From contig NZ_SRRP01000001.1 of NCBI RefSeq assembly GCF_004785935.1, positions 992,001 to 1,056,000 on the forward strand: a stretch of 64,000 bases of DNA, read 5' to 3'. Shown here one piece after another: positions 1 to 64,000 of this stretch (within the stretch, counting starts at the first letter, position 1; each line of letters begins with the position of its first letter). A program made the position numbers and the translations under genes. The notes under the pieces are model-generated. The model worked only from the letters and a program-made list of their open reading frames with translations. It searched no databases and was not told where the DNA came from. Origin of the DNA: Streptococcus rubneri (lineage in GTDB: Bacteria; Bacillota; Bacilli; Lactobacillales; Streptococcaceae).

Positions 1-503
1 TTGACAAAGCCAACAATAGTGAATTGATGTTTCGTTAAAATAGATGGAGCCCCTGATTTTTCTTCAAAGCTAATGGACTCGCCTATTTTATACCATTTAG
101 CCCAGTGGCTTGCTAGGGCTATCTCGTTTTCTTTTTGAGGAAGACGCCCTGAAGTCAACCTAAAAAGCGAAATCTCACTAGGCTTAGAAAAAAGACGGAC
201 AGCTCCTTTCTTGCCTTTCACCGTCACATCTGTTAGATGGGAAAATTCGACTTGAGTGTTTTTCAGCTCCTTTAATTCCTTTTGATCCGCTTTATCTAGC
301 CCGAGGTCGCCCAAAACTTCCAGGTCCATCATTTTTTGTTGGCTCATATAGCGGTTGGCTGTTCGGGTCATATTGGGTGGTGTAACCTTTAGCCCCACAA
401 GAGCTAAACTTCCCAGCATCATCAAGGTTAGAATCGATAGAAAGCGCCCCTTTGATCTCGTGAAGGAGCTTACAATATCCTTCCAATAAACTGTTCGCTT
501 CAT
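1..503 (-). CDS. ABC transporter permease (MacB/FtsX type), N-terminal part, cut by window edge
   Basis: Reading from the ATG at 503 gives 167 codons open to the window edge. It begins MKRTVYWKDIVSSF, has one hydrophobic segment at about residues 21-40 (FLSILTLMMLGSLALVGLKV), then a soluble extracytoplasmic stretch. That is the layout of the large four-TM FtsX/MacB permeases of Gram-positive bacteria. The start has a good ribosome site (GGAGG about 7 nt upstream) and lies 15 nt after the stop of the ATPase gene, so the two form one operon. It would be the membrane half of the exporter powered by that ATPase. The substrate cannot be told from sequence; peptide, antibiotic or lipoprotein export are all known for the family. 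Confidence 0.8.
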   Translation of the reverse strand, partial: MKRTVYWKDIVSSFTRSKGRFLSILTLMMLGSLALVGLKVTPPNMTRTANRYMSQQKMMDLEVLGDLGLDKADQKELKELKNTQVEFSHLTDVTVKGKKGAVRLFSKPSEISLFRLTSGRLPQKENEIALASHWAKWYKIGESISFEEKSGAPSILTKHQFTIVGFV

Positions 504-518
504 AAGAAGAACCTCCCT

Positions 519-1220
519 CTAATACTCTAAAGTATCAATATCTTGAGGAGAAGGGTTTAGACGAATCTCTTTCACCCCGGCATCATGCATGTGAATAACC
601 CGATCTGCAATGGGAGCTAAGGAAGCATTGTGGGTTACAATAATTACCGTTGCTCCTTTAGCGTGAGACATTTCTTGAAGAATCTTAAGGACCTGTTTAC
701 CTGTTTGGTAATCTAAGGCTCCAGTCGGTTCATCGCAGAGTAAAATCTTTGGATTTTTCGCAACTGCCCGAGCAATAGCTACCCTTTGCTGTTCACCTCC
801 AGACAATTGAGCAGGAAAATTGTTCATCCGATTACCTAAGCCAACTTCGATTAATACCTGTTCGGGATTGAGTGCATCCGCTACAATTTCAGAAGCCAAT
901 TCAACATTCTCTTTTGCCGTCAAGTTAGGCACTAGGTTATAGAATTGGAAAACAAAACCGACATCATCCCTTCGATAGTTGGTGCGCTGATGAGAATTGA
1001 ATTGAGCAATGTCAATCCCATCAATAAAGACCTGGCCTTCATCATTGGTATCCATTCCACCTAAAATATTTAGGACCGTTGATTTCCCAGCTCCAGATGC
1101 ACCAAGAATGATCACCAATTCTCCCTTTTCAATTTCAAAACTAACATCTTTGTTGGCAATGATTTCGGTATCACCTGTCTGATAGCGTTTAGAACTATTC
1201 TTCATTTCTATGTAGGCCAT
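519..1220 (-). CDS. ABC transporter ATP-binding protein (MacB/LolD type)
   Basis: This 233-residue nucleotide-binding subunit has Walker A (GASGAGKST), the signature [14 protein letters not shown] and Walker B with catalytic Glu ([12 protein letters not shown]). The TGALD variant is typical of the MacB/LolD/BceA class that works with FtsX-like permeases. The start is set at ATG 1220 ([10 protein letters not shown]), preceded by GAAGGAG. The longer open frame back to 1283 runs into a good promoter (-10 at 1255-1260) and so is not coding. It is co-transcribed with the permease just downstream and divergent from a TetR regulator that probably controls it. Confidence 0.9.
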
Positions 1221-1254
1221 CTTTCTTACTCCTTCGCCTCCACTTTCTATTCCC

Positions 1255-1283
1255 ATTATAGTCCTTTTTACAAAGAAGACCAA
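1255..1283 (-). promoter_or_regulatory. Promoter of the ABC exporter operon
   Basis: On the minus strand TTGGTC (1283-1278) and TATAAT (1260-1255) are separated by 17 nt, followed by a 34-nt leader with a Shine-Dalgarno site before ATG 1220. An inverted repeat AAGCAA-N8-TTGCTT (1282-1301) overlaps the -35 edge and is a candidate site for the divergent TetR protein. Confidence 0.65.
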
Positions 1284-1838
1284 GCAAAACTCTACTTGCT
1301 TACACTTGAATCACAGACTAAATGAAGAATCATGTAAAAGGGGCCTCTGATTTATTTTTAAAAAACTCCTCTATTCTTATCTCTCCCTCAAACTCCTCAT
1401 TTTTATCCCCTTACAAAAAAGAACGAATAAGAATTCGTCTCGCTTCAATTAGTTACTCTTTTACTGATACTTTTCTATGGATACCCATCTATGCTTCTTT
1501 GTTCGTTATTCATTTCCTATTGCCAACTCATTTCTTATGTCATGGGAAAATGGACTGTCTACTAATAAATCCGCATCGTTAAACAGTTTTTATAAAGCCT
1601 TATAGATACAGTGTTTTCTTAACTTGATCTCGTTTATATAAAATTCCCTTTTAGTTTTCTTATGGGAAAAATTTTTATAAAAAAACGAGAAAACGTTTGC
1701 AAAACTATCGATTTTAAGCGTTTTTTATTGTACAATTGTACTATAATTTTATTCCGTTGATGGATTTCATAATTTTCTGTATAATGTGATAGTCATAAAA
1801 TTAAAACTATTTAAAAATCAAAGTATGAAGGAGGAAAC
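1284..1838. promoter_or_regulatory. Divergent intergenic region between ABC exporter and TetR gene
   Basis: This is 555 bp of AT-rich sequence. It holds a perfect CcpA cre match in reverse orientation (1688-1702, core TTGCAAACGTTTTC), a perfect 12-bp palindrome GTACAATTGTAC (1730-1741), and the TetR promoter TTGATG (1757-1762)-N17-TATAAT (1780-1785). An open frame at 1322-1582 has no ribosome site, no recognisable product and AT-driven composition, so I do not call it a gene. Confidence 0.55.
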
Positions 1839-2399
1839 ATGACAAGAAGAAAAAGACAAACAAATTCAAAAAAATCAATTCGGTCCGCTCTTTCTCGTTT
1901 GCTTCTTAGTCAGTCATTTGATACCATTACCATTAGTCAATTAACCAAAGAAGCTGGGATCAACCGAGGAACTTTTTACCTCCACTACGTAGACAAGCAA
2001 GATATGTTCCGTCAAATGAAATCCGATTTGTTAAAAGAATTAGAAGGATTATTTGCGACGAGTCCCAGTGAAAAAGCAAACTTTCTCGCTTCTCTCCAAT
2101 ACATTCAAGATAATTACGATTTCATTTACGCTCTGATGCAGATGGACTACAATCAATTTCACCATTTAATGAAGAATTTTACCTTGCGTCTTCTTGATCA
2201 GACTCCGAATGCCCAAAAACATATTGTCCGTGACTTCCAGGTACCCTACAAGTATGCTATTGAAATATTTACTGCTACCATCGAAGCTGTCCTGACAAAA
2301 TGGTTAGCCACTGGTGCAAAAGAAGATCCAATTGAAATCGCAACTGTTATTTTAAGTGTTTCTGATTTTACCAATTGGAACCAACCTTTGAATAAATAG
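1839..2399 (+). CDS. TetR/AcrR family transcriptional regulator
   Basis: A 186-residue protein with an N-terminal TetR helix-turn-helix at about residues 10-55 (TISQLTKEAGINRGTFYLHYVDKQDMF) and a ligand-binding C-terminal half of the DhaS/TetR_C_8-like type. The start follows GGAGGAAAC. It is divergent from the ABC exporter operon, the usual layout for a local repressor that responds to an exporter substrate. Candidate operators are the palindrome at 1730-1741 and the inverted repeat over the exporter -35 at 1282-1301. The inducer is unknown. Confidence 0.85.
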   Translation: MTRRKRQTNSKKSIRSALSRLLLSQSFDTITISQLTKEAGINRGTFYLHYVDKQDMFRQMKSDLLKELEGLFATSPSEKANFLASLQYIQDNYDFIYALMQMDYNQFHHLMKNFTLRLLDQTPNAQKHIVRDFQVPYKYAIEIFTATIEAVLTKWLATGAKEDPIEIATVILSVSDFTNWNQPLNK

Positions 2400-2447
2400 T
2401 TTAAGGTAGATTTTTCCAACTAAAGGCCTTATTGGCTCATACTCCCT

Positions 2448-2473
2448 GAGGACCATGTCCTCTCTTTTTTTTT
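2448..2473 (+). terminator. Intrinsic terminator after TetR gene
   Basis: GAGGAC-CAT-GTCCTC hairpin followed by a run of nine T. It separates the regulator from the nucleotidase promoter. Confidence 0.8.
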
Positions 2474-2586
2474 GGTCTAAGCAAACCAACCATCTGTTAG
2501 CCACTCTAAACCCGCTCCTTTACTAATTAAAACGAGACAGAGAACGTTACCAAAACGAACTTATTCGCATGATTTCTTGGAAATGA

Positions 2587-2615
2587 TTCACATTTTAACT
2601 ATTTTTAGCTATAAT
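2587..2615 (+). promoter_or_regulatory. Promoter of the ecto-5'-nucleotidase gene
   Basis: TTCACA (2587-2592), 17-nt spacer, TATAAT (2610-2615), about 35 nt ahead of ATG 2652. It lies inside a longer upstream open frame starting at 2577, which argues for the internal start. Confidence 0.65.
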
Positions 2616-2651
2616 GATAGTATCAAGCAAATAAGAAACAGAGGATTATTT

Positions 2652-4862
2652 ATGAAAAAGAAAAACCTTCTTTTGCCAATTTTGCTACTTGCTCCTGCTT
2701 TTTTAGCTTCTCAAGTGGCTGCTGATGAACTAGGTAGTGCACCAGAATCTAGTCTAGAAGTTGCTCCTGCTACTGCTCAAGGAGACGATGCCCCTGCTAG
2801 CTCTGCAACAGCTGACGCCCCTACCGAAGTAAGCGCTACGAGTCTTCAAGCTGATTTACCTGAAACTAATATTATCCATACCAACGATGTTCACGGTCGT
2901 ATCGTTGAAGAAAAAGGGGTAATTGGGGACGCTAAATTGGCTGCCGTCATCGAAGAAGAACGAGCTAAAAATCCTGCTACCTTAGTAGTAGATGCGGGGG
3001 ATGCCTTCCAGGGCTTACCTATTTCCAATAGTTCTAAGGGAGAGGAACGGGCCAAAATCTTAAATGAGATGGCATACGACGCCATGGCTGTCGGAAACCA
3101 TGAGTTTGACTTTGGTCTAGATGAAGTGAAAAAATACAAAGAAATTTTGAAGTTCCCACTCCTCAGTTCCAATACCTATATAAATGGTGCTCGCTTATTT
3201 GAAGCTTCTACCATTGTCGATAAGGACAAAAATGTGGAAGGTGATGAATTTGTTGTCATTGGTGTTACCACTCCTGAAACAGCAACTAAAACTCATCCTA
3301 AAAATGTCCAAGGGGTAACCTTCACAGAACCAATTAAAGAAGTCACAAGTGTCATCGATGAAATCGAGGCACGGGCTGCGGCTGAAGGTAAGAACTACAA
3401 ACATTATGTGGTCTTGGCACACTTAGGAGTCGACACAACCACTCCTGTAGAATGGCGTGGATCATCCCTTGCTGAAGCTCTGTCAAAAAATCCTAAACTA
3501 AAAGGAAAACGAGTTACAGTCATTGACGGTCACTCTCATACGGTTCAATCTACTACATATGGCGACAATGTAACTTATAACCAAACGGGTAGCTACTTGA
3601 ACAATATTGGTAAGGTCACTTATAAGGCCAACCAATTGCTTGGAGACCCTCAACAAATCTCAGCAGCCAGTGTCAAAAATGTTGCACCAAATGCAAAAGT
3701 AGCAGCCATGGTCCAAAAAATCAAGGAAGCATACGAAGCTGAAAATGCTAAAGTAGTTCGCGAAAATAGCCCAGTAGAGTTAAACGGACAACGTGAAAAT
3801 GTCCGTGTTCGCGAAACCAACCTTGGAAATGTTGTGGCCGATGCCCTCTATGAATACGGTCAAACTGGCTTTAGCCACAAGACAAACCTTGCTGTTACCA
3901 ACGGTGGTGGTTTGCGTGAAACAATTGTTAAGGACAAACCAATCACAAAAGGAAATGTCATTGCCGTTCTTCCATTCGGTAATACGATTTCTCAAATCAA
4001 GGTAACTGGTCAAAACATTGCTGATATGTTTGCTAAGTCTCTAGGATCTATCTTGCAAGAAAAAGATGGCAAACCTGTTTTAGATGAAAATGGTCAACCA
4101 CTCCTTGAACCAAGCGGTGGCTTCCTTCAAGTTTCTGGTGCTAAGGTGTATTACGATACCACCCTACCAACTGAAAAACGCATTCTCCATATCGAAATTA
4201 AGAATCCTGAAACAGGAAAATACGAAACACTCGACCTTGCGAAAGACTACTATTTGACAACAAACGACTTCTTAGCCGCTGGAGGAGATGGATATACCAT
4301 GTTAGGTGGAGCTCGTGAAGAAGGACCTTCTATGGATGTAGCTTTTGCAGACTACCTAGCAAAAGCAGACTTAACCACTTATGCAGAGATTAACCCTAAT
4401 TCTCGGACTATCTCAGTATCTGCTACAAAAGATTCTGACGGTGATGGCGTAACCGACATTGAGGAAATCAAGAAAGGGACTGACCCAGCCAATCCTAAAT
4501 CATACCCTGGCAGCAATGACCAAGCAAGTAAGCCAGTCGATCAGACAACTGGTCAATGGGGACAAAGCTACATTCCTAGTCACTCAACTGGTCAGGGGGG
4601 ACAAAGATATATTCCTAGTTACTCAAATAAGGAATCAACTGCTCCATCAACCGAAACAGAACCAAGCTCCAACAAGAGTGCTAAAGAAGTTGAAGTAGCA
4701 GTCACTACTTATCACTTGCCAGTGTCTGTTTCAAAAACATTTACACCATCACAAGCTAAATTGCCTGAAACAGGTGCAAAAAACTCACCAGCCTTCTTGA
4801 TGATGGCCATCTTCACCGCCTTTCTAGGGTTCTTCGGCTTGAAGAAAAAAGAAGAAAACTAA
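2652..4862 (+). CDS. nt5e: LPXTG-anchored ecto-5'-nucleotidase / metallophosphoesterase
   Basis: A 736-residue surface enzyme expected to hydrolyse extracellular nucleotides to nucleosides, a reaction that yields adenosine in relatives such as S. sanguinis Nt5e. A signal peptide (MKKKNLLLPILLLAPAFLAS) is followed by a metallophosphatase domain with IIHTNDVHGR, GNHEFDFG and GHSHT metal-binding motifs, then a 5'-nucleotidase C-terminal domain (NGGGLRET). Next come a calcium-loop thrombospondin-3-like segment (DSDGDGVTDIEEI, about 595-607), two YIPS-containing repeats (about 632-657) and a sortase signal LPETG (704-708) with hydrophobic segment and basic tail. The start at 2652 is chosen because the signal peptide begins there and the promoter lies just upstream. 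It is monocistronic, with its own promoter and terminator. Confidence 0.93.
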   Translation: MKKKNLLLPILLLAPAFLASQVAADELGSAPESSLEVAPATAQGDDAPASSATADAPTEVSATSLQADLPETNIIHTNDVHGRIVEEKGVIGDAKLAAVIEEERAKNPATLVVDAGDAFQGLPISNSSKGEERAKILNEMAYDAMAVGNHEFDFGLDEVKKYKEILKFPLLSSNTYINGARLFEASTIVDKDKNVEGDEFVVIGVTTPETATKTHPKNVQGVTFTEPIKEVTSVIDEIEARAAAEGKNYKHYVVLAHLGVDTTTPVEWRGSSLAEALSKNPKLKGKRVTVIDGHSHTVQSTTYGDNVTYNQTGSYLNNIGKVTYKANQLLGDPQQISAASVKNVAPNAKVAAMVQKIKEAYEAENAKVVRENSPVELNGQRENVRVRETNLGNVVADALYEYGQTGFSHKTNLAVTNGGGLRETIVKDKPITKGNVIAVLPFGNTISQIKVTGQNIADMFAKSLGSILQEKDGKPVLDENGQPLLEPSGGFLQVSGAKVYYDTTLPTEKRILHIEIKNPETGKYETLDLAKDYYLTTNDFLAAGGDGYTMLGGAREEGPSMDVAFADYLAKADLTTYAEINPNSRTISVSATKDSDGDGVTDIEEIKKGTDPANPKSYPGSNDQASKPVDQTTGQWGQSYIPSHSTGQGGQRYIPSYSNKESTAPSTETEPSSNKSAKEVEVAVTTYHLPVSVSKTFTPSQAKLPETGAKNSPAFLMMAIFTAFLGFFGLKKKEEN

Positions 4863-4883
4863 GGTAAAGTCTTAAAGAACCAT

Positions 4884-4931
4884 AAAAAAGCTTAGAATCA
4901 ACGTTTTCCCAACGTGATTCTAAGCTTTTTT
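4884..4931. terminator. Bidirectional terminator between nucleotidase and PrsW genes
   Basis: A long hairpin with arms AAAAAGCTTAGAATC / GATTCTAAGCTTTTT and an inner ACGTT/AACGT stem. A and T runs on both sides serve the two convergent genes. Confidence 0.85.
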
Positions 4932-4948
4932 CTTGTAGTGACGATTTT

Positions 4949-5800
4949 CTATCCCTTTTCCTTATTTGATGAACCTTTCTTTAGCAAGTTTAAATCAGGT
5001 GATTTCTTGGTAAAGAGAAGAACTTCTACAAAGGTCCCAACTTGGACTGCAAAGAGGAGACCAACTAAAATGTTAATTCGATGATCTGTTTCATAGAATG
5101 GGGAGTTCCATAAGAAGTGATTCGCCACCGTGGAAACCACACACCAGAGGCCAAAGAGCTTTTCTTTTTGCTTGGTGCACTGAGATAAAAGAAGAAAGGC
5201 TCCAACAGATACAACGGCTGTATAAACTGCATGAGAAGCTAAACCACCAGAAATACGATTAATGGCTTCCGTAACAGCCGAAAGGTCGCTAGATCGTGTT
5301 TGGCGAGCAACATAGCCGAGATCCTCAATCATTTGGAAACCAAGACCTGATCCAAAGCCTGCAATTAAAATAGATTTCAAATCTTTCCGCCCCAGAATGA
5401 TGAGGAGCCAAAATGCCACCAAGGCCTTAAAAAATTCTTCTGCAAAAGGGGCTGTTAAAGCATCCGTCCAGTTATTAAAGGTACTTACATCCTTAATCAA
5501 ATGACTATTTAAATGATCGATTAGGCTATTCCCTGAAAAACTTAACCAACCAGCTATAAAAGCACCCCCAAACATGGTAGCCCACAAGACAAGGAGCGGA
5601 ACATCCAGTCTTTTTGAAAGACGTTTGATAAAGAGATAGAGAGGAATGACAATAACTGCTAAAACAGCAACATTTAAAACAAGGTCTCTTCCATTTGCTT
5701 GGCTAAACTCTTGTTGGGAGAGAAAGCCCAATTCAAACTCCATACCAATCCCCGCTAAAAGCAAAAATAGGTACAACAATATCCGTTGAAACTTATTCAT
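4949..5800 (-). CDS. PrsW family intramembrane metalloprotease
   Basis: A 283-residue polytopic protein with about eight TM segments. The conserved PrsW (CPBP-related) motifs are present: EEFFK at 121-125, the FGSGLGFQMIED segment (E159, D160) and H190 (ASHAVYTA). PrsW of Bacillus makes the site-1 cut of an anti-sigma factor; the streptococcal substrate is unknown. The start codon overlaps the last 8 nt of the upstream C69 peptidase gene, so translation is probably coupled and the two proteins may act together at the membrane. Confidence 0.85.
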   Translation of the reverse strand: MNKFQRILLYLFLLLAGIGMEFELGFLSQQEFSQANGRDLVLNVAVLAVIVIPLYLFIKRLSKRLDVPLLVLWATMFGGAFIAGWLSFSGNSLIDHLNSHLIKDVSTFNNWTDALTAPFAEEFFKALVAFWLLIILGRKDLKSILIAGFGSGLGFQMIEDLGYVARQTRSSDLSAVTEAINRISGGLASHAVYTAVVSVGAFLLLSQCTKQKEKLFGLWCVVSTVANHFLWNSPFYETDHRINILVGLLFAVQVGTFVEVLLFTKKSPDLNLLKKGSSNKEKG

Positions 5801-7454
5801 CCTTCTTTCCTCCCTTTGCTTGTTTTGATTGAACTAGGAAGACCCCAATTCCCACGACGGTCACTAGAACTAACCCAATCACGAAAAGATAATCGTAGTC
5901 AAACGGAACTAAATTCATTTTTTCTTCATAGGTTGCATCTTCTGCATCATTTAAATCCTGAAGTTCCCCTTTTCCATATTCATTGACTACCTTCTCTTCT
6001 GCCTCTTTTCGAATTTCTTGTAGGCGTTCGAAAGTCTGCTCAGCCCGTTTCATGCTCTCTTCCGTAGCTTTTAGACTAGCTTCAGCCGGTTGAGATGCGA
6101 GGGCAATCTGTTCTTGATCACTGATTTCTTGCTCAGCCATCCATTGAGATTCTAAGCGTTCCATTTCGGTACGGATGGCTCCATCTCCAAACAAATCAGG
6201 ATATTTGGCAACTAAATCATTAATTCTAGACATGGTCCAATACCAAGACTGGGGATTATATGCTGTCCCTAATTCTTGATAGGCTTGGTAGGTATTGGTG
6301 ATATTTCCATAGTATGGAAGATAAGGAGCATTTCGTGGACTTCCCATCGCTAACCACATAGTTCCCCCACCAGCACTATCAGGAACATTGTCCTTTAATT
6401 GGAAAATATGGGCTTCCATAACATTGGGATTCGAAATTGGGTATTTATAGACTTCATCAAACTTCCCTTTTTCTGGGATCCCTTTTCCATCTAATTCCAT
6501 TTGATCTTGTGGTTTGAAGTCTGTTCCTTCCAACCGATTGCGTTGGAGATTCATCGCATCTCGTAGTGTCAATTTCCGATCCGTTGTATGCATCAAGTCA
6601 AAATAGTCGTCATCATACTGAACATCCGCACTAGGATCTAAAGACTTAATCCCTGACCAAACCCGAGAACGGTCTGCCTCATGCAAAGGGGGATTGTAGG
6701 ATTGAGATACATGAAATTGGCCATCGATTTCTTTATAGGATCCTGCATCACGGGCAACTTTTTCAACATCCTTGGATGCAATCGTCCGTTCTTTATTTGT
6801 AAAATCTACATGTCCTAAGAAGAAGGTATTTGGAAAGACAGCATAGCGATCTTCTGGGAAGAGAATCGCTACATATTGGTGACCAGAAAGGATTTCCATG
6901 TACCAGATGCCTTCCTTGTCTGCAATCGTTACAATATTACCTTCTGCAGCGCCTTTTTCTTCCACAATTTTTGCAATTAGTTCGACTCCTTCACGAGCCG
7001 TTTTGACACTCGGAAGAACAACACTAGTGAGAGCAGACTCGGCCAAGCCGTCTTCTACATAAGGATCGACTTTTTGAATCTTATCATTCGCAGAAGCAGA
7101 AACGGTTGCAGAGATGGATACCCCATGTTCATTAAATCCAGCTTCATCAAATACACCCTGTTCAGGTGTGACATCAGGTACTGCTGTGTATTTATAACTC
7201 ACTTCTGGTAGGCTGTAAGTAAAGCCATTGGTGGCATCTTTAAAGACCGAACCTTGCTTATTGTAGGTTCGTTCTCTAACCACAAAGTTCTTATTGTGGT
7301 TCGGTTCTAAGTCCTCCGTACGTCCGTACAAAGCATTCCCATCTGCTGTTAATTTTTTTCCGATGATAAAACCTGTACAGGCCTCTACCGGTTGGGCAAA
7401 GAGGAAGAGAGCAGTGATCAAGCCCAAGGCTGATCGAGCATAACGTTTCTTCAT
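5793..7454 (-). CDS. Membrane-anchored C69 family dipeptidase
   Basis: A 553-residue Ntn-hydrolase of peptidase family C69 (lactobacillal PepD-like). A signal peptide ends at A25 and is followed directly by the candidate nucleophile Cys26 (ACTGFIIGKKLTADG); GRTEDLEPNHNKN follows. A C-terminal TM helix (YLFVIGLVLVTVVGIGVFLV) and a Lys-rich tail anchor it outside the membrane. A helical, charged stretch (about 440-510) precedes the TM. It probably releases amino acids from dipeptides at the cell surface. A paralogue lies at 9891-11636. The promoter carries a CcpA site, and the downstream PrsW gene is translationally coupled. Confidence 0.87.
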   Translation of the reverse strand: MKKRYARSALGLITALFLFAQPVEACTGFIIGKKLTADGNALYGRTEDLEPNHNKNFVVRERTYNKQGSVFKDATNGFTYSLPEVSYKYTAVPDVTPEQGVFDEAGFNEHGVSISATVSASANDKIQKVDPYVEDGLAESALTSVVLPSVKTAREGVELIAKIVEEKGAAEGNIVTIADKEGIWYMEILSGHQYVAILFPEDRYAVFPNTFFLGHVDFTNKERTIASKDVEKVARDAGSYKEIDGQFHVSQSYNPPLHEADRSRVWSGIKSLDPSADVQYDDDYFDLMHTTDRKLTLRDAMNLQRNRLEGTDFKPQDQMELDGKGIPEKGKFDEVYKYPISNPNVMEAHIFQLKDNVPDSAGGGTMWLAMGSPRNAPYLPYYGNITNTYQAYQELGTAYNPQSWYWTMSRINDLVAKYPDLFGDGAIRTEMERLESQWMAEQEISDQEQIALASQPAEASLKATEESMKRAEQTFERLQEIRKEAEEKVVNEYGKGELQDLNDAEDATYEEKMNLVPFDYDYLFVIGLVLVTVVGIGVFLVQSKQAKGGKKDE

Positions 7455-7496
7455 ATTGAACTCCTTTAACTAAATGTAAACCGTATAACCTATCTT

Positions 7497-7526
7497 AGTA
7501 TACCCTTTTAGACCAGATTTTGGCAA
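7497..7526 (-). promoter_or_regulatory. Promoter of the first C69 dipeptidase gene
   Basis: On the minus strand TTGCCA (7526-7521), 18-nt spacer, TATACT (7502-7497), about 40 nt before the ATG at 7454. Confidence 0.65.
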
Positions 7527-7536
7527 GCGCTTTCAC
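7522..7536 (-). promoter_or_regulatory. Candidate cre (CcpA) site on the -35 of the C69 gene
   Basis: On the minus strand the 15-mer GTGAAAGCGCTTGCC matches the Gram-positive cre consensus WTGNAANCGNWNNCW in all the central positions; only the outermost bases deviate. It overlaps the -35 box, a position that would give glucose repression. Confidence 0.55.
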
Positions 7537-7668
7537 TAGTTGTAATCAATTAGTAATCTATCTGATAATTATTTGACTTTCAAATTATTATCCAACCTTC
7601 TCTATCTAATTGCACAATAAAAAAGCTTAGAAATTCTTCCAAACTTTTTCCCTAACGCCGCTTTTCTT

Positions 7669-8367
7669 TTAAGAAAGAATCAAACTCGCCACAAGGGGAC
7701 TAACAAAGACATACATGACTCCAGTAATCCCGATTGCTAAACCACCCATTGCGCCTGCGACTTGTCCATAATTGAAAGCTGTCCCCGTTCCAACAGCATG
7801 TCCAGTCCCCCCAAGGGCCAAACCAATGGCAACAGGATCTTCTACTTTTAGGAATTTAAGAATGGTTGGCCCTAGGACACTTGTCAGGATACCTGTCGCT
7901 ACAACGACAACCAGGGTAATGGTAGTCATTCCCTGCATTTTTTCAGCAATCCCCACTGCCATGGCCGTTGTAACAGACTTAGGAAATAGGGAAATAGCTA
8001 GAAAGTACTTCATCCCAAAAAGTTTAGCCAAGACAGCTGTGAAAACTGTATTGACCACTACTGCTAGAAAACTACTTAAAAGAATACTCTTGGCATGGTG
8101 CTTCATCAAATGGAAACTCTTGTACAAGGGGATTCCCAGGACGACCGTTGAGGGCACAATCAAATTACTGAGGTAGGTCCCACCAATATTGTATGCTTTA
8201 TAGGATATCCCTGTCACCTTCAAGAAGGTAATGACTAAGACTGTCGCAACTAAGAGGGGTGTCGTGATCGGATGGGGAAAACGACGAAAAATCATCATCC
8301 CAATCAGATAGGCAAAGACCGATAGAGAAATCCCAAAGAGAGGATTAGACCACAAACTTTCCATCAT
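7669..8367 (-). CDS. lrgB: LrgB family protein (antiholin-like / metabolite transporter)
   Basis: A 232-residue polytopic membrane protein of the LrgB/CidB family, with the hallmark TTAMAVGIAEKMQG and GTGHAVGTGTAFNYG segments. With LrgA it forms a membrane pair linked in other streptococci and staphylococci to autolysis control and, more recently, to pyruvate uptake. The start overlaps the lrgA stop by 4 nt (ATGA), so the two are translationally coupled. Confidence 0.93.
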   Translation of the reverse strand: MMESLWSNPLFGISLSVFAYLIGMMIFRRFPHPITTPLLVATVLVITFLKVTGISYKAYNIGGTYLSNLIVPSTVVLGIPLYKSFHLMKHHAKSILLSSFLAVVVNTVFTAVLAKLFGMKYFLAISLFPKSVTTAMAVGIAEKMQGMTTITLVVVVATGILTSVLGPTILKFLKVEDPVAIGLALGGTGHAVGTGTAFNYGQVAGAMGGLAIGITGVMYVFVSPLVASLILS

Positions 8368-8735
8368 TTTTTTCCTCCTTTATAATCCCCCTCATACCGA
8401 GTCTTGATAAAACCGACGACTAAAGCAATGAGGGTTACATTGATGATGATAGCCCCTAAAATAATCAACACGATGGGCAATAAATGAGGCTGGATGACAT
8501 CAAACTTATCCATAATCCCAACCGCTGGAGGTAAAAATAAAATCGTCATATTGGCTAAGAGAAAAGATCCGACCAGATTCACATGGCGGATACGAAGCCA
8601 TTTCAACTGCAAGCACAGAAATAAAATCAGTAGACCAATAATACTACCTGGAATTGGCAAATGAAAGAGGGTCGATATCCCTTCCCCAATCAAAGAGATG
8701 GTAAAGATAATCATCAGTTGAACATAGAGTTTCAC
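8364..8735 (-). CDS. lrgA: LrgA/CidA family protein
   Basis: A 123-residue protein with four TM helices, of the holin-like LrgA/CidA family, with conserved ISLIGEGISTLFHLPIPGSIIG near the N terminus. It uses a GTG start (8735-8733) preceded by GAGGAGA. It is the first gene of the lrgAB operon. No lytTR/lytS pair is nearby in this window, so regulation must come from elsewhere. Confidence 0.93.
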   Translation of the reverse strand: MKLYVQLMIIFTISLIGEGISTLFHLPIPGSIIGLLILFLCLQLKWLRIRHVNLVGSFLLANMTILFLPPAVGIMDKFDVIQPHLLPIVLIILGAIIINVTLIALVVGFIKTRYEGDYKGGKK

Positions 8736-8771
8736 GCGCTTCTCCTCAAAATTCTTGAAAGATACACTAAC

Positions 8772-8809
8772 AGTCTACTCCTTTTCTGTAAAAAATCAAG
8801 TATTTACAG
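8772..8809 (-). promoter_or_regulatory. lrgAB promoter region with inverted repeat
   Basis: On the minus strand TTGATT (8799-8794), 16-nt spacer, TAGACT (8777-8772). A dyad CTGTAAA-N10-TTTACAG (8786-8809) covers the -35 and could be a regulator site; which protein binds it is not known from sequence. Confidence 0.45.
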
Positions 8810-8824
8810 AAGGTTTTCAGACAT

Positions 8825-8858
8825 AAAAAAACAAGGACGACTGTAAGGGTCTCCTTGT
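8825..8858 (-). terminator. Terminator after tehB
   Basis: ACAAGGA...TCCTTGT hairpin with a T7 run on the minus strand, 13 nt beyond the tehB stop. Confidence 0.8.
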
Positions 8859-8870
8859 CTAGAGAGCTAT

Positions 8871-9731
8871 TTATTTTTTCTTTGCTAACATGGTCGCAAA
8901 GCGTAAGGCAATCCGATTGCCATGTTCATCACGTCGGTGCAGATGACCTGGATTCTCATTGTATTTAATGAGTTCCCAATCCTTGTAATAGTCAGCTAGC
9001 TCGCCTTCCTTAAATGTAAAGGAGAAAGGAACCTGACAAGGATAGTCCTCTGTATCCATGGCACAAACGATTAAGTTATAGCCACCTGGATTGGTCTGGT
9101 CTTGCATATTTCGAATAATCGCTGGAATGCGGTCCGCTTGCAAGAACATGAGGACAACTGTTGAGACAATCAAGTCATAGGTTTGCGTTAGGGCTGCCGA
9201 GTTAATATCATAGAGCCCCACAGTCATTTCCAAATCTTCTTGTTCTACAATACTTTGTAGAATCTCTAGTGCTAATTCATTTTGATCGACTGCTGTCACT
9301 TCAAAGCCATGCTGGGCCAAAAAGAGAGCATTTCGTCCTTGTCCACACCCTAAATCCAAGGCTTTCCCTGGAGAAAGGGACTCCATGGCTTCTAGCACTT
9401 CCGAATGGACGGGGTTACAATTATATTTTTTGAGGAAGTAATCTTTGGGCTCACAGTAGAATTCCAAGAACCATTCCACATCATCTGTAAGGGCCTCTAC
9501 ACGGTGCCAAGCTTGAGGTTGTGCCATAGGATTATCCGCACCTGCTTCAAAAACATGGCTGGCTACTTCTTCCCCATCTTCTGTCAGCTCGATAAACTTA
9601 AGTTTTCCTTTAAGGACAGTAATCTTTCCCCAAGTTCCTATCTTGGTATTGTGCTTTCTTTGGACTGCTTCAGGCATGGTATCCTTGGTCCACAAAGGCA
9701 TCCGCTTATAGGCAATCAATTTTTCAGGCAT
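8871..9731 (-). CDS. tehB: SAM-dependent methyltransferase TehB with N-terminal DUF1971 domain
   Basis: A 286-residue protein. The first ~90 residues are a DUF1971/cupin-like TehB N-terminal domain (WGKITVLKGKLKF, QAWHRVE). The rest is a class I methyltransferase with SAM motif ALDLGCGQGRNALFLA. TehB proteins methylate and detoxify tellurite; the streptococcal physiological substrate is unknown. The start is at ATG 9731 (MPEKLIAYKRMP), which has AAGGAG upstream and matches family N termini. The longer frame to 9791 would enter the terminator of the neighbouring gene. Confidence 0.88.
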   Translation of the reverse strand: MPEKLIAYKRMPLWTKDTMPEAVQRKHNTKIGTWGKITVLKGKLKFIELTEDGEEVASHVFEAGADNPMAQPQAWHRVEALTDDVEWFLEFYCEPKDYFLKKYNCNPVHSEVLEAMESLSPGKALDLGCGQGRNALFLAQHGFEVTAVDQNELALEILQSIVEQEDLEMTVGLYDINSAALTQTYDLIVSTVVLMFLQADRIPAIIRNMQDQTNPGGYNLIVCAMDTEDYPCQVPFSFTFKEGELADYYKDWELIKYNENPGHLHRRDEHGNRIALRFATMLAKKK

Positions 9732-9792
9732 CCATCTATTCTCCTTCTTTCTATTTATCTTTATCATACAAAAATTATATGCAAATAACAAT

Positions 9793-9845
9793 AAAAAGAG
9801 TGGAATTGCAAGCTTCTTTTGCGAAGACTTCTATTCCACTCTTTT
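9793..9845. terminator. Terminator after second C69 dipeptidase gene
   Basis: AAAAGAGTGGAAT / ATTCCACTCTTTT outer stem enclosing a smaller hairpin, with T runs on both strands. Confidence 0.85.
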
Positions 9846-9890
9846 AGAATCTATTTGAGACAGGAAACTGATCTAACAGTCTCTGTCTAC

Positions 9891-11636
9891 TTATTCTTCA
9901 TTTTCATTCTTTTTTGATTTTTTAAAGTAGAAACCTGCCAAGCCAAATCCTGCAAGAGCTAAAACTCCTAAGACGGCAGATAAACTGCTACTTGAATCAC
10001 TTGCCTTGCTAGATGATTGACTAGAAGCTGTTTCTTCCTTCTTATCTGTTTCTTTCGATGCATCTTTTTCAGCTTGGGCTGCTGCTACCAGATTGGCCTT
10101 GTTGTAGCCGTCATAAACAAAGTCTGCTTCCAAACCTTTTTCTGTACGAATCTTATCTTCCATCTCACTTTCAACTTGTTTGATTTGTTTGAAGATAGTT
10201 TCCGCACGTTTAAGAGAGTCACTTGTTACTTCGTCCGCAGTAGCTTTTGCTTGGTCATCAGTGAGTCCACTATATTTTTGATCCAAAGCCGCTTGTTCCT
10301 TGATCCAGCCTTCTTCCATTTCTTTCCACTTCTCTTGGATGCTGTTGCCAAAGAGGTCTGGGTATTTCATGACCATTTGGTCAATATGCCAAACAGCCCA
10401 ATACCAAGAAGTTGGATCGTATTTGGCAGAGCGAACTTTGAATGGTCCATAGGTATCATTGACAATACCATAGAATGGCACATAAGGCGTGTTCCGGCTT
10501 TGAGCGAGTCCCAACCAAACGACACCACCAAATGGAGTTGGCAAGTCCTTCTTAATTTGGTATACGTGGGCGTTAATGACGTTTTCATTTCCCAAAGCAT
10601 ATTTGTATTTATTGGTATCGACTTCTTTACCTGGTTCCACCAAGTCATCTGGTGTGTATTGTTTGAGGTGTTCGAACCGGTTCCGTTGTTCAGCGAAAAC
10701 ATCTTCTAGGCTATATTTCTTAGAAGGATCTGTTGGTTTGCGTAAGAGGTCAAAGTGTTTGTCATCATATTTGACGTCTGCTTTAGGATCCATCAAGGTA
10801 ATTCCTGCATAGGTCCGTGAACGGTTGCGTTCTGTGTATTCATCTGGACCATAAGAATCTGCAATATGGAATTTTCCATCCTTATCTGTCTTATAATGGT
10901 CTGCCTTCTTGGCAATCTTTTCAACATCTTTAGAAGCGATAACATTTTCTTTGTCTGTTAAATCAACATGACCAAGATAATAGGTATTAGCGAAAATGGC
11001 ATAACGATCTTGAGGGAATTTAATAGCTACATATTGATGCCCAGATAAGATTTCCATGTACCATAATTCATTCTTATCAGCTACAACAATAATATTCCCT
11101 TCAGCAGAACCTTTTTCATCGAGAACCTTGGCAACCAACTCAATTCCTTCGCGAGCTGTTTTCACACGTGGGAGAACCAAGTCTACCATAGCAGCTTCAG
11201 CCAAGCCATTTTTCACTAGCGGATCTGCTTCTAAAATCTTATCATGAGGAGTTGCAGATACTGTTGAGGTCATGGAAACACCAGCTTCGTTAAATCCGTG
11301 TGCCCCAAAGTTCCCGTTAGAACCATCTCCATGCGCCGCATCATAAGTTGCTGTATATTTCATTTCATGACTCAAGTGCGGATAAGCAAAACCGTTAGAT
11401 TCATCCTCTAACATGTCCCCGTCTTTATAATCTTTGGCAGGCACTACTTCATAGGTTTTGTTGTGGCGTCCGCCATCAGGGGCATAAGGATAGTCTTCTG
11501 TCCGACCAAAGAGCATAGATCCATCGGTCGTTAGATCTTTCCCTACGATAAAAGCTGAACAAGCCTGAGCTACTTGAACAGGAAGCAAGGCAACTACCAT
11601 CAGTGCAAACATTAGTTTGACCAGAAATTTTCTCAT
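9891..11636 (-). CDS. C69 family dipeptidase, second paralogue, secreted and membrane-anchored
   Basis: A 581-residue paralogue of the 5793-7454 protein. A signal peptide ends at A25 with the candidate Ntn nucleophile Cys26 (ACSAFIVGKDLTTDG), and GRTEDYPY follows. The C-terminal part has a Ser/Lys/Glu-rich linker (ETASSQSSSKASDSSSS), a hydrophobic helix and a KKSKKNENEE tail. That resembles a surface-protein anchor but has no LPXTG motif, so it is probably held by the TM helix. The presumed role is extracellular dipeptide hydrolysis feeding amino acid uptake. It is monocistronic, with its own promoter, a perfect cre site and its own terminator. Confidence 0.88.
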   Translation of the reverse strand: MRKFLVKLMFALMVVALLPVQVAQACSAFIVGKDLTTDGSMLFGRTEDYPYAPDGGRHNKTYEVVPAKDYKDGDMLEDESNGFAYPHLSHEMKYTATYDAAHGDGSNGNFGAHGFNEAGVSMTSTVSATPHDKILEADPLVKNGLAEAAMVDLVLPRVKTAREGIELVAKVLDEKGSAEGNIIVVADKNELWYMEILSGHQYVAIKFPQDRYAIFANTYYLGHVDLTDKENVIASKDVEKIAKKADHYKTDKDGKFHIADSYGPDEYTERNRSRTYAGITLMDPKADVKYDDKHFDLLRKPTDPSKKYSLEDVFAEQRNRFEHLKQYTPDDLVEPGKEVDTNKYKYALGNENVINAHVYQIKKDLPTPFGGVVWLGLAQSRNTPYVPFYGIVNDTYGPFKVRSAKYDPTSWYWAVWHIDQMVMKYPDLFGNSIQEKWKEMEEGWIKEQAALDQKYSGLTDDQAKATADEVTSDSLKRAETIFKQIKQVESEMEDKIRTEKGLEADFVYDGYNKANLVAAAQAEKDASKETDKKEETASSQSSSKASDSSSSLSAVLGVLALAGFGLAGFYFKKSKKNENEE

Positions 11637-11718
11637 AGTCGATCTCCTTTTTGACTACAAAAGAGGCTAGAAAATGATATTCAAGCCGACGAAAAACAAC
11701 TATACCAACGCTACCTAT

Positions 11719-11747
11719 AGTATACTCTTAACCTTATAAAAATGCAA
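11719..11747 (-). promoter_or_regulatory. Promoter of the second C69 dipeptidase gene
   Basis: On the minus strand TTGCAT (11747-11742), 17-nt spacer, TATACT (11724-11719). Confidence 0.65.
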
Positions 11748-11757
11748 GCGGTTTCAA
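11743..11757 (-). promoter_or_regulatory. Perfect cre (CcpA) match overlapping the -35
   Basis: On the minus strand TTGAAACCGCTTGCA fits all 15 positions of WTGNAANCGNWNNCW and ends inside the -35 hexamer, predicting CcpA repression. Confidence 0.65.
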
Positions 11758-11759
11758 AA

Positions 11760-11815
11760 AAAGAAAAAGAAAAGTAGGAACCGGTAAAACACTTTTGTTC
11801 TAGATGTCCCTACTT
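11760..11815 (-). terminator. Terminator after smpB
   Basis: AAGTAGGGAC / GTTCCTACTT stem with a long loop, followed on the minus strand by a T-rich run. Confidence 0.6.
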
Positions 11816-11820
11816 GTTCT

Positions 11821-12288
11821 TTAACGCGTATTATACTGTTTCATCACACGAGCAATATCACGATTTTGCTCTCGACGTTTAATGGATTCACGTTTATCAT
11901 AATCATGTTTCCCTTTGGCTAACCCAAGCAAGAGTTTAGCATAGCCATCTTTAAGGTAAACCTTGAGGGGAACTAAGGTCATCCCTGTTCCCTTTGTCTC
12001 TTGCTCCAATTTTTGAATCTGCTTCTTATGGAGCAAGAGTTTGCGACGACGTTCCGGATCCTGGTTCCAAATATTGCCTTCCTCATAGGGAGCAATATGG
12101 ACATTGCTGAGCCAGACTTCACCATTCTTGACTTGGGCAAATCCATCCTTGAGGTTAATGCGAGCTGCGCGAACACTCTTGATTTCCGTCCCCGTTAGGA
12201 CCATGCCAGCTTCAATGGTGTCAACAATCGTATAATCGTGTCTTGCTTTCTTATTTTGTGCGACGACCTTTCCCTCGCCCTTTGCCAT
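11821..12288 (-). CDS. smpB: SsrA (tmRNA)-binding protein SmpB
   Basis: A 155-residue trans-translation factor that binds tmRNA and brings it to stalled ribosomes. The whole family core is present ([40 protein letters not shown], basic C-terminal tail [12 protein letters not shown]). The start is ATG 12288 (MAKGEGKVV), giving the standard length; the open frame continues upstream only because it overlaps rnr. The 38-nt overlap with the rnr 3' end couples it to RNase R, its functional partner in clearing stalled mRNAs. Confidence 0.97.
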
Positions 12289-14608
12289 GCTTAGCTCCTT
12301 TCTTAGCAACTTCTTTGTAAAATGGTTTCTTATTCTTTTTCTTCTTGTCTTTTGGAGAATGCTTACGCTTGGTATCTCTAAAGCCTCCTTGCTTTCGCTC
12401 TTCTTTCTTGGAAGGAGGGCGCTTAGAGGTCCCATTCCGATCTTTACGTCTCGATGCTTTATTGCCTTTTTCAATCAGATCCAGCTCACTAGGGATATAA
12501 GAGAAATCAATCTCGCCAGTCATCTTATCCGCTCTTTCAACCCTGATTCGGATCTCTTGACCGACACGGAAAGTGACACCTGATTTTTCCCCTCGCAAGG
12601 TCAAATCACGCTCATTAAAATGATAAAAACCCGGTAAGGTGGTGATGTGGATCAAACCTTCTACGGTATTTGGCAATTCAACAAAGAGACCAAACTTGAC
12701 GACACTGGACACCAGAGCATCGTACTCTTCGCCAACATACTCTTCCATATACTCTGCCTTCTTCATGGCTTCTACTTCTCGCTCCGCATCAATAGCGCGG
12801 CGTTCCCGACTAGAGGATTGGCTAGCAATATCTGGAATGACCTGTTCAAAATGACTAGCTACTTCAGAATCCTTCCCATACTCTCGCACCATGCGGTGGA
12901 CTAATAAGTCTGGATACCGGCGAATCGGACTGGTAAAGTGAGTATAGAACTCAGCTGCTAACCCATAGTGCCCATGGTTGTGCTCAGAATAACGCGCTTG
13001 CTGCATGGAACGAAGCAACATCATGGACAAGACATCAGCATAAGGTTCCCCTTCTACTCTCTTCATAATGTCCTGCAAGGTTTCCTGACTCATGGAACTA
13101 GCTGTCCCATAAATAGGAAGGCCAAAGCTAGCGGCATAATCGATAAACTTTTGCACCTTCTCTGCTTTGGGTTCTTCGTGAATCCGGTAAATAAAGGGAA
13201 GTTTTCGTTTGGCAAAGTGCTCAGCCACTGTCTCATTGGCAATCAGCATGAAAGATTCAATCATCCGTTCTGCAATTCCCCGTTGACGCAAGACGATGTC
13301 GACTGGTTTTCCTTGAGGATTGACTAGGATTTTAGCTTCACTGGTATCAAAGTTAAGAGCCCCTCGTTTTTCCCGCATTCCTTCTAAGATCTGATGAAGA
13401 CCAACCATGGCTTCGATACTTGGAACAATAGCTTGATATTCCTCACGCTTCTCTTGGTCTCCCGCAATGATCTCATTGACATCACTATAGGTCATACGGA
13501 AAGTCGTTTTAATGACCGTTTGGGTAATCTGATAACGAAGGACCCGACCACGCTCGTCAATCTCCATAATGGCTGATTGAGTTAAGCGATCCACTTGAGG
13601 GTTTAGGGAACAAATCCCATTGGATAACCGCTCTGGTAACATGGGAACAACTCGATCGGTTACATAGACAGAAGTCGCACGGTTGAGAGCTTCCTTGTCC
13701 AAGGCAGAACCTTCGGTTACATAATAAGAGACATCGGCTATGTGAACTCCTAGTTCGAAATTCCCACCTTCCAAGCGCTTAATATGAACCGCATCATCCA
13801 AGTCCTTGGCATCGGCACCATCAATCGTAAAGATGATTTCATCTCGAAGGTCCAAACGTCCTTCAAAATCCTTCTCAGATGGCTGATCTGGAATGTTCTC
13901 TGCTTCTTTGAGGACTGCTTCTGGAAATTCTGAGACAATATCCATAGACTCTAAGACTTCCAATACATCGATTCCAGGGTCTGTTACATGTCCAACCACA
14001 TCTTGTACAGAGGCCACAAAGTAATTGTGCTTCCGACTCGGATACTGATCAATAGCAACCTTGAGAACTTCTGTCCCCTCCAATTGCAGGGCTGGCTTTT
14101 TCACATAAATGCGTTGGCTAATCTTTTGATTCTTTGAAACGATGTAGCCAGCATACTTGGGCTTTTCTTCATCCAGAACGATTTGACCAACGACCGTTTG
14201 GAGACTATGCTCCAAGACATCAATGATTTTTCCCTCTGCCGCAGTTCCCTTTTGACGATCCGCTACCTTGGTGATGACAACCTCAACTGTATCCCCATCA
14301 ATGGCATGGTTGATATCATTTCGTCCGATAAAGAGGTCCTCTTCTTCTCCTTCGAGACTAACAAAACCGAAGCCACTTTTATGGGCATGAAAAATGCCTT
14401 TCACAGTAATGGTCCCTTTTGGTTTCGCATCAAGGAGACATAAAAAGCCATTTTCTTCAAAGGTCAAATGACGACGTCGCTCCATCAGCGAAATGGTCTT
14501 AATCAGTTCACGAAAACCTTTGGCGTCTGTAGTCCCAATGGCTTGGGCCAACTGGTCAACTTGAGCTTTCCCCTCCTGTTTTAAATAATCAATAATTCTA
14601 CTTTTCAT
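12251..14608 (-). CDS. rnr: Ribonuclease R
   Basis: A 785-residue 3'-5' exoribonuclease of the RNB family. Domains in order: an N-terminal winged-helix and cold-shock region ([21 protein letters not shown]), the RNB catalytic domain ([15 protein letters not shown] with the metal-binding aspartates), an S1 domain ([17 protein letters not shown]) and a Lys/Arg-rich tail. It degrades structured RNA and tmRNA-tagged messages. The Shine-Dalgarno AAAGGAGG lies 20 nt before the ATG with a small hairpin between, an unusual start region. A terminator precedes it, downstream of secG. Confidence 0.97.
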
Positions 14609-14636
14609 ATTTTGTGCTGGATAGCCAGCCTCCTTT
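14609..14636 (-). promoter_or_regulatory. Atypical rnr translation start region: SD, hairpin, ATG
   Basis: On the minus strand a strong SD (AAAGGAGG, 14636-14629) is followed by GCTGG-CTAT-CCAGC and then the ATG at 14608. Spacing is 20 nt linear, but the hairpin would shorten it to a normal distance. No alternative in-frame start codon lies between. Confidence 0.5.
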
Positions 14637-14701
14637 ATTTTCTTTCTTTTAGAGGGATTTCTTTGTAAGTTACAATCACCCTATCACACAACTCATAGAT
14701 G

Positions 14702-14734
14702 AAAAAATAGGCAAAGACAATGTCTAAGCCTATC
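14702..14734 (-). terminator. Terminator between secG and rnr
   Basis: ATAGGC...AGAC/GTCT...GCCTAT compound stem followed by TTTTTT on the minus strand, starting right at the secG stop. It implies either readthrough or a separate rnr promoter. Confidence 0.8.
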
Positions 14735-14968
14735 TTATTTACTGGATAATACCATTAAAATCATCGCAATGAGTAACCAAAGGAAAATCATAACCCCTGT
14801 CATTCGTTGCATGACCGCTTCGAATCCACGAGCTTTTGAACGTTCGAACAAATCATTTGAACTAGCATCAAATACGTTGCTTGATTGATTTTTAGTTGGT
14901 TGCATAAAGATAGCGATAATAATTAATACAGATAGTACCAATAAAATAGTAATCAACGGTTTAGTCAT
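14735..14968 (-). CDS. secG: Preprotein translocase subunit SecG
   Basis: A 77-residue protein with two TM helices (LITILLVLSVLIIIAIFM and MIFLWLLIAMILMVL) separated by a short polar loop. It is the small SecG subunit of the SecYEG channel. The start is taken at ATG 14968 (MTKPLITIL), which gives the family's usual length and has AAGGAG upstream. It lies between rpmG and rnr as in pneumococcus. Confidence 0.95.
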   Translation of the reverse strand: MTKPLITILLVLSVLIIIAIFMQPTKNQSSNVFDASSNDLFERSKARGFEAVMQRMTGVMIFLWLLIAMILMVLSSK

Positions 14969-15011
14969 AATTAAAAAACTCCTTAAAATCTTATCTATTT
15001 TATCATAAAAA

Positions 15012-15161
15012 TCATTTTGTTTCAAGATGTAATGTCACTTTTCTTTCTTTAGGACAATACTTCAGAACTTCAATTTTTTCAGGGTGGGTCTTCATATTTT
15101 TACTTGTCAAATAATTCTGACTGCCACAACTCGTGCAAGTTAGTTGTACTTTAATGCGCAC
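15012..15161 (-). CDS. rpmG: 50S ribosomal protein L33
   Basis: A 49-residue protein on a GTG start (15161), beginning [20 protein letters not shown] and ending [16 protein letters not shown]. The paired cysteines (C9, C12 and the later KYC) are those of the zinc-ribbon C+ form of L33. The GTG overlaps the last 11 nt of the MFS gene. It is short and lacks an ATG, so simple ORF calling misses it. The order pmrA-rpmG-secG-rnr is conserved in streptococci. Confidence 0.93.
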
Positions 15162-16356
15162 TGATTTCTCTCACTTTCAAATACTTTCTAAAGATGAATA
15201 AAAGGAAGGCCAAATCTATAAAGGCTAGGATAGCAGTCCCATAGAATACCCAATGGTAATTGACATGCATGGCAATACTAGAGCCCATCATGGGACCAAG
15301 AACTCCCCCAACATAAAAGAAGAGTTGGTTGTAACTAAAAATCCGAGAAATTCCTTCCTTGGGAGTCATGCGGTTTAAGAGAGCCGTCACTCCAGGCATT
15401 AAGGCTCCTGTCCCAATTCCAAATAGGAAACGAAGAAGGCCTAATTGAAAAGGGGTCTGAGCAAGGGCACAGAAGATATAGAGGATCCCACTATAGAGAA
15501 GGGCTAAAAGTAAGAGGCGATGGTTGCCAATTTTATCTCCGAGCTTTCCCATCCATCCCGATGTCAGGATACTGGAAATCCCCATAGCTGATACAATCAA
15601 GCCAGAGACAAAAATAATATTGTCACTCTGACCAAGCTCCCGTACATAAAGTGGAAGAATGGGAGAAATAGATTGGCCTATCATCTGGATGGTCATACTG
15701 GTCAAAAAAAGACCCAGTAAAATGTCCTTATGCTGGATAGAAGCCAGTAAATCCCAGCTTGAAAGATGCTCCTCCTTCGATATTTGTTGGTAGTCTTCCT
15801 CAATGCCCCACCAAGTCAAGACAGAGACGAGAAAGAGGAAAAAACCAACGAGGAGAAAGACGTTCCGCATGCCAAATTGCTCCGCAATCAATCCACCCAA
15901 TAAAGGCCCCATTAAGGTACCGGCAACGGTTCCGGTCGACAAGGTTCCCAGAGCATATCCAGATTGATTCTTTGGCACCTGACTGGCAATGAGAGCCGTA
16001 CTGTTAGGAACAAAGCCCGAAAAGACACCATTTAATAAGCGTAGGAGCAACAACCAAAAGACGGAAGGGACAAAAGCAATTCCTCCCATGGTCATGGTCA
16101 TGGCAATCGAGGCTCTCAACATCATAGGTTTCCGACCATAACGGTCCGCCAAACTCCCCCAGATTGGGGCCATTAGAGCGGAAGTCAAAGAGGAGGAGGC
16201 GACTGCAATCCCAGCATAAAAAGGAACAGCTGGACCTTTTACCCCCAACTCCTCCACAAATAGAGCCATAAAAGGGACTACCAACGAGAGACTGGCACCT
16301 ACGAAAAAACAGCCAATCCAGGCAATAAAAAGATTTTTACGCCAATTGATTTCCAG
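15151..16356 (-). CDS. pmrA: MFS multidrug efflux transporter PmrA
   Basis: A 12-TM major facilitator closely resembling pneumococcal PmrA (fluoroquinolone and dye efflux), with the MFS loop signature [13 protein letters not shown] and a [14 protein letters not shown] repeat in the second half. The first ATG in frame (16284) would delete TM1. The reading frame continues upstream as [17 protein letters not shown] followed by [12 protein letters not shown], which matches the normal family N terminus. Only non-ATG codons are available: CTG at 16356 or ATT at 16362, just after the coaE stop. I give the CTG position. Either a rare start codon or a small sequence change must be involved. Confidence 0.85.
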
Positions 16357-16366
16357 TGAAATAGGA

Positions 16367-16963
16367 TCATCTTCTTTCTATTTGTTCTAAAGCTCGATCA
16401 ATTTGCTGATAGAGACGATCACGCTTGCTATTGTTATCGATCACGAGATTGACAAAAGCTTTTTTCTCATCTAGAGGCATCTGGGCTACCAAACGATCCC
16501 GCGCCTGTACCTCCGTTAGAGCATTTCTTTCCATTAGACGTTGCAACTGGGTATCTTCCGTCACATAGACCAGCCAAACTTGGTCAAACCAATCCAGATA
16601 TCCCTGCTCGATTAACAAGGGGATATCCATGAAAAAGAGGTCTTCTGTTTTAGCTAAGCGATCCCGTTCTCGCGCCAGAGCTTTGCGAATCATTTCGCCT
16701 TGTACTTGGTTGGACCAGGCAATCTCTTTCTGGCTTGAAAAGATGCGTTGAGCCAGAGCAGGACGATTCAAGTCTCCAGTATCTAGGAGGATGTCCCTTC
16801 CAAAATGCTCTACTAAAGCTCGATAGAGTTCTCCACCTGGTGCCTGCAAGTCATGGACCACTCGATCAGCATCAATGACAGGATAACCTTTTTCTTTCAA
16901 ATAGGAGGTGACAGTGGACTTTCCTGAAGCAATCCCTCCTGTTAATCCAATGATTCTTGCCAT
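16367..16963 (-). CDS. coaE: Dephospho-CoA kinase
   Basis: A 198-residue kinase for the last step of coenzyme A synthesis (phosphorylation of the 3'-OH of dephospho-CoA). The N-terminal P-loop is IGLTGGIASGKST, followed by VIDADRVVHDLQ and the FMDIPLLIEQG motif. The ATG directly abuts the mutM stop codon (TAG then ATG), so translation is probably coupled. It is part of the ybeY-to-smpB run. Confidence 0.96.
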   Translation of the reverse strand: MARIIGLTGGIASGKSTVTSYLKEKGYPVIDADRVVHDLQAPGGELYRALVEHFGRDILLDTGDLNRPALAQRIFSSQKEIAWSNQVQGEMIRKALARERDRLAKTEDLFFMDIPLLIEQGYLDWFDQVWLVYVTEDTQLQRLMERNALTEVQARDRLVAQMPLDEKKAFVNLVIDNNSKRDRLYQQIDRALEQIERR

Positions 16964-17788
16964 CTAGTTCTCCTTTTGACAGTGCGGGCAAAAATGGGTT
17001 CCGCGTCCTCCCAGCTGGATTTTCTCAATCGGTGTCCCGCAGCGCAAACAAGGCTGACCTGTCTTTCCATAGACTTGGTGTTGATCTTGCATGGTGCCAT
17101 CCTCTCCAAAAGCATTGCTGTAAGAGCGAATAGTGGAGCCACCTTTTTCGACAGCCTGAGCTAATACAGCGATTGTTTCCTTTCGGATAGCTTTGGCTTC
17201 TCTAGCAGTCAAGCTTTGACTCAAACGATCTGGATGAACCTTGGCTCGATAGAGGACCTCATCTACATAGATATTTCCCAGACCTGCCACCAATTTTTGG
17301 TCCAAAAGAGCTGATTTAATGGGTTTCTTTGATTTACTAAGAGCTGTTTGGAAGGCTGGCCCTTTAAAATCCGCTTCTGTCGGCTCTGGACCAATTTTTT
17401 TCGCCAAAAAATAGCTGTCTACAAGCTCAGGTACTAAGACTTCCATGGTTCCAAACTTGCGGACATCTTCATAGACAAGGGTGCTGCCATCAGTAAAATA
17501 AAAGAAGACATGGGCGTGCTTGCGAAAAGGGACTTCGTCTGGATAAAAGAAATACTTGCCTTCCATACGTAAATGCGAGATCAAAACCAAATCCGTCAAA
17601 TAAAACAAGAGGTATTTCCCGCGGCGCCCCATGGCCCGAATTTCTTGACCTGGGAGATCTTGACGAAAAGCATCCAGATCCGTCTGAATCATCTTGGGAT
17701 ACTTTACTTCAACTGATTGGATGGTCTTCCCAAGAATTAATTTCTCAAGCCCACGTCTTACGGTTTCAACTTCTGGTAATTCAGGCAT
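16964..17788 (-). CDS. mutM: Formamidopyrimidine-DNA glycosylase (Fpg)
   Basis: A 274-residue base-excision repair enzyme that removes 8-oxoguanine and cuts the AP site. The catalytic N terminus is [15 protein letters not shown] (Pro after Met is the nucleophile). It also has [10 protein letters not shown] with the DNA-binding Asn and a C-terminal zinc finger ([10 protein letters not shown]...THFCPHCQ). The start at 17788 is fixed by the catalytic N terminus; the frame open to 17827 cannot be used. Confidence 0.97.
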
Positions 17789-17833
17789 AGAACTCCTTTC
17801 AAAAACAAGAAGCAGGCTTCTGCCCACCTCTTC

Positions 17834-18733
17834 TTAGTATTCTTTTTCGTTATAACCGAAATCGGCAAGGTCCAATTTCTTATCTCGCCAATTTTTCTTG
17901 ACCTTGACCCAGGTTTCTAGGAAGACCTTGTCCCCTAGCATCAGCTCGATATCCTTACGCGCAAGGGTTCCAATCTTCTTGAGCATGGCGCCACCTTTTC
18001 CGATGATGATCCCTTTTTGGCTATCGCGTTCCACCATGATGGTCGCACGGATATGAACCTTATCTGTTTCTTCATCCCGCTTCATAGAATCCACCACTAC
18101 GGCAACAGAGTGGGGAATTTCTTCACGCGTCAAGTGCAAGACCTTTTCACGGATCATTTCAGAGACCAAGAAACGCTCTGGATGGTCAGTAATCTGATCA
18201 GCAGGGAAATATTGGAAACCTTCTTCCAAGTTTTCGCTCAAAATATCAATCAAACGCGAAACATTGTTTCCTTGAAGGGCTGAAATCGGCACAATTTCCT
18301 TGAAGTCCATCTGACTACGGAAATCATCGATTTGCGCCAAAAGTTGGTCTGGATGGACCTTGTCGATCTTATTAACCACAAGGATGACGGGCACCTTGGC
18401 TGCCTTGAGGCGTTCGATGATCATATCATCACCCTTGCCCCGTGGTTCATCTGCTGGTACCATAAAGAGAACCGTATCGACTTCTCGAAGGGTACTATAG
18501 GCCGACTCTACCATGAAGTCACCAAGAGCTGTCTTGGGTTTGTGAATCCCTGGGGTATCGATAAAGACAATCTGTTCCTTATCGGTCGTGTAGATTCCCA
18601 TAATCTTGTTGCGCGTTGTCTGCGCCTTGTCACTCATGATGGCAATCTTTTGCCCCATGACATGATTTAAAAATGTTGACTTCCCAACATTGGGACGTCC
18701 TAAAATGGCTACAAAGCCTGATTTAAATGTCAT
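17834..18733 (-). CDS. era: GTPase Era
   Basis: A 299-residue Ras-like GTPase with a C-terminal KH domain, acting in 16S rRNA processing and 30S assembly. G1 is [10 protein letters not shown]3 [10 protein letters not shown]4 NKID; the KH-domain motif is [14 protein letters not shown]. It lies downstream of dgkA and ybeY as in other Firmicutes, consistent with a shared role of Era and YbeY in rRNA maturation. Confidence 0.97.
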
Positions 18734-18763
18734 AATATCCTTTCATGAGGGAACCACTCCCTC

Positions 18764-19162
18764 TTATCCAAATACCAAGGCCCACAATTTGGGCACAAAA
18801 ATGATCAATCCTGTCACCAAAGCAAAGCCGGAAATAACGAGAACCGCTCCCGCCGCCATATCCTTGGCGTTTTTGGCTAGCATGGAGAAGTGGTAATCAC
18901 TCGCCAAATCCACTACATTTTCAAGAGCAGAATTCATGATTTCAAAGGCAATGACCAAAGAAACACTTAAGAGTAGAAAGAGCCACTCTGTGACTGAAAT
19001 GCCAAAAAGGAAGCCTGCAACAATCGCTAAGATAGCTGAAAGTGCATGCTTACGCATATTTCGTTCTTCTTTAAAGGCTGTGAAAATCCCTGTTAAAGCA
19101 AATTCAAGACTGGCAATCAGTTCTCGATTTTTCCATTTTCGTTTATTGTCTTGTGAGTCCAT
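18764..19162 (-). CDS. dgkA: Diacylglycerol/undecaprenol kinase
   Basis: A 132-residue membrane kinase with the DgkA motif [15 protein letters not shown] and three TM helices. In Gram-positive bacteria it phosphorylates undecaprenol, feeding the lipid carrier pool for wall synthesis. The start lies 20 nt inside the 3' end of ybeY, so the genes are coupled. It matters for the polysaccharide genes of this window only in that they draw on the same carrier. Confidence 0.94.
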
Positions 19163-19640
19163 AGGCCGTCAAAATCTCTTCCTGTAAGCCAAACATTTCC
19201 TTCTCTTCTTCCGGACTATAGTGATCATAACCGTTGATATGAAGGAAGCCATGTACTGCTAAAAAGCCCATCTCGCGCTCAAAGCTATGACCATACTCTG
19301 CCGCTTGCTCACGTGCCTTGTCTACAGAAATAAAGAGCTCTCCAATATAGGTATCAAACTCTGCCATCATTTCTGCCAATTCTGGATGGTCTTCTAAATC
19401 TTCTTCCGAAAAAGCAATGTCCATCTCTGGTTTGTATTCCAGACTGATCACATCCGTTGGGCGATCCGTATCCCGGTATTCCAAGTTCAATTCATGGCTG
19501 CGTTCGTTGGTTACAAAGGTCACTGCCATTTCCTTGTCCTCTTTGCCTAATCTTTTTGCGGCAAATTCTAAAATTTCCTGGGTTTGTTTGATCATTTCTT
19601 CAGAGACTTGACCGGTCTCATCAACCATTTCAATATACAT
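19143..19640 (-). CDS. ybeY: Endoribonuclease / rRNA maturation factor YbeY
   Basis: A 165-residue UPF0054 metalloprotein. The zinc-binding motif [11 protein letters not shown] (H-x3-H-x5-H) is intact. It functions in 16S rRNA 3'-end maturation and ribosome quality control. It is the first gene of the ybeY-dgkA-era-mutM-coaE-pmrA run, with no close gene upstream. Confidence 0.96.
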
Positions 19641-19674
19641 TTTGGATCACCTCACTATCATTTCAATTATAGCA

Positions 19675-19711
19675 TAAAAATAGCGTATATACTAGAATAC
19701 ACGCTACTTTT
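19675..19711 (-). terminator. Terminator after the multidrug ABC operon
   Basis: AGCGTGTAT-TCTAG-ATACGCT-type hairpin with a T run on the minus strand, between the exporter and ybeY. Confidence 0.8.
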
Positions 19712-19731
19712 ACTATTTGAAGAATGCCCTT

Positions 19732-21468
19732 TTATTCAACCGTCTGTTGGATGGCTTGCATCTGGGCATAGATACCACCATGGGCTATCAAGTCTGCATG
19801 TTGGCCCCGTTCGACAATGCGTCCTTCTGATAGAACCAAGATCTGATCCGCATCTTGAATGGTCGATAAGCGGTGGGCAATGATAAAGGTAGTCCGGCCT
19901 TTCTGTAGGACTGCCATAGCTTTCTGAATAATCTCCTCTGTTTCCGTATCAATGTGGGAGGTCGCTTCGTCCAGAATCAGAATTTTTGGATTCATATAGA
20001 GGGTCCGAGCAAAGGAAATCAGTTGACGCTCTCCACTTGAAAAGGCCGATCCTTTTTCAACTACTGGATGGTCAATTCCCTTTTCTAATCTCTGAATCAT
20101 AGGCAGGGCACCGACTTGTTTTAGAGCATCCAAGACGCGATCACGGTCGATATCTGTTTGACTCATGGCCACATTGCTAGCAATGGTCCCTGAGAACAGA
20201 TAAGGATCCTGTAAGACAATTCCCATGTGGGACCGAAGACTCTCTCTAGAGAAATGGCGAATGTTCTGGCCGTCGATCCGAATTTCTCCCTCCTGCGGAT
20301 CATAGAAACGATAAAGCAAGTTCATAATAGAGGATTTACCCGAACCGGTATGGCCAACCAAGGCAAGGGTTTGACCCGGATGAGCTTGGATGGAAATGTC
20401 CTTAAGAACTGGCTTGCCTTCTTCATAGGCAAAAGTGACATGATCAAACTCCACAGCTGCCCGGTCTATTTTGATCTCTTCTGTTGCATCTGCCTCTACC
20501 TTTTCGTCTAGGAAAGTCAAGACCCGCTCCCCTGTTTCCAGAGAGCGTCGGATATCCGGAAGACGGCGAATCAAATTGGCCATAAGATCAAAGAGCTGAA
20601 TAACATAATTGAGATTGATAAACAAGAAACCAGCAGTCATCCCCAAATCCCCACCAAGGTAGGATAGGCCTGCAATAGTTAATATTCCTGCAATGACGAT
20701 GTATTTCAAGAATTCTGTCAGGCTCCAAGAAGCAATGGAGTCTGCTAAAACTAGACGATCATTGGCCACGGTCATCTTCTCTGTCGTTTGGTCAAACTCA
20801 TCAATCACGCGCTCTTCTTGTCCGTAGAGTTGGATCATACTAGCCCCATGAAGCAGTTCATTAACCTGGGTATTGATCTCACTTCTGGAGTCAAAAAAGT
20901 CTTTCATAGGCTTGTCTGTCATATGCTTATACAAGGACTGAATCCCGTAAAAAATAGGAAAAATCAAGCATAAGAGGAGACCCATCATAGGATTAATAGT
21001 AAAGATAACCCCCATGATAAAGAAGAAACGCATCAAATGAATCACCAAATACATACAGGAATTATAAAATTGGGTCCGTAAGGTCTCTGTATCATTAACA
21101 ATGCGGGTTGCAATTTTCCCTGCTGGCTTATCATCAAAGTAGGAAATTGGTAGTTGTTGCATCACGAGGAAGGCTTGGTCTCGTAGCTGCGCAGTTACCT
21201 TATTGCCTCCATGAATCAAAACCCGATTGCCTATATAACTGATGATCTGCCCCACTGCCAAAACAATCAGATAGAGGACCCCCATAGGATAGAGTGCTCC
21301 CAACTCTCCTCCCTGACTCAAAGCTGTCAAGGGACCATCAATCATCTTTTGCAGAATAAACGGAGATAGATCTGACAAAATCGTTGCCAGCAAAAGACAG
21401 ATGAAACCAAGCCCAAAAATACCAGGAAAAAGTGATAGTTTTTGTAATAGTCTTTTTAAAATACCCAT
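19732..21468 (-). CDS. Heterodimeric multidrug ABC exporter, subunit with canonical ATP site (BmrD/YheH-like)
   Basis: A 578-residue half-transporter with a six-TM domain followed by an ATPase: Walker A GHTGSGKSS, signature FSSGERQLISFAR and Walker B ILILDEATSHIDTE with the catalytic Glu. It has the BmrD-like role in a BmrC/BmrD-type pair. The signature SSGER is non-canonical (SGGQ in the partner), as is usual in asymmetric heterodimers. The start is ATG 21468, preceded by AAGGAG; it lies 1 nt after the partner's stop, so the two are made together. The leader at 23220-23431 points to induction by translation-inhibiting drugs. Confidence 0.9.
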   Translation of the reverse strand: MGILKRLLQKLSLFPGIFGLGFICLLLATILSDLSPFILQKMIDGPLTALSQGGELGALYPMGVLYLIVLAVGQIISYIGNRVLIHGGNKVTAQLRDQAFLVMQQLPISYFDDKPAGKIATRIVNDTETLRTQFYNSCMYLVIHLMRFFFIMGVIFTINPMMGLLLCLIFPIFYGIQSLYKHMTDKPMKDFFDSRSEINTQVNELLHGASMIQLYGQEERVIDEFDQTTEKMTVANDRLVLADSIASWSLTEFLKYIVIAGILTIAGLSYLGGDLGMTAGFLFINLNYVIQLFDLMANLIRRLPDIRRSLETGERVLTFLDEKVEADATEEIKIDRAAVEFDHVTFAYEEGKPVLKDISIQAHPGQTLALVGHTGSGKSSIMNLLYRFYDPQEGEIRIDGQNIRHFSRESLRSHMGIVLQDPYLFSGTIASNVAMSQTDIDRDRVLDALKQVGALPMIQRLEKGIDHPVVEKGSAFSSGERQLISFARTLYMNPKILILDEATSHIDTETEEIIQKAMAVLQKGRTTFIIAHRLSTIQDADQILVLSEGRIVERGQHADLIAHGGIYAQMQAIQQTVE

Positions 21469-21469
21469 C

Positions 21470-23194
21470 TTATTCTCCTTCATGTCTTTGTTGCCGTTGG
21501 TATTGTTCATAATACCAACCTTCTTGAGCCAGTAAATCACTAGCTGTTCCTTCTTCCACAATTCGTCCTTGATCTAAAACAAGGATCCAATCTGCCTGAT
21601 GGACAGCTGATAGTCGGTGAGAGACAATCAAGGTTGTCTTTCCTTGTCGCTCTTGTTGAATAGTTTCAATAATGGCCTGTTCCGTCTTAGCATCTACTGC
21701 GGATAACGAATCATCCAAGAGGAGCAACTGGGCATCACGTAAAAAGGCACGTGCCAGAGAAATTCGCTGCTTCTGGCCTCCCGATACGGATACTCCCTTT
21801 TCTCCAATCAGAGTATCCAGACCATCCGACATCCGGTCCAAATCATCTGCGAAAGCAGCCTGAGCGATAGCATCCATGATTTCCTCTTGACGAGCCCCCT
21901 TCTTACCAAGGGAAATATTTTCTAGAATAGACTTCGAGAATAGGATGTGTTCCTGAGAGACGTAACCAATTTTTTCCTCAATGGAACGTCTCACATAGCG
22001 TGCAACGGGCTGCCCATTGATGGTAAACATTCCTTGGCCAAGTGGGTATTGCCGTAAGAATTGGCGGACCAAGCTCGTCTTTCCGGCTCCTGTCCGACCC
22101 ACAATCCCGATGGTTTGCCCTTTGTTAAACTGCAAAGAAATCTGTGAAAGACTCTCCTTCTCCGCCATAGGATAGGTAAAAGAATAGTTGTCAAAAGCTA
22201 CTTCATCAAGTTCCTCTAGCCATTCTTCACCATCTGTTTCCAAGTCATCATCCTCTTCGATTAGTTCTGACAATTTTTTGTGGGAGGTCTTGGCTGTTTG
22301 ATAGACAAGGATAAAATCTGCTAACATCCACATCGGCTCAATCAAGGCTACTAGATACAATTCTAGACCTAGCAGTTGACCCAAGCTAATCTGTCCAGTT
22401 TTCAAGAAGTGGCCCCCACAGACCAAAAGAAGGACAGTAGAAACCCCAATAAAGAAAAGGGCAAAGGGACCAAAGGCATTTTGAATAGAGGCGATTTTAT
22501 CCCCCGTCTTGGCCAAACTTTCTGTTCGCTCTTGAAATTGTCGCACCTGACGCTCCTTACGACTATAGGCCCGCATAACCCGAATCCCTTCGATGGATTC
22601 TAGGACCTCATCATTCAAGTGGGCCACCGCATCACGGTTTTCATCCACATAGATTTCTTCTTTTTTCCCTAGGAGATAGGTTGATAAAACCAAAAAACTC
22701 ATAGGAATAAAGGAAATTAAACTCAACTGCCAGGAGATCAAGAACATGGCTGGAATGATAAAGAGGAACAATCCTCCCCCATAAAGAACAATGAGCATCC
22801 CATAGCCGACCATCCCCATCATCCCGTCTACATCTGTGGTAAAACGAGTCAAGAGATCTCCTGAGCGAAACTTTTCATAAAATGGCCGTCGCATGGCTAC
22901 GAGCTTACGAAAAGCTTGCCCCTGTAATCTGGCCTTATAATGGACCGAAGCTTGAAACAGCTTCAAATGCCAGTAGTAAGCGGAAATGTAATTTAAAATG
23001 GTAGCTCCCAACAAGAGACCAATATCTCTCGCAAAACTTGACTGAGTCAAGGTCTGCTTGCTCAGCTGGTCGACTAGTCGTTGAATGACCTGTGTCGGTA
23101 TTAAAATTGTATAATCATAAATCACTAGGACCACAGCGATGCTGAGATACAGCCACTTATGTTCCCAAATGTACTTCCATAAGGCTCCTATCAT
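21470..23194 (-). CDS. Heterodimeric multidrug ABC exporter, subunit with degenerate ATP site (BmrC/YheI-like)
   Basis: A 574-residue half-transporter: six TM helices, Walker A GRTGAGKTS, signature VSGGQKQRISLAR and Walker B LLLLDDSLSAVDA. The catalytic Glu after Walker B is Asp (DD instead of DE), the mark of the non-hydrolysing site in heterodimeric exporters such as BmrCD and LmrCD. The start is ATG 23194 with AAAGGGGAG; the longer frame to 23260 runs through a terminator. It is the first gene of a two-gene operon behind a leader-peptide attenuator. Confidence 0.9.
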   Translation of the reverse strand: MIGALWKYIWEHKWLYLSIAVVLVIYDYTILIPTQVIQRLVDQLSKQTLTQSSFARDIGLLLGATILNYISAYYWHLKLFQASVHYKARLQGQAFRKLVAMRRPFYEKFRSGDLLTRFTTDVDGMMGMVGYGMLIVLYGGGLFLFIIPAMFLISWQLSLISFIPMSFLVLSTYLLGKKEEIYVDENRDAVAHLNDEVLESIEGIRVMRAYSRKERQVRQFQERTESLAKTGDKIASIQNAFGPFALFFIGVSTVLLLVCGGHFLKTGQISLGQLLGLELYLVALIEPMWMLADFILVYQTAKTSHKKLSELIEEDDDLETDGEEWLEELDEVAFDNYSFTYPMAEKESLSQISLQFNKGQTIGIVGRTGAGKTSLVRQFLRQYPLGQGMFTINGQPVARYVRRSIEEKIGYVSQEHILFSKSILENISLGKKGARQEEIMDAIAQAAFADDLDRMSDGLDTLIGEKGVSVSGGQKQRISLARAFLRDAQLLLLDDSLSAVDAKTEQAIIETIQQERQGKTTLIVSHRLSAVHQADWILVLDQGRIVEEGTASDLLAQEGWYYEQYQRQQRHEGE

Positions 23195-23219
23195 ATTCTC
23201 CCCTTTCAAAATGGCACAG

Positions 23220-23265
23220 AAAAAACCCAAGTAGGAGCTGAGTACGTGCTCAGTCCACACTTGGG
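23220..23265 (-). terminator. Attenuator terminator T2, directly before the exporter operon
   Basis: CCCAAGT (23265-23259) pairs with ACTTGGG (23232-23226) around an inner CTGAG/CTCAG stem, followed by six T. It ends about 25 nt before the ATG at 23194, so unless it is bypassed no exporter mRNA is made. Confidence 0.8.
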
Positions 23266-23314
23266 CCTTCTGATGCCTATCACCAATTCAGTTAAGGCAG
23301 GCAAAAATGCATAC

Positions 23315-23349
23315 AAAAAACCCAAGACAGACTCCTCCATCTTGGGTTT
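23315..23349 (-). terminator. Attenuator terminator T1, after the leader peptide
   Basis: AAACCCAAGA / TCTTGGGTTT perfect 10-bp stem with a 12-nt loop and T run, starting 10 nt after the leader peptide stop codon. Confidence 0.8.
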
Positions 23350-23359
23350 CATTCATTGT

Positions 23360-23431
23360 CTACATTGAACTCAACTGAGATTGGAGAAGCTGTGTATTCA
23401 ATTGTGTCATCAAAACATCTACTTTGTTCAT
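23360..23431 (-). CDS. Leader peptide (23 aa) of the multidrug exporter operon
   Basis: A 23-codon ORF, MNKVDVLMTQL at the start and QSQLSSM at the end, with a strong Shine-Dalgarno (AAAGGAG, 9 nt before ATG) and a TAG stop 10 nt before terminator T1. It has no known domain. It is preceded by a near-consensus promoter and followed by two terminators and the BmrCD-like exporter. The same arrangement (bmrB leader ahead of bmrCD) in Bacillus subtilis acts by ribosome-mediated attenuation, so I infer a regulatory peptide whose translation is sensed. The start and stop are well supported; the mechanism is inference. Confidence 0.75.
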   Translation of the reverse strand: MNKVDVLMTQLNTQLLQSQLSSM

Positions 23432-23462
23432 GATGGTTTTCTCCTTTCTCTTTGTTGCTATA

Positions 23463-23491
23463 ACTTTACCACGGATTTCTGTGCTTGTCAA
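23463..23491 (-). promoter_or_regulatory. Promoter of the exporter leader
   Basis: On the minus strand TTGACA (23491-23486), 17-nt spacer, TAAAGT (23468-23463). A consensus -35 like this fits an operon that is transcribed constantly and controlled by attenuation. Confidence 0.75.
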
Positions 23492-23554
23492 CGTTTTTTT
23501 GAAAATTGTTGAAAAAGATTCCACGAATAGGCTCCCAGTTAGAAGAAAGCGTAC

Positions 23555-23584
23555 AAAAAGAAGCCTAGATCCCCTCTAAGCTTC
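23555..23584 (-). terminator. Terminator after tRNA-Thr
   Basis: GAAGCTTAGA / TCTAGGCTTC 10-bp stem (one G-T pair) followed by TTTTT on the minus strand. Confidence 0.8.
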
Positions 23585-23596
23585 TCTCTTTTACTA

Positions 23597-23669
23597 TGCT
23601 AGTTGCCGGGATTGAACCGGCGACCTCATCCTTACCATGGATGCGCTCTACCGACTGAGCTAAACCAGC
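23597..23669 (-). tRNA. tRNA-Thr (anticodon GGT)
   Basis: A 73-nt cloverleaf: acceptor GCTGGTT/AACTAGC with one G-T pair, D arm GCTCAGTCGGTAGAGC, anticodon stem CATCC/GGATG with loop ATGGTAA (anticodon GGT), and T arm with GGTTCGATTCC. Discriminator A; CCA is not encoded. It is a single tRNA gene with its own terminator. Confidence 0.95.
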
Positions 23670-23719
23670 AGTACCTATCTACTATATCATGGAGATAGGC
23701 CTTTTGTCAATATCCTGAC

Positions 23720-24289
23720 TCATTTTTCTGCCAAAAATTCTTCCTTAGTGAGGACATAATGGACTCTCGTCACCATTCTCCCTTCTTCATGCAAGTCTAG
23801 CATCGCATAAGTTTCTTCGTGGGAAAATTGCATCCCTGATTTGGCCATCACCCGGCCAGAAGCTGGGTTGTCCTTGTCATGAACGGCAATGATCTTGTTC
23901 ATCCCTAATTGTTCAAATGCTAGGGAAATCACTGCCTTGGTAGCTTCTGTCGCAAGACCTTGGTTCCAATAGTCTTTATTCAGAACATAGCCGATACTCC
24001 CCTTCTTCAGACAAAGATCCAAATCCAGTAAATCAATCGTCCCAATAAATTTTCCATTTTCTTTGAGCTCGATCCCCCATTTTCCAAGTGGGCTAGCTAG
24101 ATAAAAGAGGGCAATGTTATTACGCGTCTCTTCAAGACTTTGATTGGTTGTAAAAGTATAGCGCGTAACAGCTTCATCAGAAGCATACTCAAACATAGCC
24201 GGTGCATCTTCAAGAGTGACCGGACGCAAACGTAAACGCTCTGTCTCCATTTCACGATAAGCCGCTAACTTCACATATAAATTTTCCAT
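23720..24289 (-). CDS. GNAT family N-acetyltransferase (RimJ/RimL-like)
   Basis: A 189-residue GCN5-related acetyltransferase of the RimJ/RimL type: TERLRLRPVTLEDAPAMFEYAS at the N terminus, the acetyl-CoA loop LNKDYWNQGLATEATKAV and NPASGRVMAKSGMQ. These enzymes acetylate N-terminal amines of proteins or small molecules; the substrate is not predictable. It is divergent from ald and monocistronic. Confidence 0.88.
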   Translation of the reverse strand: MENLYVKLAAYREMETERLRLRPVTLEDAPAMFEYASDEAVTRYTFTTNQSLEETRNNIALFYLASPLGKWGIELKENGKFIGTIDLLDLDLCLKKGSIGYVLNKDYWNQGLATEATKAVISLAFEQLGMNKIIAVHDKDNPASGRVMAKSGMQFSHEETYAMLDLHEEGRMVTRVHYVLTKEEFLAEK

Positions 24290-24355
24290 TTGACACTCCT
24301 TCTTTAGGGATTAGTTTAGCAAAAAACATAAAGGAAGACAATCTAAAATTTTTCC

Positions 24356-24384
24356 TTGATTTTTGATTAGCTTTTATATAAAAT
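24356..24384 (+). promoter_or_regulatory. Candidate ald promoter
   Basis: TTGATT (24356-24361), 17-nt spacer, TAAAAT (24379-24384). Transcription from here would produce a leader of about 105 nt that includes the terminator at 24421-24467. Confidence 0.5.
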
Positions 24385-24420
24385 AAAACCATTCGGTTAA
24401 AAAAATTGGGATGAGGAGTG

Positions 24421-24467
24421 AAAAGGTCATTGAGTTAGGAGAGCAATCTCACACCAATGGCCTTTTT
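24421..24467 (+). terminator. Terminator-like hairpin in the ald leader
   Basis: AAAAGGTCATTG / CAATGGCCTTTT 12-bp stem (one G-T pair) with a 22-nt loop and a run of five T. It lies between the likely ald promoter and the ald start, so it looks like an attenuator. Confidence 0.7.
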
Positions 24468-24497
24468 ACACCTATATCTAAGCAAGGAGAAATAAAC

Positions 24498-25610
24498 ATG
24501 TTAATCGGTATTCCAAAAGAAATTAAAAACAATGAAAATCGTGTCGGTTTGACACCTGCTGGCGTCCACAGCTTAGTGGGCAAGGGCCATCAAGTTTTGG
24601 TGGAAACAAATGCCGGACTTGGTTCTGGTTTTGTGGATGAAGATTACGCTAAACAAGGAGCAACTATCGTGGCTACTGCTGCAGAGGCTTGGGCCGCTGA
24701 ATTGGTGGTCAAAGTCAAGGAGCCCCTCGCTGAAGAATACGACTTCCTTCGTGAAGACCTTTTGCTCTTCACCTACTTGCACATGGCTGCTGCTCCTGAA
24801 TTAGCAGATGCTATGGTAGCAGCCAAGACAACTGGGGTAGCTTACGAAACAGTGCGAGACCTTGAAGGACAATTACCACTCTTGGTCCCAATGAGTGAGG
24901 TCGCTGGACGGATGGCCGTGCAAATCGGGGCTCACTTCCTGACCAAACAAGAAGGAGGTTCAGGCGTCCTCCTAGGTGGTGTGCCTGGTGTTCCAAAAGG
25001 AAAAGTCACTATCATCGGAGGCGGGGTCGTTGGAACCCATGCTGCTCGTATCGCTCTTGGACTCGGTGCCCAAGTCACCATCTTGGATATCAGCGCCAAA
25101 CGCTTGTCTGTCCTAGAAGATGTCTTCGGTCATCAAATCCAAACACTCATGTCCAACCCATTTAATATCGAAGCCAGTGTCCGTGATGCCGATGTTGTCA
25201 TCGGGGCTGTCTTGATTCCTGGGGCTAAAGCTCCTAAATTAGTAACAGACGATATGGTCAAACAAATGCGTCCAGGTTCCGTTATCGTCGACGTTGCAGT
25301 TGACCAAGGTGGTGTTATCGAAACAGCAGACCGTGTGACAACGCATACGGAGCCTGTTTACGAAAAACATGGTGTGCTCCACTATGCCGTTGCTAATATC
25401 CCAGGGGCTGTCGCTCGCACTTCTACTATCGCCCTTACCAATGTAACCCTTCCTTATGTAGAAGCTTTGGCTGACAAAGGCTTCCATAAGGCCATCGCAC
25501 TTGATGAAGGCTTGCGCCAAGGGGTCACTACTTACCAAGGCCATATCACAAGCCAACCAGTTGCAGAAGGTCTAGAACGCGACTTCACTCCAATCGACGA
25601 ATTGGTTTAA
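24498..25610 (+). CDS. ald: Alanine dehydrogenase
   Basis: A 370-residue NAD-dependent enzyme interconverting L-alanine and pyruvate plus ammonia. It shows [22 protein letters not shown] at the N terminus, LFTYLHMAA, the Rossmann loop [19 protein letters not shown] and the [19 protein letters not shown] stretch near the C terminus. The start is ATG 24498 with AAGGAG upstream. An in-frame ATG at 24411 exists but its codons run through the leader terminator, and the extra 29 residues are not in the family. It is expressed from its own leader. Confidence 0.95.
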
Positions 25611-26085
25611 ACTATCTTATATTTAAAGAATTATCATCGAAAAAAATAAGCAACTTATTTTTTCATATGAACTAATAAAAAAGTTTTGAAAAAAACAAGT
25701 TGTTTTGAGCTTTTTAAATCATTTTCAGAGACTTTCCGCTGTGAGAAAAGTGCCTGAAACAATTTAGTTTCAAGCACTCGGAATAATTGAGAGTAAAACA
25801 GTTTGGGAAACTGTTTTAGCCTGAGCCCAGAAATTAAAGAGCGAAGGGGCTTAATAAAAATTGAACACGGGCTGCGGATTGTGTCAAAAAGATAAGTTTT
25901 TCTAGAATCAAAAGATTCTGCGTCAAACTTCCTATTTTGACTTTATCCGCAGACGCCCTTTGTATCTTGATTTAGTCATGGAACTTCGAAGAAGTTCGCT
26001 GACGTCCGTTCTCACCTAAGGAAAGGCTAGAAAATGATTTTATCGTCAATTTAAGGCAAAGATTATAAGATCTTTGCCTCTTCTT
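25611..26085. repeat. Structured, gene-free intergenic region between ald and phoH
   Basis: 475 bp without a credible ORF. It contains a hairpin GTGCCTGAAAC/GTTTCAAGCAC (25750-25777), a perfect AAAACAGTTT/AAACTGTTTT hairpin (25795-25817), a 90-nt nested inverted repeat bounded by GGGCTGCGGAT...ATCCGCAGACGCCC (25869-25958), a GAACTTC/GAAGTTC palindrome (about 25981-25997) and a terminator-like stem AGGCAAAGAT/ATCTTTGCCT (26054-26079). It may be an intergenic repeat cluster or a structured RNA. Confidence 0.55.
26054..26085. terminator. Terminator between ald region and phoH
   Basis: A 10-bp stem AGGCAAAGAT/ATCTTTGCCT followed on the plus strand by a T-rich tract. The T run is weaker on the minus strand. 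Confidence 0.6.
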
Positions 26086-27084
26086 TTATTCCGTTTCTTC
26101 TTCCACATCCAGTTTTTCTTTGAGCACTGGATTTGGGAGGGGCTCGTAGGCCCGGATAATTTCTGCTACAACAGGATGGCGAACAACATCCTTAGCAGAG
26201 AAGTGCACAAAATCAATCTGAGAAATATTTTTTAACTTCTCCTGGGCATCAATCAAGCCGGATTTGACATTTCGAGGAAGGTCAATCTGGCTAGTGTCTC
26301 CATTGACAATCATCTTGGAGTTAAAACCAAGACGGGTCAAGAACATCTTCATCTGCATGATGGTTGTATTTTGCGCTTCATCAAGAATAACAAAGGCATC
26401 ATCCAAGGTCCGACCCCGCATATAAGCTAAGGGAGCTATCTCAATAATCTCCCGCTCCATCATCCGAGTGGTCTGGTCCTTGCCCAAGATTTGATAGAGG
26501 GCATCATAGACTGGACGTAGATAAGGGTCTACCTTTTCCTTGAGATCCCCTGGAAGGAAACCAAGGCTCTCTCCTGCTTCCACGGCTGGGCGAGTCAAAA
26601 TAATGCGCTTGACTTGACCACGCTTGAGGGCGGTCACGGCCAAAGTTACTGCCAAGAAGGTCTTCCCAGTCCCTGCTGGTCCAATCCCGAAGGTCACATC
26701 ATGGTGCTTGACACTATCTACATAAATCTTTTGACCTAGCGTTTTGACCCGAATGGGCTTGCCGTAGCTATCCTTGATGATTTCTTCTTCATACAAGGCC
26801 ACGAACTTATCCAGCTCATCATTACGAACCATTTGAATAGCTGTTACAACATCTGGCGTCCCGATAGTCATGCCACGATTTACCAAGATAAGCAAAGCCT
26901 CAATAACTTGTCTGGCTTTTTCACAATCTTCTTCTTGACCGATGACCTGGACAATTTCTGTTCGGGCATGGATGACCACATCCAACTCCTGCTCCATCAA
27001 ACGCAAGTGACGTTCATTGGACCCAAATAGATGGAAGAGATCATCTGGATGACTTAATTGAATATCAATTGAATGTTCTTTCAA
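26086..27084 (-). CDS. phoH: PhoH family ATPase
   Basis: A 332-residue PhoH-like protein with P-loop GPAGTGKTFLAV and Walker B FVILDEAQNTT. PhoH is a cytoplasmic ATPase/RNA helicase-like protein, in many bacteria linked to YbeY and RNA metabolism. The start is the TTG at 27084 (MKEHSIDIQLSHPDD) with AGAGAGG 8 nt upstream, because the family begins here. The open frame to 27159 runs through the promoter at 27119-27147. Confidence 0.92.
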   Translation of the reverse strand: MKEHSIDIQLSHPDDLFHLFGSNERHLRLMEQELDVVIHARTEIVQVIGQEEDCEKARQVIEALLILVNRGMTIGTPDVVTAIQMVRNDELDKFVALYEEEIIKDSYGKPIRVKTLGQKIYVDSVKHHDVTFGIGPAGTGKTFLAVTLAVTALKRGQVKRIILTRPAVEAGESLGFLPGDLKEKVDPYLRPVYDALYQILGKDQTTRMMEREIIEIAPLAYMRGRTLDDAFVILDEAQNTTIMQMKMFLTRLGFNSKMIVNGDTSQIDLPRNVKSGLIDAQEKLKNISQIDFVHFSAKDVVRHPVVAEIIRAYEPLPNPVLKEKLDVEEETE

Positions 27085-27118
27085 ATAAAGAACCTCTCTA
27101 TTTCTGTAAGTTTTCTCT

Positions 27119-27147
27119 ATTATAACAAAGAGACCGAGAATTGACCA
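27119..27147 (-). promoter_or_regulatory. phoH promoter
   Basis: On the minus strand TGGTCA (27147-27142), 17-nt spacer, TATAAT (27124-27119), about 35 nt before the TTG start. Confidence 0.65.
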
Positions 27148-27175
27148 TCCCCGGCCCACTTTGATTTTCTTGTAT

Positions 27176-27391
27176 TTAATGACCTAGGTATTCTTCCCAA
27201 ATTGCATCAAAATCTCCTAGATTAAAGGAGAAACTGGCATGCTCTTCCAGAAAGCGACTAACCTCATCAAAATCATCTGTATGCTTTGGAAAAGCTGTCT
27301 CATGAAAGGCCAGATCTGCCAGAAGAGCCTTGGGAGCATTGCTTTTGGGATTGCGCTCTGTCATCAACCAAGTATAAAATGATTTTCGCAT
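27176..27391 (-). CDS. YozE family protein
   Basis: A 71-residue small protein of the YozE/SAM-like family ([17 protein letters not shown], then [16 protein letters not shown] and [11 protein letters not shown]). The function is unknown; the fold is a helical SAM-like bundle. It starts 11 nt after the cvfB stop and is presumably co-transcribed with it, upstream of phoH. Confidence 0.88.
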
Positions 27392-27401
27392 AGGACTCCT
27401 C

Positions 27402-28256
27402 TTATTTTAATTCTGTACCAAAGGCATCCTGTGTGATTTTCCCTGCTTTCATCAAGCCTCCCAGAGCTTTTTTGAACTGCCCCTTGGAAATGCCAAAGGT
27501 TGCCTTAATTTCTTCTGGGGAGGACTTATCATTCAAGGTCATAAAGCCTCCGTTGTTTTCTAAATATGCCAAAATCATCTGTGCATCGTTTTCCAGCATT
27601 TCAAACGAGCGTGGCTTCAAGGATAAATTCAAGGTTCGATCCACCTCTCGGAAACCAATAACCCGGGCATCTAGGACTTGTCCCAAGCGGGGTTCTGCAT
27701 AGCGCTCACTTGGATGGATAAAGCCAAGCATATTGTTCTCAGGTAAGTAAACAAAGGTCCCTGAAAGCTTTAAACGATAGACGATAGCCGGCCAGTTCTG
27801 ATTCTGCATATTGTTGTAGGCTGGACGAGCAATCCGTTGGAAGTCTTCTTGATAGGCCAAGACACCCCAAATCCGGTCTTTTTTATCGACTTCCAGGCGA
27901 ACAAAGAGTTTATCCCCTTTTTTAGGCCACAAATCTTTGATTTCTGGCAGAATATCCAGAGAGACGACAATCTCCTTGTCTGGTAGACCAGTATCGACAA
28001 AAACACCCAGGTCCTTACGAACTTCTGTCACTGTCCCCCAACCAAATTGGTCCTGACGAGCTGTAACTTCAAGTGTGGTCAGGCGCAAACGTTGCTTCAT
28101 ATCCGTATAGACAAAGCCCTTGACGGACTCTCCAAGAGCATGCTCTCCTTCAGACTTGTCCAAGGCATAGGTTTGCCCATCCTTTTGGACAAAGTAAAAA
28201 CGGTCATTCTCATCTGTAACAAGGCCCACGATATCATGTGCGAGATTGGTATTCAT
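27402..28256 (-). CDS. cvfB: S1 domain RNA-binding protein CvfB
   Basis: A 284-residue protein with repeated S1-like OB domains ([41 protein letters not shown]) and a C-terminal winged helix ([23 protein letters not shown]). CvfB binds RNA and influences virulence gene expression in staphylococci. A possible attenuator lies upstream, between frr and cvfB. Confidence 0.92.
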
Positions 28257-28300
28257 TTCTTCCTTCTTTCTGGCTAATGATGATCAATAGCCCCTTAATG

Positions 28301-28362
28301 GAAATAAAACCCAGCCAGCAGTGCCAACTGAGTTCATTTCCTCTGTAAACTGCTGGAAATGA
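28301..28362 (-). terminator. frr terminator overlapping an alternative hairpin
   Basis: On the minus strand CCAGCAGT (28356-28349) pairs with ACTGCTGG (28322-28315), followed by a TTTTATTT run. A second stem TCATTTCC (28362-28355)/GGAAATGA (28341-28334) crosses it, so the two cannot form together. Confidence 0.55.
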
Positions 28363-28920
28363 TTAGACTTCAAGCAATTCTTTTTCTTTGTGAGCTGTCA
28401 TTTCATCGATATGTTTCACAGCATCATCCGTTACTTTTTGGATTTCTTTTTCAAGACCCTTCAATTCATCTTCAGTGATTTCTTTTGCTTTTTCTTGTTT
28501 CTTAGCTTCATCCATCGCATCACGACGGATGTTACGGATCGCTACCTTAGCATTTTCACCAACTTTTTTCACTTCTTTGGCCAAGTCACGACGAGTTTCT
28601 TCTGTCAAAGCTGGGATGACCAAGCGAATGACCGAACCATCGTTAGCCGGAGTAATACCAAGGTCAGAAGCATTCAAAGCGTGCTCAATATCTTTCAATG
28701 AAGACTTGTCAAAAGGCGTGATCAACATCACACGGGCTTCTGGAATCGTGATAGATGCGATTTGATTCAATGGAGTATCAACTCCGTAATATTGAACATA
28801 GATACGGTCCAAGAGACTTGCGTTTGCACGACCTGCCCGGATACTTCCAAATTCACGTCCCAAACTTTGGTGAGACTGAGACATTCTTTCTTTAGCTTTT
28901 TCTACGATTGGATTTGCCAT
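28363..28920 (-). CDS. frr: Ribosome recycling factor
   Basis: A 185-residue RRF that with EF-G splits post-termination ribosomes. It has family motifs [54 protein letters not shown] and a C-terminal three-helix bundle. It lies 18 nt downstream of pyrH, the conserved order. Confidence 0.97.
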
Positions 28921-28938
28921 TTTATTCCTCTAACTTCC

Positions 28939-29670
28939 TTATTTTTCTACATTATTAGAAACGGTAGTACCGATATTTTCTCCAAAGACAACGCGTTTGA
29001 TGTTACCTGACTCATTCATGTTGAAAACGACTAAGTCAATATCATTGTCCATTGAGATGGTCGATGCTGTCGAATCCATGATACGAAGACCTTTATTGAT
29101 GACATCACGGTGAGTTAATTCTTCAAACTTCACTGCTGTCTTGTCTTTCTTTGGATCAGCATTATAAACGCCATCAACACCATTCTTGGCCATCAAGATT
29201 GCGTCTGCTTCAATTTCAGCGGCACGAAGAGCAGCCGTTGTATCTGTTGAGAAGTATGGGGAACCAATACCTGCCCCAAAGATGACGATGCGCTCTTTTT
29301 CTAAGTGACGAAGGGCACGGCCACGAATATATGGCTCAGCGACTTGTTGCATGGAAATAGCTGTTTGAACGCGCGTATCCACTCCAACTTGTTGAAGGGA
29401 ATCTGCCATCACCAAGGCATTCATAACTGTTCCAAGCATTCCAGTGTAATCTGCTTGAACGCGATCCATACCTGCTTCTGCCGCAGGCTCTCCACGCCAG
29501 AGATTTCCTCCACCGATAACGAGAGCAATTTCAATTCCAAGGTCATGAACTTCTTTGATTTCAAGGGCCATCTTTTGAACCGTCTTGATATCAATTCCGA
29601 CACCCCGTTCACCGGCTAACGCTTCACCTGATAACTTAATTAAAATACGTTTATACTTAGGTTCTACCAT
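28939..29670 (-). CDS. pyrH: UMP kinase
   Basis: A 243-residue amino-acid-kinase-fold UMP kinase (UMP + ATP to UDP + ADP). It shows [16 protein letters not shown], the [10 protein letters not shown] loop, [22 protein letters not shown] and [11 protein letters not shown]. It is first in the pyrH-frr pair. Confidence 0.97.
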
Positions 29671-29814
29671 TTTGTCACTCCTTTTATGATCTGTATTATT
29701 TTACCACAAAAAGCGTTTTTTATATAGTGAAATCCATCAAAAAATTTTTATCCTTCCAACTTTTATCTCCTGCTAAAACTTCTATAACTATTTTGTTAAA
29801 AAATACACTAAACA

Positions 29815-29842
29815 AACAAAAAAGCTACCCGAAAGTAGCTTT
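29815..29842 (-). terminator. Terminator after rplA
   Basis: AAAGCTAC-TTTCGG-GTAGCTTT hairpin with T run on the minus strand, just beyond the rplA stop. Confidence 0.85.
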
Positions 29843-29851
29843 ACATTCTAA

Positions 29852-30541
29852 TTAAAGTGAGTTAACATCCACTTTGATACCAGGACCTTGAGTTGTAGTC
29901 AAAGTCAAGCTAGTTACGTAAGTACCTTTAGCTGTAGCTGGTTTTGCTTTTTGGATAACATCGTTGAAAGCTTTGAAGTTTTCAACCAATTTATCAGCGT
30001 CAAATGACACTTTACCGATAATCGCTTGAACGATACCTGCACGGTCTGCACGGTAAGTGATTTTACCACCTTTAGACTCTTCAACTGCTTTAGCAATATC
30101 CATTGTTACAGTACCAGTTTTAGGGTTTGGCATCAAGTTACGTGGTCCAAGGACACGTCCAAGACGTCCAACAAGAGCCATCATGTCAGGTGTAGCGATA
30201 ACAACGTCGAAGTCCAACCAACCATCGTTGATTTTCGCAACAAGGTCATCTTCACCTACGAAGTCTGCACCAGCAGCTTTTGCTTCTTCAGCTTTTGCAC
30301 CACGTGCAAATACAAGAACGCGAGCAGTTTTACCAGTTCCGTTTGGCAATACCATTGCTCCACGGATTTGTTGGTCAGCTTTTTTCACGTCGATGTTCAA
30401 GTTGTAAGCAACTTCTACAGTTGCATCAAATTTTGCAAAGTTAGTTTCTTTTGCAAGAGCTACAGCTTCTTCTACGCTGTATGCTTTTGTGCTGTCGATT
30501 TTTTCAAGTGCAGCACGAAGTTGTTTGCTTTTTTTAGCCAT
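29852..30541 (-). CDS. rplA: 50S ribosomal protein L1
   Basis: A 229-residue L1 of the large-subunit L1 stalk, with the signature [23 protein letters not shown]1 also represses its own operon in many bacteria by binding a 23S-like site in the mRNA; two such candidate sites are seen here, one in the rplK leader and one just upstream of rplA. It is downstream of rplK, with a 97-nt spacer. Confidence 0.98.
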
Positions 30542-30561
30542 TTTATCTTTCTCCTTGTAAT

Positions 30562-30588
30562 GTGGTCATATCGATTTTCATCTCCCAC
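30562..30588 (-). promoter_or_regulatory. Candidate second L1-binding motif in the rplK-rplA spacer
   Basis: On the minus strand GTGGGAGAT-GAAA-ATCGATATGACCAC: a GTGG/CCAC stem, a GA-rich asymmetric loop and a short GAT/ATC stem, similar to the L1 site of 23S rRNA. It lies about 20 nt before the rplA ATG. Confidence 0.4.
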
Positions 30589-30638
30589 GTCACTCGTCTC
30601 ATGATCAAGTGTATTGCGGGCAAATAGGATTGTTACAA

Positions 30639-31064
30639 TTAGTCAGTAACAGTGAATCCCATAGAACGAGCAGTACCTTCGATCATACGCATTGCAGACT
30701 CAATGTTTGCAGCGTTCAAATCTGGCATCTTAGTTTCAGCAATTTCTTGTACTTGTGCACGAGTAACTGTTGCAACTTTCGTTTTGTTAGGTGTACCTGA
30801 TCCTTTTTCAACACCTGCAGCTTTTTTCAAAAGAACAGCAGCTGGTGGTGTTTTTGTAACGAAATCAAATGATTTATCTTCATAAACAGTGATCACAACT
30901 GGGATAATCATACCAGCTTGGTCAGCTGTACGAGCGTTAAACTCTTTAGTGAATCCCATGATGTTGATACCTGCTTGACCAAGTGCTGGTCCAACCGGTG
31001 GAGCTGGAGTAGCTTTACCAGCAGGGATTTGCAATTTTACAAGTTTTTCGACTTTTTTAGCCAT
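30639..31064 (-). CDS. rplK: 50S ribosomal protein L11
   Basis: A 141-residue L11 of the GTPase-associated centre: [25 protein letters not shown] at the N terminus with the thiostrepton-site prolines, and the RNA-binding C-terminal domain ([17 protein letters not shown]). It is first in the rplK-rplA operon, with an AAAGGAGG ribosome site. Confidence 0.98.
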
Positions 31065-31081
31065 TTCTTAAATCCTCCTTT

Positions 31082-31118
31082 GTGGTTTTGGCGGTAATTA
31101 CAGATTTTTACCTCCCAC
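31082..31118 (-). promoter_or_regulatory. Candidate L1 autoregulatory site in rplK leader
   Basis: On the minus strand GTGGGAGGT and ACCGCCAAAACCAC (14 nt apart) form GTGG/CCAC and GGT/ACC stems with GA and GCCAAAA loops, the asymmetric arrangement of L1-binding sites. A small GTATGC/GCATAC hairpin precedes it at 31121-31137. Confidence 0.55.
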
Positions 31119-31143
31119 AAGTATGCTCTGCGCATACCTTTCT

Positions 31144-31171
31144 ATTATACACTATTTTCTTCCGAATGCAA
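31144..31171 (-). promoter_or_regulatory. rplKA promoter
   Basis: On the minus strand TTGCAT (31171-31166), 16-nt spacer, TATAAT (31149-31144). Confidence 0.6.
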
Positions 31172-31224
31172 GAAAAAATTTCATTTTCATCACACTTTTT
31201 TTACTTTTGTGATAAAATGGAGGT

Positions 31225-31569
31225 ATGTTAATAAAAGTTGCTTCCCTTGTATTTATTTTTTTGACCCTGATTCTCAGTGGGATTATTATTCGAGTCTTTA
31301 AACTGCGTCGATATGGTTGGAATTTTGCCGACCTGGCTTTTCCTCTTTTCGCGCTAGAATACTATTTAATTTCAGATGCGGCTTACTATCATAATTTGTT
31401 GCCGCAATTGCTATTGGCCTTGTCCCTCTTAGCTATTGGCTTAACCATTTATTTTTTGAAAAAGAGACATAGCTTTTATTATCCGAAATTTTTTAAATAC
31501 TTTTGGCGAGCAGGCTTCCTCATTACCTTCTTTCTTTACCTCATTATGACGATCAGTCTCTTCATCTGA
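31225..31569 (+). CDS. DUF3397 family membrane protein
   Basis: A 114-residue protein with four predicted TM helices (LVFIFLTLILSGIII, LLLALSLLAIGLTIYFL, GFLITFFLYLIMTISLF and a weaker one around FPLFALEYYL). It resembles the small DUF3397 proteins of streptococci and lactobacilli, of unknown function. It has GGAGG 1-6 nt upstream and a strong terminator downstream; it is alone on the plus strand. Confidence 0.75.
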   Translation: MLIKVASLVFIFLTLILSGIIIRVFKLRRYGWNFADLAFPLFALEYYLISDAAYYHNLLPQLLLALSLLAIGLTIYFLKKRHSFYYPKFFKYFWRAGFLITFFLYLIMTISLFI

Positions 31570-31583
31570 TCTAAAGCATCAAT

Positions 31584-31622
31584 AAAACGGTATGAACTAA
31601 AATCATAGTTCATACCGTTTTT
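31584..31622. terminator. Bidirectional terminator, DUF3397 gene and P-type ATPase
   Basis: AAAACGGTATGAACTA / TAGTTCATACCGTTTT perfect 16-bp stem between convergent genes. Confidence 0.9.
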
Positions 31623-33968
31623 CTATTTGTTTCTGGACTTATGCAGACGGGTCACTAAGGAATAAATAAGACGATTCATCAACCACAAGACTCCTTCCAT
31701 GACCAGTCCTAGGACAAGGGTCATGATCCAGCCAGTCAGATGAAGATGGCTGAGATTAAAAATGGAAGAAAATACAAAAACCGACAGGCAAAATCCAGCT
31801 ATATTCAGAAGGATGATGCCCAATTTTACATGATTAAAGGGAAGGCTGAGTTGGTATACTTTTGTAAAGCCAATCAATGCCAGCAAGTAGATAGAGATGG
31901 TCGAAATTTCTCCCTGACTTAATGCAAGGAAAGGACCCAGAACCACAAGGAAAAGGACTGATATGAGATTGGTCAAGGCAGCTGGAAGAGCTTGCTCTAT
32001 CACGGTTTCAATAAAGTCTCCTTCTATCCGGGCACGATTCTTCTCCAAGGCCAGCAAGAAACCGGGGATTCCAATGGTAAATCCACTGATCAAGGACATC
32101 TGAGAAGCCTGGATGGGATAGGTGAAACTAAAGAGAATGGCCAAAATAGCCAATAAAATTGAAAAGATATTCTTGACCAAAAAGAGACTCGCCGAACGTT
32201 GAATATTGTTGACCACTCGGCGACCTTCATCTACAATCGATGGCATGTGAGAAAAGTCCGAATCTAAAAGCACAACCTGGGCCACCTTTTTGGTCGCATC
32301 ATGTCCCGTATTCATGGCAATACTACAATCTGCCTTTTTCATAGCTAGGATATCATTGACCCCATCCCCTGTCATCCCAACCTTATGACCATCCACTTGC
32401 AAGCTCTCTACGAGGATTTGCTTTTGTTCTGGACTAACTCGTCCAAAGACGGTGTAGGTCCTGGCTGCCTCTACCACCTCCTCACGCGTCTTGAGCTGAC
32501 TCGCATCTACGACCCGATCCGCATCTGGAATACCTGCTTTTTGAGCAACGGCAGCAACTGTCACAGGATGATCTCCTGAAATAACCTTGATAGTCACCCC
32601 TTGTTTTTGGAAATAGGCAAATGTTTCAGGAGCAGTCGACCGTACAGGATTCTCCAAGACCAGGGCTAGAAGGGGAAGGACTGGAGCTTCTAATACTTCC
32701 GTCAGCTGTTCCCCCTGGTAATGCCCCAAAATAAGGACACGCGCACCTCGTTCAATCTCTCGTTGCCACACTTCTTGGTAAGCATCGAGATCATCTCTGA
32801 GCAAAACATCCGGTGCTCCTAATAGGTAGATCCCTTCTTGGAACTGAAGGCCCCCAAATTTCTTCTTAGATGAAAAAGGAAGACGGTCTTGAACGGGCCA
32901 TACTTGGGTTTGGTGGACGGAGTGAGACTTGCGAATGGCCGTGATGGTATCATTCTGATCTTCACTTGCCTGAAGATAGTGACTTAATATTTCTTTGCCT
33001 TCTTTTTCATCTAGCGCCAAAGGGAGGAACTCACTCACCTGCATCCTGTGTTCGGTAATGGTCCCCGTCTTGTCTAGGCAGAGGACGTCTATACGGGATA
33101 GGGTTTCAATTCCCTTCATACTGTTGAGTAGGACCTTTTGAAGGGCTAAACGAGTTGCTCCAAGCACCAAGGCCAGAGTCATTAAGAGGTAGAGTCCCTC
33201 TGGGATCATCCCAATGATGGCACCGACCATAGAGGTGATGCTAACTTTGAAGGTTTCTTGATTTCCTAGATAACTCTGCAAAAACAAGAGCAAGCCAATC
33301 GGGAGGAGAATCATTCCAATCATTCTGACAAGGCCGTCCACTGCATGAACCATTTCCGATTCTTCGTGTCCCTTGACTTTCTTGGCGGAGAGACTCAGCT
33401 GATTAATATAAGACGTATCTCCTACTTGCTCCAAGACCGCAACTGCCTGACCTGAAATGACAAAACTACCTGACATGAGTTGTTGATTCTCACCTTTAGG
33501 GATTTCATCTGCTTCACCTGTTAATTGGGACTCATCGACCATAATCGAGCCATCTAGAATCTTGGCATCTGCATAGATCTGATCCCCTGCTTGGAACAAG
33601 ACAACATCCCCCTCTACCACCTGGTCGACAGGAAGGTCCAGCCGTTCTCCTTCACGAATCACTCTAGCTTTCTCCACTTGAAGGAGGCGCATCTTATTCA
33701 AAATCCGACGGGACCGCAATTCTTGAACAATCCCAATCAAGGAGTTAACGACGACAATGGGAACAAATAACATATTGTTCCAAGACCGTACTAGTATCAA
33801 TAAAATAGCTAGAATACCAAAAACCAGGTTGAAATAAGTAAAGACATTTGAATAAATAATCTCTCTCGTCGACTTTTCTGCCGTGATGGTTACTCGATTT
33901 TGTTTGCCTTCTCTGACTCTGCTTTGGACTTGCTCATTCGTTAGCCCGCTATATCGCTTCTCTTCCAT
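31623..33968 (-). CDS. Cation-translocating P-type ATPase (CtpE-like)
   Basis: A 781-residue E1-E2 ATPase: actuator motif LTGEADE, phosphorylation site LCLDKTGTITEH, hinge MTGDGVNDILAMK, and about eight to ten TM helices. It has no N-terminal metal-binding domain with CxxC, so it is not a heavy-metal (P1B) pump. It resembles the CtpE-like subfamily associated with calcium or other divalent cations. The substrate cannot be fixed from sequence. Monocistronic or with the glyoxalase gene upstream (84 nt apart). Confidence 0.88.
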   Translation of the reverse strand: MEEKRYSGLTNEQVQSRVREGKQNRVTITAEKSTREIIYSNVFTYFNLVFGILAILLILVRSWNNMLFVPIVVVNSLIGIVQELRSRRILNKMRLLQVEKARVIREGERLDLPVDQVVEGDVVLFQAGDQIYADAKILDGSIMVDESQLTGEADEIPKGENQQLMSGSFVISGQAVAVLEQVGDTSYINQLSLSAKKVKGHEESEMVHAVDGLVRMIGMILLPIGLLLFLQSYLGNQETFKVSITSMVGAIIGMIPEGLYLLMTLALVLGATRLALQKVLLNSMKGIETLSRIDVLCLDKTGTITEHRMQVSEFLPLALDEKEGKEILSHYLQASEDQNDTITAIRKSHSVHQTQVWPVQDRLPFSSKKKFGGLQFQEGIYLLGAPDVLLRDDLDAYQEVWQREIERGARVLILGHYQGEQLTEVLEAPVLPLLALVLENPVRSTAPETFAYFQKQGVTIKVISGDHPVTVAAVAQKAGIPDADRVVDASQLKTREEVVEAARTYTVFGRVSPEQKQILVESLQVDGHKVGMTGDGVNDILAMKKADCSIAMNTGHDATKKVAQVVLLDSDFSHMPSIVDEGRRVVNNIQRSASLFLVKNIFSILLAILAILFSFTYPIQASQMSLISGFTIGIPGFLLALEKNRARIEGDFIETVIEQALPAALTNLISVLFLVVLGPFLALSQGEISTISIYLLALIGFTKVYQLSLPFNHVKLGIILLNIAGFCLSVFVFSSIFNLSHLHLTGWIMTLVLGLVMEGVLWLMNRLIYSLVTRLHKSRNK

Positions 33969-34052
33969 ATTTTCTTCTTTCTTTTTTCTGTATCTAGTTT
34001 AGCAAAAAGAATGTCTTCTGGCTTGGGACTAGAGACCGAAGATGGTGTAGAC

Positions 34053-34439
34053 CTATTCATGAAGTTCAAGAGGTAAGCCATCTGGATCAAAGAAGAAGGC
34101 CATTTTGCGCCCATCAAAATCGTCCACCCGTAGCTCTGTATGAGGAATTCCCAATTGGTCAAACTCTGCTAGACAGGCTTGAACATTTTCCACTTTAAAA
34201 GCCAGATGACGGAGACCGGTATGTTCTGGATGAGGGAGAAAGGGTCTCTTTGGGGCATCTGGTTTGATAAATATTTCTAAAGTCAGATTTCCCTTTCGAA
34301 TATTAAAGAGAATATCCTGCTTTTCTGGTCGATGGTGTTCGTCTAAAGGTACGAAGCCTAACTTGTCTACATAAAATTCTCTGGTTTTGTCATAATCGTG
34401 GCCAATAATGGCAATGTGGTGAATGGTATCGAGATGCAT
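34053..34439 (-). CDS. VOC/glyoxalase-fold protein (YaeR-like)
   Basis: A 128-residue vicinal-oxygen-chelate protein with HHIAIIGHDYDKTREFYVDKLGF, RHLAFKVENVQACLAEF and DPDGLPLELHE; the metal ligands H, H and E of the family are visible. It belongs to the YaeR/SMU-type glyoxalase-like group, probably a small metal-dependent lyase; the substrate is unknown. Confidence 0.87.
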   Translation of the reverse strand: MHLDTIHHIAIIGHDYDKTREFYVDKLGFVPLDEHHRPEKQDILFNIRKGNLTLEIFIKPDAPKRPFLPHPEHTGLRHLAFKVENVQACLAEFDQLGIPHTELRVDDFDGRKMAFFFDPDGLPLELHE

Positions 34440-34467
34440 CTGCTATCCTTTCTTTTTATTCGTAAAC

Positions 34468-34498
34468 AAAACCTGCCCTTTGTACAGGCAGGTTTTTG
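34468..34498 (-). terminator. Terminator after ftsK
   Basis: AAACCTGCC / GGCAGGTTT stem with TTTTGTTT on the minus strand. Confidence 0.8.
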
Positions 34499-34539
34499 CT
34501 ATTGTCAAATATCTCATTCCTTCTTCATTTAAAGAAAGA

Positions 34540-36885
34540 TTAATTGGTCTGCAAGACCTTTCTTGGCTTGGTTCCTTCAGCTGGTCCGATGACACCCGCC
34601 GCTTCCAAGTCTTCCATGAGGCGGGTCGCCCGGTTGAAGCCAACCGATAGGCGACGTTGGATCATTGACGCACTAGCTTTCTGAGTTTCAATGACGAGAG
34701 CCTTAGCCTCTTCAAAGAGTGGATCACCCTCGTCGGAGCCACCCATGCCTCCGTCAAAGTCTGACTCGGATACTTCGCCAGGATCAAAGGCATCGTCATA
34801 ATCCGCTTCTGCTTGTTCTTTGACAAAGTTGACAATCCGCTCGACATCGTCATCTGAGATAAAGGATCCCTGTAGACGAATCGGGTGGTTTTCATCGATC
34901 GGTTTAAAGAGCATATCTCCCCGACCGAGCAACTTCTCTGCTCCATTTTCATCTAAGATGGTCCGTGAGTCGGTCCCGGATGATACCGCAAAAGCGACAC
35001 GGGAAGGCACATTGGCCTTGATTAAACCTGAGATAACATCAACCGATGGCCGTTGGGTCGCAAGGATCATGTGGATCCCCGCTGCGCGCGCCTTTTGTCC
35101 CAGGCGAATAATAGCATCTTCCACTTCTTTACTTGCGACCATCATCAAGTCTGCCAACTCATCGACAATGACCACAATCAATGGAAGTGGTACTTGCTTC
35201 ATCTCAGACTGGGCATTGTATTCAGCCACCTTAGCATTAAAGCCAGCAATATTCCGAGCACCCACTTTCGAGAAGAGCTCATAGCGATTTTCCATCTCAT
35301 CGACAACCTTTTGTAGGGCTCGACTGGCCTTGCGTGGATTGGTCACCACTGGAATCAAGAGGTGAGGAATATCATTGTAAACAGAAAGTTCCACCATCTT
35401 TGGATCGACCATCATAAATTTGACTTCATCTGGACGGGCCTTCATCAAGATACTCGAAATGATTCCATTAACCGCAACCGATTTACCAGATCCGGTAGAC
35501 CCTGCTACCAAGAGGTGGGGCATCCGAGCCAAATCAAAGGTCCGCGCTGAACCATCTACGGCCTTCCCAAGAGGAATCTCAAGGAGTTTGGCAGGATCAG
35601 TTTTGGACTGCTCCCACAATTCACGGAAGGAAACTGTTGCAATCTCTGAGTTGGGCACTTCGATTCCGACCAGAGACTTCCCTGGAATCGGTGCTTCGAT
35701 TCGCACATCCTTGGCTGCTAGGGCTAGGGCCAAATCATCTGCTAGGTTGGAGATGCGGTTGACCCGCACACCGACAGCCGGCTTGACTTCATACTTGGTG
35801 ACAGAGGGGCCGATTTCCGCCCGTTCCACTGTCGCCTTGATGTTAAAGCTTGCAAAGGTTTCTTCCAAAATGCGGATATTTTGGCGAACGATGTTCTTCT
35901 CTTTGGATTGGTTTTTGGGCTTGTCAGGTGCGAAGAGATCAATCGTTGGAAGTTTGTACTGAAGGAGTTCCTTAGGTGTGAAGTCCACAGTGACTTCTTC
36001 ATCCATATCCTCCTCAGGAACTTCTTCCATCTCCTCTGGATCGTCTTCTGGCCAGTCTTCCGAATAACCTTCCTCTTCATTTGGTAGATAGATTTGAGGG
36101 TAGGACTCCTCTACAGGCGCTTCTGCTTCGATCACAGGTTCCATGACCTCACCTGTCTCAAGATTTACAGGATAGCCCTCTGTGCTCATGGGACTAGCTT
36201 CTGCTAGTTGCTCGATGCGAGTAGCCTCCTCTGCTTTTAGAGCTTTCTTCTCTTCACGCTCGACAAAGCGCTCTTGCCTCCGCGTTTCTCGCTTCTCCAT
36301 AAAAGCATGGAACGTCATCACTGCCTTCTCATACAAATCATAGACAGAATAAGAGCTCATGATCAGAACCCCTAGGAGAATTAAGAGAACACCAATGAAG
36401 TAGGTTCCAATGTTAGACAGCAAGAAGGCAACCGGTGTGTATAGAATCGCCCCTAGTACGCCTCCTCCTGCAAAAGAAGAGACGCGAAGATGGAGCAAAT
36501 CCCCAAGAATCCGAGATAGGGTCGGTCCAATCGACGAGCCTTCAAGTTTTAGGACAGACACAAAATAAGCCTGATAAATCAGAAGTAAGCCTGCAAAGAG
36601 GCTCAAAAATCCTGATAGAGTTCCCTCGTGCTTTTCCACCCATTTAAAAAAGAAGAGATAAAAAATAACGGCCGTCATGGCTAGATAAGCTAAACTTCCT
36701 ACTAGAAGACGGACGAGATTGTAGGCTACTAGTCCGAGTGCTCCTAGACGGAAAAAAGCGAAAATAAAGATGAAGGTCAATACCAGACTAACCACCATAC
36801 GCCGAATTGCTTTTTTACGCTCGATCTCTGCCTTAGTAGGCCTCCGTGAAGATCGTGTTTTTTTTGTTTGATTACTGTTTGCCAT
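34540..36885 (-). CDS. ftsK: DNA translocase FtsK/SpoIIIE
   Basis: A 781-residue septal DNA pump. The N terminus has four to five TM helices (about 25-190), then an acidic, Glu/Pro-rich linker (about 200-300). The RecA-like motor has Walker [16 protein letters not shown] and Walker [16 protein letters not shown]. The C-terminal gamma winged helix ([24 protein letters not shown]) reads chromosomal polarity sequences. It clears DNA from the septum and supports dimer resolution. Monocistronic. Confidence 0.96.
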
Positions 36886-37210
36886 AAACTTTATTATACC
36901 ATATTTCTAGCACACATCTCTAGTAAAATCCTGCAATCATTTTTCACCTAATTGGACAATGGATGAAGAAAAAATAAGGCTTAAAACCAGTTCTAGCCTT
37001 ATTTTTTCAGTCTTTATGGTAAAGGAAGATCGAGAAAGTGTTGAGTGAAGCAAATAGACCTAAAATGATTTTCAAAAGATAAACATTCCATAGCTGTATG
37101 AAAAACAGTTATGGTAGGTCTAGCATTGTCTTTTGAAGCAAATGACAAGCAAGTAAATTAAGACTAGAGAGAAATCTCAGTTCATTCTCCGCTATCTGCT
37201 CAGTCCATCA
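36886..37210. repeat. Gene-free start of the accessory island: terminator and a repeat-flanked structured element
   Basis: AAAAATAAGGCT/AGCCTTATTTTT (36968-37007) is a strong bidirectional terminator with no gene attached. Next, a 9-bp direct repeat GAAGCAAAT (37047-37055 and 37135-37143) flanks a structured 79-nt stretch with three arm pairs: AGACCTA/TAGGTCT, TCAAAAGA/TCTTTTGA and CCATAGCTGT/ACAGTTATGG. The first two cross each other. Confidence 0.55.
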
Positions 37211-37399
37211 TATTTTGATTGTTCACGAGAACCAAAATCTGATATTGCTTTTGTAGATATGAGATTTTTCTATGCTAGTGTTGAGTGTGTGGAACGTGGA
37301 TTGTATCTTTTAAGGACCTCGCTTTGTGTGATGAGTAGAGCAGATAATTCAAACGGACTTATCTTAGCTTCCTCTCCAATGTTCAAGAAAGTCTTTTGA
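37211..37399 (+). pseudogene. 5' remnant of a UmuC/ImpB/UvrX-type Y-family DNA polymerase
   Basis: Translating 37211-37399 gives 62 residues ending at a TGA. It contains SREPKSDIAFVDMRFFYASVE, CVERG and SLCVMSRADNSNGLILASSP, clear matches to the N-terminal palm of Y-family polymerases carried by streptococcal mobile elements (UvrX/UmuC-like). Only the first ~60 of about 470 residues remain; no good start codon is left and the frame stops after PMFKKVF. A hairpin AGGCGAAGT/ACTCCGCCT (37410-37432) follows. It marks the island edge. Confidence 0.8.
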
Positions 37400-37508
37400 G
37401 CACCACAAGAGGCGAAGTCACAAACTCCGCCTCCTTCTACATATTTTTTGTTATAATAGAATATTTTATTTGAAATATCAAGACTTATGCTTGATAAAGC
37501 TAGAAAAC

Positions 37509-39449
37509 TTACCCTTTTCCAGCAAGAATATCTGATACTTTATACAATCCTGGGGAATATGTCCGACCAAATAGTTTTTTCGTCAAGGCATTAAACGTAT
37601 AATGGTCATCTAAAATCAAGACTTCGTCATACGTTTTTAAGAGTGCAATAAAGTCATTGTCTGTTAAATTGGAACCATCTCTAGTATCCATATTTTCATT
37701 GCCGAGGTAATAACTTGTTGCGCTGTCGCTGTATGATGCCATTAAATCTAAAAATTCTTGGTCAGCCGACACAAAATTTTCTCTGGCATCAACATTGACA
37801 TCCCACAGATAATAACGGCTAGCATATTGGACAAAATAATTATCTACATTCTCCTTATCTGCTGTTACAACCAAAATTCTATCCGTTGACGAATTACTCT
37901 GACTTCCAGTAAACTGATGAATTTCTTTTACGACCTCGTTTGTTTCCTGATTGTTATTGTAAACAATGCTATTATTTTCTGACAAGAACATTCCAATGGC
38001 ATAAACTGTCAAAACAAGGCTCGCGTATTGGTACAAGTGTTTATTAAATAAGCACTTGTAAGACCTAGCATTACGTTTACTAATGATTTTTTCATACAGA
38101 CACTTGTCCATTACCCATGCTAAAGCCATGGTCAAACAACCAAAAGCAAAGATAACGATGCTCGAAGCATAGCGCTCAAATCCTGCTAATTCTAACGCTT
38201 CATCAGTCGGCATTGCTGTCAGATACATGAGTAAAATGCCAATATAGTAAGTCACAATCGAAATATCAACAAATCCCCAAGTCAACAAGACAAATTTCTT
38301 ATATTTCAAACGAATGCCAATCACAATAAAGGCAATCAGCATAATCAGATTGATTATCAAAATTCCATTGCTTGCCAAACTGTCAAACGTAAACACCGAT
38401 TTGACAAAAAGAGTGATAATTTTTTGTGGGTCGCCTGACAGATTTCCAGTCAATACCTGACCAAGTTCTGACATGGACACCGCATGCTTGGCACTTGAGG
38501 CATTTGGGAAATTATCCGTCACATGCTTTTGCCAAATAACAAAAGGAAGACAGCTGACTAGCAAGGTCATTATGAGCAGCACTAGTGCTTTTAAACGTGC
38601 TCTTTTACGAACAAGTAAACGCACAATACAAACCACATAAACTACTAAAACGAGAGCGACAAAGAAAAGTCCACTTACTTTGACGATACTTAATAATCCA
38701 AGAATTACCGCCGTATTTAGCGACAAAAACCAGAAACGATTACGATAGACAAAACAACCTGCTATGGCTGCCAAGGCCAAGGCAGGAAGCAGAAAATCAA
38801 CCAGCAAATTATTTAATCGAATAGCAACGTTGAACGTATTAAAAACAGCAAACGAAGCAAAAATCATGCTAACCATTAAGACACGTCGATCATCACGAAG
38901 TGCCGCAAACATGGCATAAAGACTGGAAGCAATCAAGAAGAATTGCCCGACCAACATACTACCTTCTGAAAAGCCTACGATAGTCGTGAAAAAATAAATG
39001 AAAAGTGAACTTCCAACAGGATAGGTATAATAACTAATAATCGTATCCTGCTGTGTTGGCAAAGCATTATTGATATGGAAAAATTTTACAATCGTTGCCC
39101 AATGCGTAAAATTATCATAATGTAAAAGCGGTGAATGCCAGAGCGTTATTCCAAACAAAAGCAAATAAGCCATCATTCCAAGCGCAATATAATCAAGTCT
39201 CCTAAAGCGATATTTCTTTTTCCATACCGCCCAAAGATAATAAAGACTCAAAAGACAGCCCAAAACAGAAATGGCATACACGGTCTGCAACATAAAGCCT
39301 AACAAACTACCAAGGTACAATACCAATGTAATGACTGAAAATGTAAACACCCATGTCAGACTGCGATTCATCTTCACAGTATTACGGAAAAAGGCATTGT
39401 ACCCCATGGTAATCACAAAGAACAACAGTAATCTAGCAATACTAATCAT
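37509..39449 (-). CDS. Polytopic GT-C-like glycosyltransferase of the c-di-GMP exopolysaccharide operon
   Basis: A 646-residue protein with about eleven or twelve TM helices over residues 1-480 and a ~165-residue soluble C-terminal domain. An acidic motif in the first long loop (LLHYDNFTHWATIVKFF, D112) fits GT-C/PMT-type enzymes that use polyprenyl-phosphate sugars on the outer face, but no single family is certain. The start is ATG 39449, which overlaps the upstream stop as ATGA and has GGAGAGGGAGA before it; the frame extends 5 codons further. As last gene of the operon it could add a side group to the polymer, using the lipid-linked sugar made by the GT2-GtrA protein. That role is inference. 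Confidence 0.7.
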   Translation of the reverse strand: MISIARLLLFFVITMGYNAFFRNTVKMNRSLTWVFTFSVITLVLYLGSLLGFMLQTVYAISVLGCLLSLYYLWAVWKKKYRFRRLDYIALGMMAYLLLFGITLWHSPLLHYDNFTHWATIVKFFHINNALPTQQDTIISYYTYPVGSSLFIYFFTTIVGFSEGSMLVGQFFLIASSLYAMFAALRDDRRVLMVSMIFASFAVFNTFNVAIRLNNLLVDFLLPALALAAIAGCFVYRNRFWFLSLNTAVILGLLSIVKVSGLFFVALVLVVYVVCIVRLLVRKRARLKALVLLIMTLLVSCLPFVIWQKHVTDNFPNASSAKHAVSMSELGQVLTGNLSGDPQKIITLFVKSVFTFDSLASNGILIINLIMLIAFIVIGIRLKYKKFVLLTWGFVDISIVTYYIGILLMYLTAMPTDEALELAGFERYASSIVIFAFGCLTMALAWVMDKCLYEKIISKRNARSYKCLFNKHLYQYASLVLTVYAIGMFLSENNSIVYNNNQETNEVVKEIHQFTGSQSNSSTDRILVVTADKENVDNYFVQYASRYYLWDVNVDARENFVSADQEFLDLMASYSDSATSYYLGNENMDTRDGSNLTDNDFIALLKTYDEVLILDDHYTFNALTKKLFGRTYSPGLYKVSDILAGKG

Positions 39450-41671
39450 ACTCTCCCTCTCCATTCATTTGCTAAGGCTTTAAAAGCAGGTAAGCTATCC
39501 AAATCCGCTAAATTGGTAACTCGATAAAGCGATTCGTCTCTATCAATATCATAGGACACAAAAGTCAACTGAATTGGCAAATCTTTGTAGGTAAATGCGA
39601 CATTCGGTTCTTTTTTAGGATTTGTAAATTTTCCAGAAAATGTCATGTAATAATAATCTGTCTTTCTAAGCTGGCATTTTTTTCCAGCAACCTGAACCTC
39701 TTCATTAACACGAACTTTCGGAAAAGCTACTTGGTCATAGGCTGAAACAGGACGTTCATTATTTTGGAAACGTTGACTAAAGTTCTCAAATAAATCATCC
39801 CATGTTGTCATCCAAGGGTCTTTTTCCTTCGGAAGATTGTGATTAATGCGGTCATAAATGTACTGATAAAATTCGCGCTTATCAGCTTCAGGAATTTCTG
39901 AAAATTGAACGCCGTAGCGCCAACCATTATCAATCGCAAAAACACGAACAACATGACCTTTTACCCTCGCATGGTAATCACGTGATTGCAAATTAAGCGT
40001 CAGTTCTTTTTCTTTCGGCAAATACAATGGTAAATCCGTATAGAATGAAATCCCCGTTTCTGAAATATCACAGACTCTCACTTGGTAAGAATCATCATCA
40101 ACCTCAATAACCATAGCTTCATCAACAGTAAAACGCTCACTTGAGCGATAAATCGGACGACCAAGCGCACAGAAAATCGCAAAGGTCAAATTGATGATAT
40201 GATAAATCAACCAAAAACTGATAATACTTCCATAAAAAAGCTCTGAACCAAATTTTCCATAGTTAAAAGTCACCAAACCATAAACGGCTAATCCCCATAA
40301 AACAAGATAAGGAAGCGCATAAAGGTACAACGTCCACGACGTATCATTTCCCTTACGTGTCACCTTAAATTTTTTATTGCTAATGCCAAAGGACTCCAAC
40401 ATCATGGGAATAAACAAATACGGAGCAAAAATCGTTTCCACAATTTCTCCCCAAACCTGTGTTCGGTATTGTTTTGAGACTTCTCGCATTGACAAGTGTG
40501 TCAATGCGTAACTTGGCAACCAGAATAGGAACAGTAGCAAGATATTTGACACCACCACACGGACATGGAAAACCGTATATAAAATCGGTGCCAAGATATA
40601 CAATAACCGTCTAAAGAAAGACCACCAATAAAGATAGCCATTAATATAAACAATTCTTTGCCCCTTTGTCAATTTGGGATTAAAGAAGATATTCATATTG
40701 TAGCTACTGCGAATAACGCCACGTCCCCAGCGCGTGCGCTGTTTGATGACACTCTTCAAATCTGTTGGCGTTAACCCGCTAGCCATTGGACTTTTCGTCG
40801 AATAATTTACATAACCAGCCGCATTCATCCGAACACCTAGCTCGAAATCCTCCGTAATAGTATCTGTCGGAAAACCACCAACATCTTCAATCGCCTTGCG
40901 GAAAATAACCGTATTAGACCCCGTATAAACCGCTGCACCGTGCGAATTATTGCAAACATTAATTTCTTTGGAAAAGAAATCTTGTTCGTTTGGTAAGGTT
41001 GATTCTGAAAACAAGTTAAATTGGAAAATATCAGCATTGTAAAAACTTTGTGGCGTTTGAATCAAACCAACTTTTGACTTATCATAATCGTCACCATTTT
41101 CATAAGCCTCAACTTGTTCAACAAAATAAGGCACAGTTTCCAACAGGAATTCACGATAAGGAATCATATCCGCATCAAATGTCGCCACCAAAGGTGATGA
41201 CGTCTGACGTAAAGCATTATTGTAGTTTCCTGATTTGGCATCTTTATTATCTGCCAAACCAAAATAACCAACACCAAGCTCATCAGCCAATTTGGCAACT
41301 TCTAGACGATTGGTATCATCACAGACGTAGATATGCACCTTAGACTTATCAGGATATTCCATAAAAGTACAGGCATTAATCGTCTTATAAAGCAACTCTG
41401 GATCCTCATTATGCGTTGCAATCAAAACATCCACATCTGGGTAACGCTCCTTAGCAATCTCAGGCTTTTCAAGCTCAAAGTCCTTTTGCTTATTCCAAAT
41501 GAGAATGTAGCCTGTAATGGCTGAAACTACCTCACTTCCCCACAATAAAATCCCAAAGATCAGCGCAAACCATGAATCATGCCACGGAATAGTCGCCACC
41601 AAACGCCAAGTTAAATAAAAGGCAGTCGTTACAAATGCAACGAAATAGAGTATCCTCTTATTAGCCTTCAT
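39446..41671 (-). CDS. Cellulose-synthase-like GT2 with C-terminal PilZ (c-di-GMP) domain
   Basis: A 741-residue membrane glycosyltransferase built like BcsA. After two TM helices comes a processive GT2 domain with all catalytic motifs: DDT (118-120), DAD (166-168), TED (273-275) and QRTRW (311-315). Further TM helices follow (about 340-395 and 450-500), then a PilZ domain with both c-di-GMP motifs, RSSER (509-513, RxxxR) and DISETG (535-540, DxSxxG), and a ~150-residue C-terminal extension. It should polymerise a nucleotide sugar and extrude the glycan when c-di-GMP binds. The start is ATG 41671 with GGAGG 6 nt upstream; an upstream GTG in frame is rejected because the SD overlaps it. The sugar is unknown; no BcsB, BcsZ or BcsC partners are present. 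Confidence 0.92.
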   Translation of the reverse strand: MKANKRILYFVAFVTTAFYLTWRLVATIPWHDSWFALIFGILLWGSEVVSAITGYILIWNKQKDFELEKPEIAKERYPDVDVLIATHNEDPELLYKTINACTFMEYPDKSKVHIYVCDDTNRLEVAKLADELGVGYFGLADNKDAKSGNYNNALRQTSSPLVATFDADMIPYREFLLETVPYFVEQVEAYENGDDYDKSKVGLIQTPQSFYNADIFQFNLFSESTLPNEQDFFSKEINVCNNSHGAAVYTGSNTVIFRKAIEDVGGFPTDTITEDFELGVRMNAAGYVNYSTKSPMASGLTPTDLKSVIKQRTRWGRGVIRSSYNMNIFFNPKLTKGQRIVYINGYLYWWSFFRRLLYILAPILYTVFHVRVVVSNILLLFLFWLPSYALTHLSMREVSKQYRTQVWGEIVETIFAPYLFIPMMLESFGISNKKFKVTRKGNDTSWTLYLYALPYLVLWGLAVYGLVTFNYGKFGSELFYGSIISFWLIYHIINLTFAIFCALGRPIYRSSERFTVDEAMVIEVDDDSYQVRVCDISETGISFYTDLPLYLPKEKELTLNLQSRDYHARVKGHVVRVFAIDNGWRYGVQFSEIPEADKREFYQYIYDRINHNLPKEKDPWMTTWDDLFENFSQRFQNNERPVSAYDQVAFPKVRVNEEVQVAGKKCQLRKTDYYYMTFSGKFTNPKKEPNVAFTYKDLPIQLTFVSYDIDRDESLYRVTNLADLDSLPAFKALANEWRGRV

Positions 41672-42725
41672 TCTCGCCTCCACTAAAAATCAAATGTTTT
41701 TGCACAAAATAACTGACAAAGAAAAGTGTACCGTCAACTAAAATCTTCACCAATGAAATTGGCAGCATCGTCAAGGCATTTCCTAGAACTGTTACCAATA
41801 AACTTGACAAAACAATCTGTACTACCACCAAAGTAAAGTATTTTATCGCACTATTTGATTGACCTCGTTTAAAGACCACCTTATGATTCAAGGTAAAATT
41901 AACAAAAGATGATATCGCACGCGCTAAAATCGAAGCTAACGTCACCGCACTAAAACTCAATCCATTAAACAAAGAAATTAAAATCGTAAAAGCAACAATA
42001 TCAACCAAGAAGGAAAACAATGATGAAAAAATGTACTTGAAGAAAACCTTGTAAATTCTAATCGAGTCACGAATCGCATCAAAATGCGACGACTGATTTT
42101 CATCCAAATAAATCGTTGCAATGCCAACTTCACAAATCAGAATATTGTCCTCTTTTGCCTCAAGTAACATATTCATCTCAAATTCATACCGTTCACCCTC
42201 CACGGTTAAGAGTTTTGGCAACCATGACATAGGAATCACACGAAGCCCCGTTTGCGTATCAGAAACGTTCATACCTGTCATAGCCCCCAAGACGTCTCTT
42301 GTCAATAAATTTCCAAATTTACTACGTAAAGGAACAGATTTTTCAAATGTTCTAACACCCAGCACCAAACTATCAGGATGTTGCAAAAATTCAGCCAAAC
42401 ATTTCATCATGTCTTCGTAGGTGTGTTGACCATCAGAATCAATCGTCACAATTCCTTTGGCATTAGGAAAATTGTCCAAAATATATGAAATAGCCGTTTT
42501 TAAAGCACGACCTTTTCCTTTATTATCAGCATGTCTTTGCAAATGACAAGCATAGTTACTCTGCGCTATTGCAAATAACGGTGCAAAATCAGCTCCACTA
42601 CCGTCATCGACTAGAATAATGTCAAACATTTGATTTTCCTTATCCCGAATATTTTTCAAAAGTTCCAACAAACGGTCATCAGGTTCATAGGCAGGAATGA
42701 CAATAACAACATCTTGAAACATCAT
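41661..42725 (-). CDS. GT2 glycosyltransferase fused to a GtrA-like membrane domain
   Basis: A 354-residue protein. Residues 1-225 are a GT2 domain of the DPM1/polyprenyl-phosphate hexosyltransferase type (VVIVIPAYEPDDRLLELL, VDDGSG, TIDSDGQH with D96/D98). Residues ~230-348 are a GtrA-like domain with four TM helices (KYIFSSLFSFLVDIVAF, ASFVNF-like NFTLNHKVVFKRG). Such fusions make undecaprenyl-phosphate sugar and are thought to flip it across the membrane for side-chain transfer. It overlaps the cyclase gene by 4 nt and the PilZ synthase by 11 nt, so all are coupled. Confidence 0.87.
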   Translation of the reverse strand: MMFQDVVIVIPAYEPDDRLLELLKNIRDKENQMFDIILVDDGSGADFAPLFAIAQSNYACHLQRHADNKGKGRALKTAISYILDNFPNAKGIVTIDSDGQHTYEDMMKCLAEFLQHPDSLVLGVRTFEKSVPLRSKFGNLLTRDVLGAMTGMNVSDTQTGLRVIPMSWLPKLLTVEGERYEFEMNMLLEAKEDNILICEVGIATIYLDENQSSHFDAIRDSIRIYKVFFKYIFSSLFSFLVDIVAFTILISLFNGLSFSAVTLASILARAISSFVNFTLNHKVVFKRGQSNSAIKYFTLVVVQIVLSSLLVTVLGNALTMLPISLVKILVDGTLFFVSYFVQKHLIFSGGENEG

Positions 42726-43756
42726 CGACGTTCTCCTTTCTGACTTTTATTTTCGTACATTTTCTTATCAGCTATTGCAAAAAAATCAACGAAGTTTTTA
42801 TGTGATTGATAAGAGTCCGTATAAGCACCTAAAGATGCTGTAATCCCCATATCTTTGAGAGTCATTTCTGCTTGAACAAGTTTTATTAAAAATTCAGCTT
42901 GATTTTCAGAAACTCCAGGGAGTAAAACCGCAAATTCATCTCCACCTAACCTTGCTATTACAGCACTTTCAGGCATTATCTTCGTTAAAATATCACCAAA
43001 TTCAATTAGAATCTTATCTCCCGTAGCATGTCCAAAAGTATCATTTGCTTCCTTGAATTTATCCAAATCAGATATAATAACCGTAATTTGTTCTTCTTTA
43101 CGTGTCAGACATTCCTCAAAAGCAAGCTCAATATATCGTCGATTATGAACCCGTGTTAAAACATCTTCGTATGCCATCCTCTGTATTTCAAGTTCATGAA
43201 GTCTCTGCTCTGTAACATCAAGAACAAAACAAAAAACACCAATCACTTTTTGGCGATTGTTATAAATGGGAGAATACATATTTTGCCAGTAAAGCGTTTT
43301 GTCGCCTGTCTTAATAGCATCCATAAATATAAATGTTTCACCCTTTTTCGCACGATCAACATTTGCTTTTAAACGCGCAGCATCATCACTATTAAGATAA
43401 TTCATTGGAAAGTCACCAATTTTGGGAGTGAAATAAAAGATTTCTTCCATGAGCCGAATATCATTCTTATTAACCGCAATAAAACGATAATTTAAGTCTA
43501 CAGCATAGACGTTAATAAGTTTCGAACTCTGTAAGATAAAGTGGGATAGCATATGCTGTCTTCGATTAAGGTAAGATGCTAGGGTCCAAAGAACTAGTAT
43601 TCCTATAAAGATTGCTAAAACGATGGGATTATCATGGTCAATCAAAACATCATCATACACTAAGCGAATTAATAACATTAACGCAGCAAAAATACTTAAG
43701 TACGTTAACAATCTTTGATGCTTGATTAAAAAATCACTTACTTTTCCTAATACCAT
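42722..43756 (-). CDS. Membrane-bound PAS-GGDEF diguanylate cyclase
   Basis: A 344-residue protein: two TM helices (about 16-33 and 44-61), a PAS sensor domain (about 75-180, ending in the DVTEQR linker) and a GGDEF domain (190-340). The active-site loop ARLGGDEFAVLLPG (GGDEF 271-275) and the metal/substrate region SDLDKFKEANDTFGH are intact, so it should make c-di-GMP from two GTP. The inhibitory I-site RxxD, expected at 262-265, reads PESA and is absent, so product feedback is unlikely. The start has GGTGAGG upstream and lies 15 nt after the truncated fruK. It heads the exopolysaccharide operon, whose PilZ synthase is the obvious effector. No EAL or HD-GYP gene is in the window. Confidence 0.93.
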   Translation of the reverse strand: MVLGKVSDFLIKHQRLLTYLSIFAALMLLIRLVYDDVLIDHDNPIVLAIFIGILVLWTLASYLNRRQHMLSHFILQSSKLINVYAVDLNYRFIAVNKNDIRLMEEIFYFTPKIGDFPMNYLNSDDAARLKANVDRAKKGETFIFMDAIKTGDKTLYWQNMYSPIYNNRQKVIGVFCFVLDVTEQRLHELEIQRMAYEDVLTRVHNRRYIELAFEECLTRKEEQITVIISDLDKFKEANDTFGHATGDKILIEFGDILTKIMPESAVIARLGGDEFAVLLPGVSENQAEFLIKLVQAEMTLKDMGITASLGAYTDSYQSHKNFVDFFAIADKKMYENKSQKGERR

Positions 43757-43771
43757 TACAGCCTCACCAAT

Positions 43772-44011
43772 CTAAGTAGTTTTAATACCTTCAGCATCCA
43801 AACTGTCTGTAACAAAACGTCCTGTAAAACCACCGATGAAGCCCGTAGCAGTATTGTCAATTCCTAAACGTTGTAGAATACGGCTGACATTAATACCCTT
43901 ACCGCCAGCGAATTTATCATCACTCTCTATACGGTTAACTTCACCAATCTCTACCTTGTCGATACGAACAATGAAGTCGATTGATGGGTTTAGCGTCACA
44001 GTATAAATCAT
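43772..44011 (-). pseudogene. fruK: 1-phosphofructokinase fruK, 5' fragment
   Basis: 79 residues matching the start of FruK/PfkB sugar kinases (MIYTVTLNPSIDFIVRID, DDKFAGGKGINVSRILQRLG, ATGFIGGFTGRF). The protein should run to about 300 residues, but after LDAEGIKTT a stop occurs and the diguanylate cyclase gene begins 15 nt later. The ATP-binding C-terminal half (GAGD motif) is missing and is not found elsewhere in the window. It is the junction where the c-di-GMP operon joins a fru locus. Confidence 0.85.
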
Positions 44012-44040
44012 ACTTCAATAACCCTCGTTTTCTCTTTTAA

Positions 44041-44721
44041 TTATTTAAGGAGCCCTTGTTCCGAAGCATTTGTGATTATAGTTACTTTCTCAACCTCGGC
44101 TACCTTAGCATAGGTAACCTGACCAAGTTTAGAGGCATCAGCTAGAACATAGGCTTTTTGCGCATTAGCTATCACTGTTCGTTTAATGACCGCCTCTTCC
44201 ATATCTGGCGTTGTGAAATAATTGGCATCAACTCCATTAGCACCAATGAAAGCACAATCAAAATTCAGTTGTCTGATTTGTTCCAGAGCTGTACTTCCAA
44301 TAGAGGCATCTGTTGAATGTTTAACCTTACCACCAATAATCCTAGTACTAATACCGAGATCTACCAGCTTAACAGCATGATGGATAGAATTAGTCACAAC
44401 CGTCACCTGACGATTGCTCAAATGTGGAATCAAAAGTTCATTCGTTGTACTAGCCTCAAGAAAAACGACATCACCTTCCTTAATCAAATCGGCAGCATAG
44501 CCAGCTAATTGAGCCTTTTCTTGAACATTTCTGATAGCTTTTTGGCTATTGGCAATTTCTTCCTTTAGACCATGAATCCTTTCAGCACCACTATCAACAC
44601 GTTTAAGTTGGCCATCTGCCGCTAACTCATCCAAGTCACGACGAATTGTCGACTCAGACGTATCACTTAATAAAACTGTCAGGTTTTCCAAAGCGACTAA
44701 ACCATAAATAGAAAGAATCAT
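44041..44721 (-). CDS. DeoR family regulator (FruR-like), 5' end altered by a transposase junction
   Basis: DeoR-type protein with a helix-turn-helix (TSESTIRRDLDEL) and the DeoRC sugar-phosphate sensor (VFLEASTTNELLIPHLSNR, FIGANGVDANYFTTPDMEEA). It lies 29 nt before fruK, the standard fruRKA layout. The usual first ~10 residues are replaced: the open frame enters the divergent ISL3 transposase, and the first credible Met (MILSIYGLVALENL) is at 44721, at the junction. It may still be functional if started there, but its own promoter is lost. The DNA-binding turn VHGGAE reads VDSGAE here. Confidence 0.65.
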   Translation of the reverse strand: MILSIYGLVALENLTVLLSDTSESTIRRDLDELAADGQLKRVDSGAERIHGLKEEIANSQKAIRNVQEKAQLAGYAADLIKEGDVVFLEASTTNELLIPHLSNRQVTVVTNSIHHAVKLVDLGISTRIIGGKVKHSTDASIGSTALEQIRQLNFDCAFIGANGVDANYFTTPDMEEAVIKRTVIANAQKAYVLADASKLGQVTYAKVAEVEKVTIITNASEQGLLK

Positions 44722-45468
44722 ATGAGACAACTCTATCATACTACAGAATTAATCGGAATTAAAGACAAAAATATCACTTTAACTAAAGTTTTTCAACGCG
44801 AGACACATATTGAGGTGCAAGCTACGCTTGATTACACCCCTCCTAAGTGTTGTCATTGTCAAGGAAAACAAATCAAATACAACTTTCAAAAGCCTTCTAA
44901 GATTCCTTTTATTGAGATTGGTGGACTTCCTAGTCTTATTCGTTTGAAGAAGAGAAGATTTCAATGCAAAGACTGCCATAAAGTGACGGTTTCTGAGACC
45001 TCCCTTGTTCAGAAGAACTGTCAAATCTCTGAATTAGTGAAGCAGAAAACAGCTCAACTCTTGCTTAATCGAGAAGCTTTGACGCACATCGCTGAAAAAC
45101 TTGCCATCTCGACCTCAACTGTGTATCGTAAGCTTAAACAATTTCAGTTCAAGGATGACCATTCTACCTTACCTGAAGTACTGTCTTGGGATGATTTCTC
45201 TTATCAAAAGGGAAAGCTAGCCTTTATTGCTCAGGATTATGAGACTAAGAAAATCATCACTATTCTTGATAACAGACGACAAACAACCATTCGTAATCAC
45301 TTTTTCAAATACTCTAAAGAAGCTCGAGAAGGGGGGGAAATTGTTACTATGGATATGTCTGGTAATTACATCCCTTTAATCAAAACTATTTTTCCAAATG
45401 CTAATATTGTTCTTGACCGTTTTCACATTGTCCAACATATGAACAGAGCGCTAAAACAGAATAGATAG
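44722..45468 (+). pseudogene. ISL3 family transposase, truncated
   Basis: 248 residues matching the first ~60% of ISL3 transposases (about 420 residues): zinc ribbon CCHCQGKQIKYNFQKPSKIPF with KRRFQCKDCHK, helix-turn-helix AEKLAISTSTVYRKLK, and the DDE start VLSWDDFSYQKGKLAFIAQD with NIVLDRFHIVQHMNRAL. It stops right after HMNRALKQNR. The left end and promoter are gone, the start codon abutting the DeoR gene, and the C-terminal catalytic Glu region is missing, so the element is dead. Confidence 0.88.
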
Positions 45469-45475
45469 TTATGCA

Positions 45476-45500
45476 AAAAAGAGGTATTTTTATACCTTTT
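45476..45500. terminator. Hairpin with T run after the transposase fragment
   Basis: AAAAGAGGTAT-TTTT-ATACCTTTT, a short terminator-like stem directly after the truncated transposase. Confidence 0.45.
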
Positions 45501-45567
45501 AAAGAAAAAAATCCCTCTACAGATGAGAGAGATTGATCTTCAAAACTTGAATTTGATTAGAAGATGA

Positions 45568-45899
45568 TTAATGTTTCGGATGAGACTCAATCCACGCTAC
45601 AAACTCGTCATAAGAGTGAATTTGTGTTTTTTCTCCAGAGTTGTCTCGTCAGTAGCATAAAGTTCCATAACTTCTTGACCTTCTGGCGCAAACCAATGAA
45701 TGATTTTATCAAACCATTCGCGTTCATTGTATTGTTTAAGGCGGAAATATAATTTTTCTATATATTTCATATTTTTTGCAACTTCCGGGTAGATATGTGC
45801 AAAATTTGTACCAAAAATATTTACTTTATCATTATTTACTTCATTCGATAACCTAATTGGTAAAAAATTAAACCATAGGTATTTAAATTTTTTTCTCAA
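45568..45899 (-). pseudogene. Small hypothetical protein with a C-terminal frameshift (DUF3884-like)
   Basis: The frame from 45899 encodes about 95 residues (MRKKFKYLWFNFLPIRLSNE, EKLYFRLKQYNEREWFDKI, HWFAPEGQEVMELYATDE) and then ends in a short tail after an A-run. In the next frame the sequence continues as HSYDEFVAWIESHPKH up to a TAA at 45568. Adding one A to the six-A run would join the two. It resembles small DUF3884-type proteins of unknown function; this match is weak. Confidence 0.5.
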
Positions 45900-45917
45900 C
45901 TGATCATATATTCTTCC

Positions 45918-46513
45918 TCAGCCCCAATCAATTTTTCGTTGATAGACTGATGGTTGATCTTCTAGATAGTTGATCTTTGATTCAACATCACCTTGAACAA
46001 TTTGCTCCTGTGAAAGTGAAAAGGATCCGCATATTGTTAGGGTCCTTCAAATCAGAATAGTTACCTCTATCAATTTTTTGTATGTTTAAGGATAGATAAT
46101 CATTCCCGTCAGCATATCCATCGCTATCAGGTACTTTCCAAACACTACGGTATGTATTATCTTTACCTAATAGACGATAAATATCAAATTCTTTTTTTGT
46201 GGCCTAAATGATTCAGGTCATAACTAATTACTTTGAAATATTCTTCTTCCCCAATTAAAGGAGGTGTCTTTAGATCTCCAGTAAACAGGCAATGTTCTGA
46301 ATAGGTTATTACATAATCTTGACCATGGTAAATATAGCCTTTGTTCTCTTTTTGGCTAACTAAAACAATTTTTGATCTTCAAAAGTTTGAACGGTCAAAT
46401 GTGAGGCAAATTTCCTATTATTGTATTTTTTTAAAGGTACTATTATATAAAATATACCATGACAGTCCAGCAATTGATACAACTACAGCAATGCCAAATA
46501 GTATTTAATTCAT
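45918..46513 (-). pseudogene. Decayed small membrane-anchored protein (possibly TipC-like immunity)
   Basis: On the minus strand, pieces in three frames give a TM anchor (ILFGIAVVVSIAGLSWYILY) followed by FTGDLKTPPLIGEEEYFKVI, LLGKDNTYRSVWKVPDSDGY and QGDVESKINYLEDQPSVYQR up to a TGA. The lesions are an in-frame stop at codon 3, a frameshift in an A7 run near 46195 and another near 46015. The layout (one TM, ~190 residues) recalls TipC-type immunity proteins of LXG toxins, a low-confidence guess. It is clearly non-functional. Confidence 0.5.
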
Positions 46514-46545
46514 ATTAACATTCATTCTTATCACCATTTGTTTTC

Positions 46546-46868
46546 TTATTTAATTTGATCATCGTTCGACGATAAACCAAAGGGATCCCAAGCATTATAA
46601 CTCTACCTTTGAAATGTAATATATCCTTGTTTTGAGAAATTATATTCTATGTAATTTAAACCATAATATAAATCGGATGAAGAAACATCCCTTGCACTGC
46701 CTCCCTAATTCATAAACAATTTATAGGTTTCTACAGTCAGTTTTCTATCTCCACTTACAATTTGAGTATTATTAAGATTCGATTCTCTATTTACTTCATC
46801 TTTTATGGCAGACCCAAATAGTTTTACTGGTTCACTTTTATCTGAATATTCCCTTTTCTGTTCATTAA
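46546..46868 (-). pseudogene. Decayed C-terminal gene fragment of unknown family
   Basis: One frame reads VKLFGSAIKDEVNRESNLNN, VSGDRKLTVETYKLFM, then a stop, GGSARDVSSSDLYYGLNYIE, another stop after GYITFQR, and AWDPFGLSSND to a TAA at 46546. Two internal stops and no start show a dead gene. It sits directly upstream of the possible immunity remnant, so a toxin C-terminus is conceivable but not shown. Confidence 0.4.
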
Positions 46869-46898
46869 TTTACATGAAATCAGCACATCCAAGTACAA

Positions 46899-46926
46899 GC
46901 CTGACCCTTATCTAGTCAGGCTTTTT
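46899..46926 (+). terminator. Plus-strand terminator without an attached gene
   Basis: AGCCTGAC/GTCAGGCT stem followed by TTTTTG on the plus strand. No intact plus-strand gene precedes it; it overlaps the 3' end of the minus-strand gene at 46908. Confidence 0.55.
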
Positions 46927-47453
46927 GTTAGCTCTTTGTGGACCTTCCTCTGAGATAGTATATGGGATTGACCTAAACAGAGATAGACTCCATAGAACAT
47001 CATCAGACTCATACAATAGCTTTCCGGAAGATTTTCTATGATGTAATGAACTGCATGAAAAATACTAGCATATAGCAAGGCCAGACCAATCCACAGTTTA
47101 TAATAAAGCTTTGATTTCATTCTTAAAAGAAACTCTGCCTGCTTGTCGAGCGCCTCTATATGAAACTCTCCAAAACTTGGATCTCGTTCCATGGTCAGCA
47201 TACGGCTGATCCATTTAGCAGTCGCCAACCAGCCCACTACAAGCAAGACAGTCTTATAAACCACAGAAATGGAATGGATCCAATAAGGGACTAGGATTAC
47301 GAAACCAATGACGAAGGCTAGACCAACCGTCCACTTATCAAATCGAATGGGCTTTTTTTGATCATTCACATAAAGTTTCATTCTTATCATATCTAAGTAG
47401 TACTCTTTACCAGCAAAACGCATTATATAAATTAAACTATTTTTTCTATGCAT
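46908..47453 (-). CDS. Hypothetical membrane protein
   Basis: A 181-residue protein I do not recognise, with four hydrophobic helices (WTVGLAFVIGFVILVPYW, TVLLVVGWLATAKWI, LWIGLALLYASIFHAV, MSLMMFYGVYLCLGQ) and a charged segment between the second and third pairs. The C-terminal codons lie within the hairpin at 46899-46926, so the true end could be eroded. Ribosome site GGGAGG upstream. It is at the right border of the island, followed by another unknown membrane protein gene. Confidence 0.55.
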   Translation of the reverse strand: MHRKNSLIYIMRFAGKEYYLDMIRMKLYVNDQKKPIRFDKWTVGLAFVIGFVILVPYWIHSISVVYKTVLLVVGWLATAKWISRMLTMERDPSFGEFHIEALDKQAEFLLRMKSKLYYKLWIGLALLYASIFHAVHYIIENLPESYCMSLMMFYGVYLCLGQSHILSQRKVHKELTKSLTR

Positions 47454-47616
47454 TTTAAACCTCCCTTACTGTACATATGTGGCAAGCTAGTCACTTTTTC
47501 ACTTCAATAGTCTACTCCAGCTTTTGATTCTGTCAGTTTTTAGTAGTTCTTCTCACCAGACTTGCTATTAAATAGAACGTCAACTGTTCCACTCAAGAAA
47601 ACCAGCACTTCTCCTC

Positions 47617-48396
47617 TTACTCCTCAATCGCTAGCCCATCGCCAACTTCATCCTCCAAGTATTGTTTTGCCATCCGAACAATATAGAGCGACGTATCTTC
47701 TGATAGCAACTTATTAAAAAGCTCCTTCGCTCTATCCTTATCACCTTTAAGAGTAGCATTCAAAGCTTGATAGTAGATGATTTCTAACTGCTGGTACTTG
47801 AAGTCATTGGTCAAGTCTTCGAAATAATCATTGCTTTGGTGGGCAACGGTTAAATCATAGAGAGCAAGACAGACCTTTCTTGTTTTCTCAGCTAGTGTAG
47901 GGTCTGTAATGGTCAATTCATTTAACCGAGCCTCTAGCTCTTCTCTGGACAAATCAGGATCTGTCAGCACGGTTGATCGAATAAGATAACTTTCAAAAAA
48001 GTTCTTATACTTCTGCGGACAATCCGCCTGACTAAGTTCGTCTCTGGTTTCCTTTATGACAGTATCAAATTCTCCCATCATAAAAGAATAGGCAACCGAG
48101 GTAAGTTTGATGTCTGTCCGTAAGATAGGTTTTTTCACATCCTTGTTCAGCTGAAGATATTGCCTCCAAGATACTAAATCTAAGTCTACATGGAGCAAGG
48201 TGTTGCACTTGTTTGCATAGTTCTTTTTGATCCATTGAATGAATAAAAACAAGACTGCAAGGACCAATAAGACTGCACCAATTTGAAGAAAGGTATCTCT
48301 GACTACTATCCCTATACAAAAAATCAGGAGTATTGCCAAAAGCCCTGCTGCTCTAACATAGAGCCTATAGTTTTTTCTTAGTGCTTTATAATCCAA
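47617..48396 (-). CDS. Hypothetical membrane protein with cytoplasmic helical domain
   Basis: A 259-residue protein of unknown function. Two adjacent TM helices (about 14-32 and 36-54) are followed by ~200 residues of mostly alpha-helical, TPR-like sequence ending DEVGDGLAIEE. The stretch YYQALNATLKGDKDRAKELFNKLL looks like a TPR helix pair. Ribosome site GGAGG upstream. Likely an envelope-associated adaptor, but nothing specific can be said. Confidence 0.7.
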   Translation of the reverse strand: MDYKALRKNYRLYVRAAGLLAILLIFCIGIVVRDTFLQIGAVLLVLAVLFLFIQWIKKNYANKCNTLLHVDLDLVSWRQYLQLNKDVKKPILRTDIKLTSVAYSFMMGEFDTVIKETRDELSQADCPQKYKNFFESYLIRSTVLTDPDLSREELEARLNELTITDPTLAEKTRKVCLALYDLTVAHQSNDYFEDLTNDFKYQQLEIIYYQALNATLKGDKDRAKELFNKLLSEDTSLYIVRMAKQYLEDEVGDGLAIEE

Positions 48397-48529
48397 TTTG
48401 TAGCCTCCTATTTATAGACTTTATTTTTACTTGAAAACAGATTCTCTGACATCAAAACAAGTTACCTCCTATCTTACCTCATTTTTCTTAGGCACGCAAG
48501 CTGAATATAAGCCCCTCCTATGACTAGAT

Positions 48530-48558
48530 TTGAATCAAATGAAAAATTAAGGTACAAT
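48530..48558 (+). promoter_or_regulatory. slrA promoter
   Basis: TTGAAT (48530-48535), 17-nt spacer, TACAAT (48553-48558), about 30 nt before ATG 48591. Confidence 0.65.
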
Positions 48559-48590
48559 AGAGAATAGACAAATGTGTTGAGAGGATTAAT

Positions 48591-49436
48591 ATGAAAAAAA
48601 TTATCGCCCTACTATTATTTTCTGGCTTGGCTTTGACAGCTTGTACAACAAATAAAACAAATTCTAGCTCTTCAAGTTCAAGCAAAGAACAAACTGAGCA
48701 AACTTCAACGTCTAGCTCTAATCAAAAAGATCAAAAGAAAATTGAAGAAGAACAAAAGAAATTAGAACAACTGCGCAAAGATTTTAACGATGCCATGACC
48801 AATGAAAATGCGGTCTTCCCTCAGCTCTCCAACGAAGTTGCCGAAGATGAAGCTGTCGTGAAAATCACTACCAACAAAGGGGACATTACCGTTAAGCTCT
48901 TTCCGAAATACGCACCTTTAGCCGTTGAGAATTTCTTGACCCACGCTAAGGAAGGCTATTATGACGGTCTCCTCTTCCACCGTGTGATTAACAACTTCAT
49001 GATCCAAACAGGAGACCCTAAAGGTGATGGTACGGGTGGTGAATCCATCTGGAAAGGCAAAGATACCTCTAAAGATCCAGGTTCTGGATTTGAAAATGAA
49101 TACTCCCCTTACCTCTACAATCTTCGAGGTGCCTTAGCTATGGCCAATTCCGGTCCAAACACAAATGGAAGCCAATTCTATATCAACCAAAATAAGGCGG
49201 ATATCTCAAGCAAGCTTCCAACTGATCGTTTTCCAGCTAAAATCATCGAAGCCTATAAGAATGGTGGAAACCCTACCCTTGATGGTGGCAACTACACCGT
49301 CTTTGGACAGGTCATCGACGGCATGGATGTAGTTGACAAAATCGCCGAAGTTGAAACTGACGACAAAGACAAACCAAAAGAAGATGTCAAAATTGAAAAG
49401 ATGGAAGTCGTCAAAGACTATGATTTCAAGAAATAA
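48591..49436 (+). CDS. slrA: Cyclophilin-type peptidyl-prolyl isomerase lipoprotein SlrA
   Basis: A 281-residue surface lipoprotein. The lipobox LTAC puts the lipidated Cys at 18, followed by a Ser/Thr/Gln-rich linker and a charged coil (KKIEEEQKKLEQL). The cyclophilin domain (about 85-275) has FHRVINNFMIQTGDPKGDGTGG and LAMANSGPNTNGSQFY. It assists folding of exported proteins and in pneumococcus contributes to colonisation. Monocistronic, with its own promoter and terminator. Confidence 0.92.
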   Translation: MKKIIALLLFSGLALTACTTNKTNSSSSSSSKEQTEQTSTSSSNQKDQKKIEEEQKKLEQLRKDFNDAMTNENAVFPQLSNEVAEDEAVVKITTNKGDITVKLFPKYAPLAVENFLTHAKEGYYDGLLFHRVINNFMIQTGDPKGDGTGGESIWKGKDTSKDPGSGFENEYSPYLYNLRGALAMANSGPNTNGSQFYINQNKADISSKLPTDRFPAKIIEAYKNGGNPTLDGGNYTVFGQVIDGMDVVDKIAEVETDDKDKPKEDVKIEKMEVVKDYDFKK

Positions 49437-49438
49437 GC

Positions 49439-49465
49439 AAAAGAGAACCTGACGGTTCTCTTTTT
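49439..49465. terminator. Terminator after slrA
   Basis: AAAGAGAACC-TGAC-GGTTCTCTTT hairpin with T run on the plus strand, shared with the convergent ABC-F gene. Confidence 0.85.
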
Positions 49466-49469
49466 GTCT

Positions 49470-51011
49470 TTATGTCAATTCATTAAAGTCCCAGATTTGG
49501 TCCATCCAGCCTTCATAGAAGTCTGGCTCGTGGCAAACCATGAGGATCGATCCCTTGTATTCTTTCAGGGCCCGTTTCAACTCTTCTTTGGCATCCACAT
49601 CCAAGTGGTTGGTCGGCTCATCTAGTACCAAGACATTGTTTTCACGGTTCATCAAGAGACAGAAGCGTACCTTGGCTTGCTCCCCACCGGATAGTACCTG
49701 AATTTGGCTCTCGATATGCTTGGTCGTCAAGCCACAGCGGGCAAGGGCTGCACGAACCTCTGCTTGATTGAGAGCTGGAAAGGCATTCCAGACTGCTTCT
49801 AGCGGTGTCTGACGATTGCCTCCTTCGACCTCTTGCTCGAAATAGCCAAGCTCAAGATAATCCCCGCGCTCGACTTCACCAGCAATTGGAGGGATAATTC
49901 CTAAAAGACTCTTCAAAAGAGTGGTTTTCCCGATCCCATTAGCTCCGATAATGGCTACCTTTTGATTGCGCTCGAAGGTCAAGTTCAAAGGCTTAGTCAA
50001 GGGACGTTCATAGCCAATTTGGAGATCCTTGGCCTGGAAGATAAAGCGTCCAGGTGTACGGGCATTTTTAAATTCAAAGGAAGGTTTTGGTTTCTCGCTT
50101 TGCAACTCAATGAGTTCCATCTTATCCAGCTTCTTCTGACGAGACATGGCCATATTCCGCGTTGCCACACGTGCCTTATTGCGGGCCACGAAATCTTTGA
50201 GGTCAGCAATCTCTTTTTGTTGGCGCTCATAAGCCGCTTCCAATTGCGATTTTTTCATTTCATAGACTTCGAGGAATTGGTAATAGTCCCCAGAATAGCG
50301 AGTCAACTGCTGATTTTCTACATGGTAGACGATGTTGATTACATCATTCAAGAAAGGAATATCGTGGGAAATAAGGACAAAGGCATTTTCATAATTCTGC
50401 AAGTAGCGCTTGAGCCAATCGATGTGCTCCGCATCCAAGTAGTTGGTCGGCTCATCTAGTAGCAAGATATCAGGTTTTTCTAGCAAGAGTTTGGCCAAGA
50501 GGACCTTGGTCCGCTGCCCACCTGAAAGGGCCGTGACATCTGTCTCCATGCCAAAGTCCATGACCCCTAGAGCCCGAGCCACTTCATCAATCTTGGCATC
50601 CAAGGTATAAAAATCCCGACTCTCTAACCGATCCTGGAGCTCTCCGACTTCTTCCATGAGGGCATCCATATCCGCTCCATCTTCAGCCATTTCCATATAG
50701 AGGTCATTGATGCGAGCCTCTGCTTTAAAGAGTTCGTCGAAAGCTGTCCGCAAAACATCACGCACAGTTTGTCCTTCTTTTAGAACAGCGTGCTGATCCA
50801 GATACCCAGCGGTCACATACTTAGACCACTCAACCTTTCCTTCGTCAGGCAACATCTTCCCTGTCACGATGCTCATGAAGGTCGATTTCCCTTCACCATT
50901 GGCTCCGACTAATCCGATATGCTCACCCTTTAACAAACGGAAGGACACATCCTCAAAAATAGCCCGGTCTCCAAAGCCGTGGCTTAAATTTTTTACCTCT
51001 AAAATACTCAT
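49470..51011 (-). CDS. ABC-F family ATPase (YbiT/YkpA-like)
   Basis: A 513-residue soluble protein with two ABC domains and no TM segments: Walker A GANGEGKST and GANGIGKTT, signatures LSGGQRTKVLLAK and LSGGEQAKVRFCL, Walker B LLLDEPTNYLD and LVLDEPTNHLD. A charged inter-domain linker (about 240-300, KKSQLEAAYERQQKEIADLK) is the P-site tRNA interaction motif. ABC-F proteins act on the ribosome as translation factors, or as antibiotic protection proteins. This one resembles the housekeeping YbiT/YkpA group more than the ARE groups. Monocistronic. Confidence 0.9.
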   Translation of the reverse strand: MSILEVKNLSHGFGDRAIFEDVSFRLLKGEHIGLVGANGEGKSTFMSIVTGKMLPDEGKVEWSKYVTAGYLDQHAVLKEGQTVRDVLRTAFDELFKAEARINDLYMEMAEDGADMDALMEEVGELQDRLESRDFYTLDAKIDEVARALGVMDFGMETDVTALSGGQRTKVLLAKLLLEKPDILLLDEPTNYLDAEHIDWLKRYLQNYENAFVLISHDIPFLNDVINIVYHVENQQLTRYSGDYYQFLEVYEMKKSQLEAAYERQQKEIADLKDFVARNKARVATRNMAMSRQKKLDKMELIELQSEKPKPSFEFKNARTPGRFIFQAKDLQIGYERPLTKPLNLTFERNQKVAIIGANGIGKTTLLKSLLGIIPPIAGEVERGDYLELGYFEQEVEGGNRQTPLEAVWNAFPALNQAEVRAALARCGLTTKHIESQIQVLSGGEQAKVRFCLLMNRENNVLVLDEPTNHLDVDAKEELKRALKEYKGSILMVCHEPDFYEGWMDQIWDFNELT

Positions 51012-51095
51012 GATTGACTCTCTTTCATTGACTTCACTCGTATGATTATACCATCTTCAAGATAAAATGAAAAGGGAGTCCAACTCCCTTTCCTA

Positions 51096-51449
51096 CTACA
51101 AACCTAAGTCTGCGTATGGCTTCCGGTAACCCACTTGAACAACTTTTCCATCTTTCACTAAGAGAGGGCGTTTGATCAGCATGCCATCGCTAGCTAAAAG
51201 GTCCGCTGCTTCTTCTATCGAAAGCTGGTTCACCTTGTCTTTCAAGCCCAATTCCCGATACTTCATTCCACTAGTATTAAAGAACGATTTGATCGGTAGG
51301 GAAGATTCCGTCATCCAGGTTTGTAGTTGCTCACTGGTCGGGGTATCTACCACGATGTCTTGGCTATCAAACTCACAGCCTAAGTCGTTTAACTCCGACT
51401 TTGCCTTGCGACAGGTCGAACATTTTGGGTATTCAATAAATGATAACAT
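51096..51449 (-). CDS. ArsC/Spx family protein
   Basis: A 117-residue thioredoxin-fold protein with CSTCRKAK (CxxC) near the N terminus and the RPLLV segment typical of the ArsC/YffB/Spx family. It lacks the strict Spx RNA-polymerase-binding signature, so an arsenate-reductase-like or YusI-type role is more likely than a global regulator. Function not resolved. Ten nt downstream of ogt, in the same direction. Confidence 0.82.
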   Translation of the reverse strand: MLSFIEYPKCSTCRKAKSELNDLGCEFDSQDIVVDTPTSEQLQTWMTESSLPIKSFFNTSGMKYRELGLKDKVNQLSIEEAADLLASDGMLIKRPLLVKDGKVVQVGYRKPYADLGL

Positions 51450-51458
51450 TTTTTCTCC

Positions 51459-51965
51459 TTATTCTTTCCAAGATATGGCCTCATGATGCAACAGCCAACG
51501 TTTGCGGTCTAATCCAGCCGCATAGCCTGTCAATTGATTCTCCCGTCCTAGCACTCGGTGACAAGGGAGGAGAAGGAGCAAGGGATTCCGACCTACTGCT
51601 TGACCGATGGCTTGGGCCGATCTGCAAGACAAGGCTCGGGCAATCTCTCCATAAGTCCGACTCTCCCCATAGGGAATCTGAGCTAGGTAGGCCCAGACTC
51701 TTTGTTGAAAGTCTGTCCCTTGAGGAGACAGGGCAAAGGGGATGGGAAGATCTTCCCCTAAAAAGTACTGATCCAGCCATTCAAAGACAGCTTCATGAAG
51801 AGGTCGACAAGCTGCTTTGATGTGATCAATCCCTTGCTCACAATTGGCTTGGTCACAAAACCAGACCCCAACTAGACTTTCCTCATCCACCACAATAGAT
51901 AGAGGTCCCAAGGGACTCTGATAGAGTTGCCGATAGAACCTAGTCATTTTGAGATTGTTCTGCAC
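51459..51965 (-). CDS. ogt: Methylated-DNA--protein-cysteine methyltransferase
   Basis: A 168-residue suicide repair enzyme that takes alkyl groups from O6-methylguanine and O4-methylthymine. It has GTDFQQRVWAYLAQIPYGESRTYGEIA (arginine finger region) and the acceptor motif LPCHRVLG, with NQLTGYAAGLDRKRWLLHHE at the C terminus. The start lies 26 nt inside the end of the upstream GNAT gene. Confidence 0.93.
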   Translation of the reverse strand: MQNNLKMTRFYRQLYQSPLGPLSIVVDEESLVGVWFCDQANCEQGIDHIKAACRPLHEAVFEWLDQYFLGEDLPIPFALSPQGTDFQQRVWAYLAQIPYGESRTYGEIARALSCRSAQAIGQAVGRNPLLLLLPCHRVLGRENQLTGYAAGLDRKRWLLHHEAISWKE

Positions 51966-52512
51966 GGTAGTCCCAGCGATCGTCTTCGCTAATCACTTGG
52001 AAGAGGCTGGTTTCTGCCTTCCGTTTAATCTTCTGATAAGCGAGACGGACACCATCAATTGGAACCTTTCCACAGTAATGGAAGCCTAACTTCTCTAAAA
52101 GATATTGCATGACCTTGTTGTCAGGATGGGTATCACAGCGAAAATCCGGGCCTTTCTCTCCTTCGATCAAGCCTTGAAGGAAGGTTTGGGCTACGCCTCG
52201 TCCAGCAGCTTCTTTGGCAACAGCGATCCGGTGAAAACTGATATAGAGATAGTTATCATGTTCCCATTTTCCGTCATAAATATCATTATAAGCTGCTTCA
52301 TTTCCCTTATAGAGAGCGGCATATGCTACGACTTCTTGATTCTCTACAGCTACATAACCACGGCTCTCTAGGATATCCTCAAAAATGATTTCTTGATCCG
52401 GATAACCATCCTGCCATTGGTCCACGCCAGCTGCAGCTAAGCTGTCCTTGCCATCTTGAATGATTTCCATAATCCGATTGATTTCATTGGGATAGGCCAT
52501 TCTAATTTCCAT
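51940..52512 (-). CDS. GNAT family N-acetyltransferase
   Basis: A 190-residue GNAT protein (MEIRMAYPNEINRIMEIIQ at the start; VAKEAAGRGVAQTFLQGLIEG is the acetyl-CoA loop; YLLEKLGFHYCGKV). The substrate is unknown. The start is ATG 52512 with AAGGAG upstream; the frame open to 52587 lies in rsmI. It overlaps rsmI by 11 nt and ogt by 26 nt. Confidence 0.88.
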   Translation of the reverse strand: MEIRMAYPNEINRIMEIIQDGKDSLAAAGVDQWQDGYPDQEIIFEDILESRGYVAVENQEVVAYAALYKGNEAAYNDIYDGKWEHDNYLYISFHRIAVAKEAAGRGVAQTFLQGLIEGEKGPDFRCDTHPDNKVMQYLLEKLGFHYCGKVPIDGVRLAYQKIKRKAETSLFQVISEDDRWDYRAEQSQND

Positions 52513-53386
52513 CAGACTCTCCTTTTTCCTCCTCTTGGTGGTAACGGGCATAGAGATCACTCTTTTGCAGCCCGAATTGTTTGGCAACCTGTTTGATTGC
52601 CTGGTTCTTTTTCATGCCAGACTGGACCAGAAGATCAATCTCTTGGATCAGATCCACTTCTTCTAAATCTGGCTCCTGCTCACTGGCTCCCTCTACAATC
52701 AGAAGGCACTCCCCCTTGAGGGGATTTTCCTCTAGGTAAGCCACTAACTCCTCAATAGTCCCTCGCGTGTACTCTTCATAAATCTTGGTCAATTCTCGGA
52801 CCAGCACAACTGGACGATTCCCATAAACTGCCAGCATATTTTGAAGCGTCGCACGAACTCGGTGCGGAGACTCATAAAAGATCTGGGTCTCAGGATAGGC
52901 CAATTTCTCTTGGAAAAAGGCCTTTTGCTGCCCTTCCTTGCGTGGGAGAAAGCCATAAAAGATATGAGGCTGAGGTGCCAGACCACTCGCAATTAGACCG
53001 GTAATACCGGCACTCGGACCAGGAACCGCCACAACCGGAATCTCTCGCTCAATGGCTGCCTTGACCAAGTCATGACCTGGATCCGAAATACTTGGCAATC
53101 CTGCATCCGAAACCTGGGCCAAGTCCTTTCCTGACTCCAAATGAGCCAGCAAATCAGGGATTTTCTCCATAGCATTGTGCTCGTGAAAGCTGGTTTGAGG
53201 CGTACTAATCTCAAAATGCTTGAGCAAGAGTCCTGTATTACGGGTATCTTCCGCCGCAATCAGATCTACCTCTTTTAAGGTTTGGATCATGCGATAGCTC
53301 ATGTCATCCCGATTGCCAATTGGAGTTGGCACTAAGAAAAGAGTCCCTGTCCCTCTATCCCCCTTAAAACTTCGTTGAATCTGCAT
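52502..53386 (-). CDS. rsmI: 16S rRNA (cytidine-2'-O)-methyltransferase RsmI
   Basis: A 294-residue tetrapyrrole-methylase-fold enzyme that methylates the 2'-O of C1402 of 16S rRNA. Motifs: LFLVPTPIGNRDDMSYR, VSDAGLPSISDPGHDLV, VPGPSAGITGLIASGL and FYESPHRVRATL. A C-terminal winged-helix-like part (MKKNQAIKQVAKQFGLQKSD) follows. It is next to yabA, holB and tmk as in Bacillus. Confidence 0.96.
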   Translation of the reverse strand: MQIQRSFKGDRGTGTLFLVPTPIGNRDDMSYRMIQTLKEVDLIAAEDTRNTGLLLKHFEISTPQTSFHEHNAMEKIPDLLAHLESGKDLAQVSDAGLPSISDPGHDLVKAAIEREIPVVAVPGPSAGITGLIASGLAPQPHIFYGFLPRKEGQQKAFFQEKLAYPETQIFYESPHRVRATLQNMLAVYGNRPVVLVRELTKIYEEYTRGTIEELVAYLEENPLKGECLLIVEGASEQEPDLEEVDLIQEIDLLVQSGMKKNQAIKQVAKQFGLQKSDLYARYHQEEEKGESDGN

Positions 53387-53388
53387 GC

Positions 53389-53709
53389 TTACTCCCTAAA
53401 TAACAACTCATCACAAAAAATACACTCTTCATCATTTTCACGGCGTTGACCATAGGAGTCAGTACAGACATGAAAACCATCGTTGTAAATTCTTTGTAAA
53501 TTTTCACGTCCATTGCGATGAAATTTTGGTGAGGTAGTTTTCTCCACTTCTCCTAATCGTTCACGTAGTTTATCATTTTCAAGACGTAGAGCAGTGTTTT
53601 CCTCAACAATCAGTCTGAGATTCTTTTTAATGGCTTCAACTTCTGCTAAGGTGACTAATAATTCCTGGGAAAAGCCATCCAAAGCATCAAATAATTCTTT
53701 TTTATTCAT
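53389..53709 (-). CDS. yabA: Replication initiation control protein YabA
   Basis: A 106-residue negative regulator of replication initiation that binds DnaA and DnaN. An N-terminal coiled coil (about 1-60) is followed by a zinc-binding C-terminal domain ([20 protein letters not shown]). It lies 2 nt upstream of rsmI and 4 nt downstream of holB. Confidence 0.95.
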
Positions 53710-53713
53710 CTCT

Positions 53714-54613
53714 TTACCTTCTATTTTTCAACTGCAAAACCATATACTCAAGAGCATTTTGGAAACTTACATTGCGTTCCCACATTTGTTTAGCCAAGAC
53801 CAAATGTTCTAGATAATCTCTTCCTAGAGCAAGACTGATGGAGCGGGCAAAGAGCAACTCCAACAAGCGGAAGGCCTGGGCCTGTTTTTCTTTATCATCC
53901 GTCTCTTGTACTAAGCGAGATACAAGTAGGTAAACATGAGGATCCGCTTTTAGACAGGCCGTGACAAAGCGCTCACACTCCCTTGCCAAATCGAAAAAGG
54001 CTGAACTCTGAGCAAGGGTTTGTGCTTCTTGAAAACCTTGACTAAAGTCGGCTAATAGATTTGCCTGTTGAAGGAGCAAACCTTCTTGAAGGAGATACTC
54101 TTTTAAGAAATTTTGGTTTTTCAGAAAATGAATCTGTTGCGCCCTACTTTTTATGGTCGGTAGAACCAATTGTTCATCGGCCGTTAACAAGAAAATATAG
54201 ACTTCACTCTGAGGCTCCTCAATCACCTTGAGGAGGGAATTCGCAGCATTAACATGCATTCGGTCTGCATCGCAAATGATAAAGACCTGCTTGGATCCTT
54301 CGTAGCCCGACTGAGAGAAATTCTGGATCAACTCTCGAATCCGATCCGTTTTAATAATCTGATTGATCGGCCGAACAACCGTCACATCTGAGAATTCATC
54401 TTCTTCAATTAAACGACAAGCCCGACAAGTCCCACAGGGCCAAACACCCTTCTTATCCGTACAAAAAAGACTTTGGGATAAGAGCTGGGCCATCTCAAAA
54501 CTGCCAAAATCACCAGTAAAGAGATAGGCATGACTCAATCGTTCCTGTTCTAAAACAGCTTGGAAGCGATCCACTAGCTGGGGTTGAAGTTCTCGCACTA
54601 GTTCTAACTTCAT
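53714..54613 (-). CDS. holB: DNA polymerase III subunit delta'
   Basis: A 299-residue clamp-loader subunit: [17 protein letters not shown] (degenerate P-loop), zinc-binding C-x8-C-x2-C ([16 protein letters not shown]), and the SRC-like sensor AQQIHF. It overlaps tmk by 4 nt. Confidence 0.93.
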
Positions 54614-55248
54614 TCGCTAATCTCCAAGACTTCTTTTAATAAAAGCCACGTATCCTCAACCACCTGGTCAAAAGGTTGACTGGCATCGATTTTCACCACT
54701 CGTTGTGGTTCTTTTTCGAGGATGGCCAGATAGCCTTGTCGAACTTTCTGATGGAGACTAAGCCCTTCTAGATCCAAGCGATTGACTTCACGACTAGAGC
54801 TCTTAGCAATTCGAGCCAATCCTTCTTCTACATCAATGTCAAAATAGAAGGTCCGGTTTGGCTTGAGACCATCGGTCGCAAACTGGTTCAACCATTCAAT
54901 ATCCGTTACTGCTAATCCACGGCCAAAACCTTGGTAAGCTACCGAACTATCGATAAAGCGATCCATGATGACGAGCTTCCCAGCTTCCAAAGCTGGAAGG
55001 ACACGCTCTGCCAAGTGTTGACGACGACTGGCGATGTAAAGAAGCAATTCTGTTTTGGGATCCATTTCCGTATGGGAGGGATCTAAGATAACTTCTCGTA
55101 TTTTTTCTGCAATTGTGACCCCTCCCGGTTCCCGCGTGGTAATATACGCAATCCCTGCCTTCTCCAAACGTGGTAACAAGGCCTCTAAAACGGAGGATTT
55201 CCCAGCACCTTCTGGTCCTTCAATTGAAATTAATGTTCCTTGCTTCAT
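54610..55248 (-). CDS. tmk: Thymidylate kinase
   Basis: A 212-residue dTMP kinase: P-loop [18 protein letters not shown] motif [23 protein letters not shown] and the lid region. First gene of the tmk-holB-yabA-rsmI-GNAT-ogt run. Confidence 0.97.
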
Positions 55249-55420
55249 TCTCTCTTCTTAACTTTCTATGATTATTTCTCTTGCTTGTTTTACTTCCTCC
55301 TATTTTACCAAAAATAGGGGTAAAAATCCTGTCCCAATCAGTGAAAATTGATGAAAATAATTTCCTATTTTTCATTTTTTTTGGTAAAATGTATGGTGAA
55401 AAACGATTAGGAGAACGAGC

Positions 55421-56308
55421 ATGTTTAAGGTAAAAAATATTCTAACCATTATTTTTGGGGCTGGCATTTTTTCTTTTGGAATCTTTTTCCTCGTGATTCC
55501 ATTCCACTTTTATGAAGGAGGGGCTACAGGGATTACCCTGATCACCTACTACCTCTTTAAAATTCCAGTTTCAGTCATGAACTTGGCCATTAATATTCCC
55601 CTCTTTTTCCTGGCCTGGAAACTACTGGGTCTCCGATCTCTCTATCTCAGTCTGATAGGAACCTTCTCCGTTTCTTCTTGGATGGCTATCTTTGAGCTGA
55701 TCCCAGGGAGTCATCATCTCCAGAATGCGATTTTCACTGCTTTAGATGGAGATATCCTCCTCGCCTGTATCGGATCAGGGGTTATCCTTGGAACTGGGCT
55801 GGGGATTATCTTCAATGCTGGAGGAACTACAGGTGGAACCGATATTGTCGCACGTATCTTTAACAAGTACACGACGCTTTCTATGGGACGCCTCATGTTG
55901 ATTGTGGATGCCATCGTCTTGACAACTGTTTTGATCGTCTTTAAGGACTTCCGAATTGCGGCCTACACCCTCCTCTTTATCCTGATTGACACCGTCGTCA
56001 TTGATATCGTTGGTGAAGGAGGCTTTGCAGGGAAAGGATTCCTCGTGGTGACTTCTAAACCGGATGAAATTGCCAAACAAATCACGACTGATTTGGGCCG
56101 AGGGGTCACATTCATGAACGGCATGGGCTATTATAGCCAACAAGAAATGAAGATTATCTACTGCGTAGTCTCTCGGAATGAAATGAAACAAATGAAAGAC
56201 TTGATTAATAAAATTGATCCATTTGCCTTCATTACCATTACAGAAGCCCACGAAATCCTAGGAGAAGGATTTACCTTGGATACCAACAAGCAACCCATTG
56301 CTCGCTAA
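55421..56308 (+). CDS. YitT family membrane protein (DUF161/DUF2179)
   Basis: A 295-residue protein with five to six TM helices in the first ~200 residues (GILF-type IFFLVIPFHFYEGGATGITLIT, GTGLGIIFNAGGTTGGTDIVARI) and a C-terminal cytoplasmic DUF2179 domain (ITTDLGRGVTFMNGMGYYSQQE). Widespread in Firmicutes; function unknown. Start ATG 55421 with AGGAG upstream; alone on the plus strand. Confidence 0.88.
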   Translation: MFKVKNILTIIFGAGIFSFGIFFLVIPFHFYEGGATGITLITYYLFKIPVSVMNLAINIPLFFLAWKLLGLRSLYLSLIGTFSVSSWMAIFELIPGSHHLQNAIFTALDGDILLACIGSGVILGTGLGIIFNAGGTTGGTDIVARIFNKYTTLSMGRLMLIVDAIVLTTVLIVFKDFRIAAYTLLFILIDTVVIDIVGEGGFAGKGFLVVTSKPDEIAKQITTDLGRGVTFMNGMGYYSQQEMKIIYCVVSRNEMKQMKDLINKIDPFAFITITEAHEILGEGFTLDTNKQPIAR

Positions 56309-56311
56309 AAC

Positions 56312-56496
56312 AAAGAGAGAGTGGAACAGAAATCGGTAATTCGTTAGAATTCGATTTCGTCGTCCCACCTCCGCACAGTTGAGTAGGGCTGTAAAAGCTG
56401 ATGAAAGCAGCGTAGTAGAGCCCACTCAACCACTGCGTCTTGCTCGATAATCCAAAGACAATTGAGAGGCTAGGACTTTTGTCCCAGCCTCTCTTT
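56312..56496. repeat. 185-bp intergenic repeat with imperfect terminal inverted repeats
   Basis: The ends AAAGAGAGAGTGGAACAG (left) and AAAGAGAGGCTGGGACAA (right, reverse complement) are ~20-bp imperfect inverted repeats. Inside is a strong hairpin GTTGAGTAGGGCT...AGAGCCCACTCAAC (56381-56431). The sequence has the character of the dispersed intergenic elements of oral streptococci. It lies between the convergent yitT and acuB-like genes and could also terminate both. Confidence 0.65.
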
Positions 56497-56502
56497 GTTT
56501 AT

Positions 56503-57159
56503 TTAAAATGCTTTTGCAGACGTACGACTAATTTCATCCACACCAATACCATTTTCTTCAAATTTCTTCTTGATGACTTCTGTATCGGTAATGCCGTCAA
56601 TTTGAACTTCAATGACCACACGATCATCCTTGGTTGGGATATTGACCGTATTGGAGATATTCAACCCTTCTTCTACGATCAAATGGATGATTTTTTCAAG
56701 AACGCCCACCTTGTCTTCTGTCACAAAACGAACACGAACTCCTTCTTCTCCATAACCGGATACTTCGAGGAAGGCACGAAAAATATCACGGTCGGTAATC
56801 ACACCAGAAACTTGTTCATTGTCTACAACCGGAAGAATCCCCACCTTGTTCTTATACATGAGATAGGTCGCATCTTCAAGGCTGGCAAATTTTGAGACAG
56901 TAATAACATCACGAAGCATGACGTCCTTAACTTTGGTTTTATTGAGCAGGTAGTTCATTTCAAAAATAGATAAACTAGTTGCTTTAGATGGACTCGCTTC
57001 TGCAATCGTACCTTCTGTCACCAAACCGACCAATTTGTCATTTTCAATGACCGGCAAGCGGTGCAAGCCTTGTTCCCGCATCAAATCTGCCGCATGAGCA
57101 ATTGTTGTATCTGGACTAATATAGACTACTTTACGGGTCATAAAATCTTTAACAGCCAT
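56503..57159 (-). CDS. CBS-ACT domain protein (AcuB-like)
   Basis: A 218-residue cytoplasmic protein with two CBS motifs (VKDFMTRKVVYISPDTTI and VKDVMLRDVITVSKFASL) and a C-terminal ACT domain (VRFVTEDKVGVLEKIIHLIVEE). CBS-ACT proteins sense adenine nucleotides and amino acids. It lies just downstream of the branched-chain amino acid transporter, where the order is conserved in streptococci, so a BCAA-linked role is plausible. Start ATG 57159 (MAVKDFM), 7 nt from AGGAG; an ATG two codons earlier is too near the SD. Confidence 0.87.
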   Translation of the reverse strand: MAVKDFMTRKVVYISPDTTIAHAADLMREQGLHRLPVIENDKLVGLVTEGTIAEASPSKATSLSIFEMNYLLNKTKVKDVMLRDVITVSKFASLEDATYLMYKNKVGILPVVDNEQVSGVITDRDIFRAFLEVSGYGEEGVRVRFVTEDKVGVLEKIIHLIVEEGLNISNTVNIPTKDDRVVIEVQIDGITDTEVIKKKFEENGIGVDEISRTSAKAF

Positions 57160-57323
57160 AACCATTCTCCTATACTTTTGTTAGTTTTATTATACTTGAT
57201 TTTTAGTGCTATTTCAAACGCTTTCAGCAGTTTTCTCTTGTTTTCAAAATTCAGAATTGCCTAATAATCCTTGCATTCATCCCTATGAAAACTAAATTCT
57301 CTAATTGCAGATAAACTATTTTT

Positions 57324-57349
57324 AAAAAAGAGCCCAAGGGCTCTTTTTT
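57324..57349 (-). terminator. Terminator after livF
   Basis: AAAAAAGAGCC/GGCTCTTTTTT stem with T run on the minus strand. Confidence 0.85.
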
Positions 57350-57354
57350 ATCCG

Positions 57355-58065
57355 TTATCCACCAAGGTAGGCCTTGCGGACATCTTCTGAGGCTAAGAGT
57401 TCTTTTCCTGTTCCGGACAGAACCACTTTTCCTGTTTCCAAAACATAACCGCGGTCTGCGATGGCAAGGGCCTTGTTGGCATTTTGCTCAATCAAGAGAA
57501 CGGTTGTTCCTTGTTTTTGGATATCTTGGATGATATCAAAGATTTCTTGGATAAAGATTGGAGCTAATCCCATAGAAGGTTCATCCAAAAGCAAGAGTTT
57601 TGGTGTTGACATAAGTGCACGACCCATTGCGAGCATTTGTTGTTCCCCACCAGATAGAGTAGCGGCATCTTGGTTCTTCCGTTCTTCCAAACGTGGGAAA
57701 CGTGAGAAGACTTTCTTCAAGTTAGCTTGATTTTCTTCTCTATCTTTCTTCAAGAAAGCTCCCATTTCCAAGTTTTCCATAACAGTCAAGCCTGGAAAGA
57801 CGTGGCGGCCTTCTGGAACTTGAGAAAGCCCAGCAGCTACAATTTTTTGAGCCGGAACCTTTTGAATCTCCTGACCCAAAAACTCGATTTTCCCAGCACT
57901 TGGACGCACCAAACCTGAAATGGTACGAAGAATAGAGGTTTTCCCAGCACCATTGGCACCGATAAGAGAAACAACTTCTCCTTCATTGACTTCGAAACTG
58001 ACATCACGGACAGCCTGGATCATGCCATAGTGTACAGAAAGATTTTCAACTTTTAACATAGACAT
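57355..58065 (-). CDS. livF: Branched-chain amino acid ABC transporter ATPase LivF
   Basis: A 236-residue ABC ATPase: Walker A GANGAGKTS, signature LSGGEQQMLAMGRA, Walker B LLLLDEPSMGLAP. The LDEPSMGLAP form is characteristic of LivF. It pairs with LivG to power uptake of Leu/Ile/Val. It overlaps livG by 1 nt; last gene of the operon. Confidence 0.96.
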   Translation of the reverse strand: MSMLKVENLSVHYGMIQAVRDVSFEVNEGEVVSLIGANGAGKTSILRTISGLVRPSAGKIEFLGQEIQKVPAQKIVAAGLSQVPEGRHVFPGLTVMENLEMGAFLKKDREENQANLKKVFSRFPRLEERKNQDAATLSGGEQQMLAMGRALMSTPKLLLLDEPSMGLAPIFIQEIFDIIQDIQKQGTTVLLIEQNANKALAIADRGYVLETGKVVLSGTGKELLASEDVRKAYLGG

Positions 58066-58829
58066 TAGGCTTCACCTCCTAGATATGCTTCGATTACTCG
58101 TTTGTTATTCTTAATTTCCTCTGGCGTACCATGGGCAATCAAACGACCATATTCCAATACATAAATCCGTTCTGTTACTTCCATGACCAAGCTCATATCG
58201 TGTTCGATCAGCATGATCGTAATATTAAATTCTTTTTGAATGCGACGGATCAATTGGGTCAATTCTGCTGTTTCTTGAGGGTTCATTCCTGCAGCAGGTT
58301 CATCCAAGAAGAGAATTTTTGGCTCTGTAGCAAGGGCACGAACGATCTCCAAGTGACGTTGTTGTCCGTAAGCTAAGTTCTTAGCCAAGGTTTCTGCTTC
58401 TTTTTCCAAACCAAATATCGCTAACAATTCAAGGGCTTTTGCTTTCAACGCTTCTTCATTTTTGTAATAGCTTGGCAAACGGAACAGACTAGCAAAGACA
58501 TGTGGTTTGTGGTGATTGGCAAAAGCAATTAAGACATTGTCCAAAACGCTCAAGTCTTTAAAGAGACGGATATTTTGGAAGGTCCGTCCAAGACCACCAG
58601 AAGCGATTTTATAAGGTGCTTTACCGTTTAATAGGTGCCCATCTAAAGTAATGGTTCCTTCACTTGGTTCATATACCCCTGTTAGGAGGTTGAAGAGAGT
58701 TGTTTTACCGGCACCGTTGGGTCCGATCAAACCAACCAATTCCCCTTCATTGAGTTCCATGGTTACATCCCCAACGGCTGTCAAACCACCAAAGTTTTTT
58801 GTTAAATTTTTTACTTCAAGAAGTGCCAT
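58065..58829 (-). CDS. livG: Branched-chain amino acid ABC transporter ATPase LivG
   Basis: A 254-residue ABC ATPase: Walker A GPNGAGKTT, LGRTFQNIRLFKDLSVLDNV, signature LAYGQQRHLEIVRA (LivG-type, YGQQR) and Walker B ILFLDEPAAGMNPQE. It overlaps livM and livF by 1 nt each. Confidence 0.96.
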   Translation of the reverse strand: MALLEVKNLTKNFGGLTAVGDVTMELNEGELVGLIGPNGAGKTTLFNLLTGVYEPSEGTITLDGHLLNGKAPYKIASGGLGRTFQNIRLFKDLSVLDNVLIAFANHHKPHVFASLFRLPSYYKNEEALKAKALELLAIFGLEKEAETLAKNLAYGQQRHLEIVRALATEPKILFLDEPAAGMNPQETAELTQLIRRIQKEFNITIMLIEHDMSLVMEVTERIYVLEYGRLIAHGTPEEIKNNKRVIEAYLGGEA

Positions 58830-59776
58830 TAGTTAGCCTCCTTTTTTGAGAGTAGTTTTTTCAAGCTAAATTCCCATGTCCCTAGAAGACCACCTGGACG
58901 GAAGATCATCACGAGAATCAAAGCCAATGAGTAAATGATCATACGGACGCTTGAGAAGTCTTGAAGCACCATGTTCAAGATCCCCAAGACGATGGCTGCC
59001 ACAACTGTTCCTGACATCGATCCCAAACCACCGAAAACGACAATAATCAAGACATTAATGGTATTGGTGAAAGAGTAATCTTTAGGAACAACGGAACCGA
59101 TAAAGCCAGCTTGAAGAGATCCAGCAATCGCTGCTGTGATCGCACCAAATACAAAGGCAATGACTTTGACTTTGGTCGTATTGATCCCAACAGATTCTGC
59201 TGCGATTTCATCTTCACGAACAGAAAGGGTAGAACGCCCAATTGGACTGCGTAAGAAGTTAATCGTAAAGATCGTTGTAATCACGACAAAGAGGTAAACC
59301 AATTGCCAGGTTGTAAAGGCTGGCAAACCAAGGATACCTGCGGCACCATTTGTTAGAGTACCACCATTGACAATCAAAATCCGGATAATTTCTGAAACCC
59401 CAAGTGTTGCAATCGCCAGGTAGTCTCCTTTCAACCGAAGAGTTGGAACCCCAACGATCAAGGCAACGAGACCTGCAATCAAGGCCCCTAAAACCATAGC
59501 GCCAAAGAAAGCACCGTAGGTTGGTGATTTAGAACCGAGAATGGCTGCAGAGTAGGCACCAATGGCCATAAATCCGGCATGACCGAGTGAGAATTGACCT
59601 GAAAAACCAACGATGAGGTTCAAACCAACTGCAAGGATGATATTAATCCCGATTTGTTCCAAAATTTGGATATAGAAGAGGTTGAGGACACCTGCTGCAA
59701 CCAAGACTTGGATCAAGGCAAAACCTGCAATCAAAAGACCAAGCCAGACTAAATTCACTTTTAAATTTTGTTTCAT
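58829..59776 (-). CDS. livM: Branched-chain amino acid ABC transporter permease LivM
   Basis: A 315-residue permease with about nine TM helices and the LivM motifs GFSGQFSLGHAGFMAIGAY and GDYLAIATLGVSEIIRI, plus FGGLGSMSGTVVAA. Partner of LivH; 3 nt downstream of it. Confidence 0.95.
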   Translation of the reverse strand: MKQNLKVNLVWLGLLIAGFALIQVLVAAGVLNLFYIQILEQIGINIILAVGLNLIVGFSGQFSLGHAGFMAIGAYSAAILGSKSPTYGAFFGAMVLGALIAGLVALIVGVPTLRLKGDYLAIATLGVSEIIRILIVNGGTLTNGAAGILGLPAFTTWQLVYLFVVITTIFTINFLRSPIGRSTLSVREDEIAAESVGINTTKVKVIAFVFGAITAAIAGSLQAGFIGSVVPKDYSFTNTINVLIIVVFGGLGSMSGTVVAAIVLGILNMVLQDFSSVRMIIYSLALILVMIFRPGGLLGTWEFSLKKLLSKKEAN

Positions 59777-59779
59777 GGC

Positions 59780-60658
59780 TTACACCTTCTCTTTCACATT
59801 TTTACCGAGGATACCTGCAGGACGGATAAGTAAGATCACAATCAAGATGGCATACACAATAGCATCACGGAAGTCTGAAAGACCAATCGCTGTAGCGAAA
59901 GTTTCCAATAAACCGATGACAAAGCCACCTAGGGCCGCGCCTGGAATGATTCCGATTCCTCCAAGAACGGCTGCGACAAAGGCTTTGATCCCTGGTGTCA
60001 TCCCCATCAAAGGTTCGATTGAGTTGTAATACAAACCGATTAAAACCCCACCAGCACCCGCTAAGGCTGATCCCAAGGCAAAGGTAAAGCTGATGGTCCG
60101 GTTTACGTTAATCCCCATCAATTGAGCGGCATCGCTATCAACAGAAACGGCACGCATGGCTTTCCCCATCTTTGTCTTTTGGATAATAAATTGAAGAGCG
60201 ACCATCAAGAAAATAGACACTCCTAAGATCATCAACTGAATGTTAGAGATCGAAATGGGACCAAAATTGTAACGAACAGTTTCAATGACTTGTGGGAAGG
60301 AACGGGTATTGGCCCCTACAAAGAAGACCATCCCGTATTCGAGCAAGAAGGAAACCCCGATGGCTGTAATCAAGGCTGCAATCCGAGTTGAATGGCGAAG
60401 CGGACGATAAGCCAGATATTCAATCACAACCCCTAAAATAGCTGTCCCGACCATAGCCAGAAGCAAGGCTACAAAGAAGTTAACCTTCAATGAGTTCAAT
60501 AAGAAATATCCCATAAAGGCACCTACCATGTAGATATCCCCATGGGCAAAGTTGATCAATTTGATAATTCCATACACCATAGTATAACCAAGGGCTAAGA
60601 GTGCATAGACACTTCCCAAGATTAGACCGTTCACTAATTGCTGGAGCATTTGAACCAT
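59780..60658 (-). CDS. livH: Branched-chain amino acid ABC transporter permease LivH
   Basis: A 292-residue permease: GLILGSVYALLALGYTMVYGIIKLINFAHG is the conserved N-terminal signature, with DSDAAQLMGINVNRTISFTFALGSALAGAGG. Separated from livJ by a 72-nt spacer holding a hairpin. Confidence 0.95.
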   Translation of the reverse strand: MVQMLQQLVNGLILGSVYALLALGYTMVYGIIKLINFAHGDIYMVGAFMGYFLLNSLKVNFFVALLLAMVGTAILGVVIEYLAYRPLRHSTRIAALITAIGVSFLLEYGMVFFVGANTRSFPQVIETVRYNFGPISISNIQLMILGVSIFLMVALQFIIQKTKMGKAMRAVSVDSDAAQLMGINVNRTISFTFALGSALAGAGGVLIGLYYNSIEPLMGMTPGIKAFVAAVLGGIGIIPGAALGGFVIGLLETFATAIGLSDFRDAIVYAILIVILLIRPAGILGKNVKEKV

Positions 60659-60678
60659 CCTTTCTAATAATAAAGAGC

Positions 60679-60708
60679 GAGGCCAGGAATTTTCATTCTC
60701 CCAGCCTC
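60679..60708 (-). terminator. Hairpin between livJ and livH
   Basis: GAGGC(TGGGA)...(TCCTG)GCCTC stem, then a TTTATTATT tail on the minus strand. A partial terminator or stabiliser that could give more binding protein than permease. Confidence 0.5.
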
Positions 60709-60730
60709 TTGTACAAACAACAAATGATAA

Positions 60731-61888
60731 TTAAGGTTTAACCGACTCAACTGACTCAACTTTACCATCTTTTAAGCCAATCATAAGTGCAGATTTAACC
60801 GGATTATGGTCTTTGTCAATAGACATTGTACCAGTAACACCTTCCAAGTCTTTCAACTTCGCAAGGTTGTCTTTCAATTCGACAGAGTTCTTAGCACCTT
60901 TAGATGCTTCTGCAACCATGTAAACTGAATCATACGCCAAAGCTGCAAACATTGAAGGTTCTTCGTTGTATTTTGCTTTATAAGCTTCTACGAATTTCTT
61001 GGCTTTATCAGTCATTTCACCTTCAGTAGAGAATCCAGCTACGTAGTAGATGTCTGTAGCTGCAGCAGGTGTTGCTTGTTCAACGAATTTAGCATCGCTA
61101 AATCCATCACCACCAATGATTGGTTGTTTGATTCCCATACCACGTGCTTGGTTTACGATTTTACCAGTTTCAGTGTAGTACCCTGGAAGGACAATCGCAT
61201 CGAAGTCTTTGTCTTTGATTTTTGTAAGAGCAGCTTGGAAGTCTGTATCCTTAGATTGGAAAGTTTCTGTTGCTACGATTTCACCTTTATAAGATTTCTT
61301 AAAGGCTTCAGCAATCCCTTTAGCATAGTCAGATGAATTATCGTAATAAAGAACAACTTTCTTCGCTTTCAAGTTATCCGTTGTATATTTAGCAATGATT
61401 TGTCCTTGGAAGCTATCGATGAAGGTTGCACGGAAAAGGTAATCTTGACCTTTTGTCAAATTATCTTGTGTTGCTGATGGTGTTACCAATGGAACACCTG
61501 CTTTACCAGCATTCGCAACAGCTGCGGCAGTGGCACCTGAAGTAGCAGGCCCTACAAGAGCGTTCACTTTTGATTGAGTGACAAGGTTTGTAGTGATTGT
61601 AGCTGCTTCAGCTGTTTCAGATTTGTTATCTTTGTCTGTGACAACAATCTTCTTACCATCAGCTCCACCATTAGCATTGATTTCATCAACGGCTAATTGA
61701 GCACCTTTTTGTTCAGCACTACCATATGCTGCTACTTCACCAGTTTTTTCAAAGTTAAAACCGATTTTTAGTTCTTTGCCGATTTCGTTACCAGTTGTGT
61801 TTGAACCTGAAGTTGAAACTTCACCACAGGCCGCAAGAAGAGCGACACTTGCAATTGTTAAAAATGAAAGAGCAAATTTTTTCTTCAT
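60731..61888 (-). CDS. livJ: Branched-chain amino acid ABC transporter substrate-binding lipoprotein LivJ
   Basis: A 385-residue type I periplasmic-binding-protein family lipoprotein. The lipobox LAAC puts the lipidated Cys at 21, followed by GEVSTSGSNT and the Peripla_BP_6 fold (IGFNFEKTGEVAAYGSAEQKG, LVGPATSGATAAAVANAGKAG, VPLVTPSATQDNLT). It captures Leu/Ile/Val. First gene of livJHMGF; its promoter has a CodY box. Confidence 0.95.
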   Translation of the reverse strand: MKKKFALSFLTIASVALLAACGEVSTSGSNTTGNEIGKELKIGFNFEKTGEVAAYGSAEQKGAQLAVDEINANGGADGKKIVVTDKDNKSETAEAATITTNLVTQSKVNALVGPATSGATAAAVANAGKAGVPLVTPSATQDNLTKGQDYLFRATFIDSFQGQIIAKYTTDNLKAKKVVLYYDNSSDYAKGIAEAFKKSYKGEIVATETFQSKDTDFQAALTKIKDKDFDAIVLPGYYTETGKIVNQARGMGIKQPIIGGDGFSDAKFVEQATPAAATDIYYVAGFSTEGEMTDKAKKFVEAYKAKYNEEPSMFAALAYDSVYMVAEASKGAKNSVELKDNLAKLKDLEGVTGTMSIDKDHNPVKSALMIGLKDGKVESVESVKP

Positions 61889-61935
61889 TTGTAATAATCT
61901 CCTTAAATAAATCTAAAAATTAAATATATATTAAG

Positions 61936-61964
61936 AATATACCGAATTATCTGAAAATTGTCAA
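61936..61964 (-). promoter_or_regulatory. livJHMGF promoter with CodY box in the spacer
   Basis: On the minus strand TTGACA (61964-61959), 17-nt spacer, TATATT (61941-61936). The box AATTTTCAGATAATT (61959-61945) differs from the CodY consensus AATTTTCWGAAAATT at one base and fills the spacer, so CodY binding should block RNA polymerase. Confidence 0.75.
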
Positions 61965-61966
61965 CA

Positions 61967-61999
61967 TAAAAAACGCAATCCTCTAAATGATTGCGTTTT
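61967..61999 (-). terminator. Terminator after UPF0298 gene
   Basis: AAAACGCAATC/GATTGCGTTTT stem plus TTTTTT on the minus strand. Its 5' arm overlaps the last codons of the gene. Confidence 0.85.
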
Positions 62000-62267
62000 C
62001 TACTCGTATTTCATCCTGTTGACGATGCAAACTTCCTACAAAATCACGATCCAATTCTTGAATATGGCAAATTTGAACCTTCTTCACGAAGCGTTCCTTT
62101 TTTAATTGCTGCACGATTTCAAGGACTTGAGAACTATCGACATAGACCTGTACATAGCGCATTTTTTTGGAATGATAAATCACATCCCCAATTGCCTGTA
62201 ATTTTTTTGCATCACGATTATAGTACAACTTAACAATTAAACCTGTTCTTGCTTGTTTCTCAAACAT
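61983..62267 (-). CDS. UPF0298 / DUF2129 family protein (YlbG-like)
   Basis: A 94-residue cytoplasmic protein of the UPF0298/DUF2129 family (TGLIVKLYYNRDAKKLQAIGDV, YVQVYVDSSQVLEIVQQLKKERFVKKV); unknown function. Start ATG 62267 (MFEKQARTGL), giving the family length; the frame open to 62333 is not conserved. Neighbour of clpP, a conserved pairing in streptococci. Confidence 0.87.
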   Translation of the reverse strand: MFEKQARTGLIVKLYYNRDAKKLQAIGDVIYHSKKMRYVQVYVDSSQVLEIVQQLKKERFVKKVQICHIQELDRDFVGSLHRQQDEIRVENAII

Positions 62268-62352
62268 ACATTGTCCCTTTCTGGTTCTTCTACCAGTATA
62301 GCAAATTTCAAGTAAAAATACTATATTTTTCAAAAAACTCTCTTGAAATAAG

Positions 62353-62384
62353 AAAATCTCCTCTATATTTTAGAGGAGATTTTT
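62353..62384. terminator. Terminator after clpP
   Basis: AAAATCTCCTCTA/TAGAGGAGATTTT perfect 13-bp stem with T runs on both strands. Confidence 0.88.
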
Positions 62385-62401
62385 GCTCTGCAAAAGCTTG
62401 A

Positions 62402-62992
62402 TTAGCCTAAATTGTTATTGGACATGATTTCATCGATAAAACCATAGGCCAATGTTTCTTCAGCAGTCATCCAGTTATCGCGTTCCGCATCTGCGTGGAT
62501 TTTCTTGAGGGTTTGCCCAGAATTTTCCGCCAAGATTTTTTCCAATCTGTGACGTGTTTTCAAGAGGTGTTCTGCTGCAATCGCCATATCTGTTTGTTGG
62601 GTACCACCGCCAGTACCACCCATTGGTTGGTGAATCATGTACTCCGCGTTTGGCAACATGAAGCGTTTGCCTTTAGCACCACTTGACGCAATCACAGTCC
62701 CCATGGAAGCCGCCATTCCCATAACAATGGTTTGGACATCTGATTTGATAAAGTTCATGGTATCTACAATGGCCAGCCCTGCTGAAACAGACCCACCCGG
62801 TGTATTAACATACATGTAGATATCTTTGGTATTATCTTGAGCATCCAAGAAAAGCAATTGGGCAATAATGGAATTGGCCATTTGATCTTCTACTGGTCCT
62901 GTTACCATGATAATCCGGTCTTTTAAGAGGCGAGAATAAATGTCGTATGAGCGTTCCCCACGACTAGTTTGTTCAATTACTACTGGAATCAT
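62402..62992 (-). CDS. clpP: ATP-dependent Clp protease proteolytic subunit
   Basis: A 196-residue ClpP. The catalytic triad region is [20 protein letters not shown] (active-site Ser in AASMG), His in [12 protein letters not shown] and Asp in the [10 protein letters not shown] region. It assembles with ClpC/ClpE/ClpX ATPases to degrade proteins, including competence and stress regulators. Monocistronic; its promoter overlaps a CtsR operator, and the leader has a 9-bp hairpin (63020-63046). Confidence 0.97.
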
Positions 62993-63090
62993 TGATTCAT
63001 CTCCTTTTATCCAATTTCACCAGTCCCCTTCTTCTTTGGGGACCGGCTTTCTTTCGAGAGGTTCTTCACCTTCGATCTTTTCTAAAAGCT

Positions 63091-63120
63091 ATTATATCCC
63101 ATTGGTCAACAAAGGTCAAA
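63091..63120 (-). promoter_or_regulatory. clpP promoter with CtsR operator
   Basis: On the minus strand TTGACC (63119-63114), 17-nt spacer, TATAAT (63096-63091). The tandem heptads GGTCAAC-AAA-GGTCAAA (63104-63120, plus strand) match the CtsR operator GGTCAAANANRGTCAAA closely and cover the -35, predicting heat-inducible derepression. Confidence 0.8.
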
Positions 63121-63156
63121 TTTTTACTTTCTTTCAAAGACTTTCAGGAGATGTAA

Positions 63157-63786
63157 TTATTTTGTACCAAAGAGACGGTCCCCTGCATCTCCCAAACCTG
63201 GCACAATATAACCGTTTTCGTTCAGGCGTTCATCCAAGGCTGCTGCAAAGATTTCGACATCTGGATGAGAGTCTTGGAAAGCTTTCACTCCTTCTGGAGC
63301 TGCAACCAAGCAGACAAATGTAATATGGCTGGCACCACGTTTCTTCAAGGAATCAACAGCCAAGATAGCTGAACCACCTGTAGCCAACATTGGATCCACG
63401 ACAAAGATATGGCGTTGGTCGATATCTTCTGGCAATTTCACCAAGTATTCGACCGGTTTCAAGGTTTCTTCATCGCGATACATTCCGATATGCCCAACTT
63501 TGGCAGCTGGTACTAAACTCAAGAGTCCGTCTACCATCCCGATTCCCGCACGAAGGATTGGGACAATCGCTAGTTTTTTACCAGCAATTTGTTTTTGAAT
63601 TGTTTTGGTAATCGGTGTTTCGATTTCTACATCTTCTAGTGGAAGATCACGCAACACTTCATACCCCATCAACATGGCAATTTCATCAACTAATTCACGA
63701 AAAGCCTTTGTAGAGGTATCTGTCCGGCGCAAAATGGACAATTTATGCTGAATAAGTGGATGTTTAATGACTTCAAGTTTTCCCAT
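63157..63786 (-). CDS. upp: Uracil phosphoribosyltransferase
   Basis: A 209-residue salvage enzyme making UMP from uracil and PRPP. PRPP loop [17 protein letters not shown]; uracil site near the C terminus [16 protein letters not shown]. Start ATG 63786 ([17 protein letters not shown]), the family start, with GAAGGA upstream. Confidence 0.97.
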
Positions 63787-63886
63787 AATAGTTCCTTCTT
63801 TCTCTATATTCATCTTATTATATCAAAAAGGAAGAAAAAGGCCTACAAATATGCAAACCTTTTCTTTTCTTATTTTCATTAGTAGC

Positions 63887-64000
63887 TTATAGCCACTCCT
63901 TGTACTTACCAATATAATAGTGTTTGACCAGGGTGACACTTGCCATATAAAGGAAGAGAATCCCCGCTAGTAATAGGAAGTAAAGACTATTTAGTGGCGC
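63887..64000 (-). CDS. Cation P-type ATPase, C-terminal fragment, cut by window edge
   Basis: The last 37 residues of a membrane protein open to the window end: LYFLLLAGILFLYMASVTLVKHYYIG followed by KYKEWL and a TAA. The final TM helix and the basic tail ending in (K/R)Y.EWL resemble the C-terminus of MgtA/CaxP-type cation pumps, so this is a probable identification only. Confidence 0.6.
   Translation of the reverse strand, partial: APLNSLYFLLLAGILFLYMASVTLVKHYYIGKYKEWL

Follow-up and report, generated by a model that had tools for sequence, protein, structure and literature searches.

The window analysed here, a 64,000-nucleotide stretch of Streptococcus rubneri DNA, contains four overlapping minus-strand genes that probably act as one transcription unit for a c-di-GMP-switched, decorated exopolysaccharide. 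The set is a recent arrival from a bovis-like streptococcus; it lies behind a truncated 1-phosphofructokinase (fruK) gene. The four-gene set itself is known; new here is its presence at a site other than that between trmB and rimP, with a scar that marks the transfer. Streptococci are commonly regarded as having no c-di-GMP; if this reading is right, the set would give them a minimal transferable c-di-GMP circuit whose single enzyme, receptor and output can each be removed in turn.

The four genes and their products

The genes, in the order in which they would be transcribed, are as follows:

42722..43756, minus strand, PAS-GGDEF diguanylate cyclase (DGC), 344 aa
41661..42725, minus strand, GT2-GtrA fusion, 354 aa
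39446..41683, minus strand, BcsA-like PilZ synthase, 745 aa, GTG start
37509..39464, minus strand, fourth protein, multi-helix membrane protein, 651 aa

The initial annotation placed four overlapping genes at 37509-43756 and this arrangement holds: from the listed starts, successive reading frames share 4, 23 and 19 nt; if the last two genes begin at their next in-frame ATGs, the overlaps become 4, 11 and 4 nt, in keeping with the 4 to 11 nt given originally. Its assignment of the cyclase, the GT2-GtrA protein and the PilZ synthase is likewise borne out by profile searches and motifs. The cyclase matches Pfam GGDEF at 113.3 bits (curated cut-off 23.8) and PAS_4 at 41.7 bits (cut-off 23.1), its GGDEF active-site motif is intact in the motif table and, besides these two domains, a simple hydrophobicity scan finds two hydrophobic segments as predicted helices. 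The RxxD product-inhibition I-site, looked for at its usual position, is absent from the cyclase and missing in 11/11 streptococcal rows of the motif alignment. The second protein matches Glycos_transf_2 at 55.8 bits (curated cut-off 23.3) and GtrA_DPMS_TM at 35.4 bits (cut-off 26.1); by Pfam and alignment it joins a GT2 part of the polyprenyl-phosphate sugar synthase type to a GtrA/DPMS membrane domain.

The synthase carries a C-terminal PilZ domain (58 bits, curated cut-off 22.5) and its best PDB relatives are BcsA chains (E 7.8e-68 and weaker). The motifs read from the sequence at the outset (DDT, DAD, TED, QRTRW, RSSER and DISETG) are all present and align with those of relatives. The catalytic motifs, which include DD, DxD, TED and QxxRW, are intact in every aligned synthase row covering the region, and the PilZ receptor motifs RxxxR and (D/N)xSxxG, here RSSER and DISETG, are kept in 28/30 aligned synthases, the other two having lost both. 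With BcsA (TIGR03030; PDB 4hg6, 4p00, 7lby) the synthase thus shares the catalytic motifs, the PilZ RxxxR and DxSxxG motifs and a gating loop like FxVTxKG (KFKVTRKG here). It differs from BcsA in having YTGS in place of FCGS, in falling under the CelA equivalog cut-off and in an extra C-terminal stretch (about residues 615-745) that has no family assignment, and its operon has no BcsB gene. The claim that BcsB, BcsZ and BcsC are all missing stands for the operon and the nine scanned neighbour genes. A second PilZ domain in the C-terminal stretch was considered and rejected as unproven (hhalign 6.3% in local and 1% in global mode).

Purifying selection acts on all four genes: NG86 dN/dS is 0.05-0.16 (five pairs per gene, dS > 0.5), while the recent pair G000-G044 gives 0.18-0.32. 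Given the profile matches, the aligned motifs and this selection, the module is more than a chance assembly.

From these assignments a sequence of events can be proposed. The cyclase would make c-di-GMP in response to a PAS cue, and c-di-GMP would bind the PilZ domain of the synthase and so free its active site. The synthase would then build a beta-linked polymer from a UDP-sugar and extrude it through its own membrane channel, while the GT2-GtrA protein would charge undecaprenyl phosphate with a second sugar and help to transfer it across the membrane. There a transferase, probably of GT-C-like type and encoded by the fourth gene, would add the lipid-linked sugar to the emerging polymer. Decoration by the GT2-GtrA and fourth proteins is plausible, since GT-A, GtrA flippase and GT-C together form an established decoration scheme in the available text of PMC8035078. 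The set resembles such multi-component transmembrane glycosylation systems, as that text describes them, in its GT-A polyprenyl-phosphate sugar synthase and GtrA-type domain, here fused, and in its candidate GT-C partner; it differs in that the acceptor would be a c-di-GMP-controlled exopolysaccharide.

The fourth protein

The fourth protein has 13 hydrophobic segments in a simple hydrophobicity scan and belongs to a family, present in 40/395 Lactobacillales genomes, that conserves YDNFTHWATIVK, NNLLVD and MPxxEAxxxxxxERY. It has no Pfam or NCBIfam match and, searched alone, no PDB match; the family profile finds only GPCR chains in the PDB (E 0.17 or worse), which are taken as chance. Comparison of the family with Lactobacillales PMT_2 by hhalign gives at best 2.3% probability, some PMT_2 rows having been wrongly cut, and the control against unrelated membrane proteins gives 0-0.2%. 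Nevertheless, the protein is a candidate GT-C-like transferase: the positive-inside rule places the strictly conserved D117, K127, D223, E422 and R431 in outside loops, with D117 in the longest of the early ones.

It is possible, though unlikely, that the protein is not a glycosyltransferase and instead serves the polymer as a transporter, polymerase or acyltransferase-like export factor. A protein of 13 or more helices that neither profile searches nor hhalign link to any GT-C family would be compatible with this. However, the conserved acidic and basic residues lie outside the membrane, as those of GT-C enzymes would, and the fourth gene always follows the synthase and GT2-GtrA genes wherever both are present, which favours the GT-C-like transferase. 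The family is widespread and nameless.

Distribution and relation to known systems

The survey of the gene set in streptococci found the synthase in 13/284 Streptococcus genomes. GGDEF over the cut-off occurs in 14/284, namely all 13 with the synthase and one other (hypergeometric 1.5e-21, species treated as independent), and PilZ in 11/284, each time inside this synthase. In its own genome the cyclase is the sole GGDEF protein and the only PilZ domain lies within the synthase. The description of the operon as self-contained therefore fits, with one GGDEF and one PilZ in the genome, both in the operon, and GGDEF in 13/13 synthase genomes. The module lies between trmB and rimP in 7/13 synthase genomes, beside trmB at a contig end in 1/13 and elsewhere in 5/13. 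As 3/13 genomes have a broken set, and in one more it runs off a contig end, the set is dispensable.

The novelty implied by the initial annotation does not hold, as the same four-gene streptococcal module is already in print. As recounted in PMC10333796, Liu et al. 2020 (ACS Infect Dis) describe a horizontally transferred c-di-GMP module of four genes in the salivarius, bovis, suis and pyogenes clades, sited at the tRNA-Ser locus, with trmB on one side and rimP on the other. Its diguanylate cyclase, Dpm1-GtrA hybrid, cellulose synthase-like protein and many-helix membrane protein, in that account, are all present here; what differs is the location, since nothing occupies the trmB-rimP site in this genome, and the module, which bears a rimP-leader scar, is preceded by a fruK remnant. 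The suggestion that similar modules occur in a few animal-associated streptococci was also too narrow: among the named contig records with relatives (S. vestibularis, S. equinus and S. vicugnae), which support the genus, that of S. vestibularis has the set, at a site shared with the window that suggests a place in the salivarius group, and genes two to four occur in other Lactobacillales.

These three genes form a core across Lactobacillales, plasmids included, in which they overlap or adjoin and keep their order. Outside Streptococcus, 17/20 fourth-gene loci have an adjoining synthase and 14 of those 17 also a GT2-GtrA gene; the synthase is missing from 3/20, and therefore the tie of the fourth gene to the polymer is looser. 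A tblastn search of plasmids with the synthase (E 1e-60) returned 30 records with no Streptococcus among the genera listed, and a streptococcal plasmid origin was rejected. L. brevis KB290 carries a three-gene relative on its plasmid pKB290-1, where GT2-GtrA, a synthase of 47% identity and the fourth gene follow the order seen here. It is presumably the plasmid glycosyltransferase operon that Fukao 2019, by its title, holds responsible for an exopolysaccharide; the polymer is reported to consist of glucose and N-acetylglucosamine. In contrast to the set here it has no cyclase gene in the 17.9 kb around it, which contain neither a GGDEF nor an EAL match. Given this, and the loss of both PilZ motifs from 2/30 synthases, control by c-di-GMP is not universal.

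These relatives bear on the nature of the product. The synthase might make plain cellulose or another homopolymer under c-di-GMP, with the GT2-GtrA and fourth proteins co-regulated but serving teichoic acid or wall polysaccharide. This is improbable given that the match to NCBIfam CelA (TIGR03030), though it spans 606 residues, reaches 340.7 bits, far under the equivalog cut-off of 699.1, and that the conserved order of overlapping or adjacent core genes ties the three together, even if the fourth gene stands without a synthase in 3/20 loci. Furthermore, while teichoic acids and wall polysaccharides are known targets of the same GT-A, GtrA and GT-C scheme (PMC8035078, in the available text), the KB290 polymer is reported to contain both glucose and N-acetylglucosamine, its assignment to this operon following from titles. 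A decorated exopolysaccharide is thus preferred.

This raises the further possibility, offered tentatively, that the last three genes represent a Lactobacillales-wide exopolysaccharide family of synthase plus lipid-linked decoration, in which the fourth product is the first of a new GT-C-like family. The genes would pass from chromosome to plasmid and back, gaining and losing c-di-GMP enzymes (a cyclase with or without EAL, or neither). For the group to which the window belongs, the circuit would be one-way: its cyclase lacks the product-inhibition site, there is a single PilZ receptor, and no phosphodiesterase can be recognised.

As far as the available text of the sources goes, Listeria pssA-E (PMC4125290) and L. 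acidophilus dgcA-pdeA/gts (PMC6123363) resemble the set as Firmicutes systems for c-di-GMP-controlled exopolysaccharide with a BcsA/PgaC-like GT2. Listeria has a BcsB orthologue and a degenerate-GGDEF receptor, neither of which is among the four genes here, and L. acidophilus a degenerate-EAL receptor; in these accounts neither system combines a PilZ synthase with GT2-GtrA and a fourth protein, as the set here does.

Insertion site and transfer

The module and its surroundings comprise the following features:

37208..37396, plus strand, UvrX/UmuC-like Y-family DNA polymerase gene, 5' relic of 63 codons, abutting the block
37395..43795, minus strand, transferred block, by blastn 97.4% identical over 6401 bp to the bovis-like genome (G044)
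37409..37434, minus strand, hairpin, donor scar at the module 3' end, matching the sequence that precedes rimP where a genome has the module at its trmB-rimP site
43772..44011, minus strand, truncated 1-phosphofructokinase (fruK-like), 79 aa of about 305, running into the block
44041..44739, minus strand, DeoR/FruR-type regulator (NCBIfam DeoR-type models)
44722..45468, plus strand, ISL3 transposase, 3' part missing (NF033550, model positions 2-221 of 370)

In this genome the trmB-rimP site is empty and the module lies behind the fruK remnant, which matches TIGR03828 positions 1-77 of 305 (104.7 bits, cut-off 292). Recent transfer from a bovis-like streptococcus is indicated by two sequence comparisons: module DNA is 97.5% identical to the bovis-like genome by blastn, against 74.1% for trmB and 73.9% for nusA, and a foreign rimP-leader hairpin has been left at the module end. 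This hairpin is the only copy in its genome at up to 3 mismatches, aligns across 8 loci (fold z -4.36) and differs from the genome's own rimP leader. The only Rfam match in the window is a tRNA, and three trmB-rimP loci gave nothing beyond tRNA-Ser, so the label 'rimP-leader' rests on position. From the scar one can read the direction of a recent transfer between groups of streptococci, and its route.

The polymerase relic is at best 82.5% identical to a Y-family DNA polymerase of Streptococcus megaplasmids (tblastn against plasmids). A phage origin was rejected, 36900-46900 having no match in the phage collection. The first codons of the regulator overlap the transposase reading frame, and the regulator is damaged by the ISL3 fragment. 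That the genes at the fruK site were the only fru genes was also rejected: a second FruR-type gene, 55% identical, lies at 603 kb of contig C1 in the same genome, and loss of the fru pathway is therefore not implied.

Expression in this strain

No promoter-like match was found on the minus strand from the cyclase gene to 44767, where the scan did no better than shuffles. Clipping of a donor promoter by the transfer is not supported, as the donor stretch also has no plus-strand promoter-like match. Given the broken genes upstream, the relics of mobile genes on both sides of the module and the broken copies in 3/13 genomes, the set could be silent or nearly so in this strain, as cargo of a recent transfer, now without its promoter and in the course of being lost. 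This seems doubtful, since all four reading frames are intact and dN/dS for the G000-G044 pair is 0.18-0.32, although the greater part of that divergence may be older than the transfer. Another genome (G181) and S. vestibularis also keep the same block intact.

Organisation and precedent

The module comprises four ORFs on the same strand, each overlapping the next in the ORF listing:

37509-43756, minus strand: PAS-GGDEF cyclase, GT2-GtrA protein, BcsA-like PilZ synthase and fourth membrane protein

Pfam/NCBIfam assigned PAS_4 and GGDEF to the cyclase, Glycos_transf_2 and GtrA to the second protein and a BcsA/CelA-like GT2 with PilZ to the synthase, every Pfam match exceeding its curated cut-off. 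The ORF set and these domains agree with the four-gene observation of the initial annotation, which was right, and the c-di-GMP-switched polymer mechanism proposed for the module is likely. The accompanying claim of novelty mostly fails, as the module is already described, with credit to Liu et al. 2020, in PMC10333796; PMC10086821 and PMC10519070 mention Liu et al. by citation only, and related literature includes PMC8035078, PMC4125290, PMC6123363, PMC9661962 and PMC10185785. A literature search, with subscription titles mostly outside it, turned up nothing on the fruK site, on EAL-bearing variants or on the core shared across Lactobacillales. The interest of the module lies in its transfer scar, its possible one-way circuit and its nameless fourth family.

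Transfer and insertion site

Module DNA of the present genome and of G044 is 97.5% identical over 6248 columns; outside the module the same pair shares 74.1% in trmB (636 columns) and 73.9% in nusA (1146). The label bovis-like for G044 comes from its 91-92% identity with S. equinus across these genes. The identities of TrmB, RimP and NusA were confirmed by profiles. Seven of 13 carriers hold the module between TrmB and RimP, one between TrmB and a contig end, and five elsewhere (the present genome, G181, S. vestibularis, G151 and G152). In the present genome the trmB-rimP site is empty; a truncated fruK in front of the module is common to it and G181, and a UvrX relic behind is common to these two and S. 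vestibularis. One further feature lies at the 3' end of the transferred block:

37409-37434, minus strand: hairpin

It is the hairpin found upstream of rimP in trmB-rimP carriers, occurs once in the present genome (up to three mismatches allowed) and differs in sequence from that genome's own rimP leader. On this sequence evidence it is read as a donor scar; we infer the direction of transfer, not its timing. Elsewhere in the window, two minus-strand ORFs (46908-47453 and 47617-48396), with no Pfam/NCBIfam match, lie amid broken reading frames and an ISL3 fragment.

The proposed c-di-GMP circuit

GGDEF exceeded the cut-off in 14 of 284 Streptococcus genomes, namely the 13 synthase carriers and G051; counting every match at E 0.001 raises the number to 16. 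PilZ was found in 11, each time within the module-type synthase, the two remaining carriers having truncated synthase copies. EAL above cut-off is restricted to G051, G151 and G152 (any match, five genomes) and is therefore missing from 11 of the 13 carriers. The present genome has one GGDEF match and none to EAL or HD_5. The cyclase active-site motif (GGDEF or GGEEF) is intact in all 19 aligned rows, and RxxD is found at its usual place in none of the 11 streptococcal rows. Liu et al. 2020 reportedly showed cyclase activity. In G051 a solitary cyclase gene, with no synthase, occupies the site between trmB and rimP (L055); a second locus (L056, 8555-11911) encodes a PAS-GGDEF-EAL protein of 1118 aa that has additional GGDEF stretches, and is adjoined by a separate GGDEF gene.

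The closest solved structures to the synthase are BcsA chains. It scores below the CelA equivalog cut-off, and the name cellulose synthase is therefore withheld. DD, DxD, TED and QxxRW are kept in all rows that hold the region, and RxxxR and (D/N)xSxxG in 28 of 30; both PilZ motifs are lost from the synthases of loci L106 and L108, lineages that may have dropped c-di-GMP control. These loci (genomes G414 and G604) retain catalytic motifs and neighbouring genes despite the loss. The stretch C-terminal of PilZ is not recognisable as a second PilZ by hhalign.

GT2-GtrA and fourth proteins

The domains of the second protein are those expected of a polyprenyl-phosphate sugar synthase joined to the membrane protein it works with. 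The fourth has no Pfam/NCBIfam match. A hydrophobicity scan gave 13 segments, and PMC10333796 gives 16 helices for a homologue. Invariant in 33 rows are V126, K127, L220-D223, K262, W311, H327, Y406, M413, M418, P419, E422, A423, R431 and Y432; D117, N118, H121 and W122 stand in 32, the exception missing its N-terminus. The loops holding D117, D223 and E422/R431 are predicted outside by the positive-inside rule, and such conserved residues in outside loops resemble those of GT-C enzymes. Against Lactobacillales PMT_2 proteins the best hhalign probability was 2.3% (controls at most 0.2%), several PMT_2 rows being wrongly cut to fragments. An eight-row profile of the family, searched against the PDB, met GPCR chains only, which were taken as chance (best E 0.17).

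The wider family

The fourth family occurs in 40 of 395 Lactobacillales genomes and 19 of 80 genera; five of the 40 are Streptococcus, including one broken weak match. Loci were surveyed in 20 of the 35 others: the synthase adjoins the fourth gene in 17, with GT2-GtrA too in 14 of these, and within the fetched stretch GGDEF was matched in six and EAL in seven of the 20. L. brevis KB290 and L. plantarum BK-021 have the three-gene core, without cyclase, on plasmids of conjugative type. A synthase tree of 29 rows sets off all ten from Streptococcus by a fully supported branch; its deeper forks are partly weak, and long branches meet.

An extended array in G152 (L051, 5830-15695) runs from a cyclase through EAL, a 166-aa membrane protein, a PgaC/IcaA-like GT2 (314.8 bits, cut-off 422.3) and a degenerate EAL to GT2-GtrA, synthase and fourth gene; its first five genes are ordered like dgcA-pdeA and gtsA-gtsB-pdeB of L. 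acidophilus, as given in PMC6123363. In G151 (L053, 6744-16721) the order is GT2-GtrA, synthase, fourth gene, cyclase and EAL; the gene immediately after EAL codes for a phage-type integrase, and two transposase-like ORFs break up the synthase.

Maintenance

For all four genes, NG86 dN/dS was 0.05-0.16 in every pair with dS above 0.5, and 0.18-0.32 in the recent pair of the present genome and G044. The synthase is present in 13 of 284 Streptococcus genomes. Four long open frames are found in nine of these, among them two whose fourth protein is shorter, at 617 aa, and another that carries extra genes; the module is broken in three (G231, G082 and G151) and cut by a contig end in G003. In G181 a short tandem duplication (L043, 7716-7838) lies where the cyclase and GT2-GtrA genes join, and the S. 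vestibularis cyclase (L045, 928-1992) carries in its second membrane helix a 10-residue insertion of repeated LAIFI units.
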